64,000 bases of DNA, taken from the NCBI RefSeq assembly GCF_031312535.1, contig NZ_CP133594.1, positions 310,001-374,000 of the forward strand. Direction: 5' to 3'. Source of the DNA: Methanolobus mangrovi. Its GTDB lineage: Archaea > Halobacteriota > Methanosarcinia > Methanosarcinales > Methanosarcinaceae. Below are positions 1-64,000 of this stretch, in pieces. The notes below the pieces were generated by a model, which was given only the letters and a program-made list of their open reading frames with translations, had not been told where the DNA came from and did no database searches. Numbering within the stretch: position 1 is the first letter of the stretch; each line of letters starts with the position of its first letter. Made by a program: the position numbers and the translations under genes.

Positions 1-221
1 ATATTACCATCGGTAGAAATTCAAATGTATCCGGGTCTACAATTGATAATGGTACAAAAGTGGGCAATAATTGCAGCCTTGAAAATGGTACTGTCATCGG
101 TCCAAATGTTATCATTGAAAGCGATGTTACGGTTCATTCGAACGTGAGGATATGGCCCGAGGTATTGATCCCGTCTAAGTCTAAAGTGAAAGAAGACATC
201 TTCAATGATGCCTATATGTAG
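1..221 (+). CDS. Sugar nucleotidyltransferase, C-terminal hexapeptide-repeat end (partial)
   Basis: The reading frame enters from the left edge and stops at TAG 219-221; only about 72 C-terminal residues are visible. They form isoleucine/valine-spaced hexapeptide turns (ITIGRNSNV, STIDNGTKVGN, GTVIGPNVII, VTVHSNVRIWP), the left-handed beta-helix found at the C-terminus of archaeal glucose-1-phosphate thymidylyltransferase and mannose-1-phosphate guanylyltransferase-like enzymes. The catalytic N-terminal domain lies outside the window, so substrate cannot be assigned. An acyl- or acetyltransferase with the same fold is possible. The flippase-like membrane gene starts 18 bases downstream on the same strand and may be cotranscribed, which would fit surface glycan or lipid work. 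Confidence 0.75.
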   Translation, partial: ITIGRNSNVSGSTIDNGTKVGNNCSLENGTVIGPNVIIESDVTVHSNVRIWPEVLIPSKSKVKEDIFNDAYM

Positions 222-239
222 TATTTTTCTAGGTACTAT

Positions 240-1280
240 ATGGTTGGGGATATGAATAAGATTAAGAAGTGGATTCTGATATCGTTATTTATAAGCCTTG
301 TTTCCGGTTTCATTGTGGTTCTTTTCACATTTGATTCCGGAACGATTGGTGCTTTAACGGAAATAAAGCCTGTATATATGCTTGCAGCCGTATGTATCCA
401 TGCCCTGACCTATGTTATTTGGGGCTTGAGGACTCGTTCTCTCTGTAAAGCATTAGGTCATGATGTAAGCTACATTAAATCATTTGAGATTGTGACTTCA
501 GGAACCCTTGCTGCATCTATTACTCCTTCGTCCTTAGGTGGTGAACCTCTCAGGATTCACTTGCTTCATGGTCAGAAGATCCCCCTGGGAAAAGCAACTG
601 CTGTAGTTATTGGTGAAAGAGTTCTGGATGGTATTTTTATCCTTGCGCTGGCACCTTTATCTATCTATGTCATACGTGGAGTTCTTGAAGATTCCGTTTT
701 TGATTTTATGTTCATTTTTGCCGAGCTGGGGTTAATTATCATACTATTTCTTACATTGTATGCTTTATGGAAACCTGGCCCTACTAAAAAGGTCGTATAT
801 TTCTTTGTGCATCGATTAGCACCTATTCTTGGCAAAAAAACAGATTCCGCTCTTGAAAAAATAATTGAAAGGGTTGACTCTGAACTCGAACATTTCCATG
901 ATAGCATCTCAGTATTACTGAATGAAGGAAGAAGGGGTCTTGCTTTTGGAATACTTTCTACGATTGCTTTCTGGCTGGTGGACTTTTCAATGCTATATGT
1001 GATATTGATGGGCCTGAACCAACACCCTGATATCGTTATTGTTTTTGCCTCACAGATAATCGTAATAGTGCTGCTTGTTATTCCTGCTACGCCGGGGGCC
1101 AGCGGGGTCGCAGAATTTGCAGGAACGACTGTTTTTTCTTTATTTGTAGCTTCATCTGTTCTTGGTATTGCAGTTATTGCATGGAGAGCATTCACATTTT
1201 ATATGAATGTCCTGGTGGGGGGATTCGTCAGTTTCAGGATACTTAAAGATACGGAATTCATCAAAAACTTTCTTAATTGA
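240..1280 (+). CDS. Flippase-like integral membrane protein (UPF0104 / lysylphosphatidylglycerol synthase TM family)
   Basis: A 346-residue hydrophobic protein with about eight membrane helices. Its GGEPLRIHLL segment near residues 100-110, a following GERVLDG, and PATPGASGVAEF near residue 280 are typical of the UPF0104/TIGR00374 family, related to the membrane part of MprF. Members are thought to move or modify lipids or lipid-linked sugars, but the substrate here is unknown. A second ATG at 252 (MNKIKKW) is an equally good start, giving a short positively charged leader before the first helix. It follows the nucleotidyltransferase by 18 bases, suggesting one operon for envelope glycan or lipid metabolism. 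Family assignment is firm; function is inference. Confidence 0.8.
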   Translation: MVGDMNKIKKWILISLFISLVSGFIVVLFTFDSGTIGALTEIKPVYMLAAVCIHALTYVIWGLRTRSLCKALGHDVSYIKSFEIVTSGTLAASITPSSLGGEPLRIHLLHGQKIPLGKATAVVIGERVLDGIFILALAPLSIYVIRGVLEDSVFDFMFIFAELGLIIILFLTLYALWKPGPTKKVVYFFVHRLAPILGKKTDSALEKIIERVDSELEHFHDSISVLLNEGRRGLAFGILSTIAFWLVDFSMLYVILMGLNQHPDIVIVFASQIIVIVLLVIPATPGASGVAEFAGTTVFSLFVASSVLGIAVIAWRAFTFYMNVLVGGFVSFRILKDTEFIKNFLN

Positions 1281-1289
1281 AAAGATTTC

Positions 1290-2966
1290 TTAAAGTTTAA
1301 TGTAGGCAAGTAGTTCTTCATTGCCGATTCTTTTTAGAAAATCATCTTTATCTGAAAAAGGAATCTGGCTATATATGAGCGCGGCCTGTTTTTTTCCGAT
1401 GCCGGGGAGTTCTTGTATAAGTGATGCGGGAGCAGTGTTTATATCAAGTGGGTATGGAATTCCGGTAATTGATCTGTGCCCATGCCGGGTCACGGTAATA
1501 TCTATAAACTTTCCAAGTGGGAGATTTGCAGGGATTCCTGCAAGCAGTGGGTAAGAACCCATCTGTCTTCCAAAACACATTTTTCCATCATTGACTTCAC
1601 ACATGATGTCTCGAAGTATTGTCCCGGCAGGAACTACCTTCTGAAGCATTGGAAGGTCTATATCTTTTCTAACCTTCTCTTTGTACTTTAGAAATACTTG
1701 TTTATGCTTCCTGACAAGTTCGTCGTTGCCATACATTAAGGTGCCCGGGAAGGCCATAACCTGCCTTATGTTTATCCTTCGAAGCAGGAGATCAGAGTCA
1801 AGGACATTTTTCAGGAAATCATAGTTCAGGTCAAATGTCTTTTTTGATTCTCCCATAAGGCCATGTACAAGGTTGATTCCGGGAAGTATCTCTGGCATTC
1901 CATTGCTTCCTCGTATTCTTCCCACTTCATTTATGATCTTAATGGCTTCAAATATTTCATCAGGCATCGCTTTTAACCCATTGGCTTTCACAACACTGGG
2001 GTCTGCGCTTTCCATCCCAAGTGCTGCTACGTCTCCTGCAGTGTGGTATTTTACAATGGTTCTGAATATTTCCCTGCATAATTCCGGGTATGCTGATATG
2101 GTCCCCGGGTTGGCATTGTCCATATGCAATACTTTTAGTTGCGGTGCCACATTCCTGATGCCTTTATAGAGGGACAGTATGGCTTGCGGATCCGGTTCGG
2201 CTATTTGTCCGCCTTTATCCCTGGCATGGTAGCTCAAGATGTCGGGTTGTCTTCCTATCCTGAAATAGCTGGCACCCATCTCATATAATCCGGTGACTTC
2301 GGAAACAACATCAATGATGGGGCGGTAGTCTGAGCTTCCGTAGGATGGCTCCGTGCAAAATGAGCAGTGCTGGTTACGCCCGCATCCTCTGTACGTTTCA
2401 AGCTCACACATCACATTAGGGTAATCTGGATGTTGTTTGATGATGAACGTTCCTTTTACGGCCCATCTTCCAATTTCATCAACTGACCTGAAACGATGCT
2501 GACATTCTTCTATATTTTTTATATTTTCTTCAAGAATGTCATAAACAAAGGCTTCGATATCTTTCTGGCAGATAGTCACATCTGTGGAATTTATCAGGTT
2601 ACTTTCGGCCTTTTTTCCACCTTCCAGTGAGAATCCAAGTCTTATGGGTCCGCCCAATATTTTCAAACCACTGGATGCACTGAATATGCTCTCTATCTCT
2701 GCCAGGTTTATTGGTGTTGAACGCAGGTACTTTCCGGGCACAGTCATACCTGCTACTATTATAACAATTTCAGCTCTTTTTATAAGCTCGGCAGCATGGA
2801 CCATTTTTTTGCGCAGCTCATCGATAGTGAAAAAAGAGATGTCTGTTTCTTGCAACCCTCTCTCCCGCAATGCGCCTGCGATATATCTTATGTATGGTGA
2901 TATGTATGGTGGTACTCCAAAACAGGCGGGTTCATCAACATATCCATCGATTATTACTGCTTTCAT
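1290..2966 (-). CDS. Radical SAM protein with C-terminal helix-hairpin-helix (COG1031 family)
   Basis: A 558-residue protein. The cluster-binding cysteines are C195, C201 and C204 (C-x5-C-x2-C, in RGCGRNQHCSFC); the wider spacing than classic CxxxCxxC is typical of COG1031. About the first 150 residues resemble a Rossmann or B12-binding-like fold without an obvious cobalamin motif. The C-terminus carries NTAPASLIQELPGIGKKQA near residues 510-530, a helix-hairpin-helix usually linked to nucleic acid binding. COG1031 is common in archaea and its reaction is not established; a role in nucleic acid modification is only suggested by the HhH. The gene converges on the flippase gene with a 9-base gap and starts next to a 538-base spacer shared with ilvD. 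Confidence 0.85.
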   Translation of the reverse strand: MKAVIIDGYVDEPACFGVPPYISPYIRYIAGALRERGLQETDISFFTIDELRKKMVHAAELIKRAEIVIIVAGMTVPGKYLRSTPINLAEIESIFSASSGLKILGGPIRLGFSLEGGKKAESNLINSTDVTICQKDIEAFVYDILEENIKNIEECQHRFRSVDEIGRWAVKGTFIIKQHPDYPNVMCELETYRGCGRNQHCSFCTEPSYGSSDYRPIIDVVSEVTGLYEMGASYFRIGRQPDILSYHARDKGGQIAEPDPQAILSLYKGIRNVAPQLKVLHMDNANPGTISAYPELCREIFRTIVKYHTAGDVAALGMESADPSVVKANGLKAMPDEIFEAIKIINEVGRIRGSNGMPEILPGINLVHGLMGESKKTFDLNYDFLKNVLDSDLLLRRINIRQVMAFPGTLMYGNDELVRKHKQVFLKYKEKVRKDIDLPMLQKVVPAGTILRDIMCEVNDGKMCFGRQMGSYPLLAGIPANLPLGKFIDITVTRHGHRSITGIPYPLDINTAPASLIQELPGIGKKQAALIYSQIPFSDKDDFLKRIGNEELLAYIKL

Positions 2967-3504
2967 GCTTGTTCCTTAATAATACATTATTCAATATGTA
3001 TTTTTAATTATAGTTAATTTCATATATGTATCTAAGCACATTAGTTGCCGAAACCTTTTCTGATGCTTTTTTATTTTTAATTGGCTTTGGAAACTGTCTC
3101 TGGCTCATATGGTAATGTTTAAAGTATGTAACTCTCTTGTGTGCTCACCGTTGGAACACTTCATGGATATTTAAGTTAATGGTTACTTGTTCTTGTGTTT
3201 TTCTTTCCTTGTTTTGATGTTAGTAGTAAAACAAGCAGGGGTGCATTTTTCTTAAAATAGCTTACAATTCACACGTCATATGGTGTATGAATTATGTAAT
3301 ACGCATGGGTGATGGGCTGCTTAAGGTTAAGTATTCATCATACTCTTATGTGAGCGCCGTTATGCATATTATGTGGATATATCCTCGTCCTACAGTCCTC
3401 TTCAAAATTCTCTTGATAATTGCCATGCGGCACATACTTCTTATATATTCCTTTTTCCATTACGTATAGTAGTTTAGATATTATGCAGTAAACGAGGTTT
3501 TCTA
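2967..3504. other. Divergent spacer between COG1031 gene and ilvD
   Basis: A 538-base AT-rich spacer carrying the promoters of two divergent genes. No convincing gene is present on either strand. It contains an ilvD TATA element at 3440-3449 and a small inverted repeat with arms AATTCA (3266-3271) and TGAATT (3288-3293) around CAC and GTG triplets. That repeat could be an operator, but it is weak. Confidence 0.5.
3440..3449 (+). promoter_or_regulatory. TATA box of ilvD
   Basis: CTTATATATT is a good archaeal TATA element. Initiation about 25 bases downstream would give an ilvD leader of about 35 bases that lacks a clear Shine-Dalgarno sequence. Confidence 0.5.
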
Positions 3505-5166
3505 ATGAGAAGTGACAAGACCAAGAAAGGACTTGAACGTGCACCCCATCGTTCACTTTTGAAGGCAACAGGTGTGACGGATTCTGAAATGAAAAAACCG
3601 TTCATCGCGGTTGTAAACTCCAGGAATGAATTGATACCTGGTCACATTAATCTTGATAAGGTTGCAGAGGCAGTAAAGGCAGGAATAAGAAGTGCCGGTG
3701 GTGTTCCATTCGAATTCCATACAATCGGAATATGTGATGGTATTGCCATGGGTCATGAAGGAATGAAGTATTCCCTTCCAAGTCGTGAGGCTATTGAGGA
3801 CTCTATTGAACTTGTCCTGCAGGGGCACCAGCTTGATGGAATGGTCATGATCACTGCATGTGACAAGATCACTCCTGGTCATCTTATGGCAGCAGGAAGT
3901 CTTGATATTCCTGCCATCGTCGTGACAGGCGGTCCAATGATTCCCGGATTCGTTGATGATGAGTACAGGGATCTTATCTCTGTCTTTGAAGGTGTGGGTG
4001 AATGTCAGGCAGAGAAAGTGTCTGACGAGAAATTGAAGCTGCTGGAGGATTGTTCATGTAGTGGTGCCGGTTCATGTGCAGGTATGTATACTGCAAATAC
4101 CATGGCATGTATGACCGAAGCACTTGGGCTTAGTCTGCCTGGTTGTGGCACAGCTCATGCAGCAGATGCCAAGAAGATAAGGCTTGCAAAGGACTCTGGT
4201 GAACGTATCGTTTCCATGGTCAATGAAGGCATCAATCCACGTAGCATAGTCACGATGAAGTCCTTTGAGAATGCCATCATGGTCGATATGGCAATTGGTG
4301 GAAGTACTAACACAACTCTTCACCTGCCAGCAATCGCTCATGCGTTCGGTCTTGAATTGTCTCTTGATGTATTTGACAGGCTGAGCCGAAGTACTCCTCA
4401 CATTATCTCCCTTAAGCCTGGTGGGGCACATTACATGCTTGATTTTGAGAGGGCCGGCGGAGTTCAGGCTATAATGGCACGATTGAGATCTTTGCTTAAC
4501 CTTGATGAAGCTACTGTGAATGGCAAGACCGTAGGTCAGAACCTCGATGATCTTATAATGGTCAATCCGAAGCTCAATGCAAGGATAATTGGTACTCTTG
4601 AATCACCTATACATGAAGAGGGCGGCATTGCTATATTGAAGGGAAGTCTTGCTCCTGATGGCTCGGTTGTCAAGCAGGCAGCAGTCGATCCTAAAATGCT
4701 CAAACATAGTGGTCCTGCCAGGGTGTTTGATAGTGAGGAAGCAGCTATGGAAGCAATCCTTGCAAAGAAGATTGTTGCAGGTGATGTAGTGGTCATACGA
4801 TATGAAGGTCCGAAAGGTGGCCCGGGTATGCGTGAAATGCTATCTCCTACATCAGCTATTGCAGGCATGGGTCTTATCGACAAGGTTGCACTGATAACGG
4901 ATGGTCGTTTCTCCGGTGGAACCAGAGGTCCTTGCATAGGGCATATTTCTCCGGAAGCTCAGGAAGGCGGGCCGATTGGTCTTGTAGAAGAAGGTGATAT
5001 CATCGAGATAGATATTCCTGGCAGAATACTGAACCTGAAAGTTTCAGAGGAAGAACTTGAAAAGCGCAGGGAAACTTTTGTTCCTCTGGAAAAGAAAGTT
5101 ACTGGTTATCTTGCACGATATAGGAAATTTGTCAGTTCTGCAAGTAAAGGCGCTATCATTGATTGA
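3505..5166 (+). CDS. ilvD: Dihydroxy-acid dehydratase
   Basis: A 553-residue protein of the IlvD/Edd family, normal length. It dehydrates 2,3-dihydroxy-3-methylbutanoate and its methylpentanoate homologue to the 2-oxo acids, the third common step of valine and isoleucine synthesis. Visible signatures are the N-terminal [18 protein letters not shown], the cluster- and metal-binding CDKITPGH, the [16 protein letters not shown] box, and the C-terminal [21 protein letters not shown]. The ATG at 3505 matches the usual archaeal N-terminus. It stands alone, with its own promoter and a strong terminator hairpin just after the stop. Confidence 0.97.
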
Positions 5167-5175
5167 TGCTAGATA

Positions 5176-5211
5176 AAACAGGTCCATATGGACTTGTTTC
5201 TTTCCTTTTTT
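5176..5211 (+). terminator. Hairpin terminator after ilvD
   Basis: Arms AAACAGGTCC (5176-5185) and GGACTTGTTT (5190-5199) pair over 10 positions with one G-U and an ATAT loop, followed by a T-rich tail to 5211. This resembles an intrinsic terminator. Confidence 0.7.
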
Positions 5212-5260
5212 AAAATATGACCGATGGTTATTTTAGATTTGATTGCCTGAGTATTATTTA

Positions 5261-5437
5261 ATGGAAAGAGTGGGCATTTGTTCGATATGTGGTTCGGTAT
5301 CTGGTATGCACACATGTGCTATATGTGGAAGACTCGTCTGCAACGGATGCTATGATTTCTCCAGAAGTGTTTGTATCCAGTGTTCTTCAGGTATGACTTT
5401 TTCTGAGATGTCATCTGAAAGATCCGGGTTGATTTGA
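5261..5437 (+). CDS. Small zinc-finger-like protein, 58 aa
   Basis: A 58-residue protein in which eight cysteines are arranged as paired ligands: CSICG near residue 6, CAICGRLVCNGC in the middle and CIQC near residue 40. The pattern resembles a treble-clef or B-box/FYVE-like double zinc site. Similar small cysteine-rich proteins (HIT-type or RING-like) are common in archaea and rarely characterised. ATG 5261 is preferred over a TTG at 5243 because the conserved pattern begins just after it. It converges on the RHH-repeat gene with a 1-base gap. Partner and function are unknown. Confidence 0.65.
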   Translation: MERVGICSICGSVSGMHTCAICGRLVCNGCYDFSRSVCIQCSSGMTFSEMSSERSGLI

Positions 5438-5438
5438 A

Positions 5439-7298
5439 TCATTTTAACCTGTGGAGTTGCTCAATACCATTTTCCTGTTTGAGCACAAGTACTTCCCTTG
5501 CCACAAGTTCCTGTATTTTCCTGTCAATATCTTCCTGGCTATAATGGCGTGAAACAAGGCTTTTGATAATTTCTTTCTTCACTTTTGCGCCGCGCGGCAT
5601 ATACATCAGTATGTTCCCCTCAAGTTTGTCTAATTTAGTATCATCACTCTGCTCTATCATTGGCGCAGGTGTGAAAGGTGTTGGTTGTGGTGGTATATTA
5701 TGTACTTCTGGCATACCTTCAAAGTTTGCAGGCTGCACCATGTCCGACAATTCAAATGTAGGCATTCCTTCAGGTGGTTTGAAATCTGGTACTACTGGCG
5801 TATGCTCTGGTGGCTTAAGTTCCGGCATTACAAATCCTAAATCCTGGTTCGTTTGCTCCGGTGGTTTCAATTCCGGCATTACAAATCCTGAATTCTGGTT
5901 TGTTTGCTCTGGTGGCTTAAATTCTGGCATTACAAATCCTGAGTCCTGGTTTGTTTGCTCTGGTGGCTTAAGTTCCGGCATTACAAATCCTAAATCCTGG
6001 TTCGTTTGCTCCTGTGGTTTCAATTCCGGCATTACAAATCCTGAATTCTGGTTTGTTTGCTCTGGTGGCTTAAATTCTGGCATTACAAATCCTGAGTCCT
6101 GGTTTGTTTGCTCTGGTGGCTTAAGTTCTGGCATTACAAATCCTATATCCTGATTTGTTTGCTCTGGTGGTTTAAATTCTGGCATTACAAATCCTGAGTC
6201 TTGGTTTGTTTGCTCCTGTGGCTTAAGTTCTGGCATCACAAATCCTGAATCCTGATTTGCTTGCTCTGGTGGCTTCAATTCCGGCATTACAACTCCTGAA
6301 TCCTGATTTGTTTGCTCTGGTGGTTTTAGCTCTGGCATTACAAATCCTGAGTCCTGGTTTGTTTGCTCTGGTGGCTTAAGTTCCGGCATCACAAATCCTG
6401 AATCCTGATTTGTTTGCTCCTGTGGCTTCAATTCCGGCATTACAAATTCTGAGTCTTGATTTGCTTGCTCTGGTGGCTTTAGCTCTGGCATTACAAATCC
6501 TGAATCCTGATTTGTTTGCTCCGGTGACTTAAATTCCGGCATTACAAATGCTGAGTCCTGGTTTGTTTGCTCCGGTGGCTTAAGTTCTGGCATTACAAAT
6601 CCTGAGTCCTGGTTTGTCTGTTTCAAGATTATGGGTGTTGCATTTTCGATTTCTGGTTGTGCCATTTCAAGTTCCGATTCACTTCTTTTTTCCGCCACTA
6701 TTTCAGACAACTTCATTTCATGAATGGATTCTTCGAAGCTTTGCTGTATTTTATTTTCGGGTTCAAATTCTGCTTCTTCGGTACTATTAATCATTGTTTC
6801 CTGTACTGGTTCAGCAAGTTCCTGTTTAACTTCTTCATTGTCTGGCAATGGTGGCTCTATTTGTTCTACAGTTTCTTGTAGCACTGGTTTTAAGTTAACC
6901 TGGGCTATGGCATCTGCTTCTTTAAAAATGTCATTCGTTCCGATGTGTGCAAACTCTTCGATTGTCTGGGATTCAAAAAGTAATTCGTCATCCAATGTTA
7001 TGTTTTTATCCTCTGTTTTATGTGCATAGATCATGTCTGATTCATTTTCTACGTTTTCGAGGACTTCATTTATTCCTGGGATATTCTTTTCGATCATTTC
7101 CAGGCGATTAAGTACTATGTTCACATCATCTCTGAGGATTGCAAATCTTTCAGTCCATGGTATAATATTATCTGTTGGAACATTGTCTAACATGTCCAGT
7201 TCCCTTTCGATAAGTTTTCTGATGAACAGGCTCTTATTCTCAATTACGTCCAGTTTATCAAAAAGCTCATCCGACATGCTTATAGTAAGTCGTTTCAT
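5439..7298 (-). CDS. Ribbon-helix-helix protein with sixteen 17-residue repeats and a C-terminal winged-helix-like domain
   Basis: A 619-residue protein of unknown function with three parts. Residues 1-45 (MKRLTISMSDELFDKLD, then SLFIRKLIERELDML) fit a CopG/MetJ-type ribbon-helix-helix DNA-binding fold. Residues about 50-226 are acidic and low complexity. Residues 227-498 are sixteen tandem copies of a 17-residue unit, consensus QTNQDSGFVMPELKPPE. After a proline-rich stretch, residues about 555-619 (MPRGAKVKKEIIKSL to the C-terminus) are charged and helical and look like a small winged helix. The N-terminal arm suggests a dimeric DNA binder; the repeats look like an extended spacer or multivalent ligand. 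A palindrome at 7340-7360 lies in its promoter, suggesting autoregulation (inference). No homologue with this architecture is known to me. Confidence 0.85.
   Translation of the reverse strand: MKRLTISMSDELFDKLDVIENKSLFIRKLIERELDMLDNVPTDNIIPWTERFAILRDDVNIVLNRLEMIEKNIPGINEVLENVENESDMIYAHKTEDKNITLDDELLFESQTIEEFAHIGTNDIFKEADAIAQVNLKPVLQETVEQIEPPLPDNEEVKQELAEPVQETMINSTEEAEFEPENKIQQSFEESIHEMKLSEIVAEKRSESELEMAQPEIENATPIILKQTNQDSGFVMPELKPPEQTNQDSAFVMPEFKSPEQTNQDSGFVMPELKPPEQANQDSEFVMPELKPQEQTNQDSGFVMPELKPPEQTNQDSGFVMPELKPPEQTNQDSGVVMPELKPPEQANQDSGFVMPELKPQEQTNQDSGFVMPEFKPPEQTNQDIGFVMPELKPPEQTNQDSGFVMPEFKPPEQTNQNSGFVMPELKPQEQTNQDLGFVMPELKPPEQTNQDSGFVMPEFKPPEQTNQNSGFVMPELKPPEQTNQDLGFVMPELKPPEHTPVVPDFKPPEGMPTFELSDMVQPANFEGMPEVHNIPPQPTPFTPAPMIEQSDDTKLDKLEGNILMYMPRGAKVKKEIIKSLVSRHYSQEDIDRKIQELVAREVLVLKQENGIEQLHRLK
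5805..6620 (-). repeat. Sixteen tandem 51-bp coding repeats
   Basis: 816 bases, exactly 16 x 51, encode the 17-residue units. Variation sits at a few positions: T/A in the second residue, D/N, the S/L/I position, F/L in PEF or PEL, and PPE/PQE. The three units at 5805-5957 repeat the three at 5958-6110 with a single base difference, so the array grew recently by a 153-base step. Confidence 0.97.
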
Positions 7299-7339
7299 AG
7301 CAATCTCTCTTTGATGTATTTTTATGTAGAATCATACTA

Positions 7340-7360
7340 ATGTATGCATATATCATACAT
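7340..7360. promoter_or_regulatory. Palindrome in the RHH-repeat gene promoter
   Basis: Perfect 7-base arms ATGTATG (7340-7346) and CATACAT (7354-7360) flank a CATATAT spacer, about 45-60 bases upstream of the start codon at 7298 and overlapping the likely TATA and initiation region on the minus strand. Ribbon-helix-helix regulators often bind such sites in their own promoters. Confidence 0.45.
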
Positions 7361-7498
7361 ATATAATTAATGCAATTATATTTTTATTTCGATGTATGTT
7401 ACTACCTGTGCTTGAAATCTCTTGTTTATTCAAAATAAAAGACAAGCTAATGGAGGTACTTAAGCATATTAAAAAAAAGTAAATATGTGAATGAAAAT

Positions 7499-8272
7499 TC
7501 ACATTGATTTCTTACATTCCGGGCAGGCTTTGCCCCTCGTTGTTGAGATAAATGAATGCTTTGGGGTTATACACTTGCACATGGGGCACAATTCATTATT
7601 CTTGAATATCTTTTCCACTGCCTGAAGATCTGCCTCATAAATATGTGTGTCCCATCCGGTGGCTATAAGTGACTCTATCTCGTAAGGTAAGTCCTGTTCC
7701 TTGAACACCTTTTTGAATCCTTCTACAATGGCAGGGATATTTGCGGGGAATCCACCGAACGCATCCCATGATCTATACAATATGTATATCCTTACCTGGG
7801 TGTCGTTTAAAAGCTCTACTTTATATGCTATCCAGCATGGCTGGTCTTCATATTTAGGGATGTGGACTTCGTTCTCCCAGAGGACACCAACATGTCTCCT
7901 GGATCCTGGGCGCAGGTTGCTCACATTTTCCTGCAATGTATTATATGCTGTTTGTCCGTACCTGAACAATTGCTTAGCATAGCAGTAGTCGAATTTCCTC
8001 TTGTCGTCATCTGAAAGTGAAACGTACCAGTCTGCATACTCTTCCGTGAGTTCTTCCTTGTACTTCTTTATAAGGTTCTCTCCAAAAGGTACGGCAGGAT
8101 TGACCTGCATGTTGTTCACATCCTCTATGTATATAGTGGCGTGCACTCTCTTTGTCATCGTTTTGTAGTCGGGTTTGTGCTCCTCCCCTTTTTCATAGAT
8201 CTCGCTGATCAATTGAGACCATGCCGATGAGATCGTTTTTGCTTTTATCAGTACAGCTTCCATGTCACTCAT
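7499..8272 (-). CDS. Thymidylate synthase family protein (ThyA fold) with zinc-ribbon-like tail
   Basis: 257 residues. The C-terminal half matches ThyA: R125-R126 phosphate arginines, catalytic C146 in QPCW, R167-S168-x-D170 and N178 in YRSWDAFGGFPANIP, and H210-x-Y212 in WDTHIYEADL. These are the dUMP-binding and nucleophilic positions, so the protein should act on a pyrimidine nucleotide, by analogy making dTMP or a hydroxymethylated product. Canonical H147 and Q165 (E. coli numbering) are W and Y here. The N-terminal region is divergent, as in other archaeal members (COG0207). The last 30 residues contain C229-x2-C232 (plus C234) and C250-x2-C253, a zinc-ribbon-like addition not found in E. 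coli ThyA. It lies alone, upstream of the RHH-repeat gene on the same strand with a 200-base gap. Confidence 0.8.
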   Translation of the reverse strand: MSDMEAVLIKAKTISSAWSQLISEIYEKGEEHKPDYKTMTKRVHATIYIEDVNNMQVNPAVPFGENLIKKYKEELTEEYADWYVSLSDDDKRKFDYCYAKQLFRYGQTAYNTLQENVSNLRPGSRRHVGVLWENEVHIPKYEDQPCWIAYKVELLNDTQVRIYILYRSWDAFGGFPANIPAIVEGFKKVFKEQDLPYEIESLIATGWDTHIYEADLQAVEKIFKNNELCPMCKCITPKHSFISTTRGKACPECKKSM

Positions 8273-8367
8273 TCCCTGTTGAAGTCAGTTTACTTTAGAT
8301 GATGCCCTTTTGAAATAAAAATTATTTTATTAAATTAGATGTATCCTCACGGATATAATCATTGTTA

Positions 8368-9222
8368 TTATTCATTGGTTGTTTGTGTGTCATATTTCCC
8401 AACCAGTGCACTTGCAAGCATTATAGCTTTAGTGTAGTGCCCTCCAACTCTGGATGTGTCAACAAATACATAATCATCCATTAATATTGGTGCGCCAAGT
8501 CCGTCTCCTCCTCCGAGGAATACGAGTGTCCTGAATATGAGATTGCCTGATATGCCATCGGGAGCAAGTATAAAATTTGCTTCCTTTATTGCATCCTCAA
8601 TTAGTATCGTATAATGTTTTGCATCGATTCCCTGCTCTCTTATCCTGTTGACAATGAAGTCTCCTTCGGCAAGTGTCTGGTCTACACGTGGGTTACGTCC
8701 CAGGTCTCCCAATCTTCCTCCTGAAAGGATGCCTACCACTGGCTCTATGTTGAACCTGCGGATGTATTCAACTCCAAGTTTGATGAATCCTATCTTGTCC
8801 GCAAGCTCGTTCCCTTCATCTATGCCCACAGGTGCGATAAAAAAAGGAGTTCCTTCATTTGTTTGTAACAGGGCTATTCTGTGCAGGCTTTCCTGATTTA
8901 ATATTTTCTTGAGGTGCGCCAGTGTTTCCGAAGCCCCTGCGGTTCCTCTGACTGCAGCATCCACATATCTGGATTTTAACAGGTCTCCAATTGTTCTTTC
9001 AGGGTCATTGGTTCCTATTATCTCAAGATCTGTTCCTATTTCTTCGATATCTCTTTTGTTACCCACAAGCAACACATGTGCATACCCTGCTTCATGTGCA
9101 TCTCTGGCACTTTTCAGCATTTTCGGGCTGGGGTTACGTACTCCTATTGCAACTCTTGCCTTATTTTGTAATGCCCTTTTTTCGATCAGGCTAAGGAGGT
9201 TCTCTGTACTTTTTGATCCCAT
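8368..9222 (-). CDS. mtxX: Methanogenesis marker protein 4 (MtxX-like phosphotransacetylase family)
   Basis: A 284-residue protein similar to the phosphate acetyl/butyryl transferase fold. Motifs such as [43 protein letters not shown] and the glycine-rich [11 protein letters not shown] are those of methanogenesis marker 4 (MtxX). The gene is almost confined to methanogens and its reaction is unknown. I chose the ATG at 9222 ([10 protein letters not shown]) rather than an upstream in-frame start at 9312, which would run through the opposing rfcL start and lacks family similarity. It is divergent from rfcL; the two start codons are 89 bases apart, so the promoters overlap. Confidence 0.88.
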
Positions 9223-9310
9223 GGGGTGATACCTGCCATCAGTAATATCAATCAGAACAATCAAAGTGATGCAAACATTAATTACTTTTCCTGAATATTG
9301 GGTTAATAAC

Positions 9311-10789
9311 ATGACTGTGCAGATGGAATGGGCAGAAAAATACAGGCCAAAGACACTTAGTGATATCGTGGGTCATAAAAAAGTGATAGATGACCTTAAA
9401 AAATGGGGTGAGCAATGGGTGCATGGTGCTCCTGAATTAAAAGCAGTGCTTCTCCATGGTCAGGCGGGTATAGGTAAAACCTCTTCTGCATATGCATTTG
9501 CAAATGATATGGGTTGGGAAGTTATAGAGCTCAATGCCAGCGATCAGAGGACTGCAGGTGTGATTGAAAAGGTAGCAGGCTCAGCATCCAGGATGCAAAC
9601 TCTGACTGGTTCGTCTGCAAAACGGCTTATTGTACTTGACGAGGCCGATAATATTCATGGAAATAGTGATCGTGGCGGAGCACGCGCAATTGTTGATATT
9701 GTCAAAAAAACAAGTCAGCCAATCCTGCTTATTGCTAACGACCTTTATGGTATTTCTTCTTCATTGCGTTCATTATGCCTGGAACTCAAGTTCGGTTCAG
9801 TACAGTCTCGTTCCATGGTACCGGCACTTAAGGATATTGCACGGCAGGAAGGGTTAATGTGTGGTATTGGTGTGATCGAGAAAATCTCGGAGTCTGCAGA
9901 TGGTGATTTCAGAAGTGCTGTAAATGATCTGCAGGCAGTTGCCATGGGTCGTACAGAGATTGATATCGAAGATATTTCCACATCTGAGCGAGATACCAAA
10001 GAGTCCATATTCAAAGTAGTGGGGAGGATCTTTAAGGGCAAGGATATCTCTTCTGCTCTTGAGGCAACTTATAATCTTGATGAAACACCAGAGGATCTTA
10101 TTCACTGGGTGGATGAGAATCTTCCATACCAGTACACAGGTAAAGGCGAGGAAGCACTGACTCCCGATATTGTCCAGGTTTATTCCTATCTTTCGCGTTC
10201 CGATCGTTTTCTGGGGCGTGTGCGCAGGCGGCAGAACTATCGCATGTGGCGTTATGCAGGTATGCTTATGACTGGGGGCACTGTTGTTTCAAAATCGCGC
10301 AGTCGTGGTGGTTTTGTAAAATACCAGTCTCCTTCTCTCTGGCGTAAGATGGGGCAGATGCGTTCCAAAAGAAACATGAGGAACAATATAGCTGTGAAAG
10401 TTGGAACTCATTGTCATGAATCAATGCGTTATTCCCGGCTAGAGGTTGCAGGACTCTATTCAAAACTTCTGGAGACAGATGTCTATTCAGTAGAAGTTGT
10501 TGCAACACTTGGGCTTGATATGGATGAACTTCTTTATCTTCTGGGTGCCAAGAAAGTCACTAAAAAGATTCAGGCTCTTTATGATGAAGCTCAGGAGTTA
10601 CGCAAACATGTTCTTCCTTCGGACGAGCCTGTCTTTTTTGTAGAAAGAAATGCTCCTAAAAAAGATCCGTCCCAATTGAGCCTGGATAAATTACCAGTTT
10701 CAAACAATGATGTGCCTGTTTTAGAGGAATCTTCGTTCCCAAAAAAGGAACCTTTAAAAAAGCCACAAAAAACTCTTTTTGATTTTTAG
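9311..10789 (+). CDS. rfcL: Replication factor C large subunit
   Basis: 492 residues from ATG 9311 ([14 protein letters not shown]), which fits the RFC N-terminus better than the ATG at 9266. The AAA+ ATPase has Walker [11 protein letters not shown] and Walker B VLDEADNI, then the [12 protein letters not shown] sensor region. With the small subunit it forms the clamp loader that opens the PCNA ring on primed DNA. The protein ends in a PIP box, QKTLFDF, for PCNA contact. The charged, lysine-rich linker before it is usual in archaeal RFC-L. Confidence 0.97.
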
Positions 10790-11454
10790 GTGTTTATTAG
10801 GGGGTGTATTGTTCTTTTTATGATGTATGCCGTGTATAGTAAATGATATCTATTTTTAAAAGGCTATAAAACATCATGCATATTCAAATACACATACTAT
10901 ACAATCTCTATTTTACTGCAAATTTACTCGTATGTGGTTTCCCATCTATTTGCCTATGAACATTACTGTGGCTACTTGTTTAGATTCTCATTATATGTGA
11001 TTGTTTATACAGTTGTACTATTTATGTATGATTTGTCCAAGTGGGTGGAATAAGGCACTCTGTTATTTTTATAAAAAGTATATGCGATAGTATTCTTGGT
11101 AATAACGTTTGTAAAACATCTGGTTATTGAAGTACGATAAACACAGTCAGCTACGTATGTGGGGGTATTCTGTGGGTTCTGCTTCAGTAAAATCAAATGA
11201 AAAATATGGAGTGGAGTATGAGCGGGTTGGGGAGTGGGGGTTATTGTCAAAAAGAGGATAACCCGCTCATCTACATTCTAGTATGCATACTCTGATATAT
11301 AAACACTTTGCTACTCATCATCATTATTATGAGGTCGTTTCCCGATATGTCTGATTATGATATCTACTGTGCTCGATATTACTTTTAATTAACATGGAAT
11401 ATTTCATTGAAAACTGCTAAATACCTTGCATCCCACTTCAGTGATAGTGATACA
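10790..11454. other. Long spacer between rfcL and Lrp-type gene
   Basis: 665 bases without a convincing protein gene. The only strong signal is the hairpin at 11218-11270. TATA-like TTTTTATAAAAAG near 11067-11080 lies about 140 bases upstream and could drive a short RNA across it. A second TATA-like element (GATATATAAAC) occurs near 11295 and may serve the downstream gene. Confidence 0.5.
11218..11270 (+). ncRNA. Candidate structured RNA with two competing stems
   Basis: Arms ATGAGCGGGTT (11218-11228) and AACCCGCTCAT (11260-11270) pair over 11 bases. An alternative stem GGGTTAT (11238-11244) with ATAACCC (11258-11264) uses part of the same 3' arm, so the two are mutually exclusive. The stretch is much more GC-rich than its AT-rich surroundings, as is usual for structured RNAs in such genomes. 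It could also be a terminator, and the strand is not certain. Confidence 0.35.
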
Positions 11455-11688
11455 ATGGTAATCGGCGTAACTATGGTAAATGTGCTGCCTGGCAGCGAAA
11501 GAACAGCTTTCAATGAACTCCACAAGATTGAGGGAATAAAGGATATCTATCATGTATTTGGTGAATATGATTTTGTTGTAGTGATTGAGGTGGATGATCT
11601 GGGAAGTCTCAATAGTATTGTAGACCTCATCCGTGAGACTGGATCTGTCACTGCTACTCAAACTATTGTGGGTGCAGAATTGAAGTGA
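11455..11688 (+). CDS. Stand-alone Lrp/AsnC ligand-binding (RAM) domain protein
   Basis: A 77-residue single-domain protein: MVIGVTMVNVLPGSE, then FNELHKIEGIKDIYHVFGEY and DFVVVIEV, the alpha-beta RAM fold that binds amino acids and oligomerises in Lrp regulators. No DNA-binding domain is present, so it is probably a partner or sensor for full-length Lrp proteins elsewhere. ATG 11455 is preferred over TTG 11407: GTGAT at the right distance upstream can serve as ribosome-binding site and family members begin here. Confidence 0.8.
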   Translation: MVIGVTMVNVLPGSERTAFNELHKIEGIKDIYHVFGEYDFVVVIEVDDLGSLNSIVDLIRETGSVTATQTIVGAELK

Positions 11689-11775
11689 TTCGTAAAAAAG
11701 ATTTTTATATATTCCGAGTTATTCTTTTCTGGTCACAAGGGATAGTGGCCAACAACGGACGAGGAAGATATTCTT

Positions 11776-13638
11776 ATGGATAATCCAATTGCAGAAGAAC
11801 TTGCAAAAAACCAAAAATCGATAAGTGTTGCAGAGTTCTTTGAAAAGAACAGGCAGATACTGGGTTTTGATTCTGCTCCGCGAAGTTTGATAACAACGGT
11901 CAAGGAAGCAGTAGATAACTCCCTTGATGCGTGTGAAGAATCAGAGATACTGCCGGACATATTCCTGCACATAGAAAGGGCCGGGAAAGATAATGTAGTT
12001 ATTATCGTTGAGGATAATGGACCGGGAATCGTTAAGGAACAGATACCAAAGGTATTTGCAAAGCTATTGTATGGTTCCAGGTTCCATGCGATAAAACAAA
12101 GCCGTGGCCAGCAGGGTATAGGCATATCAGCTTCTGTGCTTTATGCTCAGTTGACTTCGGGTCATCATACCAAGATCACATCAAAGATAGGTCATGGAAA
12201 ACCTGCTCACTATTATGAGCTTATGATAAATACAAGTACCAATGAGCCCGAAATTCTTCTTGACAGGATTGTGGATTGGGATCGTCCGCATGGTACACGT
12301 ATTGAAATGGAAATGGAAGCTTCCTACGTAAAAGGAAGGCGTCAGTCCATTTATGAATACCTTAAGGCAACTGCAATTGTTAATCCTCATGCCCGGCTCA
12401 CTCTGATAGAGCCTGATGGTAATGAAGTGGTCTTTGAGAGGGCAACGGATAAACTTCCTGTTCCTGCAAAGGAAATATTGCCGCATCCTCATGGGATAGA
12501 ACTTGGTACTCTCATGAAGATGTTAAGATATACTGAGAGGCAAAAACTCTCTCCTTTTTTGAGGTACTCTTTTTCAAAGATTGGGCATCTGGCATCTGAA
12601 GAGATATGTAAAGCATCAGGTCTTGATTCTGATCTTGATCCTCATGAGATGACCAGGGAGCAGTCAAGGAAACTGCTTGATGCATTCTCAAAAGTTAAAA
12701 TAATGGCTCCACCGACAGACTGTTTGTCTCCGATAGGTGAAGAGCTTATTTATAAAGGGCTGGAAAAAGAATTCAGTGTCGATTTCATAGCCACGACAAC
12801 AAGGACAGCTTCGGTATTTTCCGGTAACCCATTCATTGTGGAAGTCGGTATTGCATTTGGCGGTGAATTGCAAAAGGACGACCGTGTAGATATAATGCGC
12901 TTTGCGAACAGGGTTCCTCTTCTGTACCAGCAGGGCGGTTGTGTAATTACGCATGCCATCGAGTCTATTAAATGGAAGCAGTATGGATTGAACCAGCCAG
13001 GTGGCGGTTTGCCTTCCGGCCCGGTAGTTATTCTGGTACATGTTGCTTCAACAAATGTTCCCTTCACATCTGAATCTAAAGATGCGGTTGCTGATATTCC
13101 TGAAATTAAGGATGAGATTGAGCTTGCTGTAAAAGAAGTTTCAAGGAAACTGAATAGGTATCTTAACAAACGCGACAGTCTCAAGAAAAGACGTGAGAAA
13201 GAAATAATAATCACAAAAGTGCTTCCAAAACTTGCAAAGAAACTGGCTGAAACTCTTGATAGAGAGGTTCCTGACATAAATCCGGTAGTTGCAAAGGTCA
13301 TGGGTAACCTTCTTGTGGACCGGATCGTTGAATCTGACGGTAACGGTGGAGTAAATGTGTCTATACGAGTCAAAAATTTTTCCAGCAAGAAGCAGGATTT
13401 CAAGGTTCATGACATGGTTCCATTTGAAATAGAAAATGCAGTGCCTGAGCCCAAGGTCATAAATATGGGTGGCGATTTCGATTATATATGGAACCTCACC
13501 GTTTCTCCTGATTCTTCCAAGGTTGTAAAATATTCTGTAGCAACTCTTGATGATGCAGGTATAGCAAGACTTCCGTCCCTTATAGTTGAAGGCCTTGATG
13601 AAGAGCTTGTTACTGGTGCTAAAGCTATAAAGGGGTGA
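11776..13638 (+). CDS. top6B: DNA topoisomerase VI subunit B
   Basis: 620 residues. The GHKL ATPase is visible as [17 protein letters not shown] and [10 protein letters not shown], followed by the H2TH region and the transducer domain. The C-terminal about 100 residues form the extra immunoglobulin-like domain seen in Methanosarcina TopoVI-B. It dimerises on ATP to capture the second duplex for strand passage by the A2B2 type IIB enzyme, relaxing and decatenating DNA. Subunit A follows after 4 bases, so the subunits are translationally coupled. Confidence 0.97.
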
Positions 13639-13642
13639 ATGA

Positions 13643-14752
13643 ATGGCAAAAGAAATATCTCCACAGAGAAAAGAGCATGATGAGGTCGCAAGCAACCGTT
13701 TATTGGGTCTTGCAGGGGAATTTTACGACCAGTTCATTGATGAGGTCGTCCCTAACGTATCTCTTCCCAGTCGTACAAAGGCAAATATCGAATACAGTGA
13801 GGATAGTGATGTCTGGGTATACGGTGACAGGGAAACAGAGAGAAGTGCAAAGACTGTAAAAGGTGCTTTCCAGTTATTGAAAACATCTCATGTGATCGAT
13901 TTTCTTGTAAACAACCACCTTGGGCAAAACAGGGGCTCAACTTTAAGAGAGTTGTATTATATCTCGGAGAACTGGGATATAGCCAAATTCCGTGAACAGC
14001 CCGAAAGTGACAGGCTTATAGAGGATCTCGAGATCATATCCGGTCTCCAGAGGGAATACTTCCACATGCGTCCTGAGGAGGATGGTGCCACTATGTTCGG
14101 TCCGATTCGCCTGCGTGAAGAAACAAAGCGTGGGGACCGCGTGATCCATTGTCAGGAGGATATTGGTGAGAGTGGCTACCAGATCCCGTTCAATGTGGAG
14201 AATATCGAATTTTTGGATACTGATGCGAAATTCATTATTGCCATTGAGACTGGTGGTATGTATGCCAGGCTTATTGAGAATGGTTTTGATGAAAGGAATG
14301 ATGCCATACTTGTTCACCTCAAAGGCCAGCCTGCACGTTCAACTCGTCGTATCATTAAGAGAATGAATGAAGAAATGAACCTTCCGGTTGTTGTTTTCAC
14401 TGACGGTGACCCATGGTCATATCGTATTTTTGCTTCTGTGGCATACGGTGCTATAAAAAGTGCTCACCTTTCAGAGTACATGGCAACCCCCGGTGCCCAG
14501 TTCATTGGTGTTCAGCCCTCTGATATTGTGGAATATGAGCTTTCCACGGATAAATTGACTGATAAAGACGTGGCTGCCCTGAGGAGTGAACTTACTGATC
14601 CAAGGTTTGAAAGTGATTACTGGAAAGAGCAGATAAGCTTACAACTTGAGATCAACAAAAAGGCTGAACAGCAAGCCTTTGCAGGAAAAGGTCTGGACTT
14701 TGTGACAGATAAATACCTGCCTGAACGTTTGACAGAACTCGGGATACTCTGA
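13643..14752 (+). CDS. top6A: DNA topoisomerase VI subunit A
   Basis: 369 residues, the Spo11-like cleavage subunit. [11 protein letters not shown] carries the catalytic tyrosine, Y106 by comparison with Spo11. The Toprim domain supplies the metal site, with ETGGMYARL and [11 protein letters not shown] (DxD). It makes the double-strand break with 5'-phosphotyrosyl links while subunit B controls the gate. Length and order after top6B are standard for archaea. Confidence 0.97.
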
Positions 14753-14765
14753 TATCCCGTTTCAA

Positions 14766-15464
14766 TTATTTTCTGTTCCTTGGTTTGAAATTCCTGCATA
14801 TTGCACTCTGGGATACTTTCATTGCTTTTGTATCCGTGTGATGGCAAATGCCATTTTTCTGGAACTTGCATGAATTGCAGGCATATACTTTCAGGTTGAG
14901 ATTATCCTGTATCATTTTTTCTTTTATGAGGTCTTCTCCACAACCTTTGTGGTATTTTATGTCTCCTTTGCTGCAATTCAATGCCTGTGACAGAAGTGTA
15001 CTTACTGCAGGTGGTTCCCGTCGTGTATATGTCTGGTTCACAGCCATTTTTTTTGTAGGTATGAATGCTGAGGCTCTTTTTCCTCCCATCTCTTCTATGG
15101 CTTGATTCAAACTTTCAATATGGTCTTTGATCTTGTCGTTATCTGGTTGCTGTTTTAATGCCTTGTTCATAAAGTTCAGGGCTGCCTCGTTCCTTCCGAG
15201 TTTTTTAAGGGCAAGACCCTTGTTATACAATGCAGGAAGAAAACCTGACATGTTGTATTGGTTCAGTATCCTGTCATAGCATTCAATTGCTTCGTGGAAC
15301 TTCTCTTTTTTATGAAGGAGCATGCCTTTGTTATTCAGAGCAGTGGGATTGTTGGGGTCTAATACCAGTGCAAGGCCAAAATAATGCATTTTCTTTTCAG
15401 GGTCTTTTTCTTTCAATCCCTGTTCTATCCATTTATCGGATTCTTCAGAAGTCCTTTTTCTCAT
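14766..15464 (-). CDS. TPR-repeat protein with C-terminal cysteine-rich motif
   Basis: 232 residues. Three to four tetratricopeptide repeats occupy residues about 5-115, including NPTALNNKGMLLHKK and LYNKGLALKKLGRNEAAL. The last 70 residues hold a separate cysteine set (CSKGD, then YHKGCGED, CNSCKFQKNGICHH and ICRNF), possibly metal-binding. TPRs indicate protein-protein contact; the partner is unknown. It converges on top6A with a 13-base gap and is divergent from mscS. Confidence 0.8.
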   Translation of the reverse strand: MRKRTSEESDKWIEQGLKEKDPEKKMHYFGLALVLDPNNPTALNNKGMLLHKKEKFHEAIECYDRILNQYNMSGFLPALYNKGLALKKLGRNEAALNFMNKALKQQPDNDKIKDHIESLNQAIEEMGGKRASAFIPTKKMAVNQTYTRREPPAVSTLLSQALNCSKGDIKYHKGCGEDLIKEKMIQDNLNLKVYACNSCKFQKNGICHHTDTKAMKVSQSAICRNFKPRNRK

Positions 15465-15530
15465 TGGTCGGAATAATAGTGGAATTCTATATTATTCTTC
15501 TTGCCAATCAGTGATTCATTTAAAAAAGCT

Positions 15531-15536
15531 TATATA
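15531..15536 (+). promoter_or_regulatory. TATA box of mscS, leaderless
   Basis: TATATA in GCTTATATAG lies 25 bases before ATG 15561, so transcription should start at or within a few bases of the start codon. Confidence 0.55.
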
Positions 15537-15560
15537 GCAAAATTGTTCAAACCACACATC

Positions 15561-16646
15561 ATGTTTTTGAATGAAACTATTCCTCTTTATATTAACAAGT
15601 TCGTAAGTTCTCAGTCCGGGATATTCGGTTCGGATATTGCAGCCGCTGCAATAGTTCTGGTCGCTTCTGTTGTAATTGCTTTTATTGCTGATATTCTGTT
15701 TGAGAAGTTCTTCCTGCATTATGCTGCAAAAACAAAGTATGATTGTGATGATCTTATTGTGAAAGCACTCAAAAAGCCGATATTCTATACAATATCGTTT
15801 GTCGGTGCATTCATTGCCGCAGAAATCATATTTTCTGGAAATGTTGCAGTAGAGGTCATAATGGGATTACTCCTTACGGCTCTTGGTGTTGTATGGGTAC
15901 TGGCACTTCTGCGAATCAATAGGATCCTTTTTAAACATGTATTTGCAAGTATTGTCCGTAAGACTGATTCCAAAATGGATGATGAATTGCTACCTCTTTT
16001 CAAAAACATAATTGATGTTCTTATTGTCTTCTTTGGTATCCTTGCAATACTTAAGGGTGTTTGGGATGCAGATATATTGCCTCTCTTTGCTTCGGCAGGA
16101 ATTGTAGGTCTGGCTGTAGCTTTTGCAGCACAGGATACGATATCCCAGTTCTTTGGCGGCATTTCAATTTACTTCGACCAACCCTTTAAAAAAGGAGATC
16201 GGATCGAGATTGATGATGGTGAGATTGGTATTGTTGAGGAAGTCGGCATTCGCAGTACAAGGATAAAGAATCTGTACAACAACATGATCGTTATACCCAA
16301 CAGCATAATAGCGAATAGTAAAGTGACCAATTATACTTCTCCTGAGGAAACCATGATGGTAAAGGTAACTATTGGCGTTGCCTATGGCTCTAATGTGCAG
16401 AAAGTAAAGGATGTCCTTACTGATATTGCAAAAAGTACGAATTTCGTCCTAGATGATCCGGCTCCATATGTAAGGTTCGATAATCATGGGGATTTCAGCC
16501 TTGATTTTGCAATAATAATGTGGGTGACGCATCCTGGTGAAAAGTTTACTGTCATAAACGAAGTAAACACAAAGATCAATGCTGAGTTCGAGAGAGAAGG
16601 TATTGAAATTCCTTTCCCCGTTCGGACTATCATCAGGCAGAATTAA
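15561..16646 (+). CDS. mscS: MscS-family mechanosensitive ion channel
   Basis: 361 residues. Four membrane helices in about the first 210 residues are followed by the pore-lining helix and the conserved GLAVAFAAQDTISQFFGG and FDQPFKKGDRIEI, then the cytoplasmic beta domain (NNMIVIPNS) and vestibule. It opens under membrane tension to release solutes during hypo-osmotic shock. ATG 15561 (MFLNETIPLY) is preferred over an upstream TTG at 15501, because the TATA box lies between them. Confidence 0.93.
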   Translation: MFLNETIPLYINKFVSSQSGIFGSDIAAAAIVLVASVVIAFIADILFEKFFLHYAAKTKYDCDDLIVKALKKPIFYTISFVGAFIAAEIIFSGNVAVEVIMGLLLTALGVVWVLALLRINRILFKHVFASIVRKTDSKMDDELLPLFKNIIDVLIVFFGILAILKGVWDADILPLFASAGIVGLAVAFAAQDTISQFFGGISIYFDQPFKKGDRIEIDDGEIGIVEEVGIRSTRIKNLYNNMIVIPNSIIANSKVTNYTSPEETMMVKVTIGVAYGSNVQKVKDVLTDIAKSTNFVLDDPAPYVRFDNHGDFSLDFAIIMWVTHPGEKFTVINEVNTKINAEFEREGIEIPFPVRTIIRQN

Positions 16647-16657
16647 TATTGTTTTGT

Positions 16658-16678
16658 TAGCAGGATATTCTCCTGCTA
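16658..16678. terminator. Bidirectional hairpin between mscS and cutA
   Basis: Perfect 8-base arms TAGCAGGA and TCCTGCTA with a 5-base loop lie between two convergent genes. T-rich sequence is present on the mscS side. Confidence 0.55.
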
Positions 16679-16697
16679 CTATTTTATCAGGTTCAAT

Positions 16698-17006
16698 CTA
16701 GGCAGTTGTAGAATCTGATATCCATTTAAGGTATTCTTCTTCGCCATCAATTTCCCATGATATGATTGCTGGGAGGTCGTAACTGTGCATTCTTTTTATG
16801 CATTCTGTGATGGCTTCTACTCTGCAAGTTGTTGTTTTTATGGAAAGTGCAATTTCCCTGTCCTCTTCTATTTTCCCTTCCCACATGTAGATTGAATCAA
16901 TCGGGTGCATATTAACACACGCAGCAAGCTTTTGCTCAACGAGTTTATGGGCTATTCTTTTAGCTTCCTCTTCATCTTTTGTTGTTGTATAAACTATTGA
17001 GAACAT
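16698..17006 (-). CDS. cutA: CutA1-type divalent ion tolerance protein
   Basis: 102 residues, typical length. Signatures are IVYTTTKDEEEAKRIAHKLVEQKLAACVN in outline, MWEGKIEED, and YDLPAIISWEIDGEEEYLKWI. CutA1 is a very stable trimer with a PII-like fold; a copper-tolerance role was proposed in E. coli and its function in archaea is unknown. It converges on mscS and is divergent from the next gene. Confidence 0.95.
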   Translation of the reverse strand: MFSIVYTTTKDEEEAKRIAHKLVEQKLAACVNMHPIDSIYMWEGKIEEDREIALSIKTTTCRVEAITECIKRMHSYDLPAIISWEIDGEEEYLKWISDSTTA

Positions 17007-17065
17007 TGCATATCACATCGTAGCTTTAAACAATGGTTATATATTTTCAGTCTCTATTTATATTA

Positions 17066-17584
17066 ATGTCCAATGATAATCCTGTTATCTATCGCGAGGT
17101 CCAGAAATTCAATCAATTCTGGGTTAGGCTACTTATCATTTTGCCTGCTGCAATGGCATGGTATGGTGCCATAGAACAATTAGTATATGGGCGTCCATAT
17201 GGTAATAATCCTGTATCTGATCAGGGTATGATCGCTATCTGGATTATTTTTGGTTTTCTCTTTCCTTTGTTCATGATGTCTATACGTCTGATAGTTGAGG
17301 TAAAAGGTGATGGCATTTATGTAAAGTTCTTCCCTTTCCATTTATCATACCGGCATTTCCTATTTGAAAATATTAGTGCGTATGGTGCCATAAGTTACAG
17401 GCCTATTCTTGATTATGGGGGGTGGGGTATAAGGTGCGGTTCTAAAGGTAAAGCTTACAATATAAGCGGCAACAGGGGTGTTATGCTTCAATTCAGGAAT
17501 GGCAGGCATCTGATGCTGGGATCACAAGAAGCGGAAATTTTTAAGATGGCTATAGACCAGGCTCAAAATAAAAAAGTGAAGTAA
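17066..17584 (+). CDS. Membrane protein of the DUF6141 type
   Basis: 172 residues from ATG 17066 (MSNDNPVIYREVQKF). Two membrane helices (residues about 19-36 and 55-78) precede a soluble half with beta strands resembling a PH-like fold (VEVKGDGIYVKFFPFHLSYRHF and GWGIRCGSKGKAYNISG). Such proteins are widespread and unstudied; members probably sit at the membrane. The in-frame GTG/ATG region at 17033 is a less likely start. Confidence 0.65.
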   Translation: MSNDNPVIYREVQKFNQFWVRLLIILPAAMAWYGAIEQLVYGRPYGNNPVSDQGMIAIWIIFGFLFPLFMMSIRLIVEVKGDGIYVKFFPFHLSYRHFLFENISAYGAISYRPILDYGGWGIRCGSKGKAYNISGNRGVMLQFRNGRHLMLGSQEAEIFKMAIDQAQNKKVK

Positions 17585-17786
17585 TTCATTCAAAACGATG
17601 TTTCATCCCTGTTTTATCTCTCTGTCATACAAATTATGAGTTTTCATACAAGTGTTGATTGCTTCATAATTATCCTATTTTTACTTTCATACATTTATTC
17701 TTTTTATTTCTGAGTTAATTGGTGTATAAATTTCTATTACGTGATTTGTATTACTAAATACGAAATGTATTGTTTTGGTTTGTTTG

Positions 17787-17806
17787 ATATTTCAAATTTG
17801 AAATAT
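17787..17806. promoter_or_regulatory. 20-bp perfect palindrome
   Basis: ATATTTCAAATTTGAAATAT reads identically on both strands. It sits about 45 bases upstream of the TATA element (17851-17860) of the next gene, with further partial arms TGTTTTG and CAAAACA around it. An operator or activator site is likely; no protein can be assigned. Confidence 0.5.
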
Positions 17807-17876
17807 ACAACAAAACATATTCTTTTTCAGGTATACACACATTTGCTTTTTATTATATATGGTCAATTAGTTCTTC

Positions 17877-18185
17877 ATGGACAATGAGCTGACTGAAATG
17901 GAGGATGTTGAACTTGAACATTATATCCCCGCAATCTCGAAAAAAGATATCATTGACATTATCATTGCTTATGACATCAGTTTCATCAGGAATTTCGGAT
18001 CAGACCTGTTCTATGTTGAGATGGTTGATGGTGAACCGCTTGTCCCTATGAATCCCAGGGGGGATTATCCTCCCGGAATAGAAAGATTATTCAGTCTGAT
18101 GGCCAGGGAAAGGATCAGCATTATAAGTTACAAGAATGAAAAATTAGTGAAAGCATATTTCCCGGTAAACAATAATGATCTCTGA
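17877..18185 (+). CDS. Hypothetical protein, 102 aa, leaderless
   Basis: A 102-residue acidic soluble protein with no family I recognise. TTATATAT at 17852-17859 lies about 22 bases before the ATG, so the mRNA is probably leaderless. The sequence alternates helix and strand (KKDIIDIIIAYDISFIRNF, then DLFYVEMVDGEPLVPM), as in a small alpha-beta domain. It has its own promoter, with a perfect palindrome upstream, and is therefore probably regulated separately. Confidence 0.55.
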   Translation: MDNELTEMEDVELEHYIPAISKKDIIDIIIAYDISFIRNFGSDLFYVEMVDGEPLVPMNPRGDYPPGIERLFSLMARERISIISYKNEKLVKAYFPVNNNDL

Positions 18186-18301
18186 TCTGCAAATGCGTTG
18201 CCAGTTCATATTATTGGAAAAATTTATATAATATTCAATGTTACTACCCAAAATATTGCTGTAACTGGCACTTAATATTTGTCTTTTCACTGATCGGGTT
18301 G

Positions 18302-19018
18302 ATGTTAATGGTATTTCCTGTTGTATGGGTGTATTGGGTATTCAGTCTCACAATCGTTACTTATGTGTCTGCATTTATTATCAACAGATACAAAGAATAT
18401 GGATTTGCTGCATTAGTGGCCTTTTATACAATTTACCTTGCTGCTTCTCAGATTGTGGCAACCCGTTTAATAGAATTCGACCTTGGATTCTACACTTTCT
18501 TTGCTCCGGCTGCAGTATTCCTGTACCCTTTCCTTTCACAGGCAATTGATATGATCAATGAGGTATATGGCGAGAAAAAAGCCCATATTGCCATTATCAT
18601 TGCTTTCGTTACGCAGGTTTTGCTGATAATGTTCATTGTAATGACCAATAGCCTTAATCCTGCTCCTTTCTTTGAGTATGAGACTGCCTGGCAGAGTATA
18701 TTCTCACAGGGAATACGGATCGTCCTTGCATCATGGGTCTCTTTCCTCGTATTCCAGAACCTTGATGCCTATGTGTTTGCGTGGATGAAGTCACACTATC
18801 CAAAACAGGTATTCTTAAGGAGCGCATCAAGTGATATATTGAGCTTGACCCTTGACAGCCTGATATTTGTAGTACTTGCTTTTTATGGAGTTGCTCCACT
18901 TGTTCCTCTTATAATCGGACAGATTGTGGCTAAGAATCTAATTGGCTTGCTTGATACTCCCTGGTTTGTATGGTATAAGCGATATTTGGAAAACAATTCT
19001 TCCATTAATAACCAATAA
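18302..19018 (+). CDS. VUT-family queuosine/archaeosine precursor transporter (YhhQ-like)
   Basis: 238 residues with six or seven membrane helices and the family motifs SQIVATRLIEF, FLSQAIDMINEVYGEKKA and SSDILSLTLDSLIFV. YhhQ-type proteins import 7-deazaguanine precursors (preQ0/preQ1) for queuosine; in archaea the equivalent would feed archaeosine in tRNA. Substrate here is inferred from family only. ATG 18302 follows a TTG at 18299, with a second ATG at 18308. Arms TGCCAGTT (18199-18206) and AACTGGCA (18263-18270) flank the TATA element (about 18221-18229). Confidence 0.85.
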   Translation: MLMVFPVVWVYWVFSLTIVTYVSAFIINRYKEYGFAALVAFYTIYLAASQIVATRLIEFDLGFYTFFAPAAVFLYPFLSQAIDMINEVYGEKKAHIAIIIAFVTQVLLIMFIVMTNSLNPAPFFEYETAWQSIFSQGIRIVLASWVSFLVFQNLDAYVFAWMKSHYPKQVFLRSASSDILSLTLDSLIFVVLAFYGVAPLVPLIIGQIVAKNLIGLLDTPWFVWYKRYLENNSSINNQ

Positions 19019-19087
19019 GCTGCGCCCAAATTTCTTTTCAGGAAATAGTTTTTTATAGCTTTAGAATCTATAAAAACAAAGAGTGGA

Positions 19088-19495
19088 ATGAATTCACTAT
19101 ATAATCTAAGAGACTGGTTCTACGAGTGTGACAGGTTTTTGTTCCTGGCGGAAGTACATTACCATAAGGATAATGTTATTCCTTCAGAGCATAAGTTTGC
19201 TCATGAACTGACAAGTTCCTGTCTGGACAACATGTTTCAAAGTATCAGAGGCATGACCAAAGAAGCTGATAAATATATCAGTTTTGACACATGTGTTAGT
19301 CAGGATGAATTATCCAATTTGAAGGAAATACTTGACAACATCTCATCCGGTAAATGGGATAATATGGATGTTGAGTGTATTATTAAAGCACAAAAAATAG
19401 TTCACAAGCTTGCAAATGCTGTTAATGCCGATATTCTCCAGAATAATGAATGTCGTGGCCATCCGCATATTTACAATGCATGCAAGATCAAATAA
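19088..19495 (+). CDS. Hypothetical protein, 135 aa
   Basis: A 135-residue, mainly helical soluble protein with histidine and cysteine residues spread through it (AEVHYHKDN, FDTCVSQDEL, NECRGHPHIY). I recognise no family. An inverted repeat, TTTTTATAG (19050-19058) and CTATAAAAA (19068-19076), covers its TATA element, which could fire in either direction. GAGTGG just before the ATG is a weak ribosome-binding site. Confidence 0.5.
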   Translation: MNSLYNLRDWFYECDRFLFLAEVHYHKDNVIPSEHKFAHELTSSCLDNMFQSIRGMTKEADKYISFDTCVSQDELSNLKEILDNISSGKWDNMDVECIIKAQKIVHKLANAVNADILQNNECRGHPHIYNACKIK

Positions 19496-19511
19496 CATAG
19501 CCTGAACTTTT

Positions 19512-20708
19512 TTATTTTCTGTTTTTTCTTATGATTGTTGAAGATGTGCCGTCATCAGCATACATGTCAAGTGGTATCAGATCACAGATATCGGGTATTT
19601 CCATATCCTTATCGATGTCCGCATTATTTCTTCTAAATACCATGAATCGAATGTTATATTTGTGAAAATGATCCAAAAGGCTTTTTTTATCTTCTCCGTC
19701 CCTGTAATATTTCTCATTGAAAAGCCTGTTAAGGGTATCTGTGCCTATCAGGAATATGGAATTGGGGAAAAGGATTGCTTTCTCTGCAAATAAGGGTGAA
19801 TTAGTGAGAAAAATATTTCCCATATATTTTTCTTCCCTGTATTTTAATAGTGAGTTAATTCTTTCTTTAAGAGATATATAATCAATTGGTGGCTTGTCAA
19901 CATTTGCCAGTGAAATTTCGAAGTTAACAGGCTCTTTGTATTTATCAGCAGCGATTTTTGCCATCTCAATATGTTTGGTATGGCATGGGTTAAAGGAGCC
20001 TGAGAATATGATTCTGGGTTCGTTATCATTCAGTCCCAGATCTATCTTCAAAGGTTGAATTTCCTTTTTTGAATTGATGCTTTCAAGGGTTTTAAGTAAT
20101 AATTCTGCCAGGGGTAACTCTGCCTTCGCCTCATCTTTAATAAGTTCCTTAACTATTTCTTTTTTAAACATGGGGTATTGCAGTTTTTCATCTGGATTGC
20201 ATGTAGCTGCTATATTTTCAATGATATATTCGGTTGCAGCTTTTTCCTGTTCTTCCCGGTTGGTATTTTCTTTTAAAAAAATACTTGATGTAGTTGTTTT
20301 AAGATATGATTGTGAAGCAAAGTGGATCTCATGTTGCCTGCCTTTACGCTCATTTGTGATTCTTGCAAGTTTGCAGGTAACACCAATACCTACCAGTTTC
20401 TCATGGTTATTTTTCCCTGCCATTGAGTTTAGGTACAATGCATGTCTGTAAGCTGACATTGCCATGTCCCTTGCAGTATCTGTTGAAGCATATCTTAATG
20501 GTTCTTTTCCGATAAAATTATCAAGAGACTCTTTGCTATAGGGGACGATTGCTTCGATCAGTGTGTCTGAACCTCTGCCATAACGCAACAATTCACCAAT
20601 CGATTCTGTGCCACCGCCGGTTATTGCCAATACGATTCTGTATTGCGAATCATGTATCATGCTGATTATGTCCGGAATCTTGGTGTCATCTTCATTTGTG
20701 TGCATCAC
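19512..20708 (-). CDS. PncC/CinA-like domain fused to a NadD-like nucleotidyltransferase
   Basis: 398 residues in two parts. Residues about 20-135 resemble the CinA C-terminal/PncC domain (LAITGGGTESIGELL, VPYSKESLDNF, GIGVTCKLA), which in bacteria deamidates nicotinamide mononucleotide. Residues 231-398 form a nucleotidyltransferase with GSFNPCHTKH (the HxxH motif, H243 and H246) and the C-terminal GTSSTIIRKN, equivalent to the ISSTxIR signature of NMN/NaMN adenylyltransferases. Together they would deamidate NMN and adenylylate the product towards NAD, a salvage route (inference). The PncC glycine-rich signature is modified, so that half may be regulatory. Similar fusions exist in plants and some protists. 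It lies alone, convergent with the 135-aa gene. Confidence 0.78.
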   Translation of the reverse strand: MMHTNEDDTKIPDIISMIHDSQYRIVLAITGGGTESIGELLRYGRGSDTLIEAIVPYSKESLDNFIGKEPLRYASTDTARDMAMSAYRHALYLNSMAGKNNHEKLVGIGVTCKLARITNERKGRQHEIHFASQSYLKTTTSSIFLKENTNREEQEKAATEYIIENIAATCNPDEKLQYPMFKKEIVKELIKDEAKAELPLAELLLKTLESINSKKEIQPLKIDLGLNDNEPRIIFSGSFNPCHTKHIEMAKIAADKYKEPVNFEISLANVDKPPIDYISLKERINSLLKYREEKYMGNIFLTNSPLFAEKAILFPNSIFLIGTDTLNRLFNEKYYRDGEDKKSLLDHFHKYNIRFMVFRRNNADIDKDMEIPDICDLIPLDMYADDGTSSTIIRKNRK

Positions 20709-21018
20709 GTTTCATTCCAAGTTGCAAACGTTTTCTATAAATGGGCTATGTCTTTCAGATGTTTAATATCTATATCTATTTACTGTTTTTTCTCATCTAA
20801 TCATTAATATCCTCTTATTATTATAACAGTAGTTGTATGTGTGCGATATGCTTTTATAGAGTAAATAACTACAATATTATCATTCATTTATTATATTTAT
20901 TGACTTTATCTTCATGTTTATTAACTTGAAAACAGGCAGTGGTATTCTTCGTATAGCTACTCATGGGCTTGTTGCATGTTATGGTGGAAAATATGATTAA
21001 AATAATCTGAGGGAAAAA
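20709..21018. other. Divergent spacer before response regulator
   Basis: 310 AT-rich bases with no gene. A TATA-like CTTTTATAGA at 20851-20860 could start the response-regulator transcript with a leader of about 135 bases. GAGGG before ATG 21019 is the likely ribosome-binding site. Confidence 0.4.
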
Positions 21019-21390
21019 ATGTCACATATACTTGTAATAGAAGATAATCCTGTTAATATGGAACTTACTGTAGACCTTCTGGAGTCATATGGTTATCAGG
21101 TCACTCCTGCAGAGGATGGTTTCATAGCTCTGGAAAAAATAAAGGATAACCATTTCGACCTCATCCTTCTGGATATACAATTGCCTAAAATGGATGGGTT
21201 GGAAGTGCTCTCACGCTTAAAGGATAATGGAAGTACAAAAGATGTTCCTGTAATAGCCTTAACTGCACATTCTATGCGCGGGGATGATGAAAGGTTCATT
21301 GCAGCTGGATGTATTGATTATATCTCTAAGCCAATTGATATTCATAGTTTCAAAGAAAAAGTAAAATATCATCTTGAAGCTTCGAAATGA
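21019..21390 (+). CDS. CheY-like single-domain response regulator
   Basis: 123 residues, one receiver domain only: acidic pair in VIEDNPVN, phospho-acceptor aspartate in LLDIQLPKMDG, threonine in ALTAHSM and lysine in YISKPID. It has no output domain, so it probably acts by protein contact or as a phosphate relay. It precedes the hybrid kinase by 31 bases and is probably cotranscribed, making it the obvious partner. Confidence 0.93.
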   Translation: MSHILVIEDNPVNMELTVDLLESYGYQVTPAEDGFIALEKIKDNHFDLILLDIQLPKMDGLEVLSRLKDNGSTKDVPVIALTAHSMRGDDERFIAAGCIDYISKPIDIHSFKEKVKYHLEASK

Positions 21391-21421
21391 GTACTAGGCC
21401 AAAAAGGGATTAGAATAGGAT

Positions 21422-24400
21422 ATGAAACTGCGCTCCAAAACGTTACTTGTTTTTAGTTTCACTCTCTTTTTTCTTGTATTGACACTATACATAAGTGCAG
21501 GTTCAATCATATTTCAGAGCTTTGAGGATCTTGAGCGCCAAGATGTCTCTGACGATATGGGCAAAGCGCTTGATTTCTTCGACCATTTAAAATTTACCCG
21601 GGAAATAATTGTTCAAAACTGGGCTACAGGGTTTGATACTAATGAATTTATCCAGAATAATAATTCGGGATACATAGAATCAAATCTGGCTAATGATAAT
21701 TTTAAGGAATTAAATTTGAACATAATCGTTTTTCAGGATGCTTCCGGAGAAATTGTCTACAAAAAAGCATATGATCAATATACTGATGAAGAGATTCCTT
21801 TCCCGCAGGACCTGATTGATATTCTGTCGGAAGATAATCCGATGATGCCGTCATCTGATAACAATTATGCTGCTTCCGGTCTTGTAATGCTATCAGAAGG
21901 TCCCATGATCTTTGCATCACGTCTTATAAAAGAATCCCCTACAAACAACACTTTAAAAGGTACTGTCATAGCTGGCACATTCTTTGATTCTGGTATAGTT
22001 ACTTATTTTTCGGATGTCCATAAAATACCTCTGAATTACCATCTGCTTCAGGGTTCAGAACTTGATCCGGAAATAGGACATATGATGGAATTCATCGGGG
22101 ACGGTAAGGAATCGGTTTACATTCAGCCAGCCAGCGAATATAGTATAATGGGTTATTATGTTCTGGAGGATATCTATGGTACACCTGCATTATTGCTGGA
22201 GGTCTCAACACCTCGTATAATCTATCAGAAGGCCAGGACCACATTTGCCTATTTCCTTTATGCTATCATCTTTATAGGTTTTCTGTATGGTGTGGTAAGT
22301 ACAGTATTCCTTGAAAATTCCATACTGTCCAGATTGTCTTTCCTCACAAGGGACGTAGATGCTGCAAAAAAAGATTATTCAAGTTCAGGTAAAATATCCG
22401 TATCAGGCAATGATGATATTTCTTCTTTGGGATCCAGTATTAATCACCTGATGGAAAGACTTGATGAGAGAGAAAACCTTTTGTCCTCTATCATCGAATC
22501 ATCTTCAGAAGGTGTGATCGTAATTGATGAGAATTACAGGATCACACACTTTAATTCCAAATTTATAAGGATATGGGATATTCCTGAGCAAATTCTCACA
22601 GAAATGGATGGGCTTAAGCTACTTGATCACCTGAAAGATCGAATGGTAGACCATGAAGATATGCTTGAACGTCTGCGTAAAAATCATATGTCTGCAAAAA
22701 GGACATTCAGTATAGCGGAATTTAGGGATAACACATTTTTTGAAGTCTCATCTTTCCCTCTGGTTCAAGATGAGGAAGTCGTTGGTCGTATCCTGAGTTT
22801 CAGGGATATTTCCGAACGAAAAATGGCTGAAGATTTTCTTCAGGAAAAAGATCACAGGTACAGATTGCTTTTTGAACACTCCAATGATGCTATTTTCATT
22901 ATAAAGGATGAGATCATTCAGGATTTGAGCAATAAAGCTTGTAAGTTGATATGTGAATCAGACGATGAAATTATTGGCAAATCCATACTTGACCTCGTAA
23001 TTGAGGATAAACAACATTCAATACATGAATTGATAAAAAGTGCCTTGATTGATTCTTTTAGTAAACGTGAAGTAGAAGTGAAAAAACCCGATGGCACATT
23101 TATGGATGTGGAGATTACTGCCACAGTTGTCGATACAGAGAATAACCTGATTCAGCTAATAATTCGGGACATTACAGAACGAAAGGAAATAGAAAGACTG
23201 GAGCAGGAAAATAAAGAAAGGATGAGTCTCATTCTTGATAACATAAATTGTGGCGTCATTGTTGTAGATGCATACAGCCATGAAATTGTTGATATTAATC
23301 CTACTGCACTGGACATTGTTGGTTTCAAAAAGGAAGATGTTCTGGGAAGGGTATGTCATAATTTCCTCTGTCCGGCAGAAAAAGGCAACTGTCCTATAAC
23401 TGATCTCAATAAGGTAATAGATAGGTCGGAAAAGGTAGTGATGAGATCAGATGGGACACAGGTTCCCATTCTGAAGTCTGTTGAAATCGTGGAACTTGGG
23501 GTGCACAAGCTATTCATTGAAAGTTTCTTTGATATAAGCAAAATCAAGGAAACAGAGAACGAACTTCTGGATCAAAAAGTACATGCTGAAACTGCGAACC
23601 GTGCCAAGAGCGAATTCCTTGCTACCATGAGCCATGAATTGCGTACTCCTTTGAATTCTGTTATAGGATTTTCAGACCTACTGCTGGATGGCAACTTTGG
23701 TGACCTGAATGAGAAACAAAGCCGTTTCATGTCAAATATATCCACCAGTGGAAAACATCTCTTGAATCTCATTAATGACATACTTGATATTTCCAAGATA
23801 GAAGCCGGAAAGATGGAACTGTTTTATGAGATATTTGATTTTGCAGACATGATCTCAGATATTCACTTAATGATGAAACCATTGGCAGCAAAAAAAGACA
23901 TTTTGCTGGACTTTGAAGTGGAGCCTAAGAATATCTTGATAAATGCTGACAGAAGTAAATTGAAACAGGTACTTTACAATATCATTGGCAATGCAATAAA
24001 GTTCTCTCCTGAAAATGGTAAAGTTCAGGTTGATGTTTCAACAAAGGACAATATGCTTAATGTCAGCATAAAAGATAGTGGAATAGGCATATCCAGGGAT
24101 GATCAGGTAAAACTTTTCCAGCCTTTTGTACAGATAGACTCAGCCATTAATAGAAAATATGAAGGCACCGGTCTGGGTCTTGCCCTTGTGAAGAATCTTC
24201 TTGAATTGCATGGTGGAAGTATCGGTGTGGAAAGTGAACTTGGAGAAGGTTCTACTTTCTTTTTCTCTGTGCCAATTAATCATGAGATCAAAGATCTAAG
24301 CCTTGGATTAGTTTCTATTAGTGATGCATCTTTGAACGATACCTCTTTGTCTTCTGAAGATAATTTTGTTATTTTGGGTCCAAAAGGTTCCACGGGTTTT

Positions 24401-24781
24401 GAGCCACTTATCCTTGTAGTAGAGGACGATGTCCACTCAAAGGAACTACTGGGTATAATGTTGAACAAGGCGGGGTACCGTGTGGTACTTGTTGAAGATG
24501 GTGCAAAAGCCCTTGAAATTGCAAAAAAGATTCATCCTTTTGCAATAACCCTTGATCTTAATTTGCCTGGAATGGATGGAACTGAGGTTCTGGAAAATCT
24601 TAAAAATAATAATTATACTTCTTCAATCCCTGTACTTGTATTATCCTCACTTGGTGAAAAAGATGTGGGGATGGTTGTAGGTATTGTTGTAGGTATTGTT
24701 GATCACTTAACAAAGCCTATCGATAGTAATCGTCTTCTTCAGATACTCTCTGATCTGGAGAAAAAGTCAGAGGGAGAATGA
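21422..24781 (+). CDS. Hybrid sensor histidine kinase, multi-PAS
   Basis: 1119 residues. Order: membrane helix near residues 7-30; an extracytoplasmic sensor (about 31-278, CHASE4- or Cache-like); second helix near 280-300; HAMP; PAS1 from about 355, PAS2 from about 480 and PAS3 from about 600 (with CHNFLCPAEKGNC, a cysteine-rich insert); HisKA with H738 in MSHELRTPLNS; an HATPase with NIIGNAIKFS and GTGLGLALV; and a receiver with phospho-acceptor D1045 in LDLNLPGMDG. The receiver carries a 12-base tandem duplication that adds VGIV. The TGA stop falls exactly in the linker to a second, now broken receiver (24782-24998). The signal is unknown. Confidence 0.92.
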   Translation: MKLRSKTLLVFSFTLFFLVLTLYISAGSIIFQSFEDLERQDVSDDMGKALDFFDHLKFTREIIVQNWATGFDTNEFIQNNNSGYIESNLANDNFKELNLNIIVFQDASGEIVYKKAYDQYTDEEIPFPQDLIDILSEDNPMMPSSDNNYAASGLVMLSEGPMIFASRLIKESPTNNTLKGTVIAGTFFDSGIVTYFSDVHKIPLNYHLLQGSELDPEIGHMMEFIGDGKESVYIQPASEYSIMGYYVLEDIYGTPALLLEVSTPRIIYQKARTTFAYFLYAIIFIGFLYGVVSTVFLENSILSRLSFLTRDVDAAKKDYSSSGKISVSGNDDISSLGSSINHLMERLDERENLLSSIIESSSEGVIVIDENYRITHFNSKFIRIWDIPEQILTEMDGLKLLDHLKDRMVDHEDMLERLRKNHMSAKRTFSIAEFRDNTFFEVSSFPLVQDEEVVGRILSFRDISERKMAEDFLQEKDHRYRLLFEHSNDAIFIIKDEIIQDLSNKACKLICESDDEIIGKSILDLVIEDKQHSIHELIKSALIDSFSKREVEVKKPDGTFMDVEITATVVDTENNLIQLIIRDITERKEIERLEQENKERMSLILDNINCGVIVVDAYSHEIVDINPTALDIVGFKKEDVLGRVCHNFLCPAEKGNCPITDLNKVIDRSEKVVMRSDGTQVPILKSVEIVELGVHKLFIESFFDISKIKETENELLDQKVHAETANRAKSEFLATMSHELRTPLNSVIGFSDLLLDGNFGDLNEKQSRFMSNISTSGKHLLNLINDILDISKIEAGKMELFYEIFDFADMISDIHLMMKPLAAKKDILLDFEVEPKNILINADRSKLKQVLYNIIGNAIKFSPENGKVQVDVSTKDNMLNVSIKDSGIGISRDDQVKLFQPFVQIDSAINRKYEGTGLGLALVKNLLELHGGSIGVESELGEGSTFFFSVPINHEIKDLSLGLVSISDASLNDTSLSSEDNFVILGPKGSTGFEPLILVVEDDVHSKELLGIMLNKAGYRVVLVEDGAKALEIAKKIHPFAITLDLNLPGMDGTEVLENLKNNNYTSSIPVLVLSSLGEKDVGMVVGIVVGIVDHLTKPIDSNRLLQILSDLEKKSEGE

Positions 24782-24998
24782 TTAAAGATCCTGGTGGTAG
24801 ATGATCTCTACTTTGAAGGCTGATTGTCGAACCATACCAATTCCTTTGATAGTATGTACTGCAAAAGATGTGGACTGTGAAGAAATGGATTTCCTCAATA
24901 AAAACGCATGTGTTATTATCCAAAAGGGCATGTTCTCAAAAAAAGACCTTTTGAATTGTATAAAAGATGTAAAAAAACTATCATCTTCAGAAAATTAA
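24782..24998 (+). pseudogene. Remnant of a second receiver domain
   Basis: Directly after the kinase stop, in the same frame, the DNA encodes LKILVVDDLYFEG, a receiver N-terminus, then a stop at 24821-24823. From about 24820 another frame encodes RTIPIPLIVCTAKDV and FLNKNACVIIQKGMFSKKD, a receiver C-terminus of the kind found in methanogen tandem-receiver kinases. The middle, with the phospho-acceptor, is missing (about 60 residues). This is best read as one ancestral domain broken by a stop, a deletion and a frame change. Translation of 24801-24998 as a 65-residue peptide is possible but unlikely to matter. Confidence 0.72.
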
Positions 24999-25013
24999 AA
25001 ATAAAAAGAAATA

Positions 25014-25493
25014 TCATTCAGGAATGATATTGTCGGTCTGCAGTTCAAATTCATTCGTGATACCATTCACATCAACGGTGTAGATTCCTTTTTCAAGACC
25101 ATATACATCCAGAACAATTGTATTTTCGAATGGGACAATTGCTTCAGTGCATATTGCATCTGCAGGTCTTGTTGTTGTTATATTGATGGTGAAGGTATTT
25201 TTCTGATCGTTAAATTCGATATTCTTCTCATGTATCTGCGTACAACCATCAGGTAGGTATCCGGTTGCGATCACATGTATCTGAACCGGAAATGATTCCA
25301 GGATAAGTATCTCTGTATCTTCAACAACTGCATTATTGTACACATATTCACCATTGAGCTGATCAGTGGTTTCTGTCTCATTGTCTAAAACGGTCGGCGG
25401 TTCAGCACAGCCAAGAGAAAATGTCGCAATTGTGACAATGACAATAGTAAGTAAGACAAAGATTCCTAACACAGTATTATTGTTGGTTTTCAT
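25014..25493 (-). CDS. Putative exported lipoprotein, 159 aa
   Basis: 159 residues: a signal helix (VLGIFVLLTIVIVTIATF) ending in SLGC, a lipobox-like cysteine at residue 29, then a low-complexity linker and a beta-rich domain (FPVQIHVIATGYLPDGC, RPADAICTEAIVPFE, VYGLEKGIYTVDVNG) with two conserved cysteines that may form a disulfide. I recall related domains in bacterial lipoproteins of unknown function. It should be anchored outside the cytoplasmic membrane. Its own promoter lies in the 139-base gap before the flavoprotein gene. Confidence 0.65.
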   Translation of the reverse strand: MKTNNNTVLGIFVLLTIVIVTIATFSLGCAEPPTVLDNETETTDQLNGEYVYNNAVVEDTEILILESFPVQIHVIATGYLPDGCTQIHEKNIEFNDQKNTFTINITTTRPADAICTEAIVPFENTIVLDVYGLEKGIYTVDVNGITNEFELQTDNIIPE

Positions 25494-25632
25494 AAACTCC
25501 CTCTTTTAACCCCATTATCTCAATGTCATTCCATACATAAATGTCTTGCTTAAACTACGAATTTGTTTGAAGTTAAGCTATTGAATCCCAATTCTGGAAG
25601 TAGCTTCAGCTTTTTGATGCCAGTATCTGAGT

Positions 25633-26286
25633 CTATGAATCCGGGAAAAGCAGGTTTAATTTTTCCATGTATCTGGCTAATTCTTCATCTCCCCTTTCTG
25701 AAGACATTTTTCCCGCAGCAAATGTTAAATGCATATCCAGTACTTCCATCCCTACATACTCGAATGTGCAGTGGTTGATGTATTTCAGTAATTCATGGAT
25801 ATCTCCATGTTTCCCTCCACTGGAATACCAGTCTTCTTCTGCACCGGTACTTATTACCATCATTGCTTTCTTGCCTTTCAGTAATCCGTTCTCATATACT
25901 CTTTCTTTTATCGGGCTGAATGCAAAACCTGCTGCAAAAACCCTGTCTATCCAGCCTTTCATTATTGCTGGCATACCGGTGAAAAATATTGGGAACTGGA
26001 AAATCAGGACATCAGCCCATTTTATTTTTTCCATCTCTGTCATTATATCTTCAGAGAACGTACCTTCCTTGCTTGCTGTCATTTGTTCAAGAAATGGATT
26101 GAATGAGTCCGTTTTCTTGCGTTGCAAAAAATCATTTTTATCAAGTACTGGTTTGAAATCCATTACGTACAGGTCGGAAAGCCGTACATTGTTGCCTTTG
26201 TCCTTCAGTGTTCTAATGGCCATCTCTTTCATGGCTGAATTGAAAGACTTCGGTTCAGGATGTGCAAAAATATATAATATATTCAT
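25633..26286 (-). CDS. NAD(P)H:quinone reductase-like flavoprotein (flavodoxin fold)
   Basis: 217 residues. YIFAHPEPKSFNSAM is the FMN phosphate loop of the NQO/MdaB/KefF family, FQFPIFFTGMPAIMKGWIDRV (in part) contains the second FMN loop, and AGFAF and ISTGA follow. It should bind flavin and reduce quinones, or a methanophenazine-like or toxic electrophile, with NAD(P)H; the substrate is inferred. A GGGGGTAAT element just upstream of the ATG (minus strand) is a fair ribosome-binding site. An 18-base palindrome lies 34 bases upstream, so it is probably induced by a ligand-sensing repressor. Confidence 0.85.
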   Translation of the reverse strand: MNILYIFAHPEPKSFNSAMKEMAIRTLKDKGNNVRLSDLYVMDFKPVLDKNDFLQRKKTDSFNPFLEQMTASKEGTFSEDIMTEMEKIKWADVLIFQFPIFFTGMPAIMKGWIDRVFAAGFAFSPIKERVYENGLLKGKKAMMVISTGAEEDWYSSGGKHGDIHELLKYINHCTFEYVGMEVLDMHLTFAAGKMSSERGDEELARYMEKLNLLFPDS

Positions 26287-26319
26287 ATTACCCCCATTTA
26301 CATCTTTTATTTTGTATTA

Positions 26320-26337
26320 CTTATACATTTGTATAAG
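26320..26337. promoter_or_regulatory. Palindromic operator of the quinone-reductase gene
   Basis: CTTATACATTTGTATAAG has perfect 8-base arms around TT and overlaps TATA-like sequence 34-51 bases upstream of the start codon at 26286. This is a typical position for a repressor site. Outer arms TACCCCC (26289-26295) and GGGGGTA (26354-26360) flank it. Confidence 0.5.
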
Positions 26338-26392
26338 CAGTACTATTTGCAAAGGGGGTATTATAAAAGTAAAAGTACTTCCTTTTCCTGGC

Positions 26393-27304
26393 TCACTTTC
26401 TCATAAATTCTATTATGTCATTCAGTAATTCCACAGTCTCTGTAAGTCTGTAGTTTTCTATATCCTCATGAGTGTGAATTGATTTGAAAGAATGTGAACC
26501 TGGTTTTATCTTTGGATTGATAGCTGCAACCATTTCTATAAGTTGATCGATTGCCTTTGGATTGATATCGAATTCTTCTTTTCTTTCTGCGAGCACTTCG
26601 ATCAATTGCCCAATACCTTTATGCGTGTCATTCTGGAAGTCATAATAAAGAGATATTTCTTCGTCGGATACTGGGTGGAAATTGATTCTTATAATGTCTA
26701 TCAACAAATTTCTGATCAATTCTTTTGAAAGCAAAAAAGTTGCCATAAAGAATCCACGCTTGTGACATGAATTTATCTCTGCTCTTATTGAATTGTAATG
26801 TTCATCAGAAAAATCGATATCCATCAGTTTTTCCTGTTCTGATATTGAGGATGAAGGTTGTGTGGACATCGGATTTATCTTCACAAATTTCTCAAGTTCA
26901 AAGGAGAAATCGGTTATCCTTGAAGTAGCCTGTTCCAGGATCGATAGCTGCTCTTTCAGCCTCTTAGTAGTTATTCCGTCCGTATAACTTTTTGGCTTAT
27001 CCTTAAAATATACCCCCTGGATGTAATCCTGTATGGTATAAGTATATTCATTTGTTCCTGAACGGTTATTTGTATGATATAGACTCTCAAATCTGGCTGC
27101 TTTATCAGGAAGCATGCTTCTTACGATGGGCAAACATCTGGTGTACCATTTTCCATAGTCCGAAATAAACTCATTTCGGTTCTTTTGATAATCATGGTCA
27201 CTGATTGCAATTTTATCTTCAAGTAATTCCAGGAGTTCATCAGCTATTCTTATCAGGTCCGATATTTCCTTCTTTGATGCTTCACTGGTCTTTTGTCCGG
27301 TCAC
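26393..27304 (-). CDS. Hypothetical protein, possible HEPN-like C-terminal domain
   Basis: 303 residues, soluble and mostly helical. The N-terminal half has no recognised domain. Around residues 185-215 the sequence INSCHKRGFFMATFLLSKEL resembles the helix in HEPN or DUF4145-like proteins that begins with a cell-filling pattern of aromatic and alanine residues, but the match is by eye only and the RxxxxH nuclease motif is not evident. It is divergent from the alanine-dehydrogenase-like gene, with a palindrome in the shared promoter region. Function unknown. Confidence 0.55.
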   Translation of the reverse strand: MTGQKTSEASKKEISDLIRIADELLELLEDKIAISDHDYQKNRNEFISDYGKWYTRCLPIVRSMLPDKAARFESLYHTNNRSGTNEYTYTIQDYIQGVYFKDKPKSYTDGITTKRLKEQLSILEQATSRITDFSFELEKFVKINPMSTQPSSSISEQEKLMDIDFSDEHYNSIRAEINSCHKRGFFMATFLLSKELIRNLLIDIIRINFHPVSDEEISLYYDFQNDTHKGIGQLIEVLAERKEEFDINPKAIDQLIEMVAAINPKIKPGSHSFKSIHTHEDIENYRLTETVELLNDIIEFMRK

Positions 27305-27362
27305 ATATTATATTAAGCAAGTACTAATATATAATTATGTATATTCATTTAGCCAAAAATGA

Positions 27363-27379
27363 ATAGGATTTTATCCTAT
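27363..27379. promoter_or_regulatory. Palindrome upstream of the alanine dehydrogenase-like gene
   Basis: Arms ATAGGAT (27363-27369) and ATCCTAT (27373-27379) around TTT lie immediately upstream of the TATA-like ATTTAAAC (27382-27389). Position suggests control of one or both divergent genes. Confidence 0.42.
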
Positions 27380-27421
27380 CAATTTAAACATATTTAATAA
27401 ATGTCAAGGAGTGGTGTTTCA

Positions 27422-28402
27422 ATGGATATTCTATGGCTTGAACAATCAGATGTAAAAACTGTTCTAAATATGCCTTTAACTCTATCCGCAGTAGAAAATG
27501 GTTTTAGGGAACATGGCCTGAAGAAAGTGCAGATGCCTCCCAAATCGTATCTCTATTTCAATGAGCATAATGGTGATTTGCGTACAATGCCATCATTTAT
27601 GGAAGAACAGGATATTGCGGGAGTTAAGATAGTTAATGTTCATCCTGATAACAGGGAAAAGGGGCTTCCAACCGTCATGGCTGTTATTGTTCTTAACTCC
27701 ACGGAAACCGGTGCTCCACTTGCTATAATGGATGGTACTCACATCACTGATATGAGGACCGGGGCTGCCGGGGGAGTTGCTGCAAAATATCTCGCACGCC
27801 CGGATTCTCACATCGTAGGTATGGTTGGTACCGGGGGTCAGGCCCGTACCCAGTTACTTGCATTGTCCGAGGTAATGGATATTGAAGAAGTGAAAGTCAC
27901 CTGCAGAAATATTGCTCATTGTGCTTCATTCGAAAAAGATATGAAGCCGTTTATTAACTGTGATTTCACACCGAAAGATGGCATAAAGGACGTATGTGAT
28001 TGTGATGTTCTGGTGACGACAACTCCTGTAAGGGAGCCTGTTGTCATGTCAGAGTGGGTTCATGAAGGTACTCATATCAATGCCATAGGTGCCGATGCTA
28101 TGGGTAAACAGGAATTGGATTCCGTTTTGCTCAAAAGATCAAAGATAATCGTTGATGATATTGTACAGGCATCACATTCGGGAGAGATCAATGTCCCTCT
28201 GTCAAAAGGAGTAATATCGCAATCCGATATTTGCGCTGAACTTGGTGAGGTCGTTGCCGGAATAAAACAGGGAAGGCAGTCAGATGAGGATATAACTATA
28301 TTTGATTCCACAGGGCTTGCTGTTCAGGATCTTGTAACTGCTAACATAGTCTATACAAAGGCTGTTGGGATGGGCATCGGGAAAAAGATAAAGTTATTCT
28401 GA
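27422..28402 (+). CDS. Ornithine cyclodeaminase/alanine dehydrogenase family protein
   Basis: 326 residues from ATG 27422, chosen because AGGAGTGGTG lies just upstream as a strong ribosome-binding site and inside any extension from ATG 27401. The NAD-binding motif is GMVGTGGQARTQL; MDGTHITDMRTGAAGG and the substrate-side LRTMPSF fit the mu-crystallin/OCD family. The archaeal branch includes the Archaeoglobus alanine dehydrogenase, which interconverts alanine and pyruvate plus ammonia. Pyrroline or ketimine reductase activity is equally possible for this family. Confidence 0.88.
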   Translation: MDILWLEQSDVKTVLNMPLTLSAVENGFREHGLKKVQMPPKSYLYFNEHNGDLRTMPSFMEEQDIAGVKIVNVHPDNREKGLPTVMAVIVLNSTETGAPLAIMDGTHITDMRTGAAGGVAAKYLARPDSHIVGMVGTGGQARTQLLALSEVMDIEEVKVTCRNIAHCASFEKDMKPFINCDFTPKDGIKDVCDCDVLVTTTPVREPVVMSEWVHEGTHINAIGADAMGKQELDSVLLKRSKIIVDDIVQASHSGEINVPLSKGVISQSDICAELGEVVAGIKQGRQSDEDITIFDSTGLAVQDLVTANIVYTKAVGMGIGKKIKLF

Positions 28403-28453
28403 GCAATTGGTAAAAGAGAATAATATATTCTCAAATACTTTTTTACAGGTACT

Positions 28454-28783
28454 TCATATCTTTTCGTATATGTCTCCTGTACTCATGTTCTCTATATTGT
28501 AAGCTTTCATGAGCATTCCGTAGACACCAACTTTTCCACCATATTCCATTCTGCCGGTAATTCGTAGTTTATCATTTTTTAGTACCGGACAGATACCGGA
28601 ATAGAGCACTACAAGCCTGTGATCATTATGGTCTACTGAAAAGATACTTATGTATTTGTTGTTAAGCCATCCAAATACAATAATAAATGGTATTCCTAAA
28701 AAGGATGTTACTCTGTTGACGATATCTGAATCTGTGACTGCGTAGGCTTCAATTATTTCTTCTTCATCCATTGTTTGTGACAC
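28454..28783 (-). CDS. Hypothetical protein, 109 aa
   Basis: A 109-residue protein. One hydrophobic stretch (VTSFLGIPFIIVFGWL, about residues 25-41) is followed by a beta-rich half (RLVVLYSGICPVLKNDKLRITGRMEY in outline) that could be an OB-fold-like barrel. No family recognised. It converges on the alanine dehydrogenase-like gene with a 51-base gap. Confidence 0.5.
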   Translation of the reverse strand: MSQTMDEEEIIEAYAVTDSDIVNRVTSFLGIPFIIVFGWLNNKYISIFSVDHNDHRLVVLYSGICPVLKNDKLRITGRMEYGGKVGVYGMLMKAYNIENMSTGDIYEKI

Positions 28784-29034
28784 CTTCGATAGAATACTTT
28801 AATATCAAACAGTAGTGTAAAGTTAATACTTAACTATATTTAATTTATGTATTACATCAACTTTATATCATTTAATTTTTAATTTCTTTGCATGGATATC
28901 AGTGATTTTATTTCGGTTCCGAGTTTCCAAATGAAATAATTTCCTTTTCAAATTCGATACGCAAAACAAAAGTTGATATCTTGAATAACATAGAAACATG
29001 AAATTCTTATACAAGAAAAAAAGTATGATTATAT

Positions 29035-29524
29035 GTGGAAGGATTCAAAGAAGAAAATGGAGAAGAATTTGAAACAGAGAATTTCTCTGAGTTAATAAGA
29101 TATACAGTTCCCGGTTACATCGTTGGTCTGCTTGCAGGTGTACTACTTGATATATTTGGATACCAGCGCAGTCCTATTGGGCAATGGCTGGTAAGGACGC
29201 TTGCCGGTGAGGGGGAAAGTATATTTGAGGGAATCTATTCCATACTTTTATGCACTCAGTGACCAGATAGGGGCTAATATATCAGGTATCCTTTTTCTAA
29301 AAAAGAAAGAAGGCCCGTGGGTTGCTACTTTAGACCGTTACATCCATCATCCGGTCATGCTTGCAAGTCTGGCAGTGATACTTATTGTGCCAATAGGGCT
29401 TTTAAGTGCACGTTTTCTTGGTTTTAGCCCAAACACACAGACCTTTACGGCTCTTGAAACAATTGCTGCAAACCTGTGCTGGATACCACCTCTTGTTGGC
29501 TGGTATGTTGAAAGAAGAAAATAA
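29035..29524 (+). pseudogene. Frameshifted small membrane protein gene
   Basis: From GTG 29035 a frame encodes an acidic N-terminus, then a membrane helix (YTVPGYIVGLLAGVLLDIFGY) and stops at 29260-29262. A second frame, open through the same region, carries [19 protein letters not shown] and two further helices to 29524. Skipping one G in the GGGGG run near 29212-29217 joins them as [19 protein letters not shown], giving an intact protein of about 162 residues with three helices. Either the gene is broken, the run is a sequencing error, or slippage restores it. No family recognised. Confidence 0.68.
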
Positions 29525-29714
29525 GCGTTACCAGTATGCATTTTTCTTTTTCTTTTATTTGGTAAATCTGTTAAAGGCATTTTTCACTACTGCGAAAAAG
29601 CAGTCAAAATCAGAAGTTCAACATAATCTTTAAATACTCATCATACATACATATGGAGTGTCAAGACTACATATGCAGGATGCAAAATTCCTGTAATGCA
29701 TGAAGGTGTAAAAA

Positions 29715-30221
29715 ATGAAGAAAACAACGTCAATACTCCTTGCTGGTATGCTCATTGCAGCCATTGCGGGGATAGGTATAGTAAGTGCAGCAGTCGATGA
29801 AACCGATGATTCTACATTCTTCGGTCAGATGTACGGCTGGGCAGGACATGGTATGAGATATGCCACTGGATATGGATATGCTAACTGCCCTGTTTACGGA
29901 GCATATGCATCTGATGCAGCAACAGTTGAGCTTGAGGTAGAAACCGTCGATGAGGCAATAGATATCGCAGAAGACACAACCGGACAGACAATCTCTGAAT
30001 CAAATGTCTATCAGATGGGCAGATGGTGGGTCTTCACATACACAGACGATGATGACACTGTCAAGCAGGGACGCATTGATGCATACACCGGTGAAGTAAT
30101 AGATGACTTCTATGCAGGTTCCACATACCAGAGCCAGGGTCAGTATTATCAGGGCGGACGTGGCATGCGCGGAAGCGGCTATGGCGGATATGGTGGATGT
30201 GGCGGAGCTTATAGGTATTGA
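29715..30221 (+). CDS. Exported PepSY-like protein with glycine/tyrosine-rich tail
   Basis: 168 residues. Residues 1-26 form a signal peptide (ILLAGMLIAAIAGIGIVSAA). Residues about 70-135 look like a PepSY-type domain (VETVDEAIDIAEDTTG, WWVFTYTDDDDTVKQGRIDAYTGEVI). The tail is rich in glycine and tyrosine (GSGYGGYGGCGGAYRY). AAGGTG six bases before the ATG is a ribosome-binding site, and TTTAAATA at 29630-29637 a TATA box. PepSY proteins act outside the membrane, some near redox or iron systems; here it heads the redox and iron neighbourhood. Confidence 0.75.
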   Translation: MKKTTSILLAGMLIAAIAGIGIVSAAVDETDDSTFFGQMYGWAGHGMRYATGYGYANCPVYGAYASDAATVELEVETVDEAIDIAEDTTGQTISESNVYQMGRWWVFTYTDDDDTVKQGRIDAYTGEVIDDFYAGSTYQSQGQYYQGGRGMRGSGYGGYGGCGGAYRY

Positions 30222-30250
30222 TCCATACCAACAAAAACTGACAATCAAAT

Positions 30251-30282
30251 AGGGGAGGTCGAAAAGTAATAATACATCCCCT
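30251..30282 (+). terminator. Hairpin after the PepSY-like gene
   Basis: Arms AGGGGA (30251-30256) and TCCCCT (30277-30282) enclose a 20-base loop, 30 bases past the stop. T-rich sequence follows. A partial terminator is plausible. Confidence 0.4.
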
Positions 30283-30330
30283 CCTATATACTCTTTATTA
30301 AAAATATAATTTTTAAGGGTGAATAGAAAA

Positions 30331-30543
30331 ATGATGGGCAGCAGCATGTATGGTTATGGAATATGGGGTCTTCTTTTGAACATATTGCTTATTCTGGCTA
30401 TAGTCTGGGTAACAGTCACACTTCTTAATAGGTCCGGTTCCGGAAGCTCTGGAGACAATGAACGTCTGGCAAGGGTTGAGAAGGATGTGGAAGATATCAA
30501 AAAGATGGTAGAGGATATCAAAGAAAAACTCGATGAGATCTAA
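30331..30543 (+). CDS. Small membrane-anchored coiled-coil protein, 70 aa
   Basis: 70 residues from ATG 30331; GGGTGA 7-12 bases upstream supports this over a GTG at 30319. One membrane helix (IWGLLLNILLILAIVWVTVTLL, about residues 10-31), a Gly/Ser linker (RSGSGSSGDN), then a charged heptad coiled coil (RLARVEKDVEDIKKMVEDIK) on the cytoplasmic side. The same short arrangement is found in many archaea and bacteria beside redox genes. It lies 55 bases before the ArsR-like regulator and is probably in its operon. Confidence 0.7.
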   Translation: MMGSSMYGYGIWGLLLNILLILAIVWVTVTLLNRSGSGSSGDNERLARVEKDVEDIKKMVEDIKEKLDEI

Positions 30544-30598
30544 TTCAGACGTTAAAACTTGAAAATGAAAAACAGAACTAAAAACAGCAGGCTCTTAG

Positions 30599-30904
30599 AT
30601 GACAAAGACACTTCAACAGATAATAAGTATCGGAGAAGCTATTTCCCATCCGGTTAGATTAAAACTCCTGTATCTGCTTTCAGAAAGAGAGAGATACATA
30701 TATGATCTGGCCAAGGATCTTAATCTTTCCCGTCAGGTTGTCCAGTTGCACCTTAAAAGGCTGGAGAATGCGGGATTTGTCGAAAGTGACCTGAGGCTTG
30801 AAGATAATGATAACCGGGCAAAAAAATTCTTCAGGCTGAAAGAGTTCGATGTAGAGCTGGGAATTGATGACCTGAATGTAATATTTGAAGGAATCAAGGC
30901 TTAG
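30599..30904 (+). CDS. ArsR-like winged-helix regulator
   Basis: 101 residues: ISHPVRLKLLYLLSERERYIYDL with the recognition helix in LSRQVVQLHLKRLENAGFV, then a wing with basic residues. It fits ArsR/HTH_20 regulators; no cysteine metal site is visible, so it may respond to redox or another signal. Its gene follows the small membrane protein and overlaps the opposing methyltransferase by 11 bases. Palindromes near 32571 and 31634 are candidate targets, but the second is better explained by a DtxR protein. Confidence 0.85.
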   Translation: MTKTLQQIISIGEAISHPVRLKLLYLLSERERYIYDLAKDLNLSRQVVQLHLKRLENAGFVESDLRLEDNDNRAKKFFRLKEFDVELGIDDLNVIFEGIKA

Positions 30905-31493
30905 ACCGGATCAGCCTGAAAACATCCCATAGGGCCATATTTTTTACATTGATAACATTAAGGCCTGCTTTTTTAACATTCCCGACCGTCTCACGGTTTA
31001 TGTTCACTCCAGTTAATGCTGCTGTTATGGGATTGAAAAGATCCTCGATAAAAGCAATAATCCCTTTTTCACTTTTCATGTGCTCGAGGTTGATGATAAT
31101 ACCATCTGGTTTGCAAACCCGTTTCATCTCTTCAAGTGCGAAAACAGGGTTTGGGATAGAGCACAACACAAAAGTTGTAACTACGTAGTCAAAAGTATCA
31201 TCCTTAAATCCAAGTCTTTCAGCATCCATCTGGAAAAGGGATACATTATTTCTTTCGCTGGCTTTTTTCTTTGCATGCGAAAGCATTTTATCACTGATAT
31301 CGATTCCAACAACATCGCACTCATTCGGGTAATAGGGTATGTTCTTTCCGGTTCCTATGCCTACATCCAGAACACTGCCTGATAATTCTGATAAAATGTC
31401 TTTTCTCCATTTGCTGAACCGCATATGTTCCATAGGAATTTCCATAATGTCAAAGATATAGGATATGCGGTTGTATTTAGAAATAATTGACAT
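30894..31493 (-). CDS. Class I SAM-dependent methyltransferase (UbiE/phospholipid methylase type)
   Basis: 199 residues. SAM motif I is VLDVGIGTGKN, motif II GIDISDKMLSHAKKKA, then VVTTFVLCSIPNPVFAL and MKRVCKPDGIIINLEH. The family covers menaquinone/ubiquinone methylases and phosphatidylethanolamine N-methyltransferases, and the hydrophobic C-terminal part suits a membrane lipid substrate. It is separated from the FTR1 gene by 181 bases carrying both promoters. Confidence 0.88.
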   Translation of the reverse strand: MSIISKYNRISYIFDIMEIPMEHMRFSKWRKDILSELSGSVLDVGIGTGKNIPYYPNECDVVGIDISDKMLSHAKKKASERNNVSLFQMDAERLGFKDDTFDYVVTTFVLCSIPNPVFALEEMKRVCKPDGIIINLEHMKSEKGIIAFIEDLFNPITAALTGVNINRETVGNVKKAGLNVINVKNMALWDVFRLIRSKP

Positions 31494-31633
31494 ATAATTC
31501 TCTTTGATGTCCTTGTTAAAACAGTCTTTGGGTCATTTTCCGGGTATCATTGTATATTCTGGTCTTAGAGGTTCAGTATTTGTGATTGAGGATATTTTAT
31601 GTCACTATACATACGTTTATATGCATGGGCTAC

Positions 31634-31652
31634 TTAGTGTAGCCTATCCTAA
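31634..31652. promoter_or_regulatory. DtxR-type iron box before FTR1
   Basis: TTAGTGTAGCCTATCCTAA matches 16 of 19 positions of the DtxR consensus TTAGGTTAGCCTAACCTAA and is an imperfect palindrome itself. It lies directly downstream of the TATA element (31615-31624) where initiation is expected. A metal-loaded DtxR-family repressor bound here would block iron permease transcription. Confidence 0.62.
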
Positions 31653-31674
31653 TATTCAAAACGGAGCCTAAATT

Positions 31675-32484
31675 ATGTTTACAAGCTTTATGATAACATT
31701 TCGTGAAGGTCTGGAAGCATTCCTGATCGTGGGAATTATACTTGCCTACCTCACCCAGACGAAGAGAGAACAACTCAAACATCACGTATTCACAGGTGCA
31801 GGACTTGGTATCATTGCCAGTATTATAGCAGCTGTAGCATTCAATATCCTTGCCATACAATTCGAAGGGCGTAATGAGGAAATATTTGAAGGCATTGTGA
31901 TGCTTTTTGCTGCTGTCATCCTTACTTCAATGATTATCTGGATGTCAAGGGAAAGCAAGAATGTAAGTTCATCGATCATTCAAAAAGTAGACAGCAATAA
32001 GAAGTACGGGATTCTTGCCCTTGTATTCATCTCAGTATTCAGGGAAGGCATTGAAACTGTATTGTTCCTGGGGGCTGCAGCAATGAATACGGACAACACT
32101 TCTGTGCTTTACGGTGGAATACTTGGAATTGCGGTGTCACTGGTCGTTGCCTATGCAGTGTTCAGGTACTCTTCCCACACAGATATACACAAGTTCTTCA
32201 GGGTAACCAGTATATTCCTGATACTCTTTGCAGCCGGTCTGACTGCACATGGAGTACATGAACTTCAGGAAGGCGGTATCATCCCAATAGTTGTGGAGCA
32301 TGTATGGGACATAAACCATATCCTTGATGAAAAAGGAGTTGCAGGTTCGGTGATGAAATCACTGTTCGGTTACAACGGCAATCCTTCACTACTTGAGGTG
32401 ATCTCATATGCAGGGTATTACATTGTAGCGGGAATCGGTCTAAGTATTCCGCGCAAAACAGTTCAGGCAGCATCTCCTGCCTAA
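31675..32484 (+). CDS. FTR1-family iron permease
   Basis: 269 residues, seven membrane helices with the two iron-binding REGLE-type motifs, FREGLEAF near residue 9 and FREGIETV near residue 123, as in EfeU/Ftr1. It should carry ferric (or oxidation-coupled ferrous) iron inward. No EfeO, EfeB or multicopper oxidase lies next to it, so the partner may be encoded elsewhere, or the PepSY-like exported protein may serve. Its promoter holds a DtxR-like box, suggesting iron repression. GGAG before the ATG is the ribosome-binding site. Confidence 0.92.
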   Translation: MFTSFMITFREGLEAFLIVGIILAYLTQTKREQLKHHVFTGAGLGIIASIIAAVAFNILAIQFEGRNEEIFEGIVMLFAAVILTSMIIWMSRESKNVSSSIIQKVDSNKKYGILALVFISVFREGIETVLFLGAAAMNTDNTSVLYGGILGIAVSLVVAYAVFRYSSHTDIHKFFRVTSIFLILFAAGLTAHGVHELQEGGIIPIVVEHVWDINHILDEKGVAGSVMKSLFGYNGNPSLLEVISYAGYYIVAGIGLSIPRKTVQAASPA

Positions 32485-32570
32485 ACTTATTTTATATTTT
32501 ATACTCTTTTATTCCTATTCACAATAACTGCTATCAATAATCCCTATTTACCTCCCTGTTCTTTTTAAAA

Positions 32571-32593
32571 AATATCTTATAGAATAAGATATT
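32571..32593. promoter_or_regulatory. Perfect inverted repeat upstream of the CoA-binding protein gene
   Basis: Arms AATATCTTAT (32571-32580) and ATAAGATATT (32584-32593) are perfect complements over 10 bases around AGA. The repeat overlaps TATA-like sequence (TTTTTAAAAAAT) 35-57 bases before ATG 32628, a repressor position. ArsR-type regulators bind sites of this size. Confidence 0.5.
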
Positions 32594-32627
32594 ACTTTCC
32601 AACAGGAAGCATAAAAGGAAGGATAGC

Positions 32628-33056
32628 ATGGTCTTAAAACAGGAAGAATTCTGGGAAAGAGATAATTTCCTGGTTGTAACAGATGGTACAAAACCTGCCA
32701 TAAAATGGGCAATAGATGAACTCAAAAAAAGAGGAAAAGCACTTACTGTGCTTGACTACTCCGACAAGCCGATGGAAGGCTCTATTCAGGACATCTCATC
32801 TGTGCCGGATAGTGTGAGGAATGTTGTGATGGGTATCACAAAAAAGGAACCTGCCAGAGTCATCGAAAAACTGGCTGAAAGAGGTATCAGTGAGTTCTGG
32901 GTGCACTGGAAGACCGACACATGTGATGTAAATCATCTTGAATACGAACCTGGCCTGAACATAATCACCGGCAGATGTCCTATGATGTATCTGGGTAGTG
33001 GTGCAAGTATGCATGGTTTTCACAGGTTTATCGCAAAGGCTTTTGGAAAGTACTGA
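32628..33056 (+). CDS. CoA-binding domain protein (YccU-like)
   Basis: 142 residues with a Rossmann fold: NFLVVTDGTKPAIKWAIDEL, then GKALTVLDYSDKPMEGS, VVMGITKKEPARVIEKLAERG, and the signature GRCPMMYLG near the C-terminus (the CoA_binding_2 family has GCP at the same place). It probably binds CoA or a nucleotide; function unknown. AAGGAAGGAT before the ATG is a ribosome-binding site. It is preceded by the operator-like repeat, so expression is likely controlled. Confidence 0.72.
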   Translation: MVLKQEEFWERDNFLVVTDGTKPAIKWAIDELKKRGKALTVLDYSDKPMEGSIQDISSVPDSVRNVVMGITKKEPARVIEKLAERGISEFWVHWKTDTCDVNHLEYEPGLNIITGRCPMMYLGSGASMHGFHRFIAKAFGKY

Positions 33057-33113
33057 GAATTAACTTAAACTTAGTGATATTTGGCATCCTGCAAAAATAT
33101 AATAAGAATGGTA

Positions 33114-33139
33114 GCATCCTCTTTAATGAAGTGAGGATG
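33114..33139 (+). promoter_or_regulatory. Hairpin masking the start region of the membrane hydrolase gene
   Basis: Arms CATCCTC (33115-33121) and GAGGATG (33133-33139) pair directly before ATG 33145, burying the purine-rich ribosome-binding candidate. A second copy of GCATCCT at 33084-33090 could pair with the same 3' arm. Confidence 0.38.
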
Positions 33140-33144
33140 TAGGG

Positions 33145-34191
33145 ATGGTAAATACCCTGTCCCATCTGGGAATCGGGCTTTTGATAGCATCAGTTGCAGG
33201 ACTGAACAGCAGGCAGATCAAGATAGTTGCCTTCATGGCAATTCTTCCAGACCTTGATTTCATATTGAATGCACTGTTGCTTGCAATTGACCAGGATCTG
33301 AGTCATCGGGCTTACAACAGTCTGTATTACTTCTTTGGTCACCGTGAGTTCATGCATTCAATTCTTTTTGCATCTCTTGTAACACTATATATCTGGTTCA
33401 AAGAAAAGAACGGGATTTTGACACTTGCTTCCGGTGCAGCTATATTCAGCCATATATATCTGGATTATGTTACCAGCTGGAAGATGCGACCTTTCTTCCC
33501 GTTCGTGACGGATTCCTCAACAATAGGGGCCATTGATTTCTTTGATCCGGTTGTTACGATTATTTCTTTTATACCCATTGTTTACATTTTAGCAGAACAT
33601 GCAAAAAAGAACGGATATCTCAAAGATGGGAATAACTGGTTATCAGGGCTTTCAAAAGGAAAGCATGAAATATTTTACAGGAACCTCCTTATAGTATTCA
33701 CTATCTGGTGCCTGTTGAATCCTGTTGCAAAAGCTTTGCTCATAGACCATATTGAGGAAACAGAAGGTCATAACATAGGTTATCAGGGTTCTTATCCAAT
33801 ATCTCCGGGTAAATTCCTTTCTGCCTATTCCTACAATGACTCATATTACAGAATATTCACATCAAGCTACTGGTCAGGAATAGAAAATGCTGCATTTGTC
33901 CGGAAGTATCCTAACAATGAGGGTGAATTCATAGAATACCTCTCAAAAGCTGAAATATTATACGGGAACAGTCTTCCTGGGGAGATCGATTATCCTGTAT
34001 ATGACGTTTCCACTTATGGAAATAATGTAACAGTAACTCTTAGTGATGCAAGGAATCCCCTTGCACAATACTGGGCTTATTTTAAAACAGATTACGTATT
34101 TGTTTTCGATGAGGATACTGGAAATTACCAGGTCTACATTAAAAGAAATGGTCAGTATGGTAAACCGGTACCTATGAACTTGTTCGAGTAA
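33145..34191 (+). CDS. Membrane-bound metal-dependent hydrolase (YdjM/DUF457 family)
   Basis: 348 residues. The first half carries several helices with conserved histidine/aspartate motifs: MVNTLSHLGIGLL, ILPDLDFI, FFGHREFMHSILF and FSHIYLDYVT, where H-x-E/H and D pairs fit the family's metal site. The second half is a soluble beta-rich domain (from about residue 215) probably outside the membrane. Members of this family (COG1988) are uncharacterised, possibly phospholipase- or phosphatase-like. Its start lies behind a hairpin that may limit translation. Confidence 0.8.
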   Translation: MVNTLSHLGIGLLIASVAGLNSRQIKIVAFMAILPDLDFILNALLLAIDQDLSHRAYNSLYYFFGHREFMHSILFASLVTLYIWFKEKNGILTLASGAAIFSHIYLDYVTSWKMRPFFPFVTDSSTIGAIDFFDPVVTIISFIPIVYILAEHAKKNGYLKDGNNWLSGLSKGKHEIFYRNLLIVFTIWCLLNPVAKALLIDHIEETEGHNIGYQGSYPISPGKFLSAYSYNDSYYRIFTSSYWSGIENAAFVRKYPNNEGEFIEYLSKAEILYGNSLPGEIDYPVYDVSTYGNNVTVTLSDARNPLAQYWAYFKTDYVFVFDEDTGNYQVYIKRNGQYGKPVPMNLFE

Positions 34192-34327
34192 TTCTATGGA
34201 CATGAAGTTCCGTATTAAGTACACGTTAATTTTATTCCTGTACATCTTCCTAAAAATACCTACAAACTCCTTATATACGGGTTCATAATTATTGTCATGT
34301 GCAGTCAATTACAAGGAGATTGTGGTT

Positions 34328-34666
34328 TTGAGGGAAAATGAGAGCAATTTGATTATGGATATTAAGATCCATGAATTTGTTAACAAGAATACATGGCATC
34401 TGCATCTTGCCCTGCACGCAAACAATGTGTTGGTGGGGGTAGCATTTGCAAATCTTGGTAATTCTAAGTACGATAATGAAACCGTGGTAGCTGCAATACA
34501 GAGCCTGAAGAATGAATATTACAAGGCTATTGGTTCTCCAATGAGGTATCAGTATGGAAGGCTTACATTCCTGCCTGCAGACCCGGGTTTAGTAGCAAAA
34601 GAGTCACATCTGACATCTGAAATAAAGATCAGACATGTTTCTGATTTAGATAAAGCGGTGGCTTAA
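34328..34666 (+). CDS. Hypothetical protein, 112 aa
   Basis: 112 residues from TTG 34328, chosen because AAGGAG at 34313-34318 precedes it by 9 bases; ATG 34355 (MDIKIHEFV) is an alternative. An alpha-beta pattern (WHLHLALHANNVLVGVAFANLG, QSLKNEYYKAIGSPM) is seen. No family recognised. CTTATATA at 34270-34277 is a likely TATA box. A conserved-looking structured RNA follows at 34680-34758. Confidence 0.5.
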   Translation: MRENESNLIMDIKIHEFVNKNTWHLHLALHANNVLVGVAFANLGNSKYDNETVVAAIQSLKNEYYKAIGSPMRYQYGRLTFLPADPGLVAKESHLTSEIKIRHVSDLDKAVA

Positions 34667-34679
34667 TCACATTAATATG

Positions 34680-34758
34680 AATGCTGGCACAAACGATCCC
34701 CTCAGATCAATGCATCCTCTTGCATTAACAACATATTTGCTTTCAACACGCCAGCATT
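34680..34758 (+). ncRNA. Candidate structured RNA between two transcription units
   Basis: Outer arms AATGCTGGC (34680-34688) and GCCAGCATT (34750-34758) pair over 9 bases; an inner hairpin AATGCA (34709-34714) with TGCATT (34721-34726) lies in the loop. The two nested stems span 79 bases, starting 14 bases after the previous stop. It could be a small RNA, a 3' UTR element or a terminator for the 112-aa gene. Confidence 0.38.
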
Positions 34759-34889
34759 TATATTTCCTTTACAGAATGTAATATTTGATGTTGTTTTTAA
34801 TCAATTTTTATCTTTTTATCAGCCGTTCCATCTTGGCACAATACTTTTAACATTGTACTCTCATACACATTTTAAGGAGGAGTTGGACA

Positions 34890-35186
34890 ATGTTGGATGA
34901 TGATGAACTGGATGAACTTATAACTGCAAGACCTTCTGAAAGGGAACGTGTAAAAGCCGAGCATGAGGTAATACACAAAGCAGCTTCACATCCGGTAAGA
35001 AGACAACTTATAAAAGAAATCGGTGCTTTCGGAGCCACAAAAGCTGAGCTTCTCGAAAAAACAGAACTAGATGAGAAAGTATTCAAATACCACACTGAAT
35101 TCCTCATCAATGGGGATTTCCTGGACATAAATGAAGATAAATATTACCTGAGCGACAAAGGACTTGACCTCCTGGCCAATATCTGA
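34890..35186 (+). CDS. ArsR-like winged-helix protein
   Basis: 98 residues. An acidic N-terminus (MLDDDELDELI) is followed by a winged helix (HKAASHPVRRQLIKEIGAFG, TKAELLEKTELDEKVFKYH, then YYLSDKGLDLL). The perfect AAGGAGGAG ribosome-binding site at 34873-34881 fixes the ATG. It lies 17 bases before the molybdopterin oxidoreductase gene on the same strand and probably controls or is cotranscribed with it. No metal-binding cysteines are present. Confidence 0.78.
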   Translation: MLDDDELDELITARPSERERVKAEHEVIHKAASHPVRRQLIKEIGAFGATKAELLEKTELDEKVFKYHTEFLINGDFLDINEDKYYLSDKGLDLLANI

Positions 35187-35203
35187 TAGGCAGGTTTTGT
35201 CAT

Positions 35204-35887
35204 ATGCTCAATAGAAAGCAGGACAGGATTGCAGTTATTACAGTTATTGCATTCATTTGCATTTTTTTCTTATTGGTGCTTACATCTGGCTGTGTGGAAG
35301 ACTTGCAGGAAGAAACCAATACTTCCGGAGAAGCAACTGTATTTGAGGGAAATAAACTCACACCTATCTCAGAGCAGCGTAATAACGCTATTCAGGGTAC
35401 CCAGTACATCGATCAGGACACTTACGAACTTTATGTCCATGGGTTGGTTGGTAATCCTGTTAACCTGAGTTATGAACAGATTCTTGCCTACCCTTCGGTA
35501 ACAAGGTTCGTGCGTCTGGATTGTGTGGAAGGCTGGGGTTTTGATGGGAAATGGACAGGTGTAAGCCTGAATACAATATTCAATGAAACAAGTATCAACA
35601 GTAACGCAACTACTGTCATATTCTATTCTGCCGATGGCTATTCCACAGCACTTGAGCTTGATTACCTTGTGGAGAACGACATCATGCTGGCCTATGAGCT
35701 CAATGATGTAACACTGCCTGCAGACAGGGGCTTTCCTCTTCAGCTTGTCGCAGAAGTAAAATATGGTTACAAATGGGCCAAGTGGATAACCTCAATAGAG
35801 GTCACTGATGAACCTTACAAAGGATATTGGGAAAGCGTGGGTTACAGCAATAATGCGGATGTTGACGGACCTGCTTTTGAGAGATAA
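35204..35887 (+). CDS. Exported molybdopterin-dependent oxidoreductase (sulfite oxidase fold), lipoprotein
   Basis: 227 residues. The signal helix ends in the lipobox LTSGC (C30), so the protein should be anchored on the outer face of the membrane. The SUOX/YedY molybdopterin domain follows: YVHGLVGNPVNLSYEQI, FVRLDCVEGW with the molybdenum-ligand cysteine, FYSADGYSTAL, LPADRGFPLQLV and YKWAKWITSIEV. It lacks the dimerisation domain, as in YedY-type reductases. Substrate is unknown (sulfoxide or N-oxide reduction is typical). The ccmABC genes directly downstream suggest a cytochrome partner. Confidence 0.88.
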   Translation: MLNRKQDRIAVITVIAFICIFFLLVLTSGCVEDLQEETNTSGEATVFEGNKLTPISEQRNNAIQGTQYIDQDTYELYVHGLVGNPVNLSYEQILAYPSVTRFVRLDCVEGWGFDGKWTGVSLNTIFNETSINSNATTVIFYSADGYSTALELDYLVENDIMLAYELNDVTLPADRGFPLQLVAEVKYGYKWAKWITSIEVTDEPYKGYWESVGYSNNADVDGPAFER

Positions 35888-35971
35888 TACTTTAATCATC
35901 TTTTTCGTTCTCTTTTCAAAGGTCAGTTTTGGACAAAACGTTAATCTATATAAGCCGTAAATATAGCTCCA

Positions 35972-36718
35972 ATGGACAGTATCATATCAATAAATGGTCT
36001 TTCAAAAATTTTTGGCCACAGGAGGGCGCTGAACAATATAAACCTTGAAATAGGAAAAGGTGAGTTCGTTGCGATTTTTGGTCCCAATGGAGCCGGGAAG
36101 ACCACTCTTCTTAAGGTAATGTCCACCATAATCGAGCCAACCAGGGGAACTGTGCTTATCAATAGCATTGAAAGCAAAAAAGATCCTTCTAAAATAAGAG
36201 GTATGATAGGTGCCATCTCCCATGAGACGTACCTCTATGATGAGCTTACTGCAAGGGAGAACCTGGTTTTTTTCTCACGCATGTACGGTATTGGAAAGAA
36301 CGAAATTGATGAAAGGGTGGAAGATATACTGAAAAGTGTCGACCTCTTTCAGCGTGCCGATGACAGGACTGCTTCGTTCTCAAGAGGAATGAAACAGAGA
36401 CTTTCCATTGCAAGAGCCATGTTGCATCATCCTTCAATTTTGCTGATGGATGAACCCTATACAGGACTTGACCAGCATGCGGCTGAAAATTTTGAACGTG
36501 TCCTCATGAATACTGGTAACTCCGGTATGACCCGGATAATGATAACACATAACATTGAGCGGGCTTTTGAGCTATGTGACCGCATGCTCATAATGGACAG
36601 GGGAGAGATACGCTTCGATAGATCCAAAAAGGACATTGGCACTGTTGAGAATTTGAAGGAAAAGTATCTTTCTATTATGGCGAAGGATACGGATGCAGAG
36701 GGTCTGAGCAATTTGTAG
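35972..36718 (+). CDS. ccmA: Heme exporter ATP-binding protein CcmA-like
   Basis: 248 residues, an ABC ATPase: Walker A GPNGAGKTT, signature FSRGMKQR, Walker B LLMDEPYTGLD, and H-loop ITHNIERAFE. With CcmB and CcmC it belongs to the system that delivers heme for cytochrome c maturation. ATG 35972 follows a TATA-like TTAATCTATATAAG at 35940-35953, giving a short or absent leader. The stop at 36718 is 15 bases before ccmB. Confidence 0.9.
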   Translation: MDSIISINGLSKIFGHRRALNNINLEIGKGEFVAIFGPNGAGKTTLLKVMSTIIEPTRGTVLINSIESKKDPSKIRGMIGAISHETYLYDELTARENLVFFSRMYGIGKNEIDERVEDILKSVDLFQRADDRTASFSRGMKQRLSIARAMLHHPSILLMDEPYTGLDQHAAENFERVLMNTGNSGMTRIMITHNIERAFELCDRMLIMDRGEIRFDRSKKDIGTVENLKEKYLSIMAKDTDAEGLSNL

Positions 36719-36733
36719 GGTGGTGTGATATCA

Positions 36734-37408
36734 ATGATAAAAAGCCTCTACATTGCAGCAAAGGACCTGAAAGCGGAGTTTCGCACAAAGCAGATGCTCA
36801 ATTCCATGCTTATATTTTCATTAATAGTCATTGTTATATTCAGCATCTCATTCGGGGATTTGCTCAGCCAGCCCGACATGGTTGCAAAACTTGCCCCGGG
36901 TGTGTTATGGATAGCTTTCACTTTTGCAGGAACTCTGGGATTATCCCGTTCCTTTGCAGGAGAGATTGAGAACGGATGTCTTGAAGGATTGAAACTCTCA
37001 CCAATTGACAGGGGTTCTATCTACACAGGAAAGACAATATCAGGTGCAGTACTGATGTTCACTGTTGAGATTCTTACAATCCCCATCTTCATTGTACTTT
37101 TCAATTACAACATAACCGGGATTATCGGACTTGCAATCGTAATTTTCCTCGGAACCGTCGGGTTCATGAGTGTGGGAACATTGCTCTCGGCACTTTCAGC
37201 AAGCACAAGAACAAGGGAGATCATGCTTCCGGTACTTTTGCTTCCGCTTATCATCCCTGTCATAATTCCGGCGGTTATGGCAACCGGAAAGATACTCGTG
37301 GATGGCAACATTGGAAATATACTTTCGGAACTGCGATTGCTTCTGGTCTATGATATGATATTCTTCATAATCGGACAACTTGTCTTTGAATATACTATCA
37401 TGGACTGA
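36734..37408 (+). CDS. ccmB: Heme exporter membrane protein CcmB
   Basis: 224 residues and six membrane helices. Features match CcmB: an N-terminal FRTKQMLNSMLIFSLIVIV in outline, FAGTLGLSRSFAGEIENGCLEGL in outline, SPIDRGSIY, and a C-terminal helix. It is the permease partner of CcmA. The in-frame GTG at 36725 lies inside GGTGTGAT, the ribosome-binding site for ATG 36734, so the ATG is preferred. Confidence 0.9.
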   Translation: MIKSLYIAAKDLKAEFRTKQMLNSMLIFSLIVIVIFSISFGDLLSQPDMVAKLAPGVLWIAFTFAGTLGLSRSFAGEIENGCLEGLKLSPIDRGSIYTGKTISGAVLMFTVEILTIPIFIVLFNYNITGIIGLAIVIFLGTVGFMSVGTLLSALSASTRTREIMLPVLLLPLIIPVIIPAVMATGKILVDGNIGNILSELRLLLVYDMIFFIIGQLVFEYTIMD

Positions 37409-37410
37409 AA

Positions 37411-37491
37411 ATGTCAGATTGGGAATGGGAATTGGAGACTGGTGGCTGGAACCGCGGGATGTATGAAAAAGATTTAAACCAGGAGCTTTAA
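37411..37491 (+). CDS. Candidate 26-aa small protein between ccmB and ccmC
   Basis: ATG 37411 lies 3 bases after the ccmB stop and the frame ends TAA 37489-37491, 18 bases before ccmC. The 26 residues are rich in tryptophan and acidic (MSDWEWELETGGWNR). It is at the place where bacterial operons often carry ccmD, but has no membrane helix, so it is not CcmD. No clear ribosome-binding site. A TATA-like GATTTAAA at 37471-37478 inside it may serve ccmC, and the frame may be chance. Confidence 0.25.
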   Translation: MSDWEWELETGGWNRGMYEKDLNQEL

Positions 37492-37509
37492 TTAGGCAGA
37501 GGAATCAGC

Positions 37510-38220
37510 ATGCTTATTGACAGGAAAAAAGAGATAATAATTTCAGCTATTACAGTCCCTGTTATGCTAATTGCCATGTGGATGGTCTTTTTTTACCTGC
37601 CTCCTATGAAGGGAAATGCAGGTGAGGTACTTGACAGCAGTTTCAATATCTTCTATTTTCATCTGCCAATCGCAATAGTATCTTATCTGGCATTCACAGT
37701 GGTCTTCATTGCAAGCATAATGCAGCTTAAGGGGAACAACAGAAAATGGGATATCGTTGCTCACTCTGCTGCTGAAGTAGGGGTTGTATTTGCTTTCCTC
37801 GTACTTGTGACAGGGTCTATATGGGCAAAAGCCACATGGGGATGGTACTGGGTATGGGAGCCTCGGCTCACGACTTCTCTTGCACTCTTCCTTGTTTATC
37901 TTGCTTACCTGATGCTTCGGCAGGCACTTGAGGAGCCGGAGAAGAGAGCACGTCTTGCGGCTGTTTTCGGAATTGTCGGCTTCATGTCCGTTCCACTTAG
38001 TTTCTTTTCAATACGTTTGTGGCGTTCAGCCCATCCTCTGATGTTCGGTGGCTCTTCCTATGGAGGCAGTGGTGGAGGGCTTGAAGGTAGTTCACTTCAG
38101 CTGACGCTTATGATCAATATGCTGGCCTTTGCACTGCTATTTGCATCAATGCTTATTTACAGGGTAAACAACGAAGCCTTGAAGGAAGAGATAGAAGAAG
38201 CAAAGTATAATTCTGCATGA
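37510..38220 (+). CDS. ccmC: Cytochrome c assembly protein CcmC
   Basis: 236 residues with six membrane helices. The WWD heme-handling motif is visible as WGWYWVWEPRLTTSL, and histidines in FYFHLP and SAHPLMF fit the axial ligands. CcmC binds exported heme and passes it to CcmE, which is not in this window. Its order after ccmA and ccmB and the same strand make one operon likely. In methanogens these genes track with membrane c-type cytochromes. Confidence 0.92.
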   Translation: MLIDRKKEIIISAITVPVMLIAMWMVFFYLPPMKGNAGEVLDSSFNIFYFHLPIAIVSYLAFTVVFIASIMQLKGNNRKWDIVAHSAAEVGVVFAFLVLVTGSIWAKATWGWYWVWEPRLTTSLALFLVYLAYLMLRQALEEPEKRARLAAVFGIVGFMSVPLSFFSIRLWRSAHPLMFGGSSYGGSGGGLEGSSLQLTLMINMLAFALLFASMLIYRVNNEALKEEIEEAKYNSA

Positions 38221-38262
38221 GGATAAGAAAAACATATAAGCCACTGATATCATTATTCCTGC

Positions 38263-39351
38263 ATGTTGTTTGAACCTATAAGACTTGGAAATATGGAAGT
38301 TCCAAACCGTTTTGTGCGCTCAGCCACCCATGAGTGGATGGCAGAGCCTGATGGCACGCCGACTGACAGGTTAGGTGACCTTTATGAAGAGCTTGCACGC
38401 AATGACGTGGGACTCATTATCACAGGGTATGCATACGTCAACCCTAAAGGTAAAAGTGACCGCCTACAGCAGGGGATCTATGACGATAAGTTCGTAGAAC
38501 CTTATAGGAAGATGGTTTCCAGGGTCCATGAACATGGAAGCAAGATCGTTATTCAAATCGTACACGGCGGCAGGCAAACAATGCTGAGTGCTGAGAATCC
38601 CATTATGCTTGCTCCTTCTGCTGTGACAAATAAAAGGAACGGTGTCACTCCTGAGGAAATGACTGAAGAGGAAGTTCTTGAGACGATAGAGGACTTTGCC
38701 AATGCTGCAAGAAGAGCAAAGGAAGCAGGTTTTGATGGTGTGCAGCTTCACTGTGCCCATGGTTTTTTGCTCAGCAATTTCATTTCTCCCTATACCAACA
38801 GGCGCAAGGACAGGTGGGGTGGTTCTACTGAGAAGAGGACACAGGTCATTGTAGATATCATCGAAAGGATACATGAGATGATCGGGGATGACTTCCCTAT
38901 ACTTGTCAAGCTGAATGCTACCGATGGTTTCCCGAAGGGCACGAAGAATGTCCTTGATGCCCCTGAATGCGTTGAGATAGCAAAGATACTTGCTGCAAAT
39001 GGGGTATGTGCAATAGAGGTCAGCGGTGGCATTGTTGAAGCAGGACAGCAGATGTTCAGAACAAAGATCAATGACGCGGATGATGAAGCATATTACAGGG
39101 AATATTCCTGGATGATAAAAGAAGCCGTGAACGTGCCAATCATACTGGTGGGTGGCATACGTTCTAAAGCTGTTATGGAAAAGATGCTTGCTGAAGAGTA
39201 TGCTGATATGATTTCCCTTTGCAGACCGCTAATATGCGAACCTGACCTTGTTCCGAAAATAAGGAATGGTGAAACAGAGATTGTAAAATGTGTATCGTGC
39301 AACCTGTGTTCCGATGAGAGTGGAATAAAGTGCAATTATAATTTTGATTGA
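38263..39351 (+). CDS. NADH:flavin oxidoreductase of the OYE family
   Basis: 362 residues. The TIM barrel opens with FEPIRLGNMEVPNRFVRSAT; the active-site IVIQIVHGGRQ, the GFDGVQLHCAHGFLLSNF strand and NRRKDRWGG are standard. Cysteines in the C-terminal VKCVSCNLCSDESGIKCN make a CxxCxxC-x7-C group, a possible [4Fe-4S] site of 2,4-dienoyl-CoA reductase-like members, without their following FAD domain. It should reduce an activated C=C with NAD(P)H. TATA at about 38236 (ATATAAGC) gives it its own promoter; the 3' end overlaps the HAD gene by 16 bases. Confidence 0.88.
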   Translation: MLFEPIRLGNMEVPNRFVRSATHEWMAEPDGTPTDRLGDLYEELARNDVGLIITGYAYVNPKGKSDRLQQGIYDDKFVEPYRKMVSRVHEHGSKIVIQIVHGGRQTMLSAENPIMLAPSAVTNKRNGVTPEEMTEEEVLETIEDFANAARRAKEAGFDGVQLHCAHGFLLSNFISPYTNRRKDRWGGSTEKRTQVIVDIIERIHEMIGDDFPILVKLNATDGFPKGTKNVLDAPECVEIAKILAANGVCAIEVSGGIVEAGQQMFRTKINDADDEAYYREYSWMIKEAVNVPIILVGGIRSKAVMEKMLAEEYADMISLCRPLICEPDLVPKIRNGETEIVKCVSCNLCSDESGIKCNYNFD

Positions 39352-40031
39352 AGACAGTTATACGAGGGTTCAAGTTTCCTGAGGAACTCAACCAGGTGGA
39401 TGTGGTCTTCAATAATCATGTCTGCCTGATGGAATTTTTTCGGATCAAGGTATGTTGGTATTGCTACACAGTACAAACCTGCCTTTTTTGCAGACTCCAC
39501 CCCCATGGGTGCATTCTCTATCACTATGGCCTCATGACTTGAGATGCCAAGCATTTCCATAGCCTTTAGATATGGGTCTGGCTCAGGTTTTCCATGCTGC
39601 ACATCGTCAGCTGTGACAATCTCCCTGAATATTCCGGGATATTGGGATTGTACTATGTCGTAGACTATCGGCCTGTCAGAGCCCGATACAACAGCCAGGT
39701 CGAATCTCTGCTTCAGGTTGCTCAGGCATTCCTGCATTCCGTCAAAGACCTTAAGTTCTACTATCCTGTTGAACTCGGCAATATATCTCTCAACAATATC
39801 CGGGATGTCATAATTTGATGCATCTCCCGTACCTTTTTCAAGCAGGAATGCAACGATGTCCACGGTCCTTTCACCTTCTCTTTCGAAGATGTCCTGTTTA
39901 TCCATTTCCACGCCTATCTCATCAAAGATGTGCTGGACCGCTTCTGCATGATATGACATCGAATCAACAAGAACGCCATCCATATCGAATATTACTGCCT
40001 TTAACAAATCATCACCGTTAGGTGGAAGCAT
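39336..40031 (-). CDS. HAD-superfamily hydrolase (beta-phosphoglucomutase/phosphatase-like)
   Basis: 231 residues. HAD motif I VIFDMDGVLVDS, motif II AVVSGSD, motif III KPEPDPYLKA and motif IV ENAPMGVESAKKAG are all present, with a helical cap between. It is a phosphatase or phosphoglycosyl mutase of the DhaK/PGM group; the substrate is unknown. The last residues overlap the OYE gene by 16 bases. It follows the SBF-transporter gene by 11 bases on the same strand and is probably cotranscribed. Confidence 0.9.
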   Translation of the reverse strand: MLPPNGDDLLKAVIFDMDGVLVDSMSYHAEAVQHIFDEIGVEMDKQDIFEREGERTVDIVAFLLEKGTGDASNYDIPDIVERYIAEFNRIVELKVFDGMQECLSNLKQRFDLAVVSGSDRPIVYDIVQSQYPGIFREIVTADDVQHGKPEPDPYLKAMEMLGISSHEAIVIENAPMGVESAKKAGLYCVAIPTYLDPKKFHQADMIIEDHIHLVEFLRKLEPSYNCLQSKL

Positions 40032-40042
40032 CAGTCAGCATT

Positions 40043-40963
40043 CTATAAACCTGTTTTGTCTTCATTGGATGACCAGTATGCAGCCAGAGCAGAGCCCATG
40101 ATGTTGTGCCATATGCTGAACAAAGCACCAGGCAGCGCGGCCAGAGGTGAGAAATACTTTACAGCAAGAGCCACACTCAATCCGGAATTCTGCATTCCTA
40201 CTTCGATTGCCAGGGTCCTTGCATCCTTTTCATCAAGTCCCAGTGTTTTTGAAATGAGATATCCACTGGCAAATCCGAATCCGTTGTGGAGGATGACTGC
40301 TACTATCACCATTTTTCCGGCAATGAGGATGTTATCCTTGTTCAGTGCAATGATTATGGCAATGATGAGAACGATAGTAGCTACGGATAATGCCGGAAAT
40401 GCGTGCCTGAATCTTTCGATATGAGTGTCGAAAAGTGTGTTTATGATTATTCCAAGTGCTACCGGTACGAGAACTATCTTTACAATGCTTATCATCATGC
40501 TGCCGATTTCCACAGGCACTGCCTGTCCGATATATAGCCATGTGAGTGCAGGGGTCAGGATGAAAGCCAGCAATGTGGAAACAGATGTAAGTGTGATCGA
40601 AAGGGCTACATCTCCTTTTGCAAGATAGCAGATGACGTTTGAAGCTGTCCCTCCTGGGCAGGAACCCAACAGTACCATTCCTGCCATGATCTCAACGGGA
40701 AGGTTGAGAATATATGACAGGATGAAGGCAATAAGTGGCATCAATATGTACTGCATTGCAGTTCCAAGGACTATCACACCCGGTCTTTTGAGGACAAGCA
40801 GGAAATCATTTGCTGAAAGGGTGATTCCCATGCCAAACATCACAACTCCAAGTAGCGGGGTAATTGCATCCTTATAAGGGGAAAAGGCAGCAGGATAAGC
40901 GAAGGCTATGATCGAGAAAATGATTGCCCAGAGTGGGAACAGGGAGGTGAATTTTCTTATCAT
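40043..40963 (-). CDS. Bile acid:sodium symporter family transporter (SBF)
   Basis: 306 residues, about nine or ten membrane helices. Motifs such as GMGITLSANDF, GSCPGGTASNVICYLAKGDVALS and EVGMQNSGLSVALA are those of the SBF family (ASBT-like, COG0385). The crossing helices with conserved Gln/Asn form the sodium and substrate sites. In prokaryotes substrates include pantoate or organic anions; none can be assigned here. It heads a two-gene operon with the HAD hydrolase. Confidence 0.9.
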   Translation of the reverse strand: MIRKFTSLFPLWAIIFSIIAFAYPAAFSPYKDAITPLLGVVMFGMGITLSANDFLLVLKRPGVIVLGTAMQYILMPLIAFILSYILNLPVEIMAGMVLLGSCPGGTASNVICYLAKGDVALSITLTSVSTLLAFILTPALTWLYIGQAVPVEIGSMMISIVKIVLVPVALGIIINTLFDTHIERFRHAFPALSVATIVLIIAIIIALNKDNILIAGKMVIVAVILHNGFGFASGYLISKTLGLDEKDARTLAIEVGMQNSGLSVALAVKYFSPLAALPGALFSIWHNIMGSALAAYWSSNEDKTGL

Positions 40964-41068
40964 GATCTTGTCCTGAAATCGACTTACGTGATGTATGTGA
41001 TGTTCACAACTATTCCATATAGTTTGGAAGTTATAATATAAATAGTACAGTTCCTTATTAGTTGAATC

Positions 41069-41752
41069 ATGAGACTGGATGCATACCTTGTTGAAATGGG
41101 TTATTTTAAATCTAGGGGAAGGGCAAAGACAGCCATACTTAATGGTAATGTCAAGGTTAGCGGTACCATTGTCAAAAAGCCTTCTAAAGATGTCAGTGGG
41201 GATGCTGAGGTTGATGTAGAGGAGGGACTTGATATGCCCCGTGGCTACTTCAAACTCAAGAACATACAGGATGCTACCGGCATAATTGCCGAAAATGACA
41301 GGGTCCTTGACCTCGGATCAAGCGCTGGTGGATTCATGCTGATGGCATCTGAGATCGCTTCTTCTGTCAGGGGTGTGGAGTACAGCAGGGACTTTAAAGC
41401 AGAACTTGGAAAGATAGCTCATGAGAAAGAAAATGTATCTTTCATGTTTGGTGATGTCTTCCAGATACCATTAAAGGAAATGTCCCCGGAACAGGTTGAT
41501 GTGATACTCAGCGATATGACCGTTGAGCCTATGGCTTCTCTTTCTGCTCTTCAGAGAGTTTTACCACTACTGCGGGATAATGGGAAATTACTTCAGGTAA
41601 TCAAGATTGAGAAACAAGAGAATCGCAAACCTATACTCGCGAAGGTTGAATCAATGGGTCTGACAATCCTTAATGTTCTTGAATCGGAAAAGCAGGAGAT
41701 ATATATCATTGCACAAAAAGTTGTATCGGATGATTCCAATCAGCAATTCTAA
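41069..41752 (+). CDS. TlyA-like S4-domain rRNA methyltransferase
   Basis: 227 residues. An S4 RNA-binding domain (MRLDAYLVEMGYFKSRGRAKTAILNGNVKV in outline) leads a FtsJ/TlyA-like SAM methylase, with motif I VLDLGSSAGGFMLM, VRGVEYSRDF and VDVILSDMTVEP. TlyA adds 2'-O-methyl groups to rRNA. The archaeal group is shorter than bacterial TlyA and the exact site is unknown. TATA at about 41035 (TATAATATAAATA) yields a short leader. It pairs with the DUF2119 gene 14 bases downstream. Confidence 0.85.
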   Translation: MRLDAYLVEMGYFKSRGRAKTAILNGNVKVSGTIVKKPSKDVSGDAEVDVEEGLDMPRGYFKLKNIQDATGIIAENDRVLDLGSSAGGFMLMASEIASSVRGVEYSRDFKAELGKIAHEKENVSFMFGDVFQIPLKEMSPEQVDVILSDMTVEPMASLSALQRVLPLLRDNGKLLQVIKIEKQENRKPILAKVESMGLTILNVLESEKQEIYIIAQKVVSDDSNQQF

Positions 41753-41766
41753 AAATTAAGATTCGT

Positions 41767-42372
41767 ATGTCATATAGGATACTCGGAGAGGGAAAGCCCG
41801 TCAGGTTGTTTGTAGCAGGCCTGCATGGCGAGGAATGGAAGGATACGTCTGACATACTTGAGGGCATAGAAGCACCTCAGAAAGGTACCCTTGCAATTAT
41901 TCCACTTGTGAACAAGGGGAACTATATCTCCACACTTGATGATAATTATTTTACAGATATCGGCACCCCTATAATAGAGGCAGTGGAAGAACTCAGGCCG
42001 GATATTTATATAGAAATTCATTCTTATTCTGCGGAAAACCTCATCAAGCTGACAGAACCTGAAAGACTAGATCGCATAGGTGTTCCGGCATTCAGCAGGC
42101 TTGATCATGATGTGCTTCTGGGTTCTGTTGCACCATATATTCGCAGGAAGTATTTTCCACAGGATGCACTCTGCCTGACCTTTGAGATACAAAAAGAGAA
42201 TGCGCTTTCCAAGCAATATGCTGCGAAGATCATAGACCAGATGAAGGAATTCGTATCTAAAGAAGATTTTCTCAAGTGCATGCTTAAAAGATATCCTAAA
42301 CAGGCAAAAAAGGCTATTGAGGACTACAGGAATTTTTATGGCTTATCGAATGATGATACTCCAACTTTATAA
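41767..42372 (+). CDS. DUF2119 family protein
   Basis: 201 residues, recognised as the methanogen DUF2119 family: FVAGLHGEEWKDTSDIL, AIIPLVNKGNYISTLDDNYF, and DIYIEIHSYSAENLIKLTEPER. HGEE and IEIHSY are the kind of histidine/glutamate motifs used by zinc carboxypeptidase-like aspartoacylase and succinylglutamate desuccinylase enzymes. A hydrolase of that fold is plausible; substrate unknown. It probably shares an operon with the TlyA-like gene. Confidence 0.82.
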   Translation: MSYRILGEGKPVRLFVAGLHGEEWKDTSDILEGIEAPQKGTLAIIPLVNKGNYISTLDDNYFTDIGTPIIEAVEELRPDIYIEIHSYSAENLIKLTEPERLDRIGVPAFSRLDHDVLLGSVAPYIRRKYFPQDALCLTFEIQKENALSKQYAAKIIDQMKEFVSKEDFLKCMLKRYPKQAKKAIEDYRNFYGLSNDDTPTL

Positions 42373-42433
42373 ATTAGCTATGAAAGATAACACTAATAAA
42401 TAGAAAAAGATTGGAGGAAAAAAGGTGCCAGTG

Positions 42434-42462
42434 TGCCTAATAATAAAAATTAATATTAGGCA
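42434..42462 (-). terminator. Hairpin terminator of the microprotein gene
   Basis: Arms TGCCTAATA (42434-42442) and TATTAGGCA (42454-42462) are perfect over 9 bases with an 11-base loop, 3 bases past the stop of the small minus-strand gene. On that strand a run of six T (complementary to AAAAAA near 42419) follows about 10 bases later. Confidence 0.55.
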
Positions 42463-42464
42463 TA

Positions 42465-42569
42465 CTAGCTGAGAAGGGTATAGTATGCAATGATTGCAAC
42501 GGTAAGTGTGGTCAGAGTCGTGGCAAATTTTGTGAAATTGATATTGTTGTTGTAGTAGTGTTCTGTCAT
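42465..42569 (-). CDS. Candidate 34-aa single-helix membrane microprotein
   Basis: A frame of 34 residues beginning MTEHYYNNNINF, then a threonine-rich hydrophobic helix (ATTLTTLTVAIIAYYTLL) of about 20 residues that can span a membrane. Support comes from context: GTATATATAC at 42599-42608 is a strong TATA element, placed so that transcription starts about 8 bases before the ATG, and a hairpin terminator follows the stop. Two almost identical palindromes lie at the start and just upstream of the TATA box. No homologue known to me. With no conservation data it stays a candidate. Confidence 0.5.
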   Translation of the reverse strand: MTEHYYNNNINFTKFATTLTTLTVAIIAYYTLLS

Positions 42570-42636
42570 GATTTATCATGATATACTACAGATTGATAGT
42601 ATATATACATTGCGCTAATCTATCATGATTAATCAT
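42568..42636 (-). promoter_or_regulatory. Double-operator promoter of the microprotein gene
   Basis: ATGATTTATCAT (42568-42579) covers the start codon and expected initiation site; ATGATTAATCAT (42625-42636) lies beyond the TATA element GTATATATAC (42599-42608). They differ at one base and their centres are 57 bases apart. A single repressor binding both sites, perhaps with looping, is the simplest reading. Confidence 0.58.
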
Positions 42637-42751
42637 ATCTATTTAAAATTTTATTTTAGTTTCCTGCTCAATGGACGAAGCAAGATGTGCAAAGTCAATC
42701 CCTAGCGGGGCGGCTTAATTAGAAAAGAATTTAAAAAAAAGTTTGAATGAA

Positions 42752-42769
42752 AAGAGGTTTTACCCTCTT
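42752..42769 (-). terminator. Thermosome terminator hairpin
   Basis: Arms AAGAGG (42752-42757) and CCTCTT (42764-42769) lie just past the thermosome stop on the minus strand, followed within about 20 bases by a run of eight T on that strand. Confidence 0.5.
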
Positions 42770-42777
42770 TACATCAT

Positions 42778-44397
42778 TTATGCCATATCGTAATTATGAG
42801 GGTTGTGCTCAGGAGCTACATCCATCATTGACTGTTCTCTTGCACGAAGCATGTCATCGACACGCAGAACTAATATTGCTGATTCTGAGGCTGATTTAAT
42901 GGCCTGTGTTTTTACTCTAAGTGGGTCTACAATTCCTCTTTCGAGCATATCTACAACATCACCGGTATCAATATCGAGACCTGCATTCTTTACAGTGTTG
43001 TGTTTTGCACGCAGGTTGATAAGAGTGTCAATGACATCAAAACCACAGTTCTCGGCAATAACTCTTGGAAGTTCTTCAATAGCTTCTGCGAACGCAATTA
43101 TTGCGAGTTGTTCACGGCCTTCAATAGATGATGCATAGTTCCTCAGAGCCTGAGCAACTTCTATCTCGGATGCACCGCCACCTGGTACGATCTTTCCATC
43201 TTCATAGACTGCTTTTACGACATGCAATGCATCATCGAAAACACGTTCTATATTGTCAGTGACATGTTCAGAACCGCCCTTTATGAGAATGGTCATGGTC
43301 CTTGCATCTTTGAATCCCTTAATGTAGGTCTTCTCCTCATGCTCATCTTCCTGTTCTATAAGTTCAGCAAATCCAAGGTCATCAGATGTAATTTCATTGA
43401 TATTCCTTATAAGGGCTGCACCGGTAGAGTGTGAAAGAACATTCATGTCCTCATCCTTTACACGCCTTGTAGCGTACATGTTTGCTTCCTTAAAGAAATG
43501 AAGTGCGTAATCATCCATTTTCTTAGAACAGAATACTGCATTTGCTCCGGTGTCAATGATCTTCTGGATCATCACTCTGAAGTTTGCCTTTTCCTGCTCT
43601 TTGAAACTAGCTAACTGGTCAGCACTGTCAACCTGGAGCTTGGAGTTTGTGCTTGTCTGGGAAAATGTGATCTCAGCATCAATAAGGGCTATCTTTGCAT
43701 TTTCAATGCGGCGTGGCATTTCGTTGTGTAGTGCTTCTTTCCTGATTGATATGCCGTTTATGAGCTTAGTATCATGGATTGTGCCGCCTACTTCCTTTGC
43801 TATGACAATGTCATCATCAACGTTGACCTGGCCTTCGTATTCGATAGCGTAGATAGCATCTACACAGATCTTTGCAAGGTGGTCGCCTGCCATCTCTGAT
43901 GCTTTTCCTGTGATGGAAGTGTTTGCTATCTTCTCAAGCATTTCATTGTCATTTTTATCCACTGTTATAGCGTAATCATTGAGGACACTCAGGGCCTTCT
44001 CGGTTGCCATTGCGTAACCTTTTACGAGAACCGTAGGGTGGACACCAGTCTCAATGAGTTTCTGTGCCTTGTCAAGCAGGGCGCCCGCCATGACCACAGC
44101 GCTGGTTGTTCCGTCACCTGCCATCTTCTCCTGAGTTTTTGCAATCTCTACTATCATCTTTGCAGTAGGATGCTCGATATCCATTTCATCAAGGATCGTT
44201 GCACCATCGTTAGTAAGTGTTATGTCACCCATGATGTTAACAAGCATCTTGTCCATACCTTTTGGACCAAGAGTGGTTTTCACAATACTTGCAACTGCTT
44301 TTGCAGAAGCAATATTCATTGACAATGCATCTTTTCCTGTAGTGCGCTGTTTGCTTGGATCAACGATGATTAAGGGTTGATTTCCATATCCTGCCAT
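42778..44397 (-). CDS. thsA: Thermosome (group II chaperonin) subunit
   Basis: 539 residues, full length. Signature motifs: [42 protein letters not shown] and [11 protein letters not shown]. It forms the double-ring chaperonin that folds proteins with ATP. The C-terminus is short (HNPHNYDMA) and lacks the Gly-Met tail of some subunits. GGAGGTT just before the ATG is the ribosome-binding site. A TATA-like element lies about 40-50 bases upstream. Confidence 0.97.
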
Positions 44398-44561
44398 GAC
44401 TTTGAACCTCCAATAGTATAGTAATGTAATTTGTCAGTATAATATATGAGTGAAACTAACTGTATGTGGTTCTATAAAAACATTACGAGTCTAATCTTCG
44501 CTTTGTATCACTCTGTTATCATTCTCAAAGCATTTAAGCCATAAAGACATATGTGCGGACT

Positions 44562-45365
44562 ATGCTCACTTTCATAGGACTTGGCCTTTTTGATGAGAAA
44601 GATATCTCCCTCAAAGGACTTGAAGCTATAAAAAATGCTGATATGGTATTTGCCGAATTCTACACATCCCGATTAATGGGTAGTACTATAGAAGAACTTG
44701 AAAAGCTCTATGGCAAGACAGTTCACATACTTTCCAGGGAAGATGTGGAAATATCTCCGGAATGGCTTGCCGAAGCAAAGGAAAAGAATGTAGTCTTCCT
44801 TACTGGCGGGGATACTATGGTTTCCACAACCCACGTTGACCTGCGGCTTCGTGCAAAGAACCTGGGCATTGGGACAAAGCTCATACATGGTTCTTCAATT
44901 GCTTCAGCCATTTGCGGACTTTCAGGACTGCAGAACTATCGCTTCGGAAAAGCTTCCACCATACCTCATCCATACACAAGTATCCGTGGGAAAACCATAA
45001 TCTCCGAAACACCTTACGATACTATTAAACTCAACAAGGAACACAATATGCATACTCTGGTCTTCCTGGATATAGACAAGGACAAGGGTTACATGACCGT
45101 TAATCAGGCACTCAGTCTGCTCCTTGAGATAGAAGAGAGACGCGGGGAAGGCGTTATGGAAAATGCCATCGTTGTCGGTATCGCCCGGGCAGGCTCTGAT
45201 GAACCTGTTGTAAAGGCCGGGTATGCACATTATTTGAGGGAGGCAGACTTTGGTGACCCACTGCACATACTTGTAGTTCCTGCATCCCTGCATTTCATAG
45301 AAGCAGAGGCTTTGGTCAAACTCCTGGGCGCACCGCAGGAAATACTGGATGAACTTGATGACTAA
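44562..45365 (+). CDS. dphB: Diphthine synthase
   Basis: 267 residues from ATG 44562 (MLTFIGLGL), which fits the family better than GTG 44553. A tetrapyrrole methylase-like fold with FLTGGDTMVSTTH, HGSSIASAICGLSGLQNYRFGK in part and PHPYTS. It methylates the histidine-derived intermediate on elongation factor 2 in diphthamide synthesis. It has its own short promoter region and is followed at 63 bases by herA on the same strand. Confidence 0.95.
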   Translation: MLTFIGLGLFDEKDISLKGLEAIKNADMVFAEFYTSRLMGSTIEELEKLYGKTVHILSREDVEISPEWLAEAKEKNVVFLTGGDTMVSTTHVDLRLRAKNLGIGTKLIHGSSIASAICGLSGLQNYRFGKASTIPHPYTSIRGKTIISETPYDTIKLNKEHNMHTLVFLDIDKDKGYMTVNQALSLLLEIEERRGEGVMENAIVVGIARAGSDEPVVKAGYAHYLREADFGDPLHILVVPASLHFIEAEALVKLLGAPQEILDELDD

Positions 45366-45427
45366 GGGAAGATATAATATTACATAATAAACATAAAAGC
45401 AAAGACCATGAATTTGAGGGATGAAAA

Positions 45428-47185
45428 ATGGTAAGAGGTTCAGTAGGCGTAATTTTTGGAGAAACAGGAACCTTTGAGTTCAAAGTAATGGTTCTTGACA
45501 GCTCAAAAGTGTACAGGGGCGCATACATTAAGGTCTGGCATGACGCTTCTTCCAATGAGAAAGATCACACCTGGGTGCTTGGTCAGGTAATGGCCATTAA
45601 AAGGTCCAGTGATTCATTTTCCATTGAAGAGGCAATGAAAGGGCAACGCGCGGACAAAAGTGATGACAAGATAGTTGCCGAGATCATGATAATAGGTTCA
45701 AGGGACGAAAACGGTATGCTCAGGTCACCTGTCATACCCTTCAGTCCTGGCAGTCCAATATTTGCATCCGATGAAGGATTGACAAGAGCTGTGCTTGGAC
45801 TCACGGGTAACGAGATGGATATCGGTCTGCTTGAAGGCACGAATATCAAGGTGCAGCTTAGTGTTAATAGTCTTGTGCAGAAACACTGCAGTATACTGGC
45901 AAAGACCGGTAGCGGTAAATCCTACACTGCCTCGGTTTTGCTTGAAGAACTACTTGATCAGAATATTCCGCTTCTTATTATAGACCCGCACAGCGAATAC
46001 TCTTCCTTAAAAGTTCCCGGAGAAGGGAATGAAGAGGATTTTTCACGCTTTGGTGTGGTTCCCAAAGGGTATGGTTCCAAGATAACGGTATACACACCTG
46101 CAAGCAAATCATTGAATCCTGATGCAGATGAGCTTTTCAGGCTGAACGGGATGAACCTTACGGTCAAGGACCTTACATCGATCTTCCCTGATAATTTCTC
46201 GACCACGCATACCGGGATACTCTATGAGGCTATACAGAAAGTGCGTGCTGAAATGGAAACGTATACCATTGAAGACCTGATATTCGAAGTGGGCAATGAT
46301 AAGAGCAAGGCCAAGTGGAATGTTATAAGTGTACTTGAGCAAATAAGGGATACAGGCATACTATCGCCTAATCCAACGTCCATAGAGGAGCTGTTCCAGA
46401 AAGGAAAAGCATCTGTTATTGACTTTAAGGGAGTTACACCTGACCTGCAGAGTATGATTGTGGCGAGTTTGTGTACCAGCCTCTTTGAGGCACGCAAGCT
46501 GAATCATATTCCTCCGGGAATGCTTGTTGTAGAGGAAGCCCACAACTATGCACCCGAAAAAGGGTTCAGTAAGACTACAAGTACTGATATTCTCAGGACC
46601 ATAGCGTCCGAGGGAAGAAAATTCGGTCTTGGTATGATGGTCATTTCCCAGAGACCTGCAAGGATAGACAAGAACGTACTTTCACAGTGCGGCACTCAGG
46701 TCATCATGAAAGTCACAAATCCTAATGATCTCAAGGCGATAAGCAAGGGTCTGGAAGGCGTTACATCCTATGTAGAAGAAGAACTCATGCGTCTGCCACC
46801 GGGAGTCGCCATGCTGGTAAGCAACGAGATAGAAAGGCCGGTGCTTGTGGATATCAGGATAAGGAAATCAAAACACGGCGGTGAGTCTGTAAACGTGCTC
46901 AAGGCCGCAAGAACGGTCACACCTCCACCTCCATCTGCGATGATTGTTGAGAATCACGAAACATCGAGACCTGCTCCTGTTCGCAGACCGATGCCAGAGC
47001 TTCATCCATCAGTGAGCGAACCTGAATCAGATATGATAATCAATATACCGGTTGTAGATATACCTGAAACGGCTTCTGGTATCACTCCTCCTCCGAAGAG
47101 GCAGCCTTCAAGAGCACCGAGGGCTGAGAATGGAGCTGAAGGAGGAGGAAAGTTGTTCAAAAAGTTGTTTGGGGCGAACAGGTAA
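45428..47185 (+). CDS. herA: HerA-type DNA helicase/ATPase
   Basis: 585 residues. An N-terminal beta-barrel (HAS domain) precedes an FtsK/HerA-like motor with Walker A AKTGSGKS (K164) and Walker B MLVVEEAHNYAPEK, then a C-terminal proline-rich tail. HerA works with NurA nuclease and Mre11-Rad50 in DNA end resection, but none of these is adjacent here. The tail of about 100 residues is longer than in crenarchaeal HerA. Direct neighbours downstream are DUF357 and DUF555 genes. Confidence 0.9.
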   Translation: MVRGSVGVIFGETGTFEFKVMVLDSSKVYRGAYIKVWHDASSNEKDHTWVLGQVMAIKRSSDSFSIEEAMKGQRADKSDDKIVAEIMIIGSRDENGMLRSPVIPFSPGSPIFASDEGLTRAVLGLTGNEMDIGLLEGTNIKVQLSVNSLVQKHCSILAKTGSGKSYTASVLLEELLDQNIPLLIIDPHSEYSSLKVPGEGNEEDFSRFGVVPKGYGSKITVYTPASKSLNPDADELFRLNGMNLTVKDLTSIFPDNFSTTHTGILYEAIQKVRAEMETYTIEDLIFEVGNDKSKAKWNVISVLEQIRDTGILSPNPTSIEELFQKGKASVIDFKGVTPDLQSMIVASLCTSLFEARKLNHIPPGMLVVEEAHNYAPEKGFSKTTSTDILRTIASEGRKFGLGMMVISQRPARIDKNVLSQCGTQVIMKVTNPNDLKAISKGLEGVTSYVEEELMRLPPGVAMLVSNEIERPVLVDIRIRKSKHGGESVNVLKAARTVTPPPPSAMIVENHETSRPAPVRRPMPELHPSVSEPESDMIINIPVVDIPETASGITPPPKRQPSRAPRAENGAEGGGKLFKKLFGANR

Positions 47186-47216
47186 TTAACCATGAGCACC
47201 GTTGAGGCAAGTGAAT

Positions 47217-47498
47217 ATGGCTGCTGACCTGAATGAAAAAGTTAAGAGATATGAACGACTATTAAGGGAAGCACTTGAAAAGGCGAAATTTGCCCCGATA
47301 CCTCAATCCCACATGTATAAAGCTGCCAGCGACTATCATAACATGGCAAGTTCATACTACAAGGATGGTCTTCACTTTGTTGAGTGTGATGATCCTGTCA
47401 ATGCGCTTGTTTGTTTCAGTTATGGGCACGCGTGGCTTGATGCAGGGGCAAGGATGGGCCTTTTTGATGTTGATGACGATGTGTTATTTACTATATGA
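47217..47498 (+). CDS. DUF357 family protein
   Basis: 93 residues, an archaeal helical family: MAADLNEKVKRYERLLREAL, then ASDYHNMASSYYKDGLHFVECDDPVNALVCFSYGHAWLDA (in part). ATG 47217 is preferred over GTG 47211 and TTG 47202, with GGCAAGTG just upstream. Function unknown; it follows herA by 31 bases and probably shares its transcript. Confidence 0.8.
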   Translation: MAADLNEKVKRYERLLREALEKAKFAPIPQSHMYKAASDYHNMASSYYKDGLHFVECDDPVNALVCFSYGHAWLDAGARMGLFDVDDDVLFTI

Positions 47499-47546
47499 AG
47501 GTCATTTTATTTGAAGAAGAAATGAAGTATAAACTGGAGATATCTA

Positions 47547-47888
47547 ATGTCAAATTATCATGTTACACTTGAAGCTGCCTGGTTGGTAAGAGATGTAAAA
47601 TCAACGGATGACGCAATAGGCGTTGCAATTTCAGAGGCTGGAAAGCGCCTCAATCCTAAACTTGACTACGTTGAAGTAGACGTCGGAACGACATTCTGCC
47701 CGGCCTGTGAAGAACCTTTCAGCAGTGTATTTGTAGCTGCAAACACCGCAATTGTCGGTCTTGTTCTTGAAATGAAAGTGTTTGATGCAGAAAGCCCTGA
47801 GCATGCCGCAAGAATTGCAAAATCAGTAATTGGAAAAGCATTGAGAGATGTTCCTCTTGATGTAGTGGATGTCGGGGAATTCGAGTAA
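47547..47888 (+). CDS. DUF555/UPF0212 family protein
   Basis: 113 residues, an archaea-specific family: [20 protein letters not shown], the cysteine pair in [11 protein letters not shown], and [10 protein letters not shown] at the end. It is predicted to be a small single-domain protein with a possible zinc site (only two cysteines). Function unknown. It is the middle member of the herA-DUF357-DUF555-pfkB run. Confidence 0.85.
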
Positions 47889-47901
47889 GGGCGTATCGGA
47901 C

Positions 47902-48801
47902 ATGGACAGGACGATCACTGTTGTAGGACATGCTGCCATAGACCTGCTCTTTGATGTTGAGAATATCGCGGTTCACAATGAATCGCACCCCATAATCAAT
48001 TATGATCAGTATTATGGGGGCGGAGCTGCCAATATTGCCATTGCCATTGCTATCCTTGGTGGTAATGCCCAGTTGATCTCGGCAGTTGGCGGGGATTTTG
48101 CATCATCAGGCTATGAGGCTGAACTTGAAAAGCACGGTGTTGACCTATCCCTGTTATACAGATTCCCTGATGAGAAGAGCACCCGGGCTTTTGTGTTCAC
48201 CGACAGGGACCACCACCAGAGTACATATTTTCACTGGGGTGCATCTGTAAAGCTCAAGGAATTAGACCCTCATGAAGTTGATTTTGTACATCTTGCAACT
48301 TCTGATTCCGCATATAATGCAAAGATAGCCAAAAAAGCCAGCTTTGTTTCCTTTGATCCTGGACAGGATCTGGTTACGTATTCAAAAGAAAATCTTGAAA
48401 GTATTCTTGGCAATACTAACATCCTTTTTACAAACAAGCACGAGATACAGCGTGTCTGTGATATGACTGGGAAATCATTTGAAGAAATTCTCAGTATGAT
48501 CGAGACTGTGGTTGTGACCTATGATTCCAGTGGTAGTAAGATATACAATAGTGGAAAAGAGATGACTATTCCGGTAGTTCCCGTAAAAGCTCTCGACCCC
48601 ACCGGCGCAGGTGATGCTTACAGGGCAGGATTCCTGCTTGCATACACACGCAACTATTCACTGGAAGCCTGTGGAAAGATAGGATCAACAGTTGCTTCTT
48701 TTGCTGTCCAGAATATTGGTTGCCAGACTGATCTTCCTACGTGGGATATCATGAAAGCTAGATATGAAGATAATTTCGGAAAGTTTCCTGAAAGTAACTG
48801 A
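47902..48801 (+). CDS. PfkB/ribokinase-family sugar kinase
   Basis: 299 residues from ATG 47902 (MDRTITVVGHAAIDLLFD). YGGGAANIAIAIAILGG is the PfkB N-terminal substrate signature, and LDPTGAGDAYRAGFL carries the anion hole and catalytic aspartate. It phosphorylates a sugar or nucleoside with ATP; substrate cannot be told from motifs alone. It starts 13 bases after DUF555 and ends with a T-rich stretch that likely stops transcription. Confidence 0.9.
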   Translation: MDRTITVVGHAAIDLLFDVENIAVHNESHPIINYDQYYGGGAANIAIAIAILGGNAQLISAVGGDFASSGYEAELEKHGVDLSLLYRFPDEKSTRAFVFTDRDHHQSTYFHWGASVKLKELDPHEVDFVHLATSDSAYNAKIAKKASFVSFDPGQDLVTYSKENLESILGNTNILFTNKHEIQRVCDMTGKSFEEILSMIETVVVTYDSSGSKIYNSGKEMTIPVVPVKALDPTGAGDAYRAGFLLAYTRNYSLEACGKIGSTVASFAVQNIGCQTDLPTWDIMKARYEDNFGKFPESN

Positions 48802-48903
48802 TTTCAGGATATTTTAACTTTTTATTTTTTTAATTTTGATTTTATTTTAGGCTCAGAGTCTCTTCTCTGCATTATATAATTATAATAACAAAAAAACAAA
48901 GGG

Positions 48904-48913
48904 TTTTTATATA
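48904..48913 (+). promoter_or_regulatory. TATA box of the pilus-like operon
   Basis: TTTTTATATA lies about 26 bases (box centre) before ATG 48935, so the first gene of the operon is probably translated from a leaderless transcript. Confidence 0.55.
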
Positions 48914-48934
48914 GATGTAGTTATATAATAATCG

Positions 48935-50626
48935 ATGATAGGTCCGGAATATGGTATAGAAGATATAGATAAAATCAGCTCTGATATTGTACTCGGAGCA
49001 GATACAGAAAAACCTGGTAAAATATCTATCTTTTTAGACAATATCAAATCTGGACTTCACCAGTTAAGATACCCGCGTAAGAAATTTCCGGATTATGATC
49101 CTGAGTTACATGGGCCACTTGTCGAGTTTGAAATTCCGGTAGGATTCGAAGAAGTTGAAAGATATTGGGTAAATGAGCCGTATTCTTTCATTTCGATCCT
49201 TGTAAAAGGAAATGTATATCTTTATCATGTTGCTGAACCGATGCTGACATTGTATGAAAAAGATATTCTTGAGAGGGTCTATGATGATCTGCAGGATATC
49301 CTGAGTGTTGGCGGGGTAAATTCCACAAGAGATAAAGAAACAGTGCTTATGGAACAGGCATTATCACTTTTCAACAGGTACCATGCGCATCTGGAACTGG
49401 CATCTGCCTTCCGCATCATCTACTACCTGAAGCGGAATTTCCTGGGACACGATCGTATAAATTCTCTAATGCTTGATCCCTATATAGAAGATATTTCCTG
49501 CGATGGAATAAGCGTACCTATTTTTATGTATCATAATAAGTATCGTAACATCAAAACAAATGTTTCCTTTAGTGAAGAGGAGATCAATTCTCTTGTGATA
49601 AAACTCTGTCAAAAGGGTGGCAAACATATTTCCGTAAGTGAACCAATGGTCGATGCGACCCTCCCGGATGGTTCCCGATTACAGGCAACACTCGGTAAAG
49701 AAATAACCACCCGGGGAAGTTCATTTACAATCAGGAAGTTCAGGGGCGACCCGATTACTCCTATAGACCTCATTAACTACAAAACCTGTAACATTGAAAT
49801 GATGGCTTATTTCTGGCTTGCCATCGAAAACGGTGATTGTGCCATATTTGCAGGAGGCACAGCCTCTGGAAAAACCTCTCTTCTGAATGCTGTATCTCTC
49901 TTTATCCCTCCACTATCTAAGGTCGTATCTATAGAGGATACAAGGGAAGTGACACTCCATCATGATAACTGGATTGCAGGTGTCACGCGTAAACCGCTGA
50001 ATATTAACAGTGCTGGCGAAGTTTCCATGTATGATTTGCTGCGATCAGCCCTGCGACAGAGGCCAGAGTATATACTTGTAGGGGAAATAAGGGGTGAAGA
50101 GGCACTGACTCTTTTCCAGGCCATATCTACCGGTCATGCAACCTATTCAACGATGCATGCAGGTGATGTGCAGACTGTGGTCAACAGGCTTGATAGTCCT
50201 CCTCTTAATGTGCCACATGTCATGCTTCAATCATTGGATATACTGAGCGTGCAGATCCAGACCTTTGTGAATAATAAGAGGGTGCGCAGAACGCAGAGTC
50301 TTGTAGAGTTTACCGGGATAGATACCAAGACGGGATACATACGCATCAATGAGCTATACAGATGGGACCCTCTAACAGATACTTTCATTCGCAATGGTGA
50401 TTCATATACTCTTAACAAGGTCATGACTTCAAGGGGCTGGGACCGAAAAAAGTTGTCAGAAGAGTTGGACAGAAGAGAACGTATTCTGAAATACCTCTGC
50501 GAGAAAGAAATGAGGGACTATGTCCGCATATCCCTGGTTGTACAGGCATATGATGCAAATCCGGAAAATGTCCTTGATGCAATTGAAAATGATACTCTGG
50601 ATGAATTGATAGAACAGAGCGTGTAG
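48935..50626 (+). CDS. Type II/IV secretion system ATPase (TadA/ArlI/GspE-like)
   Basis: 563 residues. An N-terminal helical and all-beta region precedes the motor with Walker A GGTASGKTS (K313), the aspartate-rich SIEDTREVTLHHD, and Walker B ILVGEIRGEEALTLFQAISTGH (in part). It drives assembly of an archaeal pilus or archaellum-like filament. The GspF-like gene follows after 8 bases. No archaellin or preflagellin peptidase is nearby, so a pilus rather than an archaellum is favoured. Confidence 0.9.
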   Translation: MIGPEYGIEDIDKISSDIVLGADTEKPGKISIFLDNIKSGLHQLRYPRKKFPDYDPELHGPLVEFEIPVGFEEVERYWVNEPYSFISILVKGNVYLYHVAEPMLTLYEKDILERVYDDLQDILSVGGVNSTRDKETVLMEQALSLFNRYHAHLELASAFRIIYYLKRNFLGHDRINSLMLDPYIEDISCDGISVPIFMYHNKYRNIKTNVSFSEEEINSLVIKLCQKGGKHISVSEPMVDATLPDGSRLQATLGKEITTRGSSFTIRKFRGDPITPIDLINYKTCNIEMMAYFWLAIENGDCAIFAGGTASGKTSLLNAVSLFIPPLSKVVSIEDTREVTLHHDNWIAGVTRKPLNINSAGEVSMYDLLRSALRQRPEYILVGEIRGEEALTLFQAISTGHATYSTMHAGDVQTVVNRLDSPPLNVPHVMLQSLDILSVQIQTFVNNKRVRRTQSLVEFTGIDTKTGYIRINELYRWDPLTDTFIRNGDSYTLNKVMTSRGWDRKKLSEELDRRERILKYLCEKEMRDYVRISLVVQAYDANPENVLDAIENDTLDELIEQSV

Positions 50627-50634
50627 GTGCCTTA

Positions 50635-52581
50635 ATGAATATCATTGATTCTGCTGCACACCTTATATTTGGTAAATATGTACGAAAGCATATTCACCGA
50701 TATGAAGGGCAGAGGTCCATGATACGTAAAGCAGGTATGGGGGTCCTAATTGAGCAATATATTGCCCAGGTATACTTCTTTTCTGTTTTGATGGCCTTTT
50801 TAGCCGGTTTAACAGGAATATTGATCGGATATTACTTTTTAGCTGATATAAGGCCTTATATGTTGGGGATTGAAAACTTCCCTTTCTGGATCACAACTAA
50901 CTTTCATGTGTTGGTAAGTTTCGGACTGGGTGCTGTTTTTTTTATAATAGCTGCATACCTTACCTATTACATATTTATGTCACTACCTGAAATACAGGCA
51001 AATGTCAGAAGCACCCGTATAAACCAATCACTTCCTCACAGTACGGCATACCTGTATGCAATGAGTCGGGGAGGCGGGCTGAATCTTCTTGATATCATGA
51101 AATCACTGGCCGAGAACTATCACATCTATGGTGCATCTGCAGAAGAAATAGGATTTCTGGTCAAAGATATGGAGTACTATGGTACTGACCTCTTAAAAGC
51201 AATTGACAGGGCAGGACAGAGAACTCCTTCCAAGAAGTTCAAGGATTTTCTGGATGGACTTACATCTATTGTTACAAGTGGTGGGGATGTTAGTTCTTAT
51301 CTTAAGGCAAAGAGTGATCAGTATCGTCTGACAGCTACTAAGGAACAGAAGATCTTCTTTGAAACTCTGGGAGTACTGGCAGAAGTATACATTTCTGCTT
51401 TTGTCGCAGGTCCGCTTTTTCTCATAACTATTCTTGTAGTTCTGGGACTTATGAATTCCAGCGCAGCCAGTATGCTTGAATTTATAGTATATGTAGTGAT
51501 TCCGATAGGAACAGTTATCTTTCTGGTACTTCTCAATTCGTTGACCAATGATAATCCTAAAATACCTGATTTTTACGTGATGGAGAAAAAGCTGAATAGC
51601 TTCCCATATGTGCCCATAAAAGAAGGGGATGTGACTGAAGAGCAAAAGAGGAAGCGTATCAAATATTACTCCCGTTTCATCAAGGCTATGGACAAGGTCC
51701 TGCATCCTTTCAGCCTTTTTACAAGTAAACCTTCATATGTATTACTCATCACTATTCCATTGGCAGTAGCTTATTTCTTTTTCAAGGTAAATAATTACGT
51801 AAATATTGCAAACATTGTCTATTTTACCAATTTTAATACTCTGACAATGATTATTATTGATGATCATATCTTTATTGCCTTGCTCATATTGCTGGTACCT
51901 TTTATTATATTCGATGAACTGCGTACTTATCGTATAAAGCAGATAGAATCAACGATTCCTGATTTTCTTTACAATCTTGCAAGTATCAATGAGGCTGGCA
52001 TTCTGCTTGTGGATGCTATCGTCATGAGCATGCAATTGAAGATTGGTGTCCTGCATTCAGAGGTAAAACGTCTTGTTAGTGACATATCCTGGGGAACAAA
52101 GCTGGATGATGCATTGCAGAAATTCGAATTCAGGATTCGTACTGATATGACAAGGCGTATAATCAATCTTATAATCAAGGCAAACGAAGCTACAAGTGAT
52201 ATCAAAAGTGTGCTGACAATAGCTGCGAATGATGCGGATATGCAGAGACAGCTTAAGAAAGAGCGTAATGCAGAGATGTTCGTTTATGTCTTTATAATCT
52301 ACATATCATTCATGGTGTTTTTGTTCATTGTTTACATTCTTGCAGCTTATTTCCTTCCGGCAATGCCTGCATCCACAGCAGGTGGACTTGAAGGCGTTGC
52401 TTTCATAGTTGATTTTGATCTTGAAAGGTACACATTGTTATTCTTCCATGCGGCTATGATACAGGGTTTCGGCTCAGGACTTGTTGCAGGAAAAATGGGC
52501 AGTGGAAATATTCATGCAGGTTTGAAGCATTCTATAATGATGATGTCTATAGCTTATCTTGTGTTCGTATTTTTGATATGA
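50635..52581 (+). CDS. Archaeal type II secretion membrane protein (TadC/ArlJ-like), two GspF domains
   Basis: 648 residues. Two GspF-type domains are each followed by membrane helices: the first around residues 120-250 (STAYLYAMSRGGGLNLLDI, then KAIDRAGQRTPSKKFKDFL) and the second around 430-560 (TIPDFLYNLASINEAGILL, FEFRIRTDMTRRIINLIIK). Four to eight helices in total place it in the membrane as the platform for the ATPase. A single fused protein with two domains is typical of archaeal systems. Confidence 0.88.
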   Translation: MNIIDSAAHLIFGKYVRKHIHRYEGQRSMIRKAGMGVLIEQYIAQVYFFSVLMAFLAGLTGILIGYYFLADIRPYMLGIENFPFWITTNFHVLVSFGLGAVFFIIAAYLTYYIFMSLPEIQANVRSTRINQSLPHSTAYLYAMSRGGGLNLLDIMKSLAENYHIYGASAEEIGFLVKDMEYYGTDLLKAIDRAGQRTPSKKFKDFLDGLTSIVTSGGDVSSYLKAKSDQYRLTATKEQKIFFETLGVLAEVYISAFVAGPLFLITILVVLGLMNSSAASMLEFIVYVVIPIGTVIFLVLLNSLTNDNPKIPDFYVMEKKLNSFPYVPIKEGDVTEEQKRKRIKYYSRFIKAMDKVLHPFSLFTSKPSYVLLITIPLAVAYFFFKVNNYVNIANIVYFTNFNTLTMIIIDDHIFIALLILLVPFIIFDELRTYRIKQIESTIPDFLYNLASINEAGILLVDAIVMSMQLKIGVLHSEVKRLVSDISWGTKLDDALQKFEFRIRTDMTRRIINLIIKANEATSDIKSVLTIAANDADMQRQLKKERNAEMFVYVFIIYISFMVFLFIVYILAAYFLPAMPASTAGGLEGVAFIVDFDLERYTLLFFHAAMIQGFGSGLVAGKMGSGNIHAGLKHSIMMMSIAYLVFVFLI

Positions 52582-52687
52582 GGGTGGGATGAGAATGTGG
52601 ATAAGAATGCGGCGGCATAACATAAATAAGAAAATTCATACAGGAACAAATGCTGGTTCCGGGGTCATAACAGGAGAAGTGATGTAG

Positions 52688-53578
52688 GTGAAAATTAAAA
52701 AGCTGGAGTTTTGTGAAAATGCAATTTCTAGTGTGGTCTCTGCTGTTCTTCTCCTTGGTATACTTGTATCTGTAATCACTGTTATCAATGTACAGTATAT
52801 CCCGGAGTGGAAAACCGCTGCTGAACAATCTCATATGGATGATGTTTTCTATGACATGGCAGAGATGAAAAATGAAGTTGATATTCTCTCTTCCTATGTC
52901 AGAACAGACGCTTCCACAAGTCTTTCTGTAAGCATTCCTATTAAGATGGGAGGTGGTTCTTTACCTATATTCAGTCCAGGTAAGTCTGGTGGGAGATTGG
53001 CAATAAATGAAGAGAACTTCAGCCTGAATATTGTGGCAAATACACCTGGTCTTACTTACAACAGTGATTCTGTTCTCCTGGATTTAGGAACTGTAAGTTA
53101 TATGTCAGACAACAATTATTTTGTTGACCAGAAACTAGTTTATGAGAACGGAGCTCTGCTGATCTCACAAAATGATTATTCTCTGATGCGCCTTGCACCT
53201 CAGATTGGTATGAAAATGACAGAGAATGAGACCAATATCACCATGAATATCAATACTATTGATATCAATGGTCCTAAAAGAAGTATTAGCAGTAATTCAG
53301 TTGAAGAACTGAACCTCAGGACGAATGGTTCTGATTCCCTGTATTGGGAGGGTATAGTTTTCACTGATATGACGATGATAGTGGAAACATCATATCCTTC
53401 TTCGTGGGTAACGTTCTTTGAAACATTGGCAGAGGATGCAGGTATAGATTCGGCGGGTTATTCAATAACTTCAAATGAAACGGCAGTTGTATTTTTCCTG
53501 GAAGGAAACACCGGGGAAGACATTAAGCTCAATGTAACAAAGACTATTTTTGATGCCAGGCTGAATCTGCTGATATGA
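52688..53578 (+). CDS. Pilin-like protein with N-terminal hydrophobic helix
   Basis: 296 residues from GTG 52688; AGGAGAAGTGAT upstream is a ribosome-binding site. A short basic leader (KIKKLEFCEN) is followed by AISSVVSAVLLLGILVSVI, the hydrophobic segment typical of archaeal type IV pilins and pseudopilins (processing after a residue near EN). The rest is a beta-rich domain expected outside. It is probably a minor pilin or subunit of the filament built by the two preceding proteins. Confidence 0.72.
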   Translation: MKIKKLEFCENAISSVVSAVLLLGILVSVITVINVQYIPEWKTAAEQSHMDDVFYDMAEMKNEVDILSSYVRTDASTSLSVSIPIKMGGGSLPIFSPGKSGGRLAINEENFSLNIVANTPGLTYNSDSVLLDLGTVSYMSDNNYFVDQKLVYENGALLISQNDYSLMRLAPQIGMKMTENETNITMNINTIDINGPKRSISSNSVEELNLRTNGSDSLYWEGIVFTDMTMIVETSYPSSWVTFFETLAEDAGIDSAGYSITSNETAVVFFLEGNTGEDIKLNVTKTIFDARLNLLI

Positions 53579-53664
53579 GTACCAGTTTGGCCAATGACTT
53601 TTATCTATCATTTAAAGCTTAAGTTCATCAATGATGAGACTACATTTTTAAATGGGGATTTTTG

Positions 53665-54681
53665 ATGATCAAAGAAGCAATGCTTTATGAGAAACTTGAT
53701 GATGGTAAAGTACAGTGTAAGCTTTGCAGCCACAGGTGCCGGATATCGCCGGGAAAAAGAGGATTTTGTGCTGTGCGGGAGAACAGGGAAGGCACTCTTT
53801 ACACGCTAAACTATAATGTTGTTTCAAGTGAGGCACTTGACCCTATAGAAAAAAAGCCGCTTTTTCATTTCCATCCAGGTTCCTTGGCATATTCACTTGG
53901 AACAATCGGCTGTAATTTCAGGTGCAAGCATTGTCAGAACTGGACTATATCGCAGATAGATATAGACGAGGCTAATGCCATTGAAATGAGTCCGGAGGTG
54001 GCTGTTGAAAGGGCTGTGGCTTCAGGAGCAAAAGTTATTGCATGGACCTATAATGAGCCGACCATCTGGTTCGAGTATACTTATGATTGTGCCAGGCTGG
54101 CAAAGGAAGCAGGACTGGCAACTGTATATGTGACCAATGGTTACATTACGCGGGAAGGGCTGGAACTGATATCTCCGTACCTGGATGCTTTCAGGGTTGA
54201 TATCAAGGCTTTTACAGAGGAGTTCTACAGGAATATCACAAGTGCAAAACTGGCACCTGTTCTTGAGTCCTCAAAGCTTGCAAAGGAACTTGGAATGCAT
54301 GTTGAGGTTGTGAACCTCATTATACCAACGCTCAATGACTCTCCTGAGGAGATACGGGAGATGGTGGTGTGGATACGTGACAATCTCAGTGCCGATACTC
54401 CTGTTCATTTTACACGCTTCCATCCCTACTATAAGTTACAGGATATTCCATCCACTCCACTGAAGACTCTTGAGATGGCATATAATGTTGCTAAAGAGGA
54501 GGGTTTGAAGTATGTGTATCTGGGGAATGTCGCCGGAACTGAACATGAGAATACGTTCTGTCCTCAATGTGGGGAGTTGCTTATTAAGAGGGGAATGTTT
54601 AGTATCGAGCTGAATAAACTGGCCGATAAACAGACTTGCCCGCGCTGCGGCGAAGTTATTAATATCGTGTCCAGGCAGTGA
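53665..54681 (+). CDS. amrS: AmmeMemoRadiSam system radical SAM enzyme
   Basis: 338 residues from ATG 53665; ATG 53680 (MLYEKLDD) is an alternative if a TATA-like TTTTTAAAT at 53645-53653 is used. The cluster motif is C83-x3-C87-x2-C90 in IGCNFRCKHC. An N-terminal zinc-binding KLCSHRCRISPGKRGFC and a C-terminal rubredoxin-like CPQCGELL with CPRCGEVI frame the barrel. It belongs to the AmrS/PflA-like group coupled in genomes with AMMECR1 and Memo; those genes are not adjacent here. The modified target is unknown. Confidence 0.88.
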   Translation: MIKEAMLYEKLDDGKVQCKLCSHRCRISPGKRGFCAVRENREGTLYTLNYNVVSSEALDPIEKKPLFHFHPGSLAYSLGTIGCNFRCKHCQNWTISQIDIDEANAIEMSPEVAVERAVASGAKVIAWTYNEPTIWFEYTYDCARLAKEAGLATVYVTNGYITREGLELISPYLDAFRVDIKAFTEEFYRNITSAKLAPVLESSKLAKELGMHVEVVNLIIPTLNDSPEEIREMVVWIRDNLSADTPVHFTRFHPYYKLQDIPSTPLKTLEMAYNVAKEEGLKYVYLGNVAGTEHENTFCPQCGELLIKRGMFSIELNKLADKQTCPRCGEVINIVSRQ

Positions 54682-54892
54682 GGCAGGGTGCGGGCATTGC
54701 ATTGTCTTCCGGATGATATAAAATCTCGATTTATGTAACCAGTGAAAGTTACCATATATAAACGATGTGTATTCTTCATCCCCTCTGCTTCCACTGGAAC
54801 GTATATATCTTATGATACATTATGCTCATAATTATGATGGGGCGTAAAAAGTGGCGAAAAAAAGAAGATTTCAAGTCATTGCAATCAAAAGG

Positions 54893-54900
54893 TTTAAAAG
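54893..54900 (+). promoter_or_regulatory. TATA box of tRNA unit, copy 1
   Basis: TTTAAAAG lies about 50 bases before the first tRNA-Asn. Initiation near 54920 would give a leader starting at a GCGC-GTAA-GCGC mini-hairpin (54924-54935). Confidence 0.5.
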
Positions 54901-54945
54901 CAATAACTACCTTAGAAGGGTTCGCGCGTAAGCGCCATGCCGAGA

Positions 54946-55018
54946 GCCGCAATAACTCAGTTGGTAGAGTGTCTGGCTGTTAACCAGAATGTCACAGGTT
55001 CGAGCCCTGTTTGCGGCG
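54946..55018 (+). tRNA. tRNA-Asn(GTT), copy 1
   Basis: Acceptor GCCGCAA pairs with TTGCGGC; the anticodon loop CTGTTAA gives GTT, and the T arm contains GGTTCGAGCC. Discriminator G73; CCA is not encoded. 73 bases, no intron. Confidence 0.95.
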
Positions 55019-55039
55019 CTTCAAATCTTTTCTCAGATT

Positions 55040-55114
55040 GGGCCTGTAGCTTAGCCAGGTTAGAGCGCTCGGCTCATAACCGAGCGGTCACCGGTTCGAA
55101 TCCGGTTAGGCCCA
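55040..55114 (+). tRNA. tRNA-Met(CAT), copy 1
   Basis: Acceptor GGGCCTG pairs with TAGGCCC (one G-U); anticodon stem CTCGG/CCGAG with loop CTCATAA gives CAT. It may be elongator tRNA-Met or the CAT-anticodon tRNA-Ile2 needing agmatidine; sequence alone does not settle this. 75 bases, discriminator A, no CCA. Confidence 0.9.
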
Positions 55115-55188
55115 CTAAAAACTTTGGCCTGTCAAATTCATGATAACTTATCCTTTTCTAAAGTAAAAACTACTCTCGTTTCAAAAGG

Positions 55189-55196
55189 TTTAAAAG
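55189..55196 (+). promoter_or_regulatory. TATA box of tRNA unit, copy 2
   Basis: TTTAAAAG at the same place relative to the second tRNA-Asn, so the second copy has its own promoter. Confidence 0.5.
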
Positions 55197-55241
55197 CAAT
55201 AACTGCATTAGAAGGATTCGCGCGTAAGCGCCATGCCAAGA

Positions 55242-55314
55242 GCCGCAATAACTCAGTTGGTAGAGTGTCTGGCTGTTAACCAGAATGTCACAGGTTCGAG
55301 CCCTGTTTGCGGCG
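55242..55314 (+). tRNA. tRNA-Asn(GTT), copy 2
   Basis: Identical to copy 1 over all 73 bases. Confidence 0.95.
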
Positions 55315-55335
55315 CTTCAAATCTTTTCTCAGATT

Positions 55336-55410
55336 GGGCCTGTAGCTTAGCCAGGTTAGAGCGCTCGGCTCATAACCGAGCGGCCACCGGTTCGAATCCG
55401 GTTAGGCCCA
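55336..55410 (+). tRNA. tRNA-Met(CAT), copy 2
   Basis: 75 bases. It differs from copy 1 by one T to C change next to the variable loop (GAGCGGCCACC versus GAGCGGTCACC). Function should be the same. Confidence 0.9.
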
Positions 55411-55524
55411 CTTAAAAACTTCATTTTTACATTACTTTCTATCAATGTTGTTACCCACCAACCAACCACTCCCTCTGTTCCTGCATGAGTACTTATAAGG
55501 AAGCAATAATAAATTCGATGACAA

Positions 55525-55764
55525 ATGGATAAGTGGACTGAAAGGACCTTTCAGGCAGATACTAACGAACCTGAAACCCTTACAGAGGAAGAACCGCTTC
55601 TGGTTATAGAGAACAGGTTCCCTGGAAGGGATTACCACAGGAATTTTCGTAGTGTTCTGAGGAAGAGCAGCTCTTCATATAGAGATGCAGGCTATACGAT
55701 AATAGATGATGCCAGCTTGCTTCCGGAGACACTTCCGGTTCTGTATAAGAGGATAACTACCTGA
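55525..55764 (+). CDS. Hypothetical protein, 79 aa, leaderless
   Basis: 79 residues, acidic N-terminal part (MDKWTERTFQADTNEPETL) and a basic middle (NRFPGRDYHRNFRSVLRKSS). CTTATAAGG at 55493-55501 is a TATA-like element about 30 bases before the ATG, so the transcript has almost no leader. No family recognised. It sits between the tRNA pair and the M1 aminopeptidase gene. Confidence 0.5.
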   Translation: MDKWTERTFQADTNEPETLTEEEPLLVIENRFPGRDYHRNFRSVLRKSSSSYRDAGYTIIDDASLLPETLPVLYKRITT

Positions 55765-55885
55765 AAAGGTATATTTCTAATTTCACTTTTGCTCTTCATC
55801 TTGTGAATAAAAATAAGTCTGATCAGTTACATTTGATTATAGAAGATCATAGTATCATTATATCTTATTTATCAGAGTGGATTCG

Positions 55886-58714
55886 ATGGAAAGAATATAC
55901 AAATATTATCCGGAAGATTTTGGAGAACTAACTGCCAAAGTAGTACATATGGACCTTCTTTTCGATATCTTTGATGATCATACAAAGGTAAGATCAGATC
56001 TCAAATTAAGAACACTTGCTGATCCGATTAATGAACTGGAACTGAATTGCAAGAAACTTGAGATACTCTCCGTGACCTGCAAAGAGTATGATATCGATCA
56101 TGAATACAGGGAAAAGGACGATATCCTCCTGATAAAGTTCGGCCAGACAGTACCCGGGAACACTGATATTCTGATAACGACTGAGACTATATGCAGACCT
56201 ACAATGAACATACTGGAAGGTCTATATTATGATGAGACCCCGGCAGGTGCCCCGCCACAGCAGATCACACAGTGTCAGCAATGGGGATTCCAGAGGATCG
56301 TGCCATGTATCGATGACATGACAGCTAAATGCACCTACACGACTACCATCATTGCCGATGAGCGATATACGAATATGATCACCAACGGTGACATCATAGA
56401 GGAAAGACACTCCATCGGGAATGGAAGGGACATGATCGTTTATGATAACTCGATAACTCCAATGGCCACATATCTGTTCTTCCTTGGAGTTGGTACCTAT
56501 GAGACATTCAGAAAGGAGTTCGAGTATCCTGATGGATACACTTTTGATCTGGAATTGCTGGTGCCACCGGGTTCTGACCCAGTAATAGCTCAGAGATCTC
56601 TTGATATTCTTTACGATTCCATAATGTGGATTTATCTTTTTACCGGTCCCAGACAATATGAACAACTGGAAATACGCCAACAGCTCATGGATATGGTCAG
56701 GCGAAGAGACCTTCTTAAAAATGAAGGCAAAGCTGCCAATGACAAACTGGACCTGATAAGGGAGGAACTGAATAGTGTTGTAGGGACCATACAGACCGGA
56801 TACAGGTACACAGGTACCGTTTACAGGGAGATCGGCATGCAGAACTCCAATTTTGGTGGTATGGAGAATGTGGGCAACACCACCATCAGTACCAATCGTA
56901 TAATGCCATTCCCTCAGATGACCGACAATGCTTTTGAATATTTAATGAGGGTGAAAGTGCATGAGTTCTACCATAATCTGAACGGTTCTGAGGTCACCGG
57001 TAAAAGTCCTTTTGAGATATGGCTCAACGAGGCAGTAACTGTCCATATAGAGAGGATGTATCATGCATATCATTTCGGTGAGGATTATAGTCGGCTTCAG
57101 GAAGTCCTTGACCTTCTGGCTCCTGGGTCCGGAACTTTTGCACTTGACCGGGGAGCAGCTTCCATGCCGATCATCCCTGATGGGTTCAATGATCCTGATG
57201 ATCTCATCAGCGCTGTGACCTATGTAAAAGCACCTGAGTTTGTAATGATGATAGAGAAACTCATGGGGAAAAGTACATTTGTTGAAGCACTGGATGTCTA
57301 TCACTCCCGATATAAACATTCAAATGCTTCAAGCTGGGAATGGATTGAAGCGATGGAAGAGGTTTCAGGACAGAAGTTCAAAGATATGGCAAATATCTGG
57401 CTGAAACAGACACAGTTCCCTGTGGTCCATGTCAAAACATCCTATGATGAGAATGAAAGGACCTACACATTGTTATTAGAACAGGAAGTCCCGGAAGGTG
57501 CTTCTTTCTGGCATCTTCCTTTCAGTGTAGCTCTTGTTGATGAAGAAGGAAATGACCTTGCTGAAGTTATGGAACTGATGCATGGTAAGGAGAAGACGAT
57601 AGTTGTCAATGATGTTGATAAACCTGCATTCTTATCCCTGAACCGTGTTTATTCCTTCTTTGGAAAAGTGGTTCATGATGTTGATATAGATGAACTGGTC
57701 TTACAGGCAAGAGTGGACTCAGACCTGATAAACAGGTTCATTGCATTCTACAGGATCGTAGATATGGAAAAAATGAAGCTGATCGGTAACAGCGATTCTC
57801 TTCCATCAAAAGAGTTCACAGACCTGTATAATGAGTTCGTCATGGACAATGACCTGATGAATGAAGCAGGTGCTCAGTTCCTGACCATCTTTGAGTCCGT
57901 GGAGGATGAGGGACTTTCACACAGCTACCAGTTGTTATATGAGGTTAAGAAGAAACTTCTCAAAGCAGTAGCAAGCAGACATGAGGATTCTCTGATAGCA
58001 CTTTATAAGGTTTACAGCGAAAAGGAATATGATGGTCAGGACTACCTGAACGAAGAAGTGACTGCTATCAAGGATCGTCAGGTAAAGAATACAATTCTCT
58101 CTGTCCTTTCCACTCTTGATACTCCCACAGTGCATCAGATGATAAAGGCACAGTTCGAGACAGCTCAGAATGCTACTGATAAATTAAGTGCTTTCAGTTA
58201 TTATCTTAACAGTTCAGCACCTGACAGAATCCCGCTGATGCAAGCCTTCCAGAAGGAAGCACAGAAGGATCCGGTAAGCTGGGAAGCTTTCCTGAGGGTT
58301 GTAGGAAGCAACAGTAGTAATGATGTATTTGATCTAGTAAGGAAAGTTGGAAGTTCCAGTTCTTTCAGGATAGAGCAGGCAAATGATCAGAGAGCACTTT
58401 ACGGAAGCTTTGCATTTAACCGAAAGAGATCCCTTCAGACCGAAGAGGGAAGGAAGTTGCTTGAAGATATAGTCCTCAGGTTGGCAAAGGTCAATGAGTA
58501 CAATGCTGTAAGCATACTCAATGTCCTTGCTAATATCGATAGGATGGAGGAAGAGTATCACATTCCTCTGGTGGGAATGATGGCTCGTTTCCTGGAACAG
58601 CTCGATAAGGACAGTTCACCAAGTGTCTACAACAGGATAAGGAAGATACTGCTCAATACTCCGAAGGCCGTGGGAAGATATGAAGCGGTCAATGGTAAGG
58701 TCAATATCGGTTAA
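55886..58714 (+). CDS. M1-family zinc aminopeptidase-like protein
   Basis: 942 residues from ATG 55886 (MERIYKYYPEDFG). The zinc site is H359-E-F-Y-H363 with the third ligand E382 exactly 18 residues on (WLNEAVTVHIE), and the substrate loop GGMEN at 324-328 replaces the usual GAMEN. A charged helical insertion (about residues 270-310, RRRDLLKNEGKAANDKLDLI in part) before GGMEN is unusual. The C-terminal half is a HEAT-like helical domain. It probably trims peptides in the cytosol; no signal peptide is seen. Confidence 0.9.
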   Translation: MERIYKYYPEDFGELTAKVVHMDLLFDIFDDHTKVRSDLKLRTLADPINELELNCKKLEILSVTCKEYDIDHEYREKDDILLIKFGQTVPGNTDILITTETICRPTMNILEGLYYDETPAGAPPQQITQCQQWGFQRIVPCIDDMTAKCTYTTTIIADERYTNMITNGDIIEERHSIGNGRDMIVYDNSITPMATYLFFLGVGTYETFRKEFEYPDGYTFDLELLVPPGSDPVIAQRSLDILYDSIMWIYLFTGPRQYEQLEIRQQLMDMVRRRDLLKNEGKAANDKLDLIREELNSVVGTIQTGYRYTGTVYREIGMQNSNFGGMENVGNTTISTNRIMPFPQMTDNAFEYLMRVKVHEFYHNLNGSEVTGKSPFEIWLNEAVTVHIERMYHAYHFGEDYSRLQEVLDLLAPGSGTFALDRGAASMPIIPDGFNDPDDLISAVTYVKAPEFVMMIEKLMGKSTFVEALDVYHSRYKHSNASSWEWIEAMEEVSGQKFKDMANIWLKQTQFPVVHVKTSYDENERTYTLLLEQEVPEGASFWHLPFSVALVDEEGNDLAEVMELMHGKEKTIVVNDVDKPAFLSLNRVYSFFGKVVHDVDIDELVLQARVDSDLINRFIAFYRIVDMEKMKLIGNSDSLPSKEFTDLYNEFVMDNDLMNEAGAQFLTIFESVEDEGLSHSYQLLYEVKKKLLKAVASRHEDSLIALYKVYSEKEYDGQDYLNEEVTAIKDRQVKNTILSVLSTLDTPTVHQMIKAQFETAQNATDKLSAFSYYLNSSAPDRIPLMQAFQKEAQKDPVSWEAFLRVVGSNSSNDVFDLVRKVGSSSSFRIEQANDQRALYGSFAFNRKRSLQTEEGRKLLEDIVLRLAKVNEYNAVSILNVLANIDRMEEEYHIPLVGMMARFLEQLDKDSSPSVYNRIRKILLNTPKAVGRYEAVNGKVNIG

Positions 58715-58751
58715 AAGTATGAAATTGACCGATATCAATTTTATTTTTTAT
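58704..58751 (+). terminator. Terminator overlapping the aminopeptidase stop
   Basis: Arms ATATCGGT (58704-58711) and ACCGATAT (58728-58735) flank the TAA stop, followed by a T-rich tail to about 58751. Confidence 0.65.
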
Positions 58752-58831
58752 AAAGGAGGAGATATGGATAAGCAAATGGTCAAAATGGTGGTGATACGGT
58801 CAGACACGTAAAAGCCTGAATATTCATTTCC

Positions 58832-59647
58832 CTATTCCTGATCGCCGATCTCCCGAAGCATTTTCTCTTTGTCAACAGGGATCGCTAGCTCCTTGAAATG
58901 ATCTATAATATCAAGTCCCCATTGTCTTGCCTGAGGTCCATAGCTTATGAGTTTCAGATGATCGAGCACAAGGTCCTTGTTAAACAATGTTATCATGAAA
59001 ATATCGTCGGTGACTGTGATCGATCCTATGGGTATTTCTTCTTTCATGAAGAACAATTCTGACCCTTCTGACTCGAGTATTTTTTGAAGATATTTTGAAC
59101 CGTCCTTTTTCATTCTGTCGAAAACTGCTTTTGTGAGTATAAGGGTTACATCCACTCCTTTTTTAGCAAGCTGGGCATAATTATGCGGACACTGGGGATG
59201 GAAGAATGAAGCAAGGGTCCTGATATTCTTTGACTTTGCAAGGCTCTCATTGAACTCCTCCGGTGGCTCAAAAAGATATATCATGTCCGGTCTTTTAAGT
59301 TCACATTTTCCAAGGTTCCACAAGCGACTTCGAAATTCCTCGGGAATGCTGCTGATGTGACGGCTCATCCAGTAATCATAGTTCTCCTCAAAAACATCGA
59401 TGGTTCCAAGAAGAGGTTCCATTTTTTCAACGAGTATCCTGGCAGCTTCTGTCAGGGAATAAACCCTTTCATTGCACACAATAAGGTTAAGCTTTCTCAA
59501 CTTCTTGATCTGGGGAAGCATGGCACTGGAAGTAACATCGAGTGCTTCTTTTATTTCTTCGATATCCTTTGGACCTTCCATCAGCAGTAAAAGAAGCTTT
59601 TTTCTTTTTTCGGAAAGGAAGATCGCATCTATAAGTGAATCTTTCAT
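58832..59647 (-). CDS. Winged-helix regulator with C-terminal DUF1724
   Basis: 271 residues. The N-terminal winged helix (KRKKLLLLLMEGPKDIEEIKEAL in part, then TSSAMLPQIKKLRKLNLI and a wing) is followed from about residue 120 by DUF1724, a domain almost confined to Methanosarcinales regulators such as those acting on methyltransferase genes. The signal is unknown. It is divergent from the D-lactate dehydrogenase-like gene with a 275-base intergenic gap, so that gene is a natural candidate target. Confidence 0.85.
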   Translation of the reverse strand: MKDSLIDAIFLSEKRKKLLLLLMEGPKDIEEIKEALDVTSSAMLPQIKKLRKLNLIVCNERVYSLTEAARILVEKMEPLLGTIDVFEENYDYWMSRHISSIPEEFRSRLWNLGKCELKRPDMIYLFEPPEEFNESLAKSKNIRTLASFFHPQCPHNYAQLAKKGVDVTLILTKAVFDRMKKDGSKYLQKILESEGSELFFMKEEIPIGSITVTDDIFMITLFNKDLVLDHLKLISYGPQARQWGLDIIDHFKELAIPVDKEKMLREIGDQE

Positions 59648-59820
59648 TTATGTTTCATCCTGAATTTAAGGAAACTGTGTATATCTCATATATTAAGCAT
59701 GTTAATTTATTATATTTATTTGGTTTTGACTATTTCAAAGCCCTCACGATTTTTAACGCCTTTGTTTATTTTGATCCCTGTGATGTTTTTTCATTATTTT
59801 ACGATACAGTAGAGGGTTAG

Positions 59821-59828
59821 TATATAAA
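59821..59828 (+). promoter_or_regulatory. TATA box of the D-lactate dehydrogenase-like gene
   Basis: TATATAAA is a near-ideal archaeal TATA box. Initiation about 25 bases downstream leaves a leader of about 75 bases before ATG 59923. Confidence 0.6.
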
Positions 59829-59922
59829 CGTTCAGTCTTAACATCTACTTGTTGACGTCATTAATTCACAGTTGATCGCGATTGAAAATGTGTTAGAGTT
59901 CAGTATCAGTGAGGCATCATCC

Positions 59923-62616
59923 ATGACCAGTTATACAATCAATGAAGCTTTGAAAAGCAAGCTTGAAGAGATGTTTGAAAATCGTGTATCTTTCAGTGAA
60001 CTTGAAAGGATCGTCTATTCCCATGATGTGGGAGTCATCCCTGACTCTGTCAAAAAGACCATTGCCACAATGCCGGATGCAGTCGTTCAGCCTGTAAACT
60101 CCAATGAGGTATCTTCTCTTGTCAGAATTGCAATTGAGAATAAGATCCCTCTCATCCCAAGAGGTGCAGCATCCAGTGGATTTGGTGGAGCAGTTCCTGT
60201 GGCAAATGGTATTGTTATCGATTTTTCAAGAATGAACAATATCATCTCCATTGATCCCGATGATCTCAGTGTGGAAGTTGAGCCCGGTGTAGTATGGTCG
60301 GAACTGGATGAGAAACTCAAAAGAAAGGGACTTGCATTGCGTCTGTATCCGAGCAGTGCACCCACATCTACGGTGGCCGGATGGGTCGCTCAGGGAGGTA
60401 GTGGCATCGGCAGTTATGAGTACGGCACTTTCCGGGACAACATCGTTTCGGTAGAAATGGTCGATCCCATGGGTGACCTGAAGGTAATGAAAGGAGATGA
60501 TATAGACCTTGTTTATGCTCTCGGAGGTATCACCGGCATAATCACAAAGGTTACTATCAAAGTGAAAAAGGCCGAAGGAATTACGCCTGTTCTTGCGGCA
60601 TTCACAGATGAAAAGAAATTACAGGCAACACTTGATGAGATAAGGGGTTCAGGAACTGACCTGTGGTCTGTAAGCATCCAGACACCGGGCTATGTGGGAC
60701 TGAGCCAGCAGGCAGCAAATGAAACAAAGATGCCACGGGGCAAATACATTGCACAGTTAGTTTATAGCCAGTCCCATGCTGAAGTTGCTTCCCTGATCGA
60801 AAATATTGTCAGCAGCAACAAAGGTGAGATTCTCCCTGAAGATGTTGCAGTTCATGAGTGGGACAACAGGTTCCGCACAATGAGGCTCAAGCGTCTTGGT
60901 CCTTCACTGGTTGCAAGTGAACTTATTGTACCAACAGATTCACTGGGAGATTTCCTGAAGGCAGTTGACAGGAAATTCAAGGGTGAGTTCGTCTTTGAAG
61001 GCATAATGGAAACTCCTGACAGGCTTATCATGATGGGATTCATGCTGGCCGATGAAAGAAAGACCAATTATCCACTGAAATTCTCATCGTCGCTCATAGT
61101 TGCCGATATTGCGAAGAAGATGGGGGGAAGACTTACTGCCACAGGCATATTCTTCACCGATGATTCAAAGGAGCTGCTGGGAGAGACACTGTTCAACAGG
61201 GTAGTTGCTTTCAAGAAGGAGTTCGACCCTGCACATATAATGAACCCGGGAAAGATCCTGCCACCTTCGGTTGAGAAGAACTCTCCTATAAAACAACTTT
61301 CCATTGCCATGAAAGGTGCCAGCAAGGGTAAATCCTTAATGAGCTTTGCAGGGAAGATCATGGATGGGAAAGATGTGGAATACAAGTATGGCGACAAATT
61401 ACCTGAGGAGATAGGGAAGGATGCATTCATCTGTGCGCAGTGCGGAGCCTGTAAGACCACCTGTACCATGTATGACGCAGACCCATGGGAAAGCAGATCT
61501 CCAAGGGGTAAATGGTACCTGCTTTCCGAATATCTGAAAGGTAATATCGAATTCGATGAGGAATTCGCATCCACAATGTTCCTGTGCGCTACCTGCAAGA
61601 AATGTGATCTAAAATGCCAGACAGACCTGTCAATAGCTCATAATTTCATAAATATGCGCAGCATCATGGGACAGAAGAACTTTGAGAACACAGGTCTTGG
61701 GATCATCAGGGAGAATGTGCTAAATGCAGGAAACTTCTGGGGACTGCCAGGGGAAGCGCTTGAGTGGAAGGCTGATGATATGAAGATGGCTGACACGGGA
61801 GCAATCGGATACTGGCCAGGCTGCTGGTCTTCTGCTGTTACAAAGAACATGCCTCAGAACATAGTCCGAATACTGAACAGGGCAGGTGTCGAACTGGTTA
61901 ACCTCGGAGAACAGGACAATATATGCTGTGGCCTTTACCTTGCACTCGGAGGATATACCGAGGACTTCGTGAAGACTGTTGAGAAAAATATCAACCTGAT
62001 CAATGAGAAGGGTGTAAAGACACTGCTATTCTCCTGCCCGGGATGCTTTGCCACCTTCACCGAACAATATGCTGCTGTTGCAGAGATGCTTGGTCTTGAC
62101 TGGGATGTTGAGACAAAGCATGTGGTTGTCCTCCTTGATGAACTTATCAGGGATGGAAAGCTAGATATCGAGAAGCCGGTTGATAAGAAGGTAACATACC
62201 ACGATGCATGTCATGTATCAAGGTGGTTCGGTGCCTATGAGTATCCAAGGAACGTAATAAATGCCATTCCCGGTGTGAATCTTGTGGAAATGGAACACAA
62301 CAGAGAAGATGCTCTCTGTTGTGGTATTGTGACATCTTTCGATGACCTGCCTACGGTTGCCCATTGCGGACAGAAACGTATCTTTGAGGCAATGGACACA
62401 GGAGCAGATTACGTCATTACCAATTGTGCGGGTTGTGCATCACAACTCAACCTTACCACCAATATGATGGAAGCACCTGTTAAACAGAAGGATATAACGG
62501 ATATATTGTGTGAATCCATGGGAATAGAGGTCACATATGATCCAACGGAAACGATCGGTCAGTTCATGAAGCAGGCGATAGAACTTCTCGGCACAAGTTG
62601 TGTTCGCCATAAGTGA
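59923..62616 (+). CDS. FAD-linked D-lactate/glycolate oxidase-like protein fused to Fe-S and CCG domains
   Basis: 897 residues from ATG 59923 (MTSYTINEALKSKL), preferred to a TTG at 59872. The N-terminal part is a VAO-type FAD domain (VVQPVNSNEVSSLVRIA, PRGAASSGFGGAVP, GWVAQGGSGIGSYEYG). Two [4Fe-4S] motifs follow: C504, C507, C510, C514 and C555, C558, C561, C565. The C-terminal third has two CCG domains (CCGLYLALGG; later CHVSRWFGAYEYP and CCGI), as in heterodisulfide reductase HdrD and GlpC/LutA. It should oxidise D-lactate or a 2-hydroxy acid and pass electrons to an unknown carrier. Confidence 0.88.
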   Translation: MTSYTINEALKSKLEEMFENRVSFSELERIVYSHDVGVIPDSVKKTIATMPDAVVQPVNSNEVSSLVRIAIENKIPLIPRGAASSGFGGAVPVANGIVIDFSRMNNIISIDPDDLSVEVEPGVVWSELDEKLKRKGLALRLYPSSAPTSTVAGWVAQGGSGIGSYEYGTFRDNIVSVEMVDPMGDLKVMKGDDIDLVYALGGITGIITKVTIKVKKAEGITPVLAAFTDEKKLQATLDEIRGSGTDLWSVSIQTPGYVGLSQQAANETKMPRGKYIAQLVYSQSHAEVASLIENIVSSNKGEILPEDVAVHEWDNRFRTMRLKRLGPSLVASELIVPTDSLGDFLKAVDRKFKGEFVFEGIMETPDRLIMMGFMLADERKTNYPLKFSSSLIVADIAKKMGGRLTATGIFFTDDSKELLGETLFNRVVAFKKEFDPAHIMNPGKILPPSVEKNSPIKQLSIAMKGASKGKSLMSFAGKIMDGKDVEYKYGDKLPEEIGKDAFICAQCGACKTTCTMYDADPWESRSPRGKWYLLSEYLKGNIEFDEEFASTMFLCATCKKCDLKCQTDLSIAHNFINMRSIMGQKNFENTGLGIIRENVLNAGNFWGLPGEALEWKADDMKMADTGAIGYWPGCWSSAVTKNMPQNIVRILNRAGVELVNLGEQDNICCGLYLALGGYTEDFVKTVEKNINLINEKGVKTLLFSCPGCFATFTEQYAAVAEMLGLDWDVETKHVVVLLDELIRDGKLDIEKPVDKKVTYHDACHVSRWFGAYEYPRNVINAIPGVNLVEMEHNREDALCCGIVTSFDDLPTVAHCGQKRIFEAMDTGADYVITNCAGCASQLNLTTNMMEAPVKQKDITDILCESMGIEVTYDPTETIGQFMKQAIELLGTSCVRHK

Positions 62617-62679
62617 GGTAAATTGTCACAGGGAAAAGGCCGATAAGTCGGTCGTTTTCCTCCTTTTTCTTTTCTCTCC

Positions 62680-63336
62680 TCAGAAAAATGCAGAAACATT
62701 ATCATAATTAGCAAGGAACCACAGGCCGAAAACAGCCATGAAAGCTCCGCAGAAGTAGAGTATCCTTTCATGTGTTCTTGGTGAGAACAGTTCTTTTCCT
62801 CTTGAGAATGAAGATGAGACTGCTACAAGGAATCCAAGGTCTGCGAGCCAGTGTCCCAGAATGAACACGATAACTGCGGAGATGCCTAACAGGTATTCCT
62901 GAAGGATAATAGCACTACCTGCTGTCAGCCACCATATGACAAGGGAAGGATTCAATGCAGAGGTTATGACTCCTGTGGATACAGGGCCTGATGACAGTTC
63001 CTTTTTACTGGATGATGAAACAATATCCATTGTTGAAACCTTCTTCGCACTTTTGATGAGCACCATTCCGAAAAGCACCATTACCAGACCGCCTATTATG
63101 GATATGCCTGACATGATACTCTCTCCAAGAAAAGCGGTGGCACCAGCAAGGATAAGCAGGAAAATGGCTGTTTCCACAAGTGCATGTCCAATAAATACCC
63201 AGGGTCCGGTTCTCCATCCGTTCTTCATGGAAATGCCAATGGTCGCGAACATCATGGGTCCGGGAATAATAGCAGCAGATATGCCTACTGTGATTCCCAG
63301 AACAAGAGCTTGTAACAGATCTATAATGTCTATCAC
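62680..63336 (-). CDS. LysE-family amino acid exporter
   Basis: 218 residues, six membrane helices. GISAAIIPGPMMFATI carries the family P-G-P motif, and ALNPSLVIWWLTAG the second conserved region. It exports a basic amino acid, homoserine-type or other small solute; substrate unknown. It converges on the D-lactate dehydrogenase-like gene and is divergent from the FKBP gene. Confidence 0.88.
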   Translation of the reverse strand: MIDIIDLLQALVLGITVGISAAIIPGPMMFATIGISMKNGWRTGPWVFIGHALVETAIFLLILAGATAFLGESIMSGISIIGGLVMVLFGMVLIKSAKKVSTMDIVSSSSKKELSSGPVSTGVITSALNPSLVIWWLTAGSAIILQEYLLGISAVIVFILGHWLADLGFLVAVSSSFSRGKELFSPRTHERILYFCGAFMAVFGLWFLANYDNVSAFF

Positions 63337-63474
63337 CTGATAACCAAATTAAATATACAATAATGGCTATATATTTAACAGGTTTGCTGCATAATATCTG
63401 TTGAAGTCTCAGCATTCTGATTTTATAATATTACCAAAACACCTAAGTAATGTCCCCGCCTCCATTGAGCTAAA

Positions 63475-63939
63475 ATGAGTGAGAGCTTGTTTTGTATAAA
63501 CCGAGTTGATATTTTGGCAATAAAAGACGGAGATACAATAAAGATAGATTATACCGGCACACTTGATGACGGTACTGTTTTCGATAGTTCTGCAAATCAT
63601 GATGAGCCTCTTGAATTCACAGTAGGTGCCTGTCAGGTAATACCAGGTTTTGAAGAAGCTGTAAGAGGTATGGAAGTAGGGGAAGAGAAGACTTTCAGGA
63701 TCGAGGCTGCTGAAGCATATGGTGAAGTCAATCCTGCTCTTACCGAGACCGTTCCAAGTTCACTTCTTCAGTCTGATGCAGAGATCCATGCTGGAATGAT
63801 GATCATGGTAGGAACTGCTGACGGTAATCAGATGCCTGCAAAAATAACAGAAGTGACTGATGAGACTATCACAGTTGACCTGAATCACCCACTTGCTGGC
63901 ATGGCACTGACTTTTAGTATAAAAGTCGTTGAAGCATAA
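63475..63939 (+). CDS. FKBP-type peptidyl-prolyl cis-trans isomerase
   Basis: 154 residues. KDGDTIKIDYTGTLDDGTVFDSS, VIPGFEEAVRGMEVGEEKTF and the insert-in-flap region (EAYGEVNPALTETVP in part) are those of the archaeal short FKBP/SlyD family, which act as folding helpers. A TTG at 63514 (MAIKDGD) is the usual family start; ATG 63475 gives a 13-residue leader with little similarity, so the shorter form (141 aa) is possible. A TATA-like TTTTATAATA lies at 63420-63429. Confidence 0.9.
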   Translation: MSESLFCINRVDILAIKDGDTIKIDYTGTLDDGTVFDSSANHDEPLEFTVGACQVIPGFEEAVRGMEVGEEKTFRIEAAEAYGEVNPALTETVPSSLLQSDAEIHAGMMIMVGTADGNQMPAKITEVTDETITVDLNHPLAGMALTFSIKVVEA

Positions 63940-63950
63940 ATTATTATTTT

Positions 63951-63969
63951 GAACCCATTATTCGGGTTC
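63951..63969 (+). terminator. Terminator after the FKBP gene
   Basis: Perfect arms GAACCC (63951-63956) and GGGTTC (63964-63969) with a 7-base loop, 12 bases past the stop, followed by AT-rich sequence with a T-run. Confidence 0.6.
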
Positions 63970-64000
63970 AACATCCAATTTTTCAAACAGAAGCGGAAAT

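What the first reader, a model, noticed from the sequence alone, without database searches (positions are those of the whole stretch)
5439..7298. RHH domain, long 17-residue repeat array and winged-helix-like end in one protein
Seen: a CopG-like N-terminus, sixteen identical-length units (QTNQDSGFVMPELKPPE), and a small charged C-terminal domain that looks like a winged helix. Known: RHH proteins usually are short DNA-binding dimers. Inference: two nucleic acid-binding ends joined by a flexible multivalent linker could bridge DNA sites or organise the nucleoid. I know of no family with this arrangement.
Basis: partly seen in the sequence, partly recalled or inferred. Interest (0 to 1): 0.7.

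Follow-up and report, generated by a model that had tools for sequence, protein, structure and literature searches.

The report
Self-regulating RHH protein with motif-repeat tail
It is an undescribed single-copy protein of methane-producing archaea (Methanosarcinaceae) that very probably switches off its own gene by binding one unique DNA site next to it, and that carries a long disordered tail of repeated short motifs ending in a winged-helix domain that looks made for protein docking rather than for organising the whole chromosome.

Summary
Observation confirmed: ORF 5439-7298(-), 619 aa, with an RHH-like N-terminus, exactly 16 x 17-residue units (aa 227-498) and a C-terminal winged helix (AlphaFold2 pLDDT about 90). 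No Pfam or NCBIfam model reaches its cut-off. It is a one-per-genome family in 8 of 14 Methanosarcinaceae genera, not found elsewhere in the order. The locus is conserved: rfcL <-> mtxX-(mtxA-mtxH or a thyA-like gene)-[this gene]->, converging on ilvD. Repeats are an elaboration: homologues of 184-322 aa lack them. New finding: a conserved operator directly upstream, GTATGA-N5-GCATAC-N4-GTATGA (window 7332-7358, - strand): three hexamers phased 11 and 10 bp beside the TATA-like box. It stands before 28 orthologues, including all 23 examined in the window's genus. In the window's genome the full site occurs once; the next best matches have 3 mismatches. This supports dedicated autorepression and argues against genome-wide bridging, although non-specific binding is not excluded. 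The winged helix has an acidic third helix and resembles RPA32/MCM5/cullin domains, which suggests protein docking. The repeat core F-x-M-P-[ED]-[LF]-K-x-P-E is kept across genera and within the array (pN/pS 0.15): probably a multivalent binding motif. Its partner is unknown.

The parts
5439..7298 (-). CDS, 619 aa: RHH, coiled coil, disordered linker with 17-aa repeats, winged helix
   Evidence: orthologues in 8 of 14 Methanosarcinaceae genera
7191..7298 (-). RHH domain, aa 1-36 (MKRLTISMSDELFDKLDVIENKSLFIRKLIERELDM)
   Evidence: RHH_1 matched by 8 of 17 members, best E 1.9e-4, below cut-off for the window copy; hhalign to NikR/RHH P 1.8e-4; pN/pS 0.058 in the genus
7041..7151 (-). predicted coiled coil, about aa 50-86
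   Evidence: profile matches GCN4-type coiled coils in PDB, E 1e-4 to 1e-2; helix in AF2 model, pLDDT 70-80
6621..7040 (-). acidic linker aa 87-226 (net charge -26), with the element ..MKLSEIVAEK.. seen in several same-genus homologues
5805..6620 (-). array of 16 x 17-aa units, consensus QTNQDSGFVMPELKPPE, aa 227-498
5634..5804 (-). Pro-rich spacer aa 499-555
5442..5633 (-). C-terminal winged helix, about aa 556-619
   Evidence: AF2, Foldseek, pN/pS 0.079
7332..7358 (-). operator GTATGATATATGCATACATTAGTATGA; hexamers at 7353-7358, 7342-7347 (inverted) and 7332-7337; perfect dyad TGTATG-N7-CATACA at 7341-7359
   Evidence: conserved upstream of 28 orthologues; PWM hit in the window only here; only site in the genome with fewer than 3 mismatches
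7359..7366 (-). TATA-box-like TTATATAT abutting the operator
   Evidence: sequence; conserved in the upstream regions

Best explanation
It is a dedicated, autoregulated, DNA-anchored adaptor. RHH dimers, further joined by the coiled coil, bind cooperatively to three helically phased GTATGA half-sites that abut the TATA-like box of their own promoter, and repress it. The long acidic tail hangs off this complex: tandem copies of the short motif F-x-M-P-[ED]-[LF]-K-x-P-E and the terminal winged helix dock one or more partner proteins, so that the amount or state of the partner sets whether the gene is repressed, or the partner is held at or assembled on the complex. Shown here by sequence: domain order, operator conservation, uniqueness and phasing, selection on both end domains and on the repeat core. 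Inferred: binding, repression, protein docking. Not known: the partner.
For: The operator is conserved upstream of all 23 same-genus loci examined plus 5 loci of two other genera, while the gene upstream changes from thyA-like to mtxH. In the genus, 20 of 27 genomes hold an exact TGTATG-N7-CATACA, always at this promoter, with 3 extra copies in all against 4 for the reversed control pattern. In the window's genome the three-hexamer site has one hit with 0 mismatches and none with 1 or 2. Half-sites 11 and 10 bp apart lie on one face of the helix, as for RelB dimers on relO (PMC2812701). GTATGA is also the half-site of E. coli NikR (PMC7055735), and the RHH strands align (R3-L-T-I-S). End domains are under strong constraint (pN/pS 0.058 and 0.079). 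Repeat units keep their amino acids (pN/pS 0.146) and the 17-aa period recurs with different unit sequences across the genus and in a second genus (192 spacings of exactly 17). The winged helix resembles P. abyssi Rpa2 WH (TM 0.68/0.70) and MCM5 WH; Rpa2 WH binds primase and PolD (PMC11686378). Its third helix is acidic.
Against: RHH_1 is below its curated cut-off for the window copy, and the monomeric AF2 model (pLDDT 68) cannot show the dimer ribbon. Genus g11 keeps the strand KRLTIS but has no GTATGA operator; g7, g10 and g12 also lack it, so autoregulation by this site is indicated only for a part of the family. Repeats are absent in several genera, so they are not needed for a core function; pN/pS within some arrays is near 0.6-0.7. 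No partner protein was identified.
Confidence: 0.6

Rival explanations
1. Plain RHH autorepressor whose repeats are a neutral, slippage-expanded spacer and whose winged helix only adds dimerisation; no multivalent docking.
For: Array length varies between species (4-21 units in the longest 17-aa run) and the array is absent in several genera; tandem duplication explains similarity of units; some arrays have pN/pS 0.6-0.7.
Against: Core MP[ED][LF]xxPE kept across several genera while flanking residues change; pN/pS 0.15-0.35 in most arrays of close relatives of the window; same 17-aa period with different units.
Confidence: 0.25
2. One reading: nucleoid-organising bridge that joins many DNA sites through its two ends, like a CdbA-type RHH nucleoid protein.
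For: Two globular ends and a long linker; RHH nucleoid proteins exist (CdbA, PMC7156744); RHH dimers may also bind DNA non-specifically.
Against: The strong site is unique in the genome; acidic third helix in the winged helix and a strongly acidic linker; homologues of about 190 aa have almost no linker.
Confidence: 0.08
3. Centromere-like partition protein (SegB/ParG/Omega type): the operator is the single chromosomal centromere and the tail contacts a ParA-type ATPase.
For: RHH domain, disordered tail, three iterated half-sites upstream of its own gene; SegB also binds palindromes upstream of segAB (PMC12284271).
Against: No ParA/SegA neighbour seen in any locus; SegB has many sites clustered at segAB and near oriC1, here one; gene at least 400 kb from both orc1/cdc6 genes; absent from several related genera.
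Confidence: 0.05
4. The palindrome is bound by another regulator (for example the genome's true NikR) and this protein is only its target.
For: GTATGA is the E. coli NikR hexamer and a NikR-like protein is encoded elsewhere in the genome.
Against: Spacing N5, not the N16 of NikR; the site goes with this gene, and genomes that lack the gene hold the dyad only as rare chance-like copies (2 of 16).
Confidence: 0.04

Closest known systems
NikR / CopG / RelB class of RHH autoregulatory repressors
   Same: N-terminal beta-alpha-alpha with R-x-T-x-S/T strand; hexamer half-sites phased about one helical turn at the own promoter; NikR half-site GTATGA identical
   Different: Shorter alpha1-alpha2 loop (6-residue gap against NikR); no metal-binding domain; half-sites N5 apart rather than N16; long repetitive disordered tail and winged helix
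RHH antitoxins with disordered tails (ParD2, RelB, VapB)
   Same: RHH plus flexible partner-binding tail, autoregulation
   Different: No toxin gene recognised beside it; tail up to several hundred residues; ends in a folded winged helix
SegB (archaeal chromosome segregation)
   Same: Archaeal RHH protein, palindromic sites upstream of own gene
   Different: No segA partner; one site instead of many; domain order and length differ
Winged helix of archaeal RPA32 (Rpa2 WH) and of MCM5
   Same: Fold, size, position at the end of a flexible linker; Foldseek and weak profile matches
   Different: 24% identity or less; E-values not significant; not attached to OB folds or AAA+; found only in this family
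CdbA (Myxococcus RHH nucleoid protein)
   Same: RHH fold
   Different: [quoted passage not shown] no linker or winged helix as here (last point from own knowledge)

Membership tests
RHH superfamily (Pfam RHH_1) | Profile match above the curated cut-off (20.5 bits) | tested here: not met
   Window copy 12.7 bits; best member E 1.9e-4; 8 of 17 members match at E <= 1; the gene is not listed by PF01402 in its own genome
RHH superfamily (Pfam RHH_1) | beta-strand with alternating R-x-T-x-S/T followed by two helices | tested here: inconclusive
   Sequence pattern and profile-profile alignment agree (P 1.8e-4); AF2 monomer shows helix but not the strand, which needs the dimer
RHH superfamily (Pfam RHH_1) | Operator of short half-sites phased on one DNA face | tested here: met
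   Three hexamers at 11 and 10 bp, conserved; binding itself not testable
NikR | C-terminal nickel-binding domain; GTATGA-N16-TCATAC operator | tested here: not met
   NCBIfam NikR 12.7 of 83 bits; spacing N5; a separate NikR-like protein exists
SegB / ParB-like partition protein | Gene paired with a ParA/SegA ATPase | tested here: not met
   Neighbours in about 40 loci are mtxX, mtxA/mtxH or thyA-like, ilvD
SegB / ParB-like partition protein | Several binding sites clustered near own locus or origin | tested here: not met
   One site; at least 400 kb from orc1/cdc6
Type II RHH antitoxin | Toxin gene adjacent | tested here: not met
   Neighbours are named and include no recognised toxin; VAPB_antitox matched by 1 of 17 members, E 0.019
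Winged-helix fold | H-(E)-H-H-E-E topology with confident model | tested here: met
   pLDDT about 90; Foldseek hits are mostly winged helices, though E is 0.017 at best
DNA-binding winged helix | Basic recognition helix and wing | tested here: not met
   alpha3 mean net charge -2.5, wing -0.3; alpha2 +4.0
Nucleoid-associated bridging protein | Many or non-specific DNA sites, two DNA-binding ends | tested here: inconclusive
   Only one strong site and one end not DNA-like in charge; non-specific binding not testable with these tools

The most novel reading that the evidence does not exclude
A new kind of archaeal single-site hub: an RHH complex fixed at one unique chromosomal address that displays, per dimer, more than thirty copies of one linear motif plus winged helices, gathering many copies of a partner protein at that one locus (a seeded, self-limiting assembly or condensate), with the repeat number tuned by tandem duplication.
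Probability: 0.15. Interest if true: 0.8.

Novelty: new variant of a known kind. Interest (0 to 1): 0.5.

Why it matters
It gives a concrete, testable autoregulatory circuit (protein plus a unique 27-bp operator) for a conserved but unnamed protein of methylotrophic methanogens, and a natural series of homologues with no repeats up to about 20 repeats, in which the role of motif number in a DNA-anchored disordered tail can be measured. Its locus beside mtxX(AH), also unexplained, offers a lead on that cluster.

Tried and rejected
Known-family filing: Pfam, NCBIfam, PHROGs and PADLOC gave no assignment; no phage relative. The RHH-only profile found no RHH in PDB; the longer one found NikR at E 0.049 only. 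Second operator sites in genus g14 looked like a regulon at first, but one is inside a coding gene (gatE-like) and the other is a hairpin just behind argG, so both were discarded. Extra sites in G060, G064 and G050 are isolated cases not shared between relatives. VapB-antitoxin kinship: weak. Origin-proximal segregation role: gene far from orc1/cdc6. Methanosarcina-like genomes: mtxXAH and ilvD are present, the gene is missing.

Full report
The observation. The ORF at 5439-7298 on the minus strand encodes 619 residues. The tandem array is real: 16.0 copies of 51 bp, in codons 16 units of 17 residues at aa 227-498, lag-17 self-identity 33.8 sd above shuffled linkers. The units share length, not exact sequence.

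The family. Whole-protein and profile searches find one copy per genome in 8 of 14 genera of the same family. No match appeared in the other genera of the order that were searched (186 genomes, 27 genera). The window's genus is Methanolobus: contig G049:C11 has the same length as a record named Methanolobus. The gene lies at a fixed place: rfcL divergent from mtxX; then mtxA and mtxH in some genera (g7, g10 and others) or a thyA-like gene in g1 and g11; then this gene, converging on a small cysteine-rich ORF and ilvD. Genomes whose sizes fit Methanosarcina (g13; name inferred) keep mtxXAH and ilvD but lack the gene. Homologues range from 184 to 714 aa: the two ends are always recognisable, while the repeats are absent in g10 and g12 and in g7 and part of g11, and richest in Methanolobus.

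The N-terminal end. Pfam RHH_1 is the best model, with 8 of 17 members matching, best E 1.9e-4, but below cut-off for the window copy. The profile-profile comparison with NikR/RHH sequences of the same order aligns the strand and both helices at P 1.8e-4 against 0.29 for an unrelated control. The AF2 monomer gives helices only, as expected for a fold whose strand pairs across a dimer (established knowledge of RHH). A predicted coiled coil follows.

The operator. Upstream of the start codon lies TATATATGTATGATATATGCATACATTAGTATGATTC. It contains three hexamers, GTATGA, inverted GCATAC, GTATGA, whose centres are 11 and 10 bp apart (window 7332-7358), next to a TATA-like TTATATAT. The element stands before all 23 same-genus loci examined, three with a spacer shorter by 1 bp, and before 5 loci of genera g2 and g14 whose upstream gene is different. 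It has a single match in the window (expected 0.04 at up to 3 mismatches). In the 2.62-Mb genome there is one match with no mismatch, none with one or two, and nine with three (control two per strand). Across the genus the exact dyad occurs in 20 of 27 genomes, at this promoter each time, with 3 extra copies in total. Genera g7, g10, g11 and g12 lack the element; g11 does so although its strand is unchanged. The hexamer equals the half-site of E. coli NikR, GTATGA-N16-TCATAC (PMC7055735), but with a phasing of about one helical turn like that of cooperatively binding RHH dimers such as RelB on relO, where hexads are bound on one face and spacing is essential (PMC2812701). From these the inference is cooperative autorepression.

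The tail. The linker is acidic (-26 over aa 87-226, -31 over the array). Between units of the window copy pN/pS is 0.146, and 0.2-0.35 in most closely related arrays, higher (0.6-0.7) in degenerate ones. The core F-x-M-P-[ED]-[LF]-K-x-P-E recurs in several genera although the flanks differ, and the period is 17 in 192 cases (next 34, then 18). This reads as a repeated linear motif for a partner; partner and binding are inference. A caveat is that tandem duplication itself keeps units alike.

The C-terminal end. AF2 gives a winged helix with pLDDT about 90. Foldseek returns MCM5, Rpa2 WH (TM 0.68/0.70, 24% identity), cullin WHB and several DNA-binding regulators, none significant by E-value. 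The third helix is acidic on average over the homologues (-2.5) and the second basic (+4.0). Rpa2 WH is a protein-docking domain that binds primase and PolD (PMC11686378). A DNA-reading role is therefore less likely than protein docking, but not excluded.

Verdict. The best model is a negatively autoregulated, DNA-anchored adaptor with a multivalent tail. Autoregulation in Methanolobus, g2 and g14 is the strongest step (about 0.85 by my judgement); docking by the tail is weaker (about 0.6). It is a new architecture within a known class (RHH autoregulators), hence a new variant of a known kind.

Noticed in passing
window 7499-8272 (-): ThyA-like protein scoring far below the methanogen thymidylate synthase cut-off (77.7 of 174.55 bits) and ending in a Cys-rich zinc-ribbon-like tail; it sits where other genera have mtxA-mtxH.
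   Followed up: partly
window 5243-5437 (+): Small conserved cysteine-rich ORF (CxxC pairs) converging with the finding and ending 2 bp from its stop codon; kept across most loci.
   Followed up: partly
window 1290-2966 (-): Conserved radical-SAM/B12-like protein of 558 aa with no NCBIfam assignment above cut-off (TIGR04014 15.7 of 360 bits), next to ilvD and a flippase-like gene in many genera.
   Followed up: no
L064, L066 (genus g11): Same protein family with a different, 31-aa repeat around SPSF(L/V)MPELSD instead of the 17-aa repeat.
   Followed up: no
L080:7754-9052: The homologue is split into two ORFs (161 + 262 aa), possibly a frameshift or assembly error.
   Followed up: no
L181, L182, L183 (genomes without the gene): mtxXAH and ilvD are neighbours with the RHH gene cleanly missing: loss or non-acquisition.
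   Followed up: partly
L191, L192, L194 behind argG: Perfect hairpin TTGTATGCA-N3-TGCATACAA or similar directly after the argG stop codon in g14, probably a terminator that mimics the operator dyad.
   Followed up: yes

Follow-up and report, generated by a model that had tools for sequence, protein, structure and literature searches.

What is the hairpin that stands at 11218-11270 of the window (the whole analysed stretch of 64,000 nucleotides, C1:310001-374000 of a single-contig genome of 2.62 Mb), and does it serve one of its neighbours? It lies between an AAA+ gene named rfcL (Pfam AAA; stop at 10789) and the gene of a stand-alone RAM protein, itself followed by top6B. The original prediction saw in this spacer of 665 bases two stems competing for one arm, and read them as an RNA switch or an sRNA next to the RAM gene. 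The two stems are there, with exactly the sequences and coordinates claimed. A perfect 11 bp stem joins ATGAGCGGGTT (11218-11228) to AACCCGCTCAT (11260-11270) with a 31-base loop between the arms, and a 7 bp stem joins GGGTTAT (11238-11244) to ATAACCC (11258-11264), the overlap being 11260-11264. Their strengths are far from equal: -15.3 kcal/mol for the 11 bp stem, and for the 7 bp stem -7.1 kcal/mol on the plus strand and -6.6 on the minus strand. Taken simply as an inverted repeat, the hairpin is moderately unusual: among 2000 mononucleotide shuffles of 10790-11406 (617 bases), 32 contained a perfect repeat of at least 11 bp; the fold z-scores are -3.9 (plus strand, 55 nt) and -3.7 (minus strand, 83 nt). 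It is the conservation of the hairpin, and not the stem itself, which decides that it did not arise by chance.

The length of 665 bases is correct provided that ATG 11455 is the start codon of the RAM gene. The longest open reading frame of this gene begins at TTG 11407, and a promoter-like sequence (11409-11423) falls inside that extension. Because this sequence is conserved, we reassigned the start to the ATG, which on this evidence is the more likely of the two. The features on the RAM side are the following:

11455 to 11688, plus strand: stand-alone Lrp/AsnC ligand-binding (RAM) protein (Pfam PF01037), with a promoter-like sequence before its ATG.
11409 to 11423, plus strand: separate promoter-like sequence of the RAM gene, GAAAACTGCTAAATA, outside the predicted RNA; AAACTGCTAAATA with at most 2 mismatches is found in 24 of 29 loci, and a similar sequence is seen by eye in 4 of the remaining 5.

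A search with the RAM protein led to 30 loci, and the hairpin stands beside the RAM gene in 29 of them, the exception (L032) being a short contig. Among the 23 Methanolobus orthologues, the 49-base hairpin has a mean identity of 97%. To its left, identity is 95% over the first 11 bases and then 27-33%; to its right, it is 41%, then 49% at a TATA box, then 30-35%. Beyond this locus, a 21-base core allowed at most 3 mismatches has at least one copy in 153 of the 185 genomes of the order, and in 112 of the 117 whose completeness is at least 90% and contamination at most 5%. Matching genomes usually hold 1-3 copies, with a maximum of 10 in one genome of family f5. A scan of named genomes returned 108 stretches, 97 of them archaeal and 11 bacterial by title. 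The archaeal titles are those of Methanolobus, Methanosarcina, Methanococcoides, Methanohalophilus, Methanomethylovorans, Methanosalsum, Methanohalobium, Methanoperedens, ANME-2 and less exactly named archaea. We discarded the bacterial stretches as chance matches; those inspected are GC-rich or have no proper second arm.

We then built a covariance model, R1, from 37 copies. At E <= 0.01 it matches 84 of the 392 genomes in the phylum, a count which includes by construction the matches of the 37 copies themselves, and 83 of the 84 belong to the same class: the genome itself, 19 others of the genus, 41 of the family, 8 of the order and 14 of family f6, to which one weak match elsewhere (E = 0.004) must be added. 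Presumably f6 is Methanotrichaceae, and the loci taken from 10 of its 14 genomes all display by eye the same layout of promoter and hairpin; by inference, the family of hairpins reaches Methanothrix. We rejected membership in an Rfam family: with release 15 the window yields tRNAs only, and the best local matches (E = 0.69 to 9.9) are all under the gathering threshold. Among these tRNAs, a tRNA-Asn/tRNA-Met pair is duplicated in tandem at 54946-55411 of the window, both copies scoring equally. The hairpin is very probably one copy of a multi-copy small RNA family of methane-making archaea and of their methane-eating relatives.

The order rfcL, hairpin, RAM, top6B is retained in many genomes. 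The copy on the rfcL side is kept in Methanolobus, Methanomethylovorans, Methanococcoides, Methanohalobium and other Methanosarcinaceae; a hairpin also follows rfcL in two f5 genomes (L053, L055), whose copies resemble those of Methanoperedens. Other copies adjoin Sua5 and an antiporter, H+-pyrophosphatase and an MFS gene, CofD, MacB/FtsX, RtcA, Dus, TGT or redox genes, and many have no RAM neighbour. In G061 it is the Methanosarcina copy which is flanked by the H+-pyrophosphatase and MFS genes. Since the neighbours differ from copy to copy, the copies are separate genes, which probably act in trans. Hairpin genes also occur as tandem pairs with about 120 to 1100 bases between them, as in L101, L103 and L136 (Methanococcoides), L127 with L152, and L056 with L058.

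For the comparisons which follow, we started from 162 copies with both arms (132 unique), and kept 129 after dropping L130 and L088 (GC-rich, bacterial) together with copies at contig ends or containing N. Removing those whose upstream flanks are more than 75% identical left 84 non-redundant copies; 70 of these are distinct, and 68 of the 70 have the motif string used for counting the alternative stem.

The 11 bp stem is maintained by compensating changes. When the arms of the 70 distinct copies are set against each other without gaps, 659 of 700 cells are paired, whereas 1000 shuffles give 610 +/- 5 (maximum 626). The foot pair is A-U in 27 copies and G-C in 36, U-A and C-G stand in 54 and 8, and an internal G-C has become A-U in 6. 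In a MAFFT alignment, 5 of 10 pairs are changed on both sides, and the covariation score is 0.232 against 0.119 +/- 0.011, a value reached by none of 500 shuffles, although this control can be exceeded by relatedness alone; the same alignment has 30 double-changed cells against 7.7 +/- 4.4, and slid controls drop to 32-50% paired. Thus the related species do contain the compensating base changes whose absence, according to the original prediction, would have spoken against it.

Paralogues within a single genome support the pairing independently, as their stems differ. The genome of the window has at least 5 genes sharing one loop element, on stems that differ in part: in the copies at C1:176015, 578297 and 1562474 (L171, L174, L175), the stems TGCGGGGGA, TTGCACGGGTGG and TGCGGGGGA surround the same C-rich motif. 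Likewise, in genome G071 the stems TTTGCGCGGGT and AGGTGTGTG enclose this loop. Additional imperfect copies of the motif occur in L171 and L174. That a fixed loop sits on freely varying stems suggests that the loop does the work, with the stem as its clamp.

The full 7 bp of the shorter stem are found in 7 of the 68 copies; at most 5 bp can form in 60 of the 68, and 3-4 bp in 46 of the 68, for which GGG opposite CCC suffices. RNAalifold, applied to the 37 sequences, returns the long stem only. The complete alternative stem is mostly confined to copies on the rfcL side.

Which strand carries the RNA was left unspecified in the original prediction. In the 84 copies, we looked for [TA]T[TA]TATA starting -35 to -20 from the hairpin, and found it in 52 copies on the C-rich strand, which is here the minus strand, and in 0 on the G-rich strand. 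The TATA peak lies at -33/-32; ahead of it, -37/-36 are A-rich in the manner of a BRE, and 93% of the copies have a purine at -2 (G 48%, A 45%). A run of five T follows the hairpin within 60 nt in 36 of 84 copies on the C-rich strand and in 10 of 84 on the G-rich one. In M. psychrophilus, BRE and TATA are reported about 19-22 nt from the start (PMC5378194). As the spacing found here fits that distance, transcription would start at the foot of the hairpin. By this evidence the RNA belongs to the minus strand, where the hairpin appears to be an RNA gene with its own promoter, on one strand and at a fixed spacing. The predicted parts are:

11200 to 11273, minus strand: predicted small RNA of about 70-74 nt, from the TATA spacing, the purine at the start and the placement of the U-run in 84 copies, and from the folding of the 74-nt stretch. 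The 5' end would be near 11270-11273 and the 3' end in the U-run 11204-11200.
11304 to 11309, minus strand: BRE-like AAAGTG, adjoining the TATA box.
11294 to 11303, minus strand: TATA box TTTATATATC of the RNA promoter, from [TA]T[TA]TATA at -35 to -20 as counted above.
11260 to 11270, minus strand: 5' arm of the stem, AUGAGCGGGUU, 11 bp perfectly paired with 11218-11228; covariation.
11249 to 11253, minus strand: U-run of the loop, UUUUU, a U-run being present in most rows of the alignment; possibly a site for Lsm/SmAP.
11229 to 11240, minus strand: C-rich loop motif CCCCCACUCCCC, whose columns are invariant in 37 diverse copies, and which is common to the paralogues of the same genome with other stems.
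11218 to 11228, minus strand: 3' arm of the stem, AACCCGCUCAU; perfect pairing and covariation.
11208 to 11217, minus strand: 3' tail ACUCCACUCC, conserved in the rfcL-side subtype (95% mean pairwise identity over the 11 bases adjacent to the hairpin, 23 Methanolobus loci).
11200 to 11204, minus strand: U-run after the tail, a possible oligo-U terminator from its sequence and from the T5 counts in the 84 copies.

In the sense of the transcript, the layout reads RUGAGCGGG, a spacer with the U-run, (A)AA, CCCCCACUCCCC, AA, CCCGCUCAY and the tail. The motif is single in the rfcL-side, Methanohalophilus, Methanococcoides and ANME-2 copies and in most of those of Methanoperedens. It is double in Methanosarcina, in a second Methanolobus type, in Methanomethylovorans and in Methanosalsum.

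Three other readings of the hairpin must be weighed against a minus-strand RNA gene. Were it a switch or leader on the plus strand which controls RAM, the 11 bp and 7 bp stems being its alternative states, one would understand that both compete for one arm on that strand and that the gene order around the RAM gene is so often kept. However, no copy has a TATA at the matching place of the plus strand; the alternative stem, 8 kcal/mol the weaker, is rarely conserved, and the consensus has one stem only; many copies have no RAM neighbour, and where there is one its promoter-like sequence lies downstream of the hairpin. The switch fails because its second stem is largely restricted to copies on the side of rfcL, and we rejected a riboswitch or RAM leader, now highly improbable, on the strand, the alternative stem and RAM's own promoter-like sequence. 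The link to RAM, as leader or as partner, is likewise unsupported, since the RNA points away from RAM and the other copies mostly stand beside unrelated genes: from the alternatives of the original prediction, the sRNA is retained on covariation and promoter strand and the switch is given up. A DNA element, either a site for protein binding or replication or the remnant of a REP/IS200-like mobile hairpin, would account for a palindrome in several copies with G-tracts on its G-rich strand. Yet most Methanolobus copies are fixed between the same genes, which means that they are not moving; the promoter keeps its distance on one strand, and the length of the loop varies while an RNA-type pairing persists. 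We hold such an element to be quite unlikely. The third reading is a leaderless mini-gene, the RNA beginning with AUG or GUG and encoding a short peptide. The predicted start is indeed ATG (27) or GTG (39) in 66 of the 84 copies, and a leaderless ORF of 20 aa is reported for sRNA154 of M. mazei (PMC11456600). But the lengths modulo 3 are distributed 23/31/30 over the 84 copies, the loop varying by single bases; the frame opened at the first base meets a stop anywhere between codon 3 and codon 40 or runs out, and the foot pairs become ACG, AAG and CCG in other clades. We rejected a peptide gene, which has very little probability left, on the lengths modulo 3 and the unconserved frames. The hairpin RNA would be non-coding, with no conserved reading frame. 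In sum, the hairpin appears real and functional, but read from the opposite strand and not as a switch.

That the minus strand holds an sRNA gene is, in our opinion, very probable. Our more complete proposal, which we consider reasonably probable, is that 11273-11200 encodes a non-coding RNA, about 70 nt long, which acts in trans on mRNAs through its C-rich loop. Its own TATA promoter (11303-11294) would start the RNA at the foot of the hairpin, and the RNA would end in or near the oligo-U stretch; the stem would be a stable frame presenting a large loop with a U-run and an exposed CCCCCACUCCCC. The C-rich loop would pair in trans with G-rich stretches of several mRNAs, chiefly their ribosome-binding sites, and the pairing would lower translation, possibly together with an Lsm/SmAP protein bound to the U-run. 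Pairing with mRNAs is the main mode towards which we lean, if slightly; binding of a protein we put forward tentatively.

We calculated the pairing of the loop element with the start regions of 129 genes. The mean energy is -5.6 kcal/mol, against -3.2 kcal/mol in upstream control regions, a preference to be expected of any C-rich string. In a test which is noisy, the start codon having been taken as the most upstream ATG, 26 of 60 permutations of the loop are as good or better at start regions, and the reversed motif is better (-6.15). The pattern GGGAGTGGN{0,8}ATG (GGGAGTGG-ATG) has about 265 matches in 27 genomes against 192 for its reversed control, a mild excess, in which some matches are family copies or coding sequence. 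The start regions of the ACDS operon in one Methanosarcina genome gave a lowest energy of -16.2 at one gene and no clear complementary site. In the genome of the window itself there is one strong match at a ribosome-binding site, GGGGAGUGGGC before a lipoprotein-like gene (G000:C1:830528-830953). It is absent in the 15 orthologues compared from other genomes, of which only a few have a comparable G-run (among the 16 loci compared, L270 and L272 are misaligned at the start codon and uninformative). We rejected this gene as a target, as its G-rich ribosome-binding site is not conserved. At the locus L216:526-954, that of a lipoprotein-like gene, GGGGAGTGGGC immediately before the ATG is a 10-base complement of the loop, and relatives have not retained it. 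These tests revealed no target specificity and do not confirm the mRNA pairing step, which is plausible.

A further reading accepts the minus-strand RNA and makes pairing with mRNAs secondary: the invariant CCCCCACUCCCC and the U-run would bind or sequester an RNA-binding protein, as a sponge or a scaffold. The motif is kept letter for letter across the class, more tightly than pairing of a short seed with many mRNAs needs; it is no better than its permutations at start regions, and its doubling in several subtypes fits a binding platform. Moreover, in the genome of the window its complements within one mismatch fall in family copies, in coding sequence or at a few places of poor conservation, which means that there is no single perfect RNA partner in that genome. 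On the other hand no candidate protein is in sight, and the alpha-r14 RNAs of bacteria, with their identical loop motif, are reported to pair with mRNAs (PMC10746234). We regard protein binding, in this form, as possible but rather unlikely. A broader version, which we advance as a speculation of much the same standing, is that of an ancient archaeal RNA of the whole class, in which the exact CCCCCACUCCCC loop would have a conserved partner different from the usual Shine-Dalgarno sequences, for example an RNA-binding protein, the sibling RNAs acting as clamps, sponges or scaffolds. If this were true, such a loop, shared by methanogens, ANME-2 and Methanoperedens, would represent a new kind of archaeal regulatory RNA.

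We return to an RNA that pairs with mRNAs, and to the known systems which it resembles. The nearest design is that of the alpha-r14/NfeR1 sRNAs of Rhizobiales (the SmelA075/SmelA099 group), also called 'cuckoo' RNAs, which are bacterial and mask ribosome-binding sites with anti-Shine-Dalgarno loops on free stems. Both families are short intergenic RNAs with an ultraconserved unpaired C-rich motif on differing stems (PMC10746234, PMC3927594). The motif of the alphaproteobacterial RNAs is CCUCCUCCC, anti-Shine-Dalgarno, on three or four hairpins per RNA. The archaeal family has CCCCCACUCCCC and not CCUCCUCCC, on one hairpin with one or two copies of the motif in its loop, and unlike the alpha-r14 motif its loop had no specific anti-Shine-Dalgarno behaviour in our energy test. 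Several sibling copies per genome are likewise reported for LhrC of Listeria and for further bacterial sRNAs of the CU-rich multicopy kind. RNAs of the LhrC type have CU-rich loops which bind their targets; they differ from the archaeal family in motif, in structure and in domain of life.

Closer in lineage are three RNAs of Methanosarcina mazei, an archaeon of the same class, namely sRNA154, sRNA41 and sRNA162. They are intergenic, and all three are reported to mask ribosome-binding sites. This is a precedent for the pairing proposed here, the likeness being one of description only. Of these, sRNA162 is reported to have 191 nt, three stem-loops and homologues in two close relatives only, and does not fit the hairpin family. 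In G071, at least 7 copies of the family are present; one subtype accounts for four or five of them and has a common sequence ahead of TATA. This genome is possibly that of M. psychrophilus R15. The subtype with the AGGTGTGTG stem comprises L228, L234, L238, L256 and L315, and a stretch like TTTATAGCGACAA (or GCGCTAAC; ATTTATAGCGACAA) precedes TATA in L228, L234, L315 and L256. For R15, nine highly conserved cold-induced sRNAs are reported, several copies of which have a common upstream box (PMC5378194). They belong to the same genus and are conserved and multi-copy like the hairpins, a comparison which again is by description only. The ATTTATAGCGACAA-like stretch may be the reported 'cold box', and that the hairpins are these nine sRNAs is a guess.

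We found no description of the hairpin family, nor of the motif in the context of methanogens, in the main texts of the open-licence literature, and among the matches listed there for four spellings of the 11-base core none concerns archaea. Single copies may well be recorded already as numbered sRNAs of M. mazei or M. psychrophilus. Conservation that extends past the genus is known for few archaeal small RNAs, and here a loop is kept almost letter for letter over a class, from methylotrophic methanogens and Methanosarcina to ANME-2 and Methanoperedens. These archaea probably use the family to control other genes. With several siblings per genome and no entry in Rfam, it is a defined gene family with a clear prediction, namely a minus-strand RNA of about 70 nt with an active loop. 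As Methanosarcina mazei and M. acetivorans are genetic hosts, what such RNAs do in methane metabolism is directly testable.

Finally, we must note that the minus strand of the window also has, at 5439-7298, an open reading frame of 619 aa in which a unit of about 17 residues (of the PPEQTNQDSGFVMPELK type) recurs many times in tandem, the reverse strand being open too.
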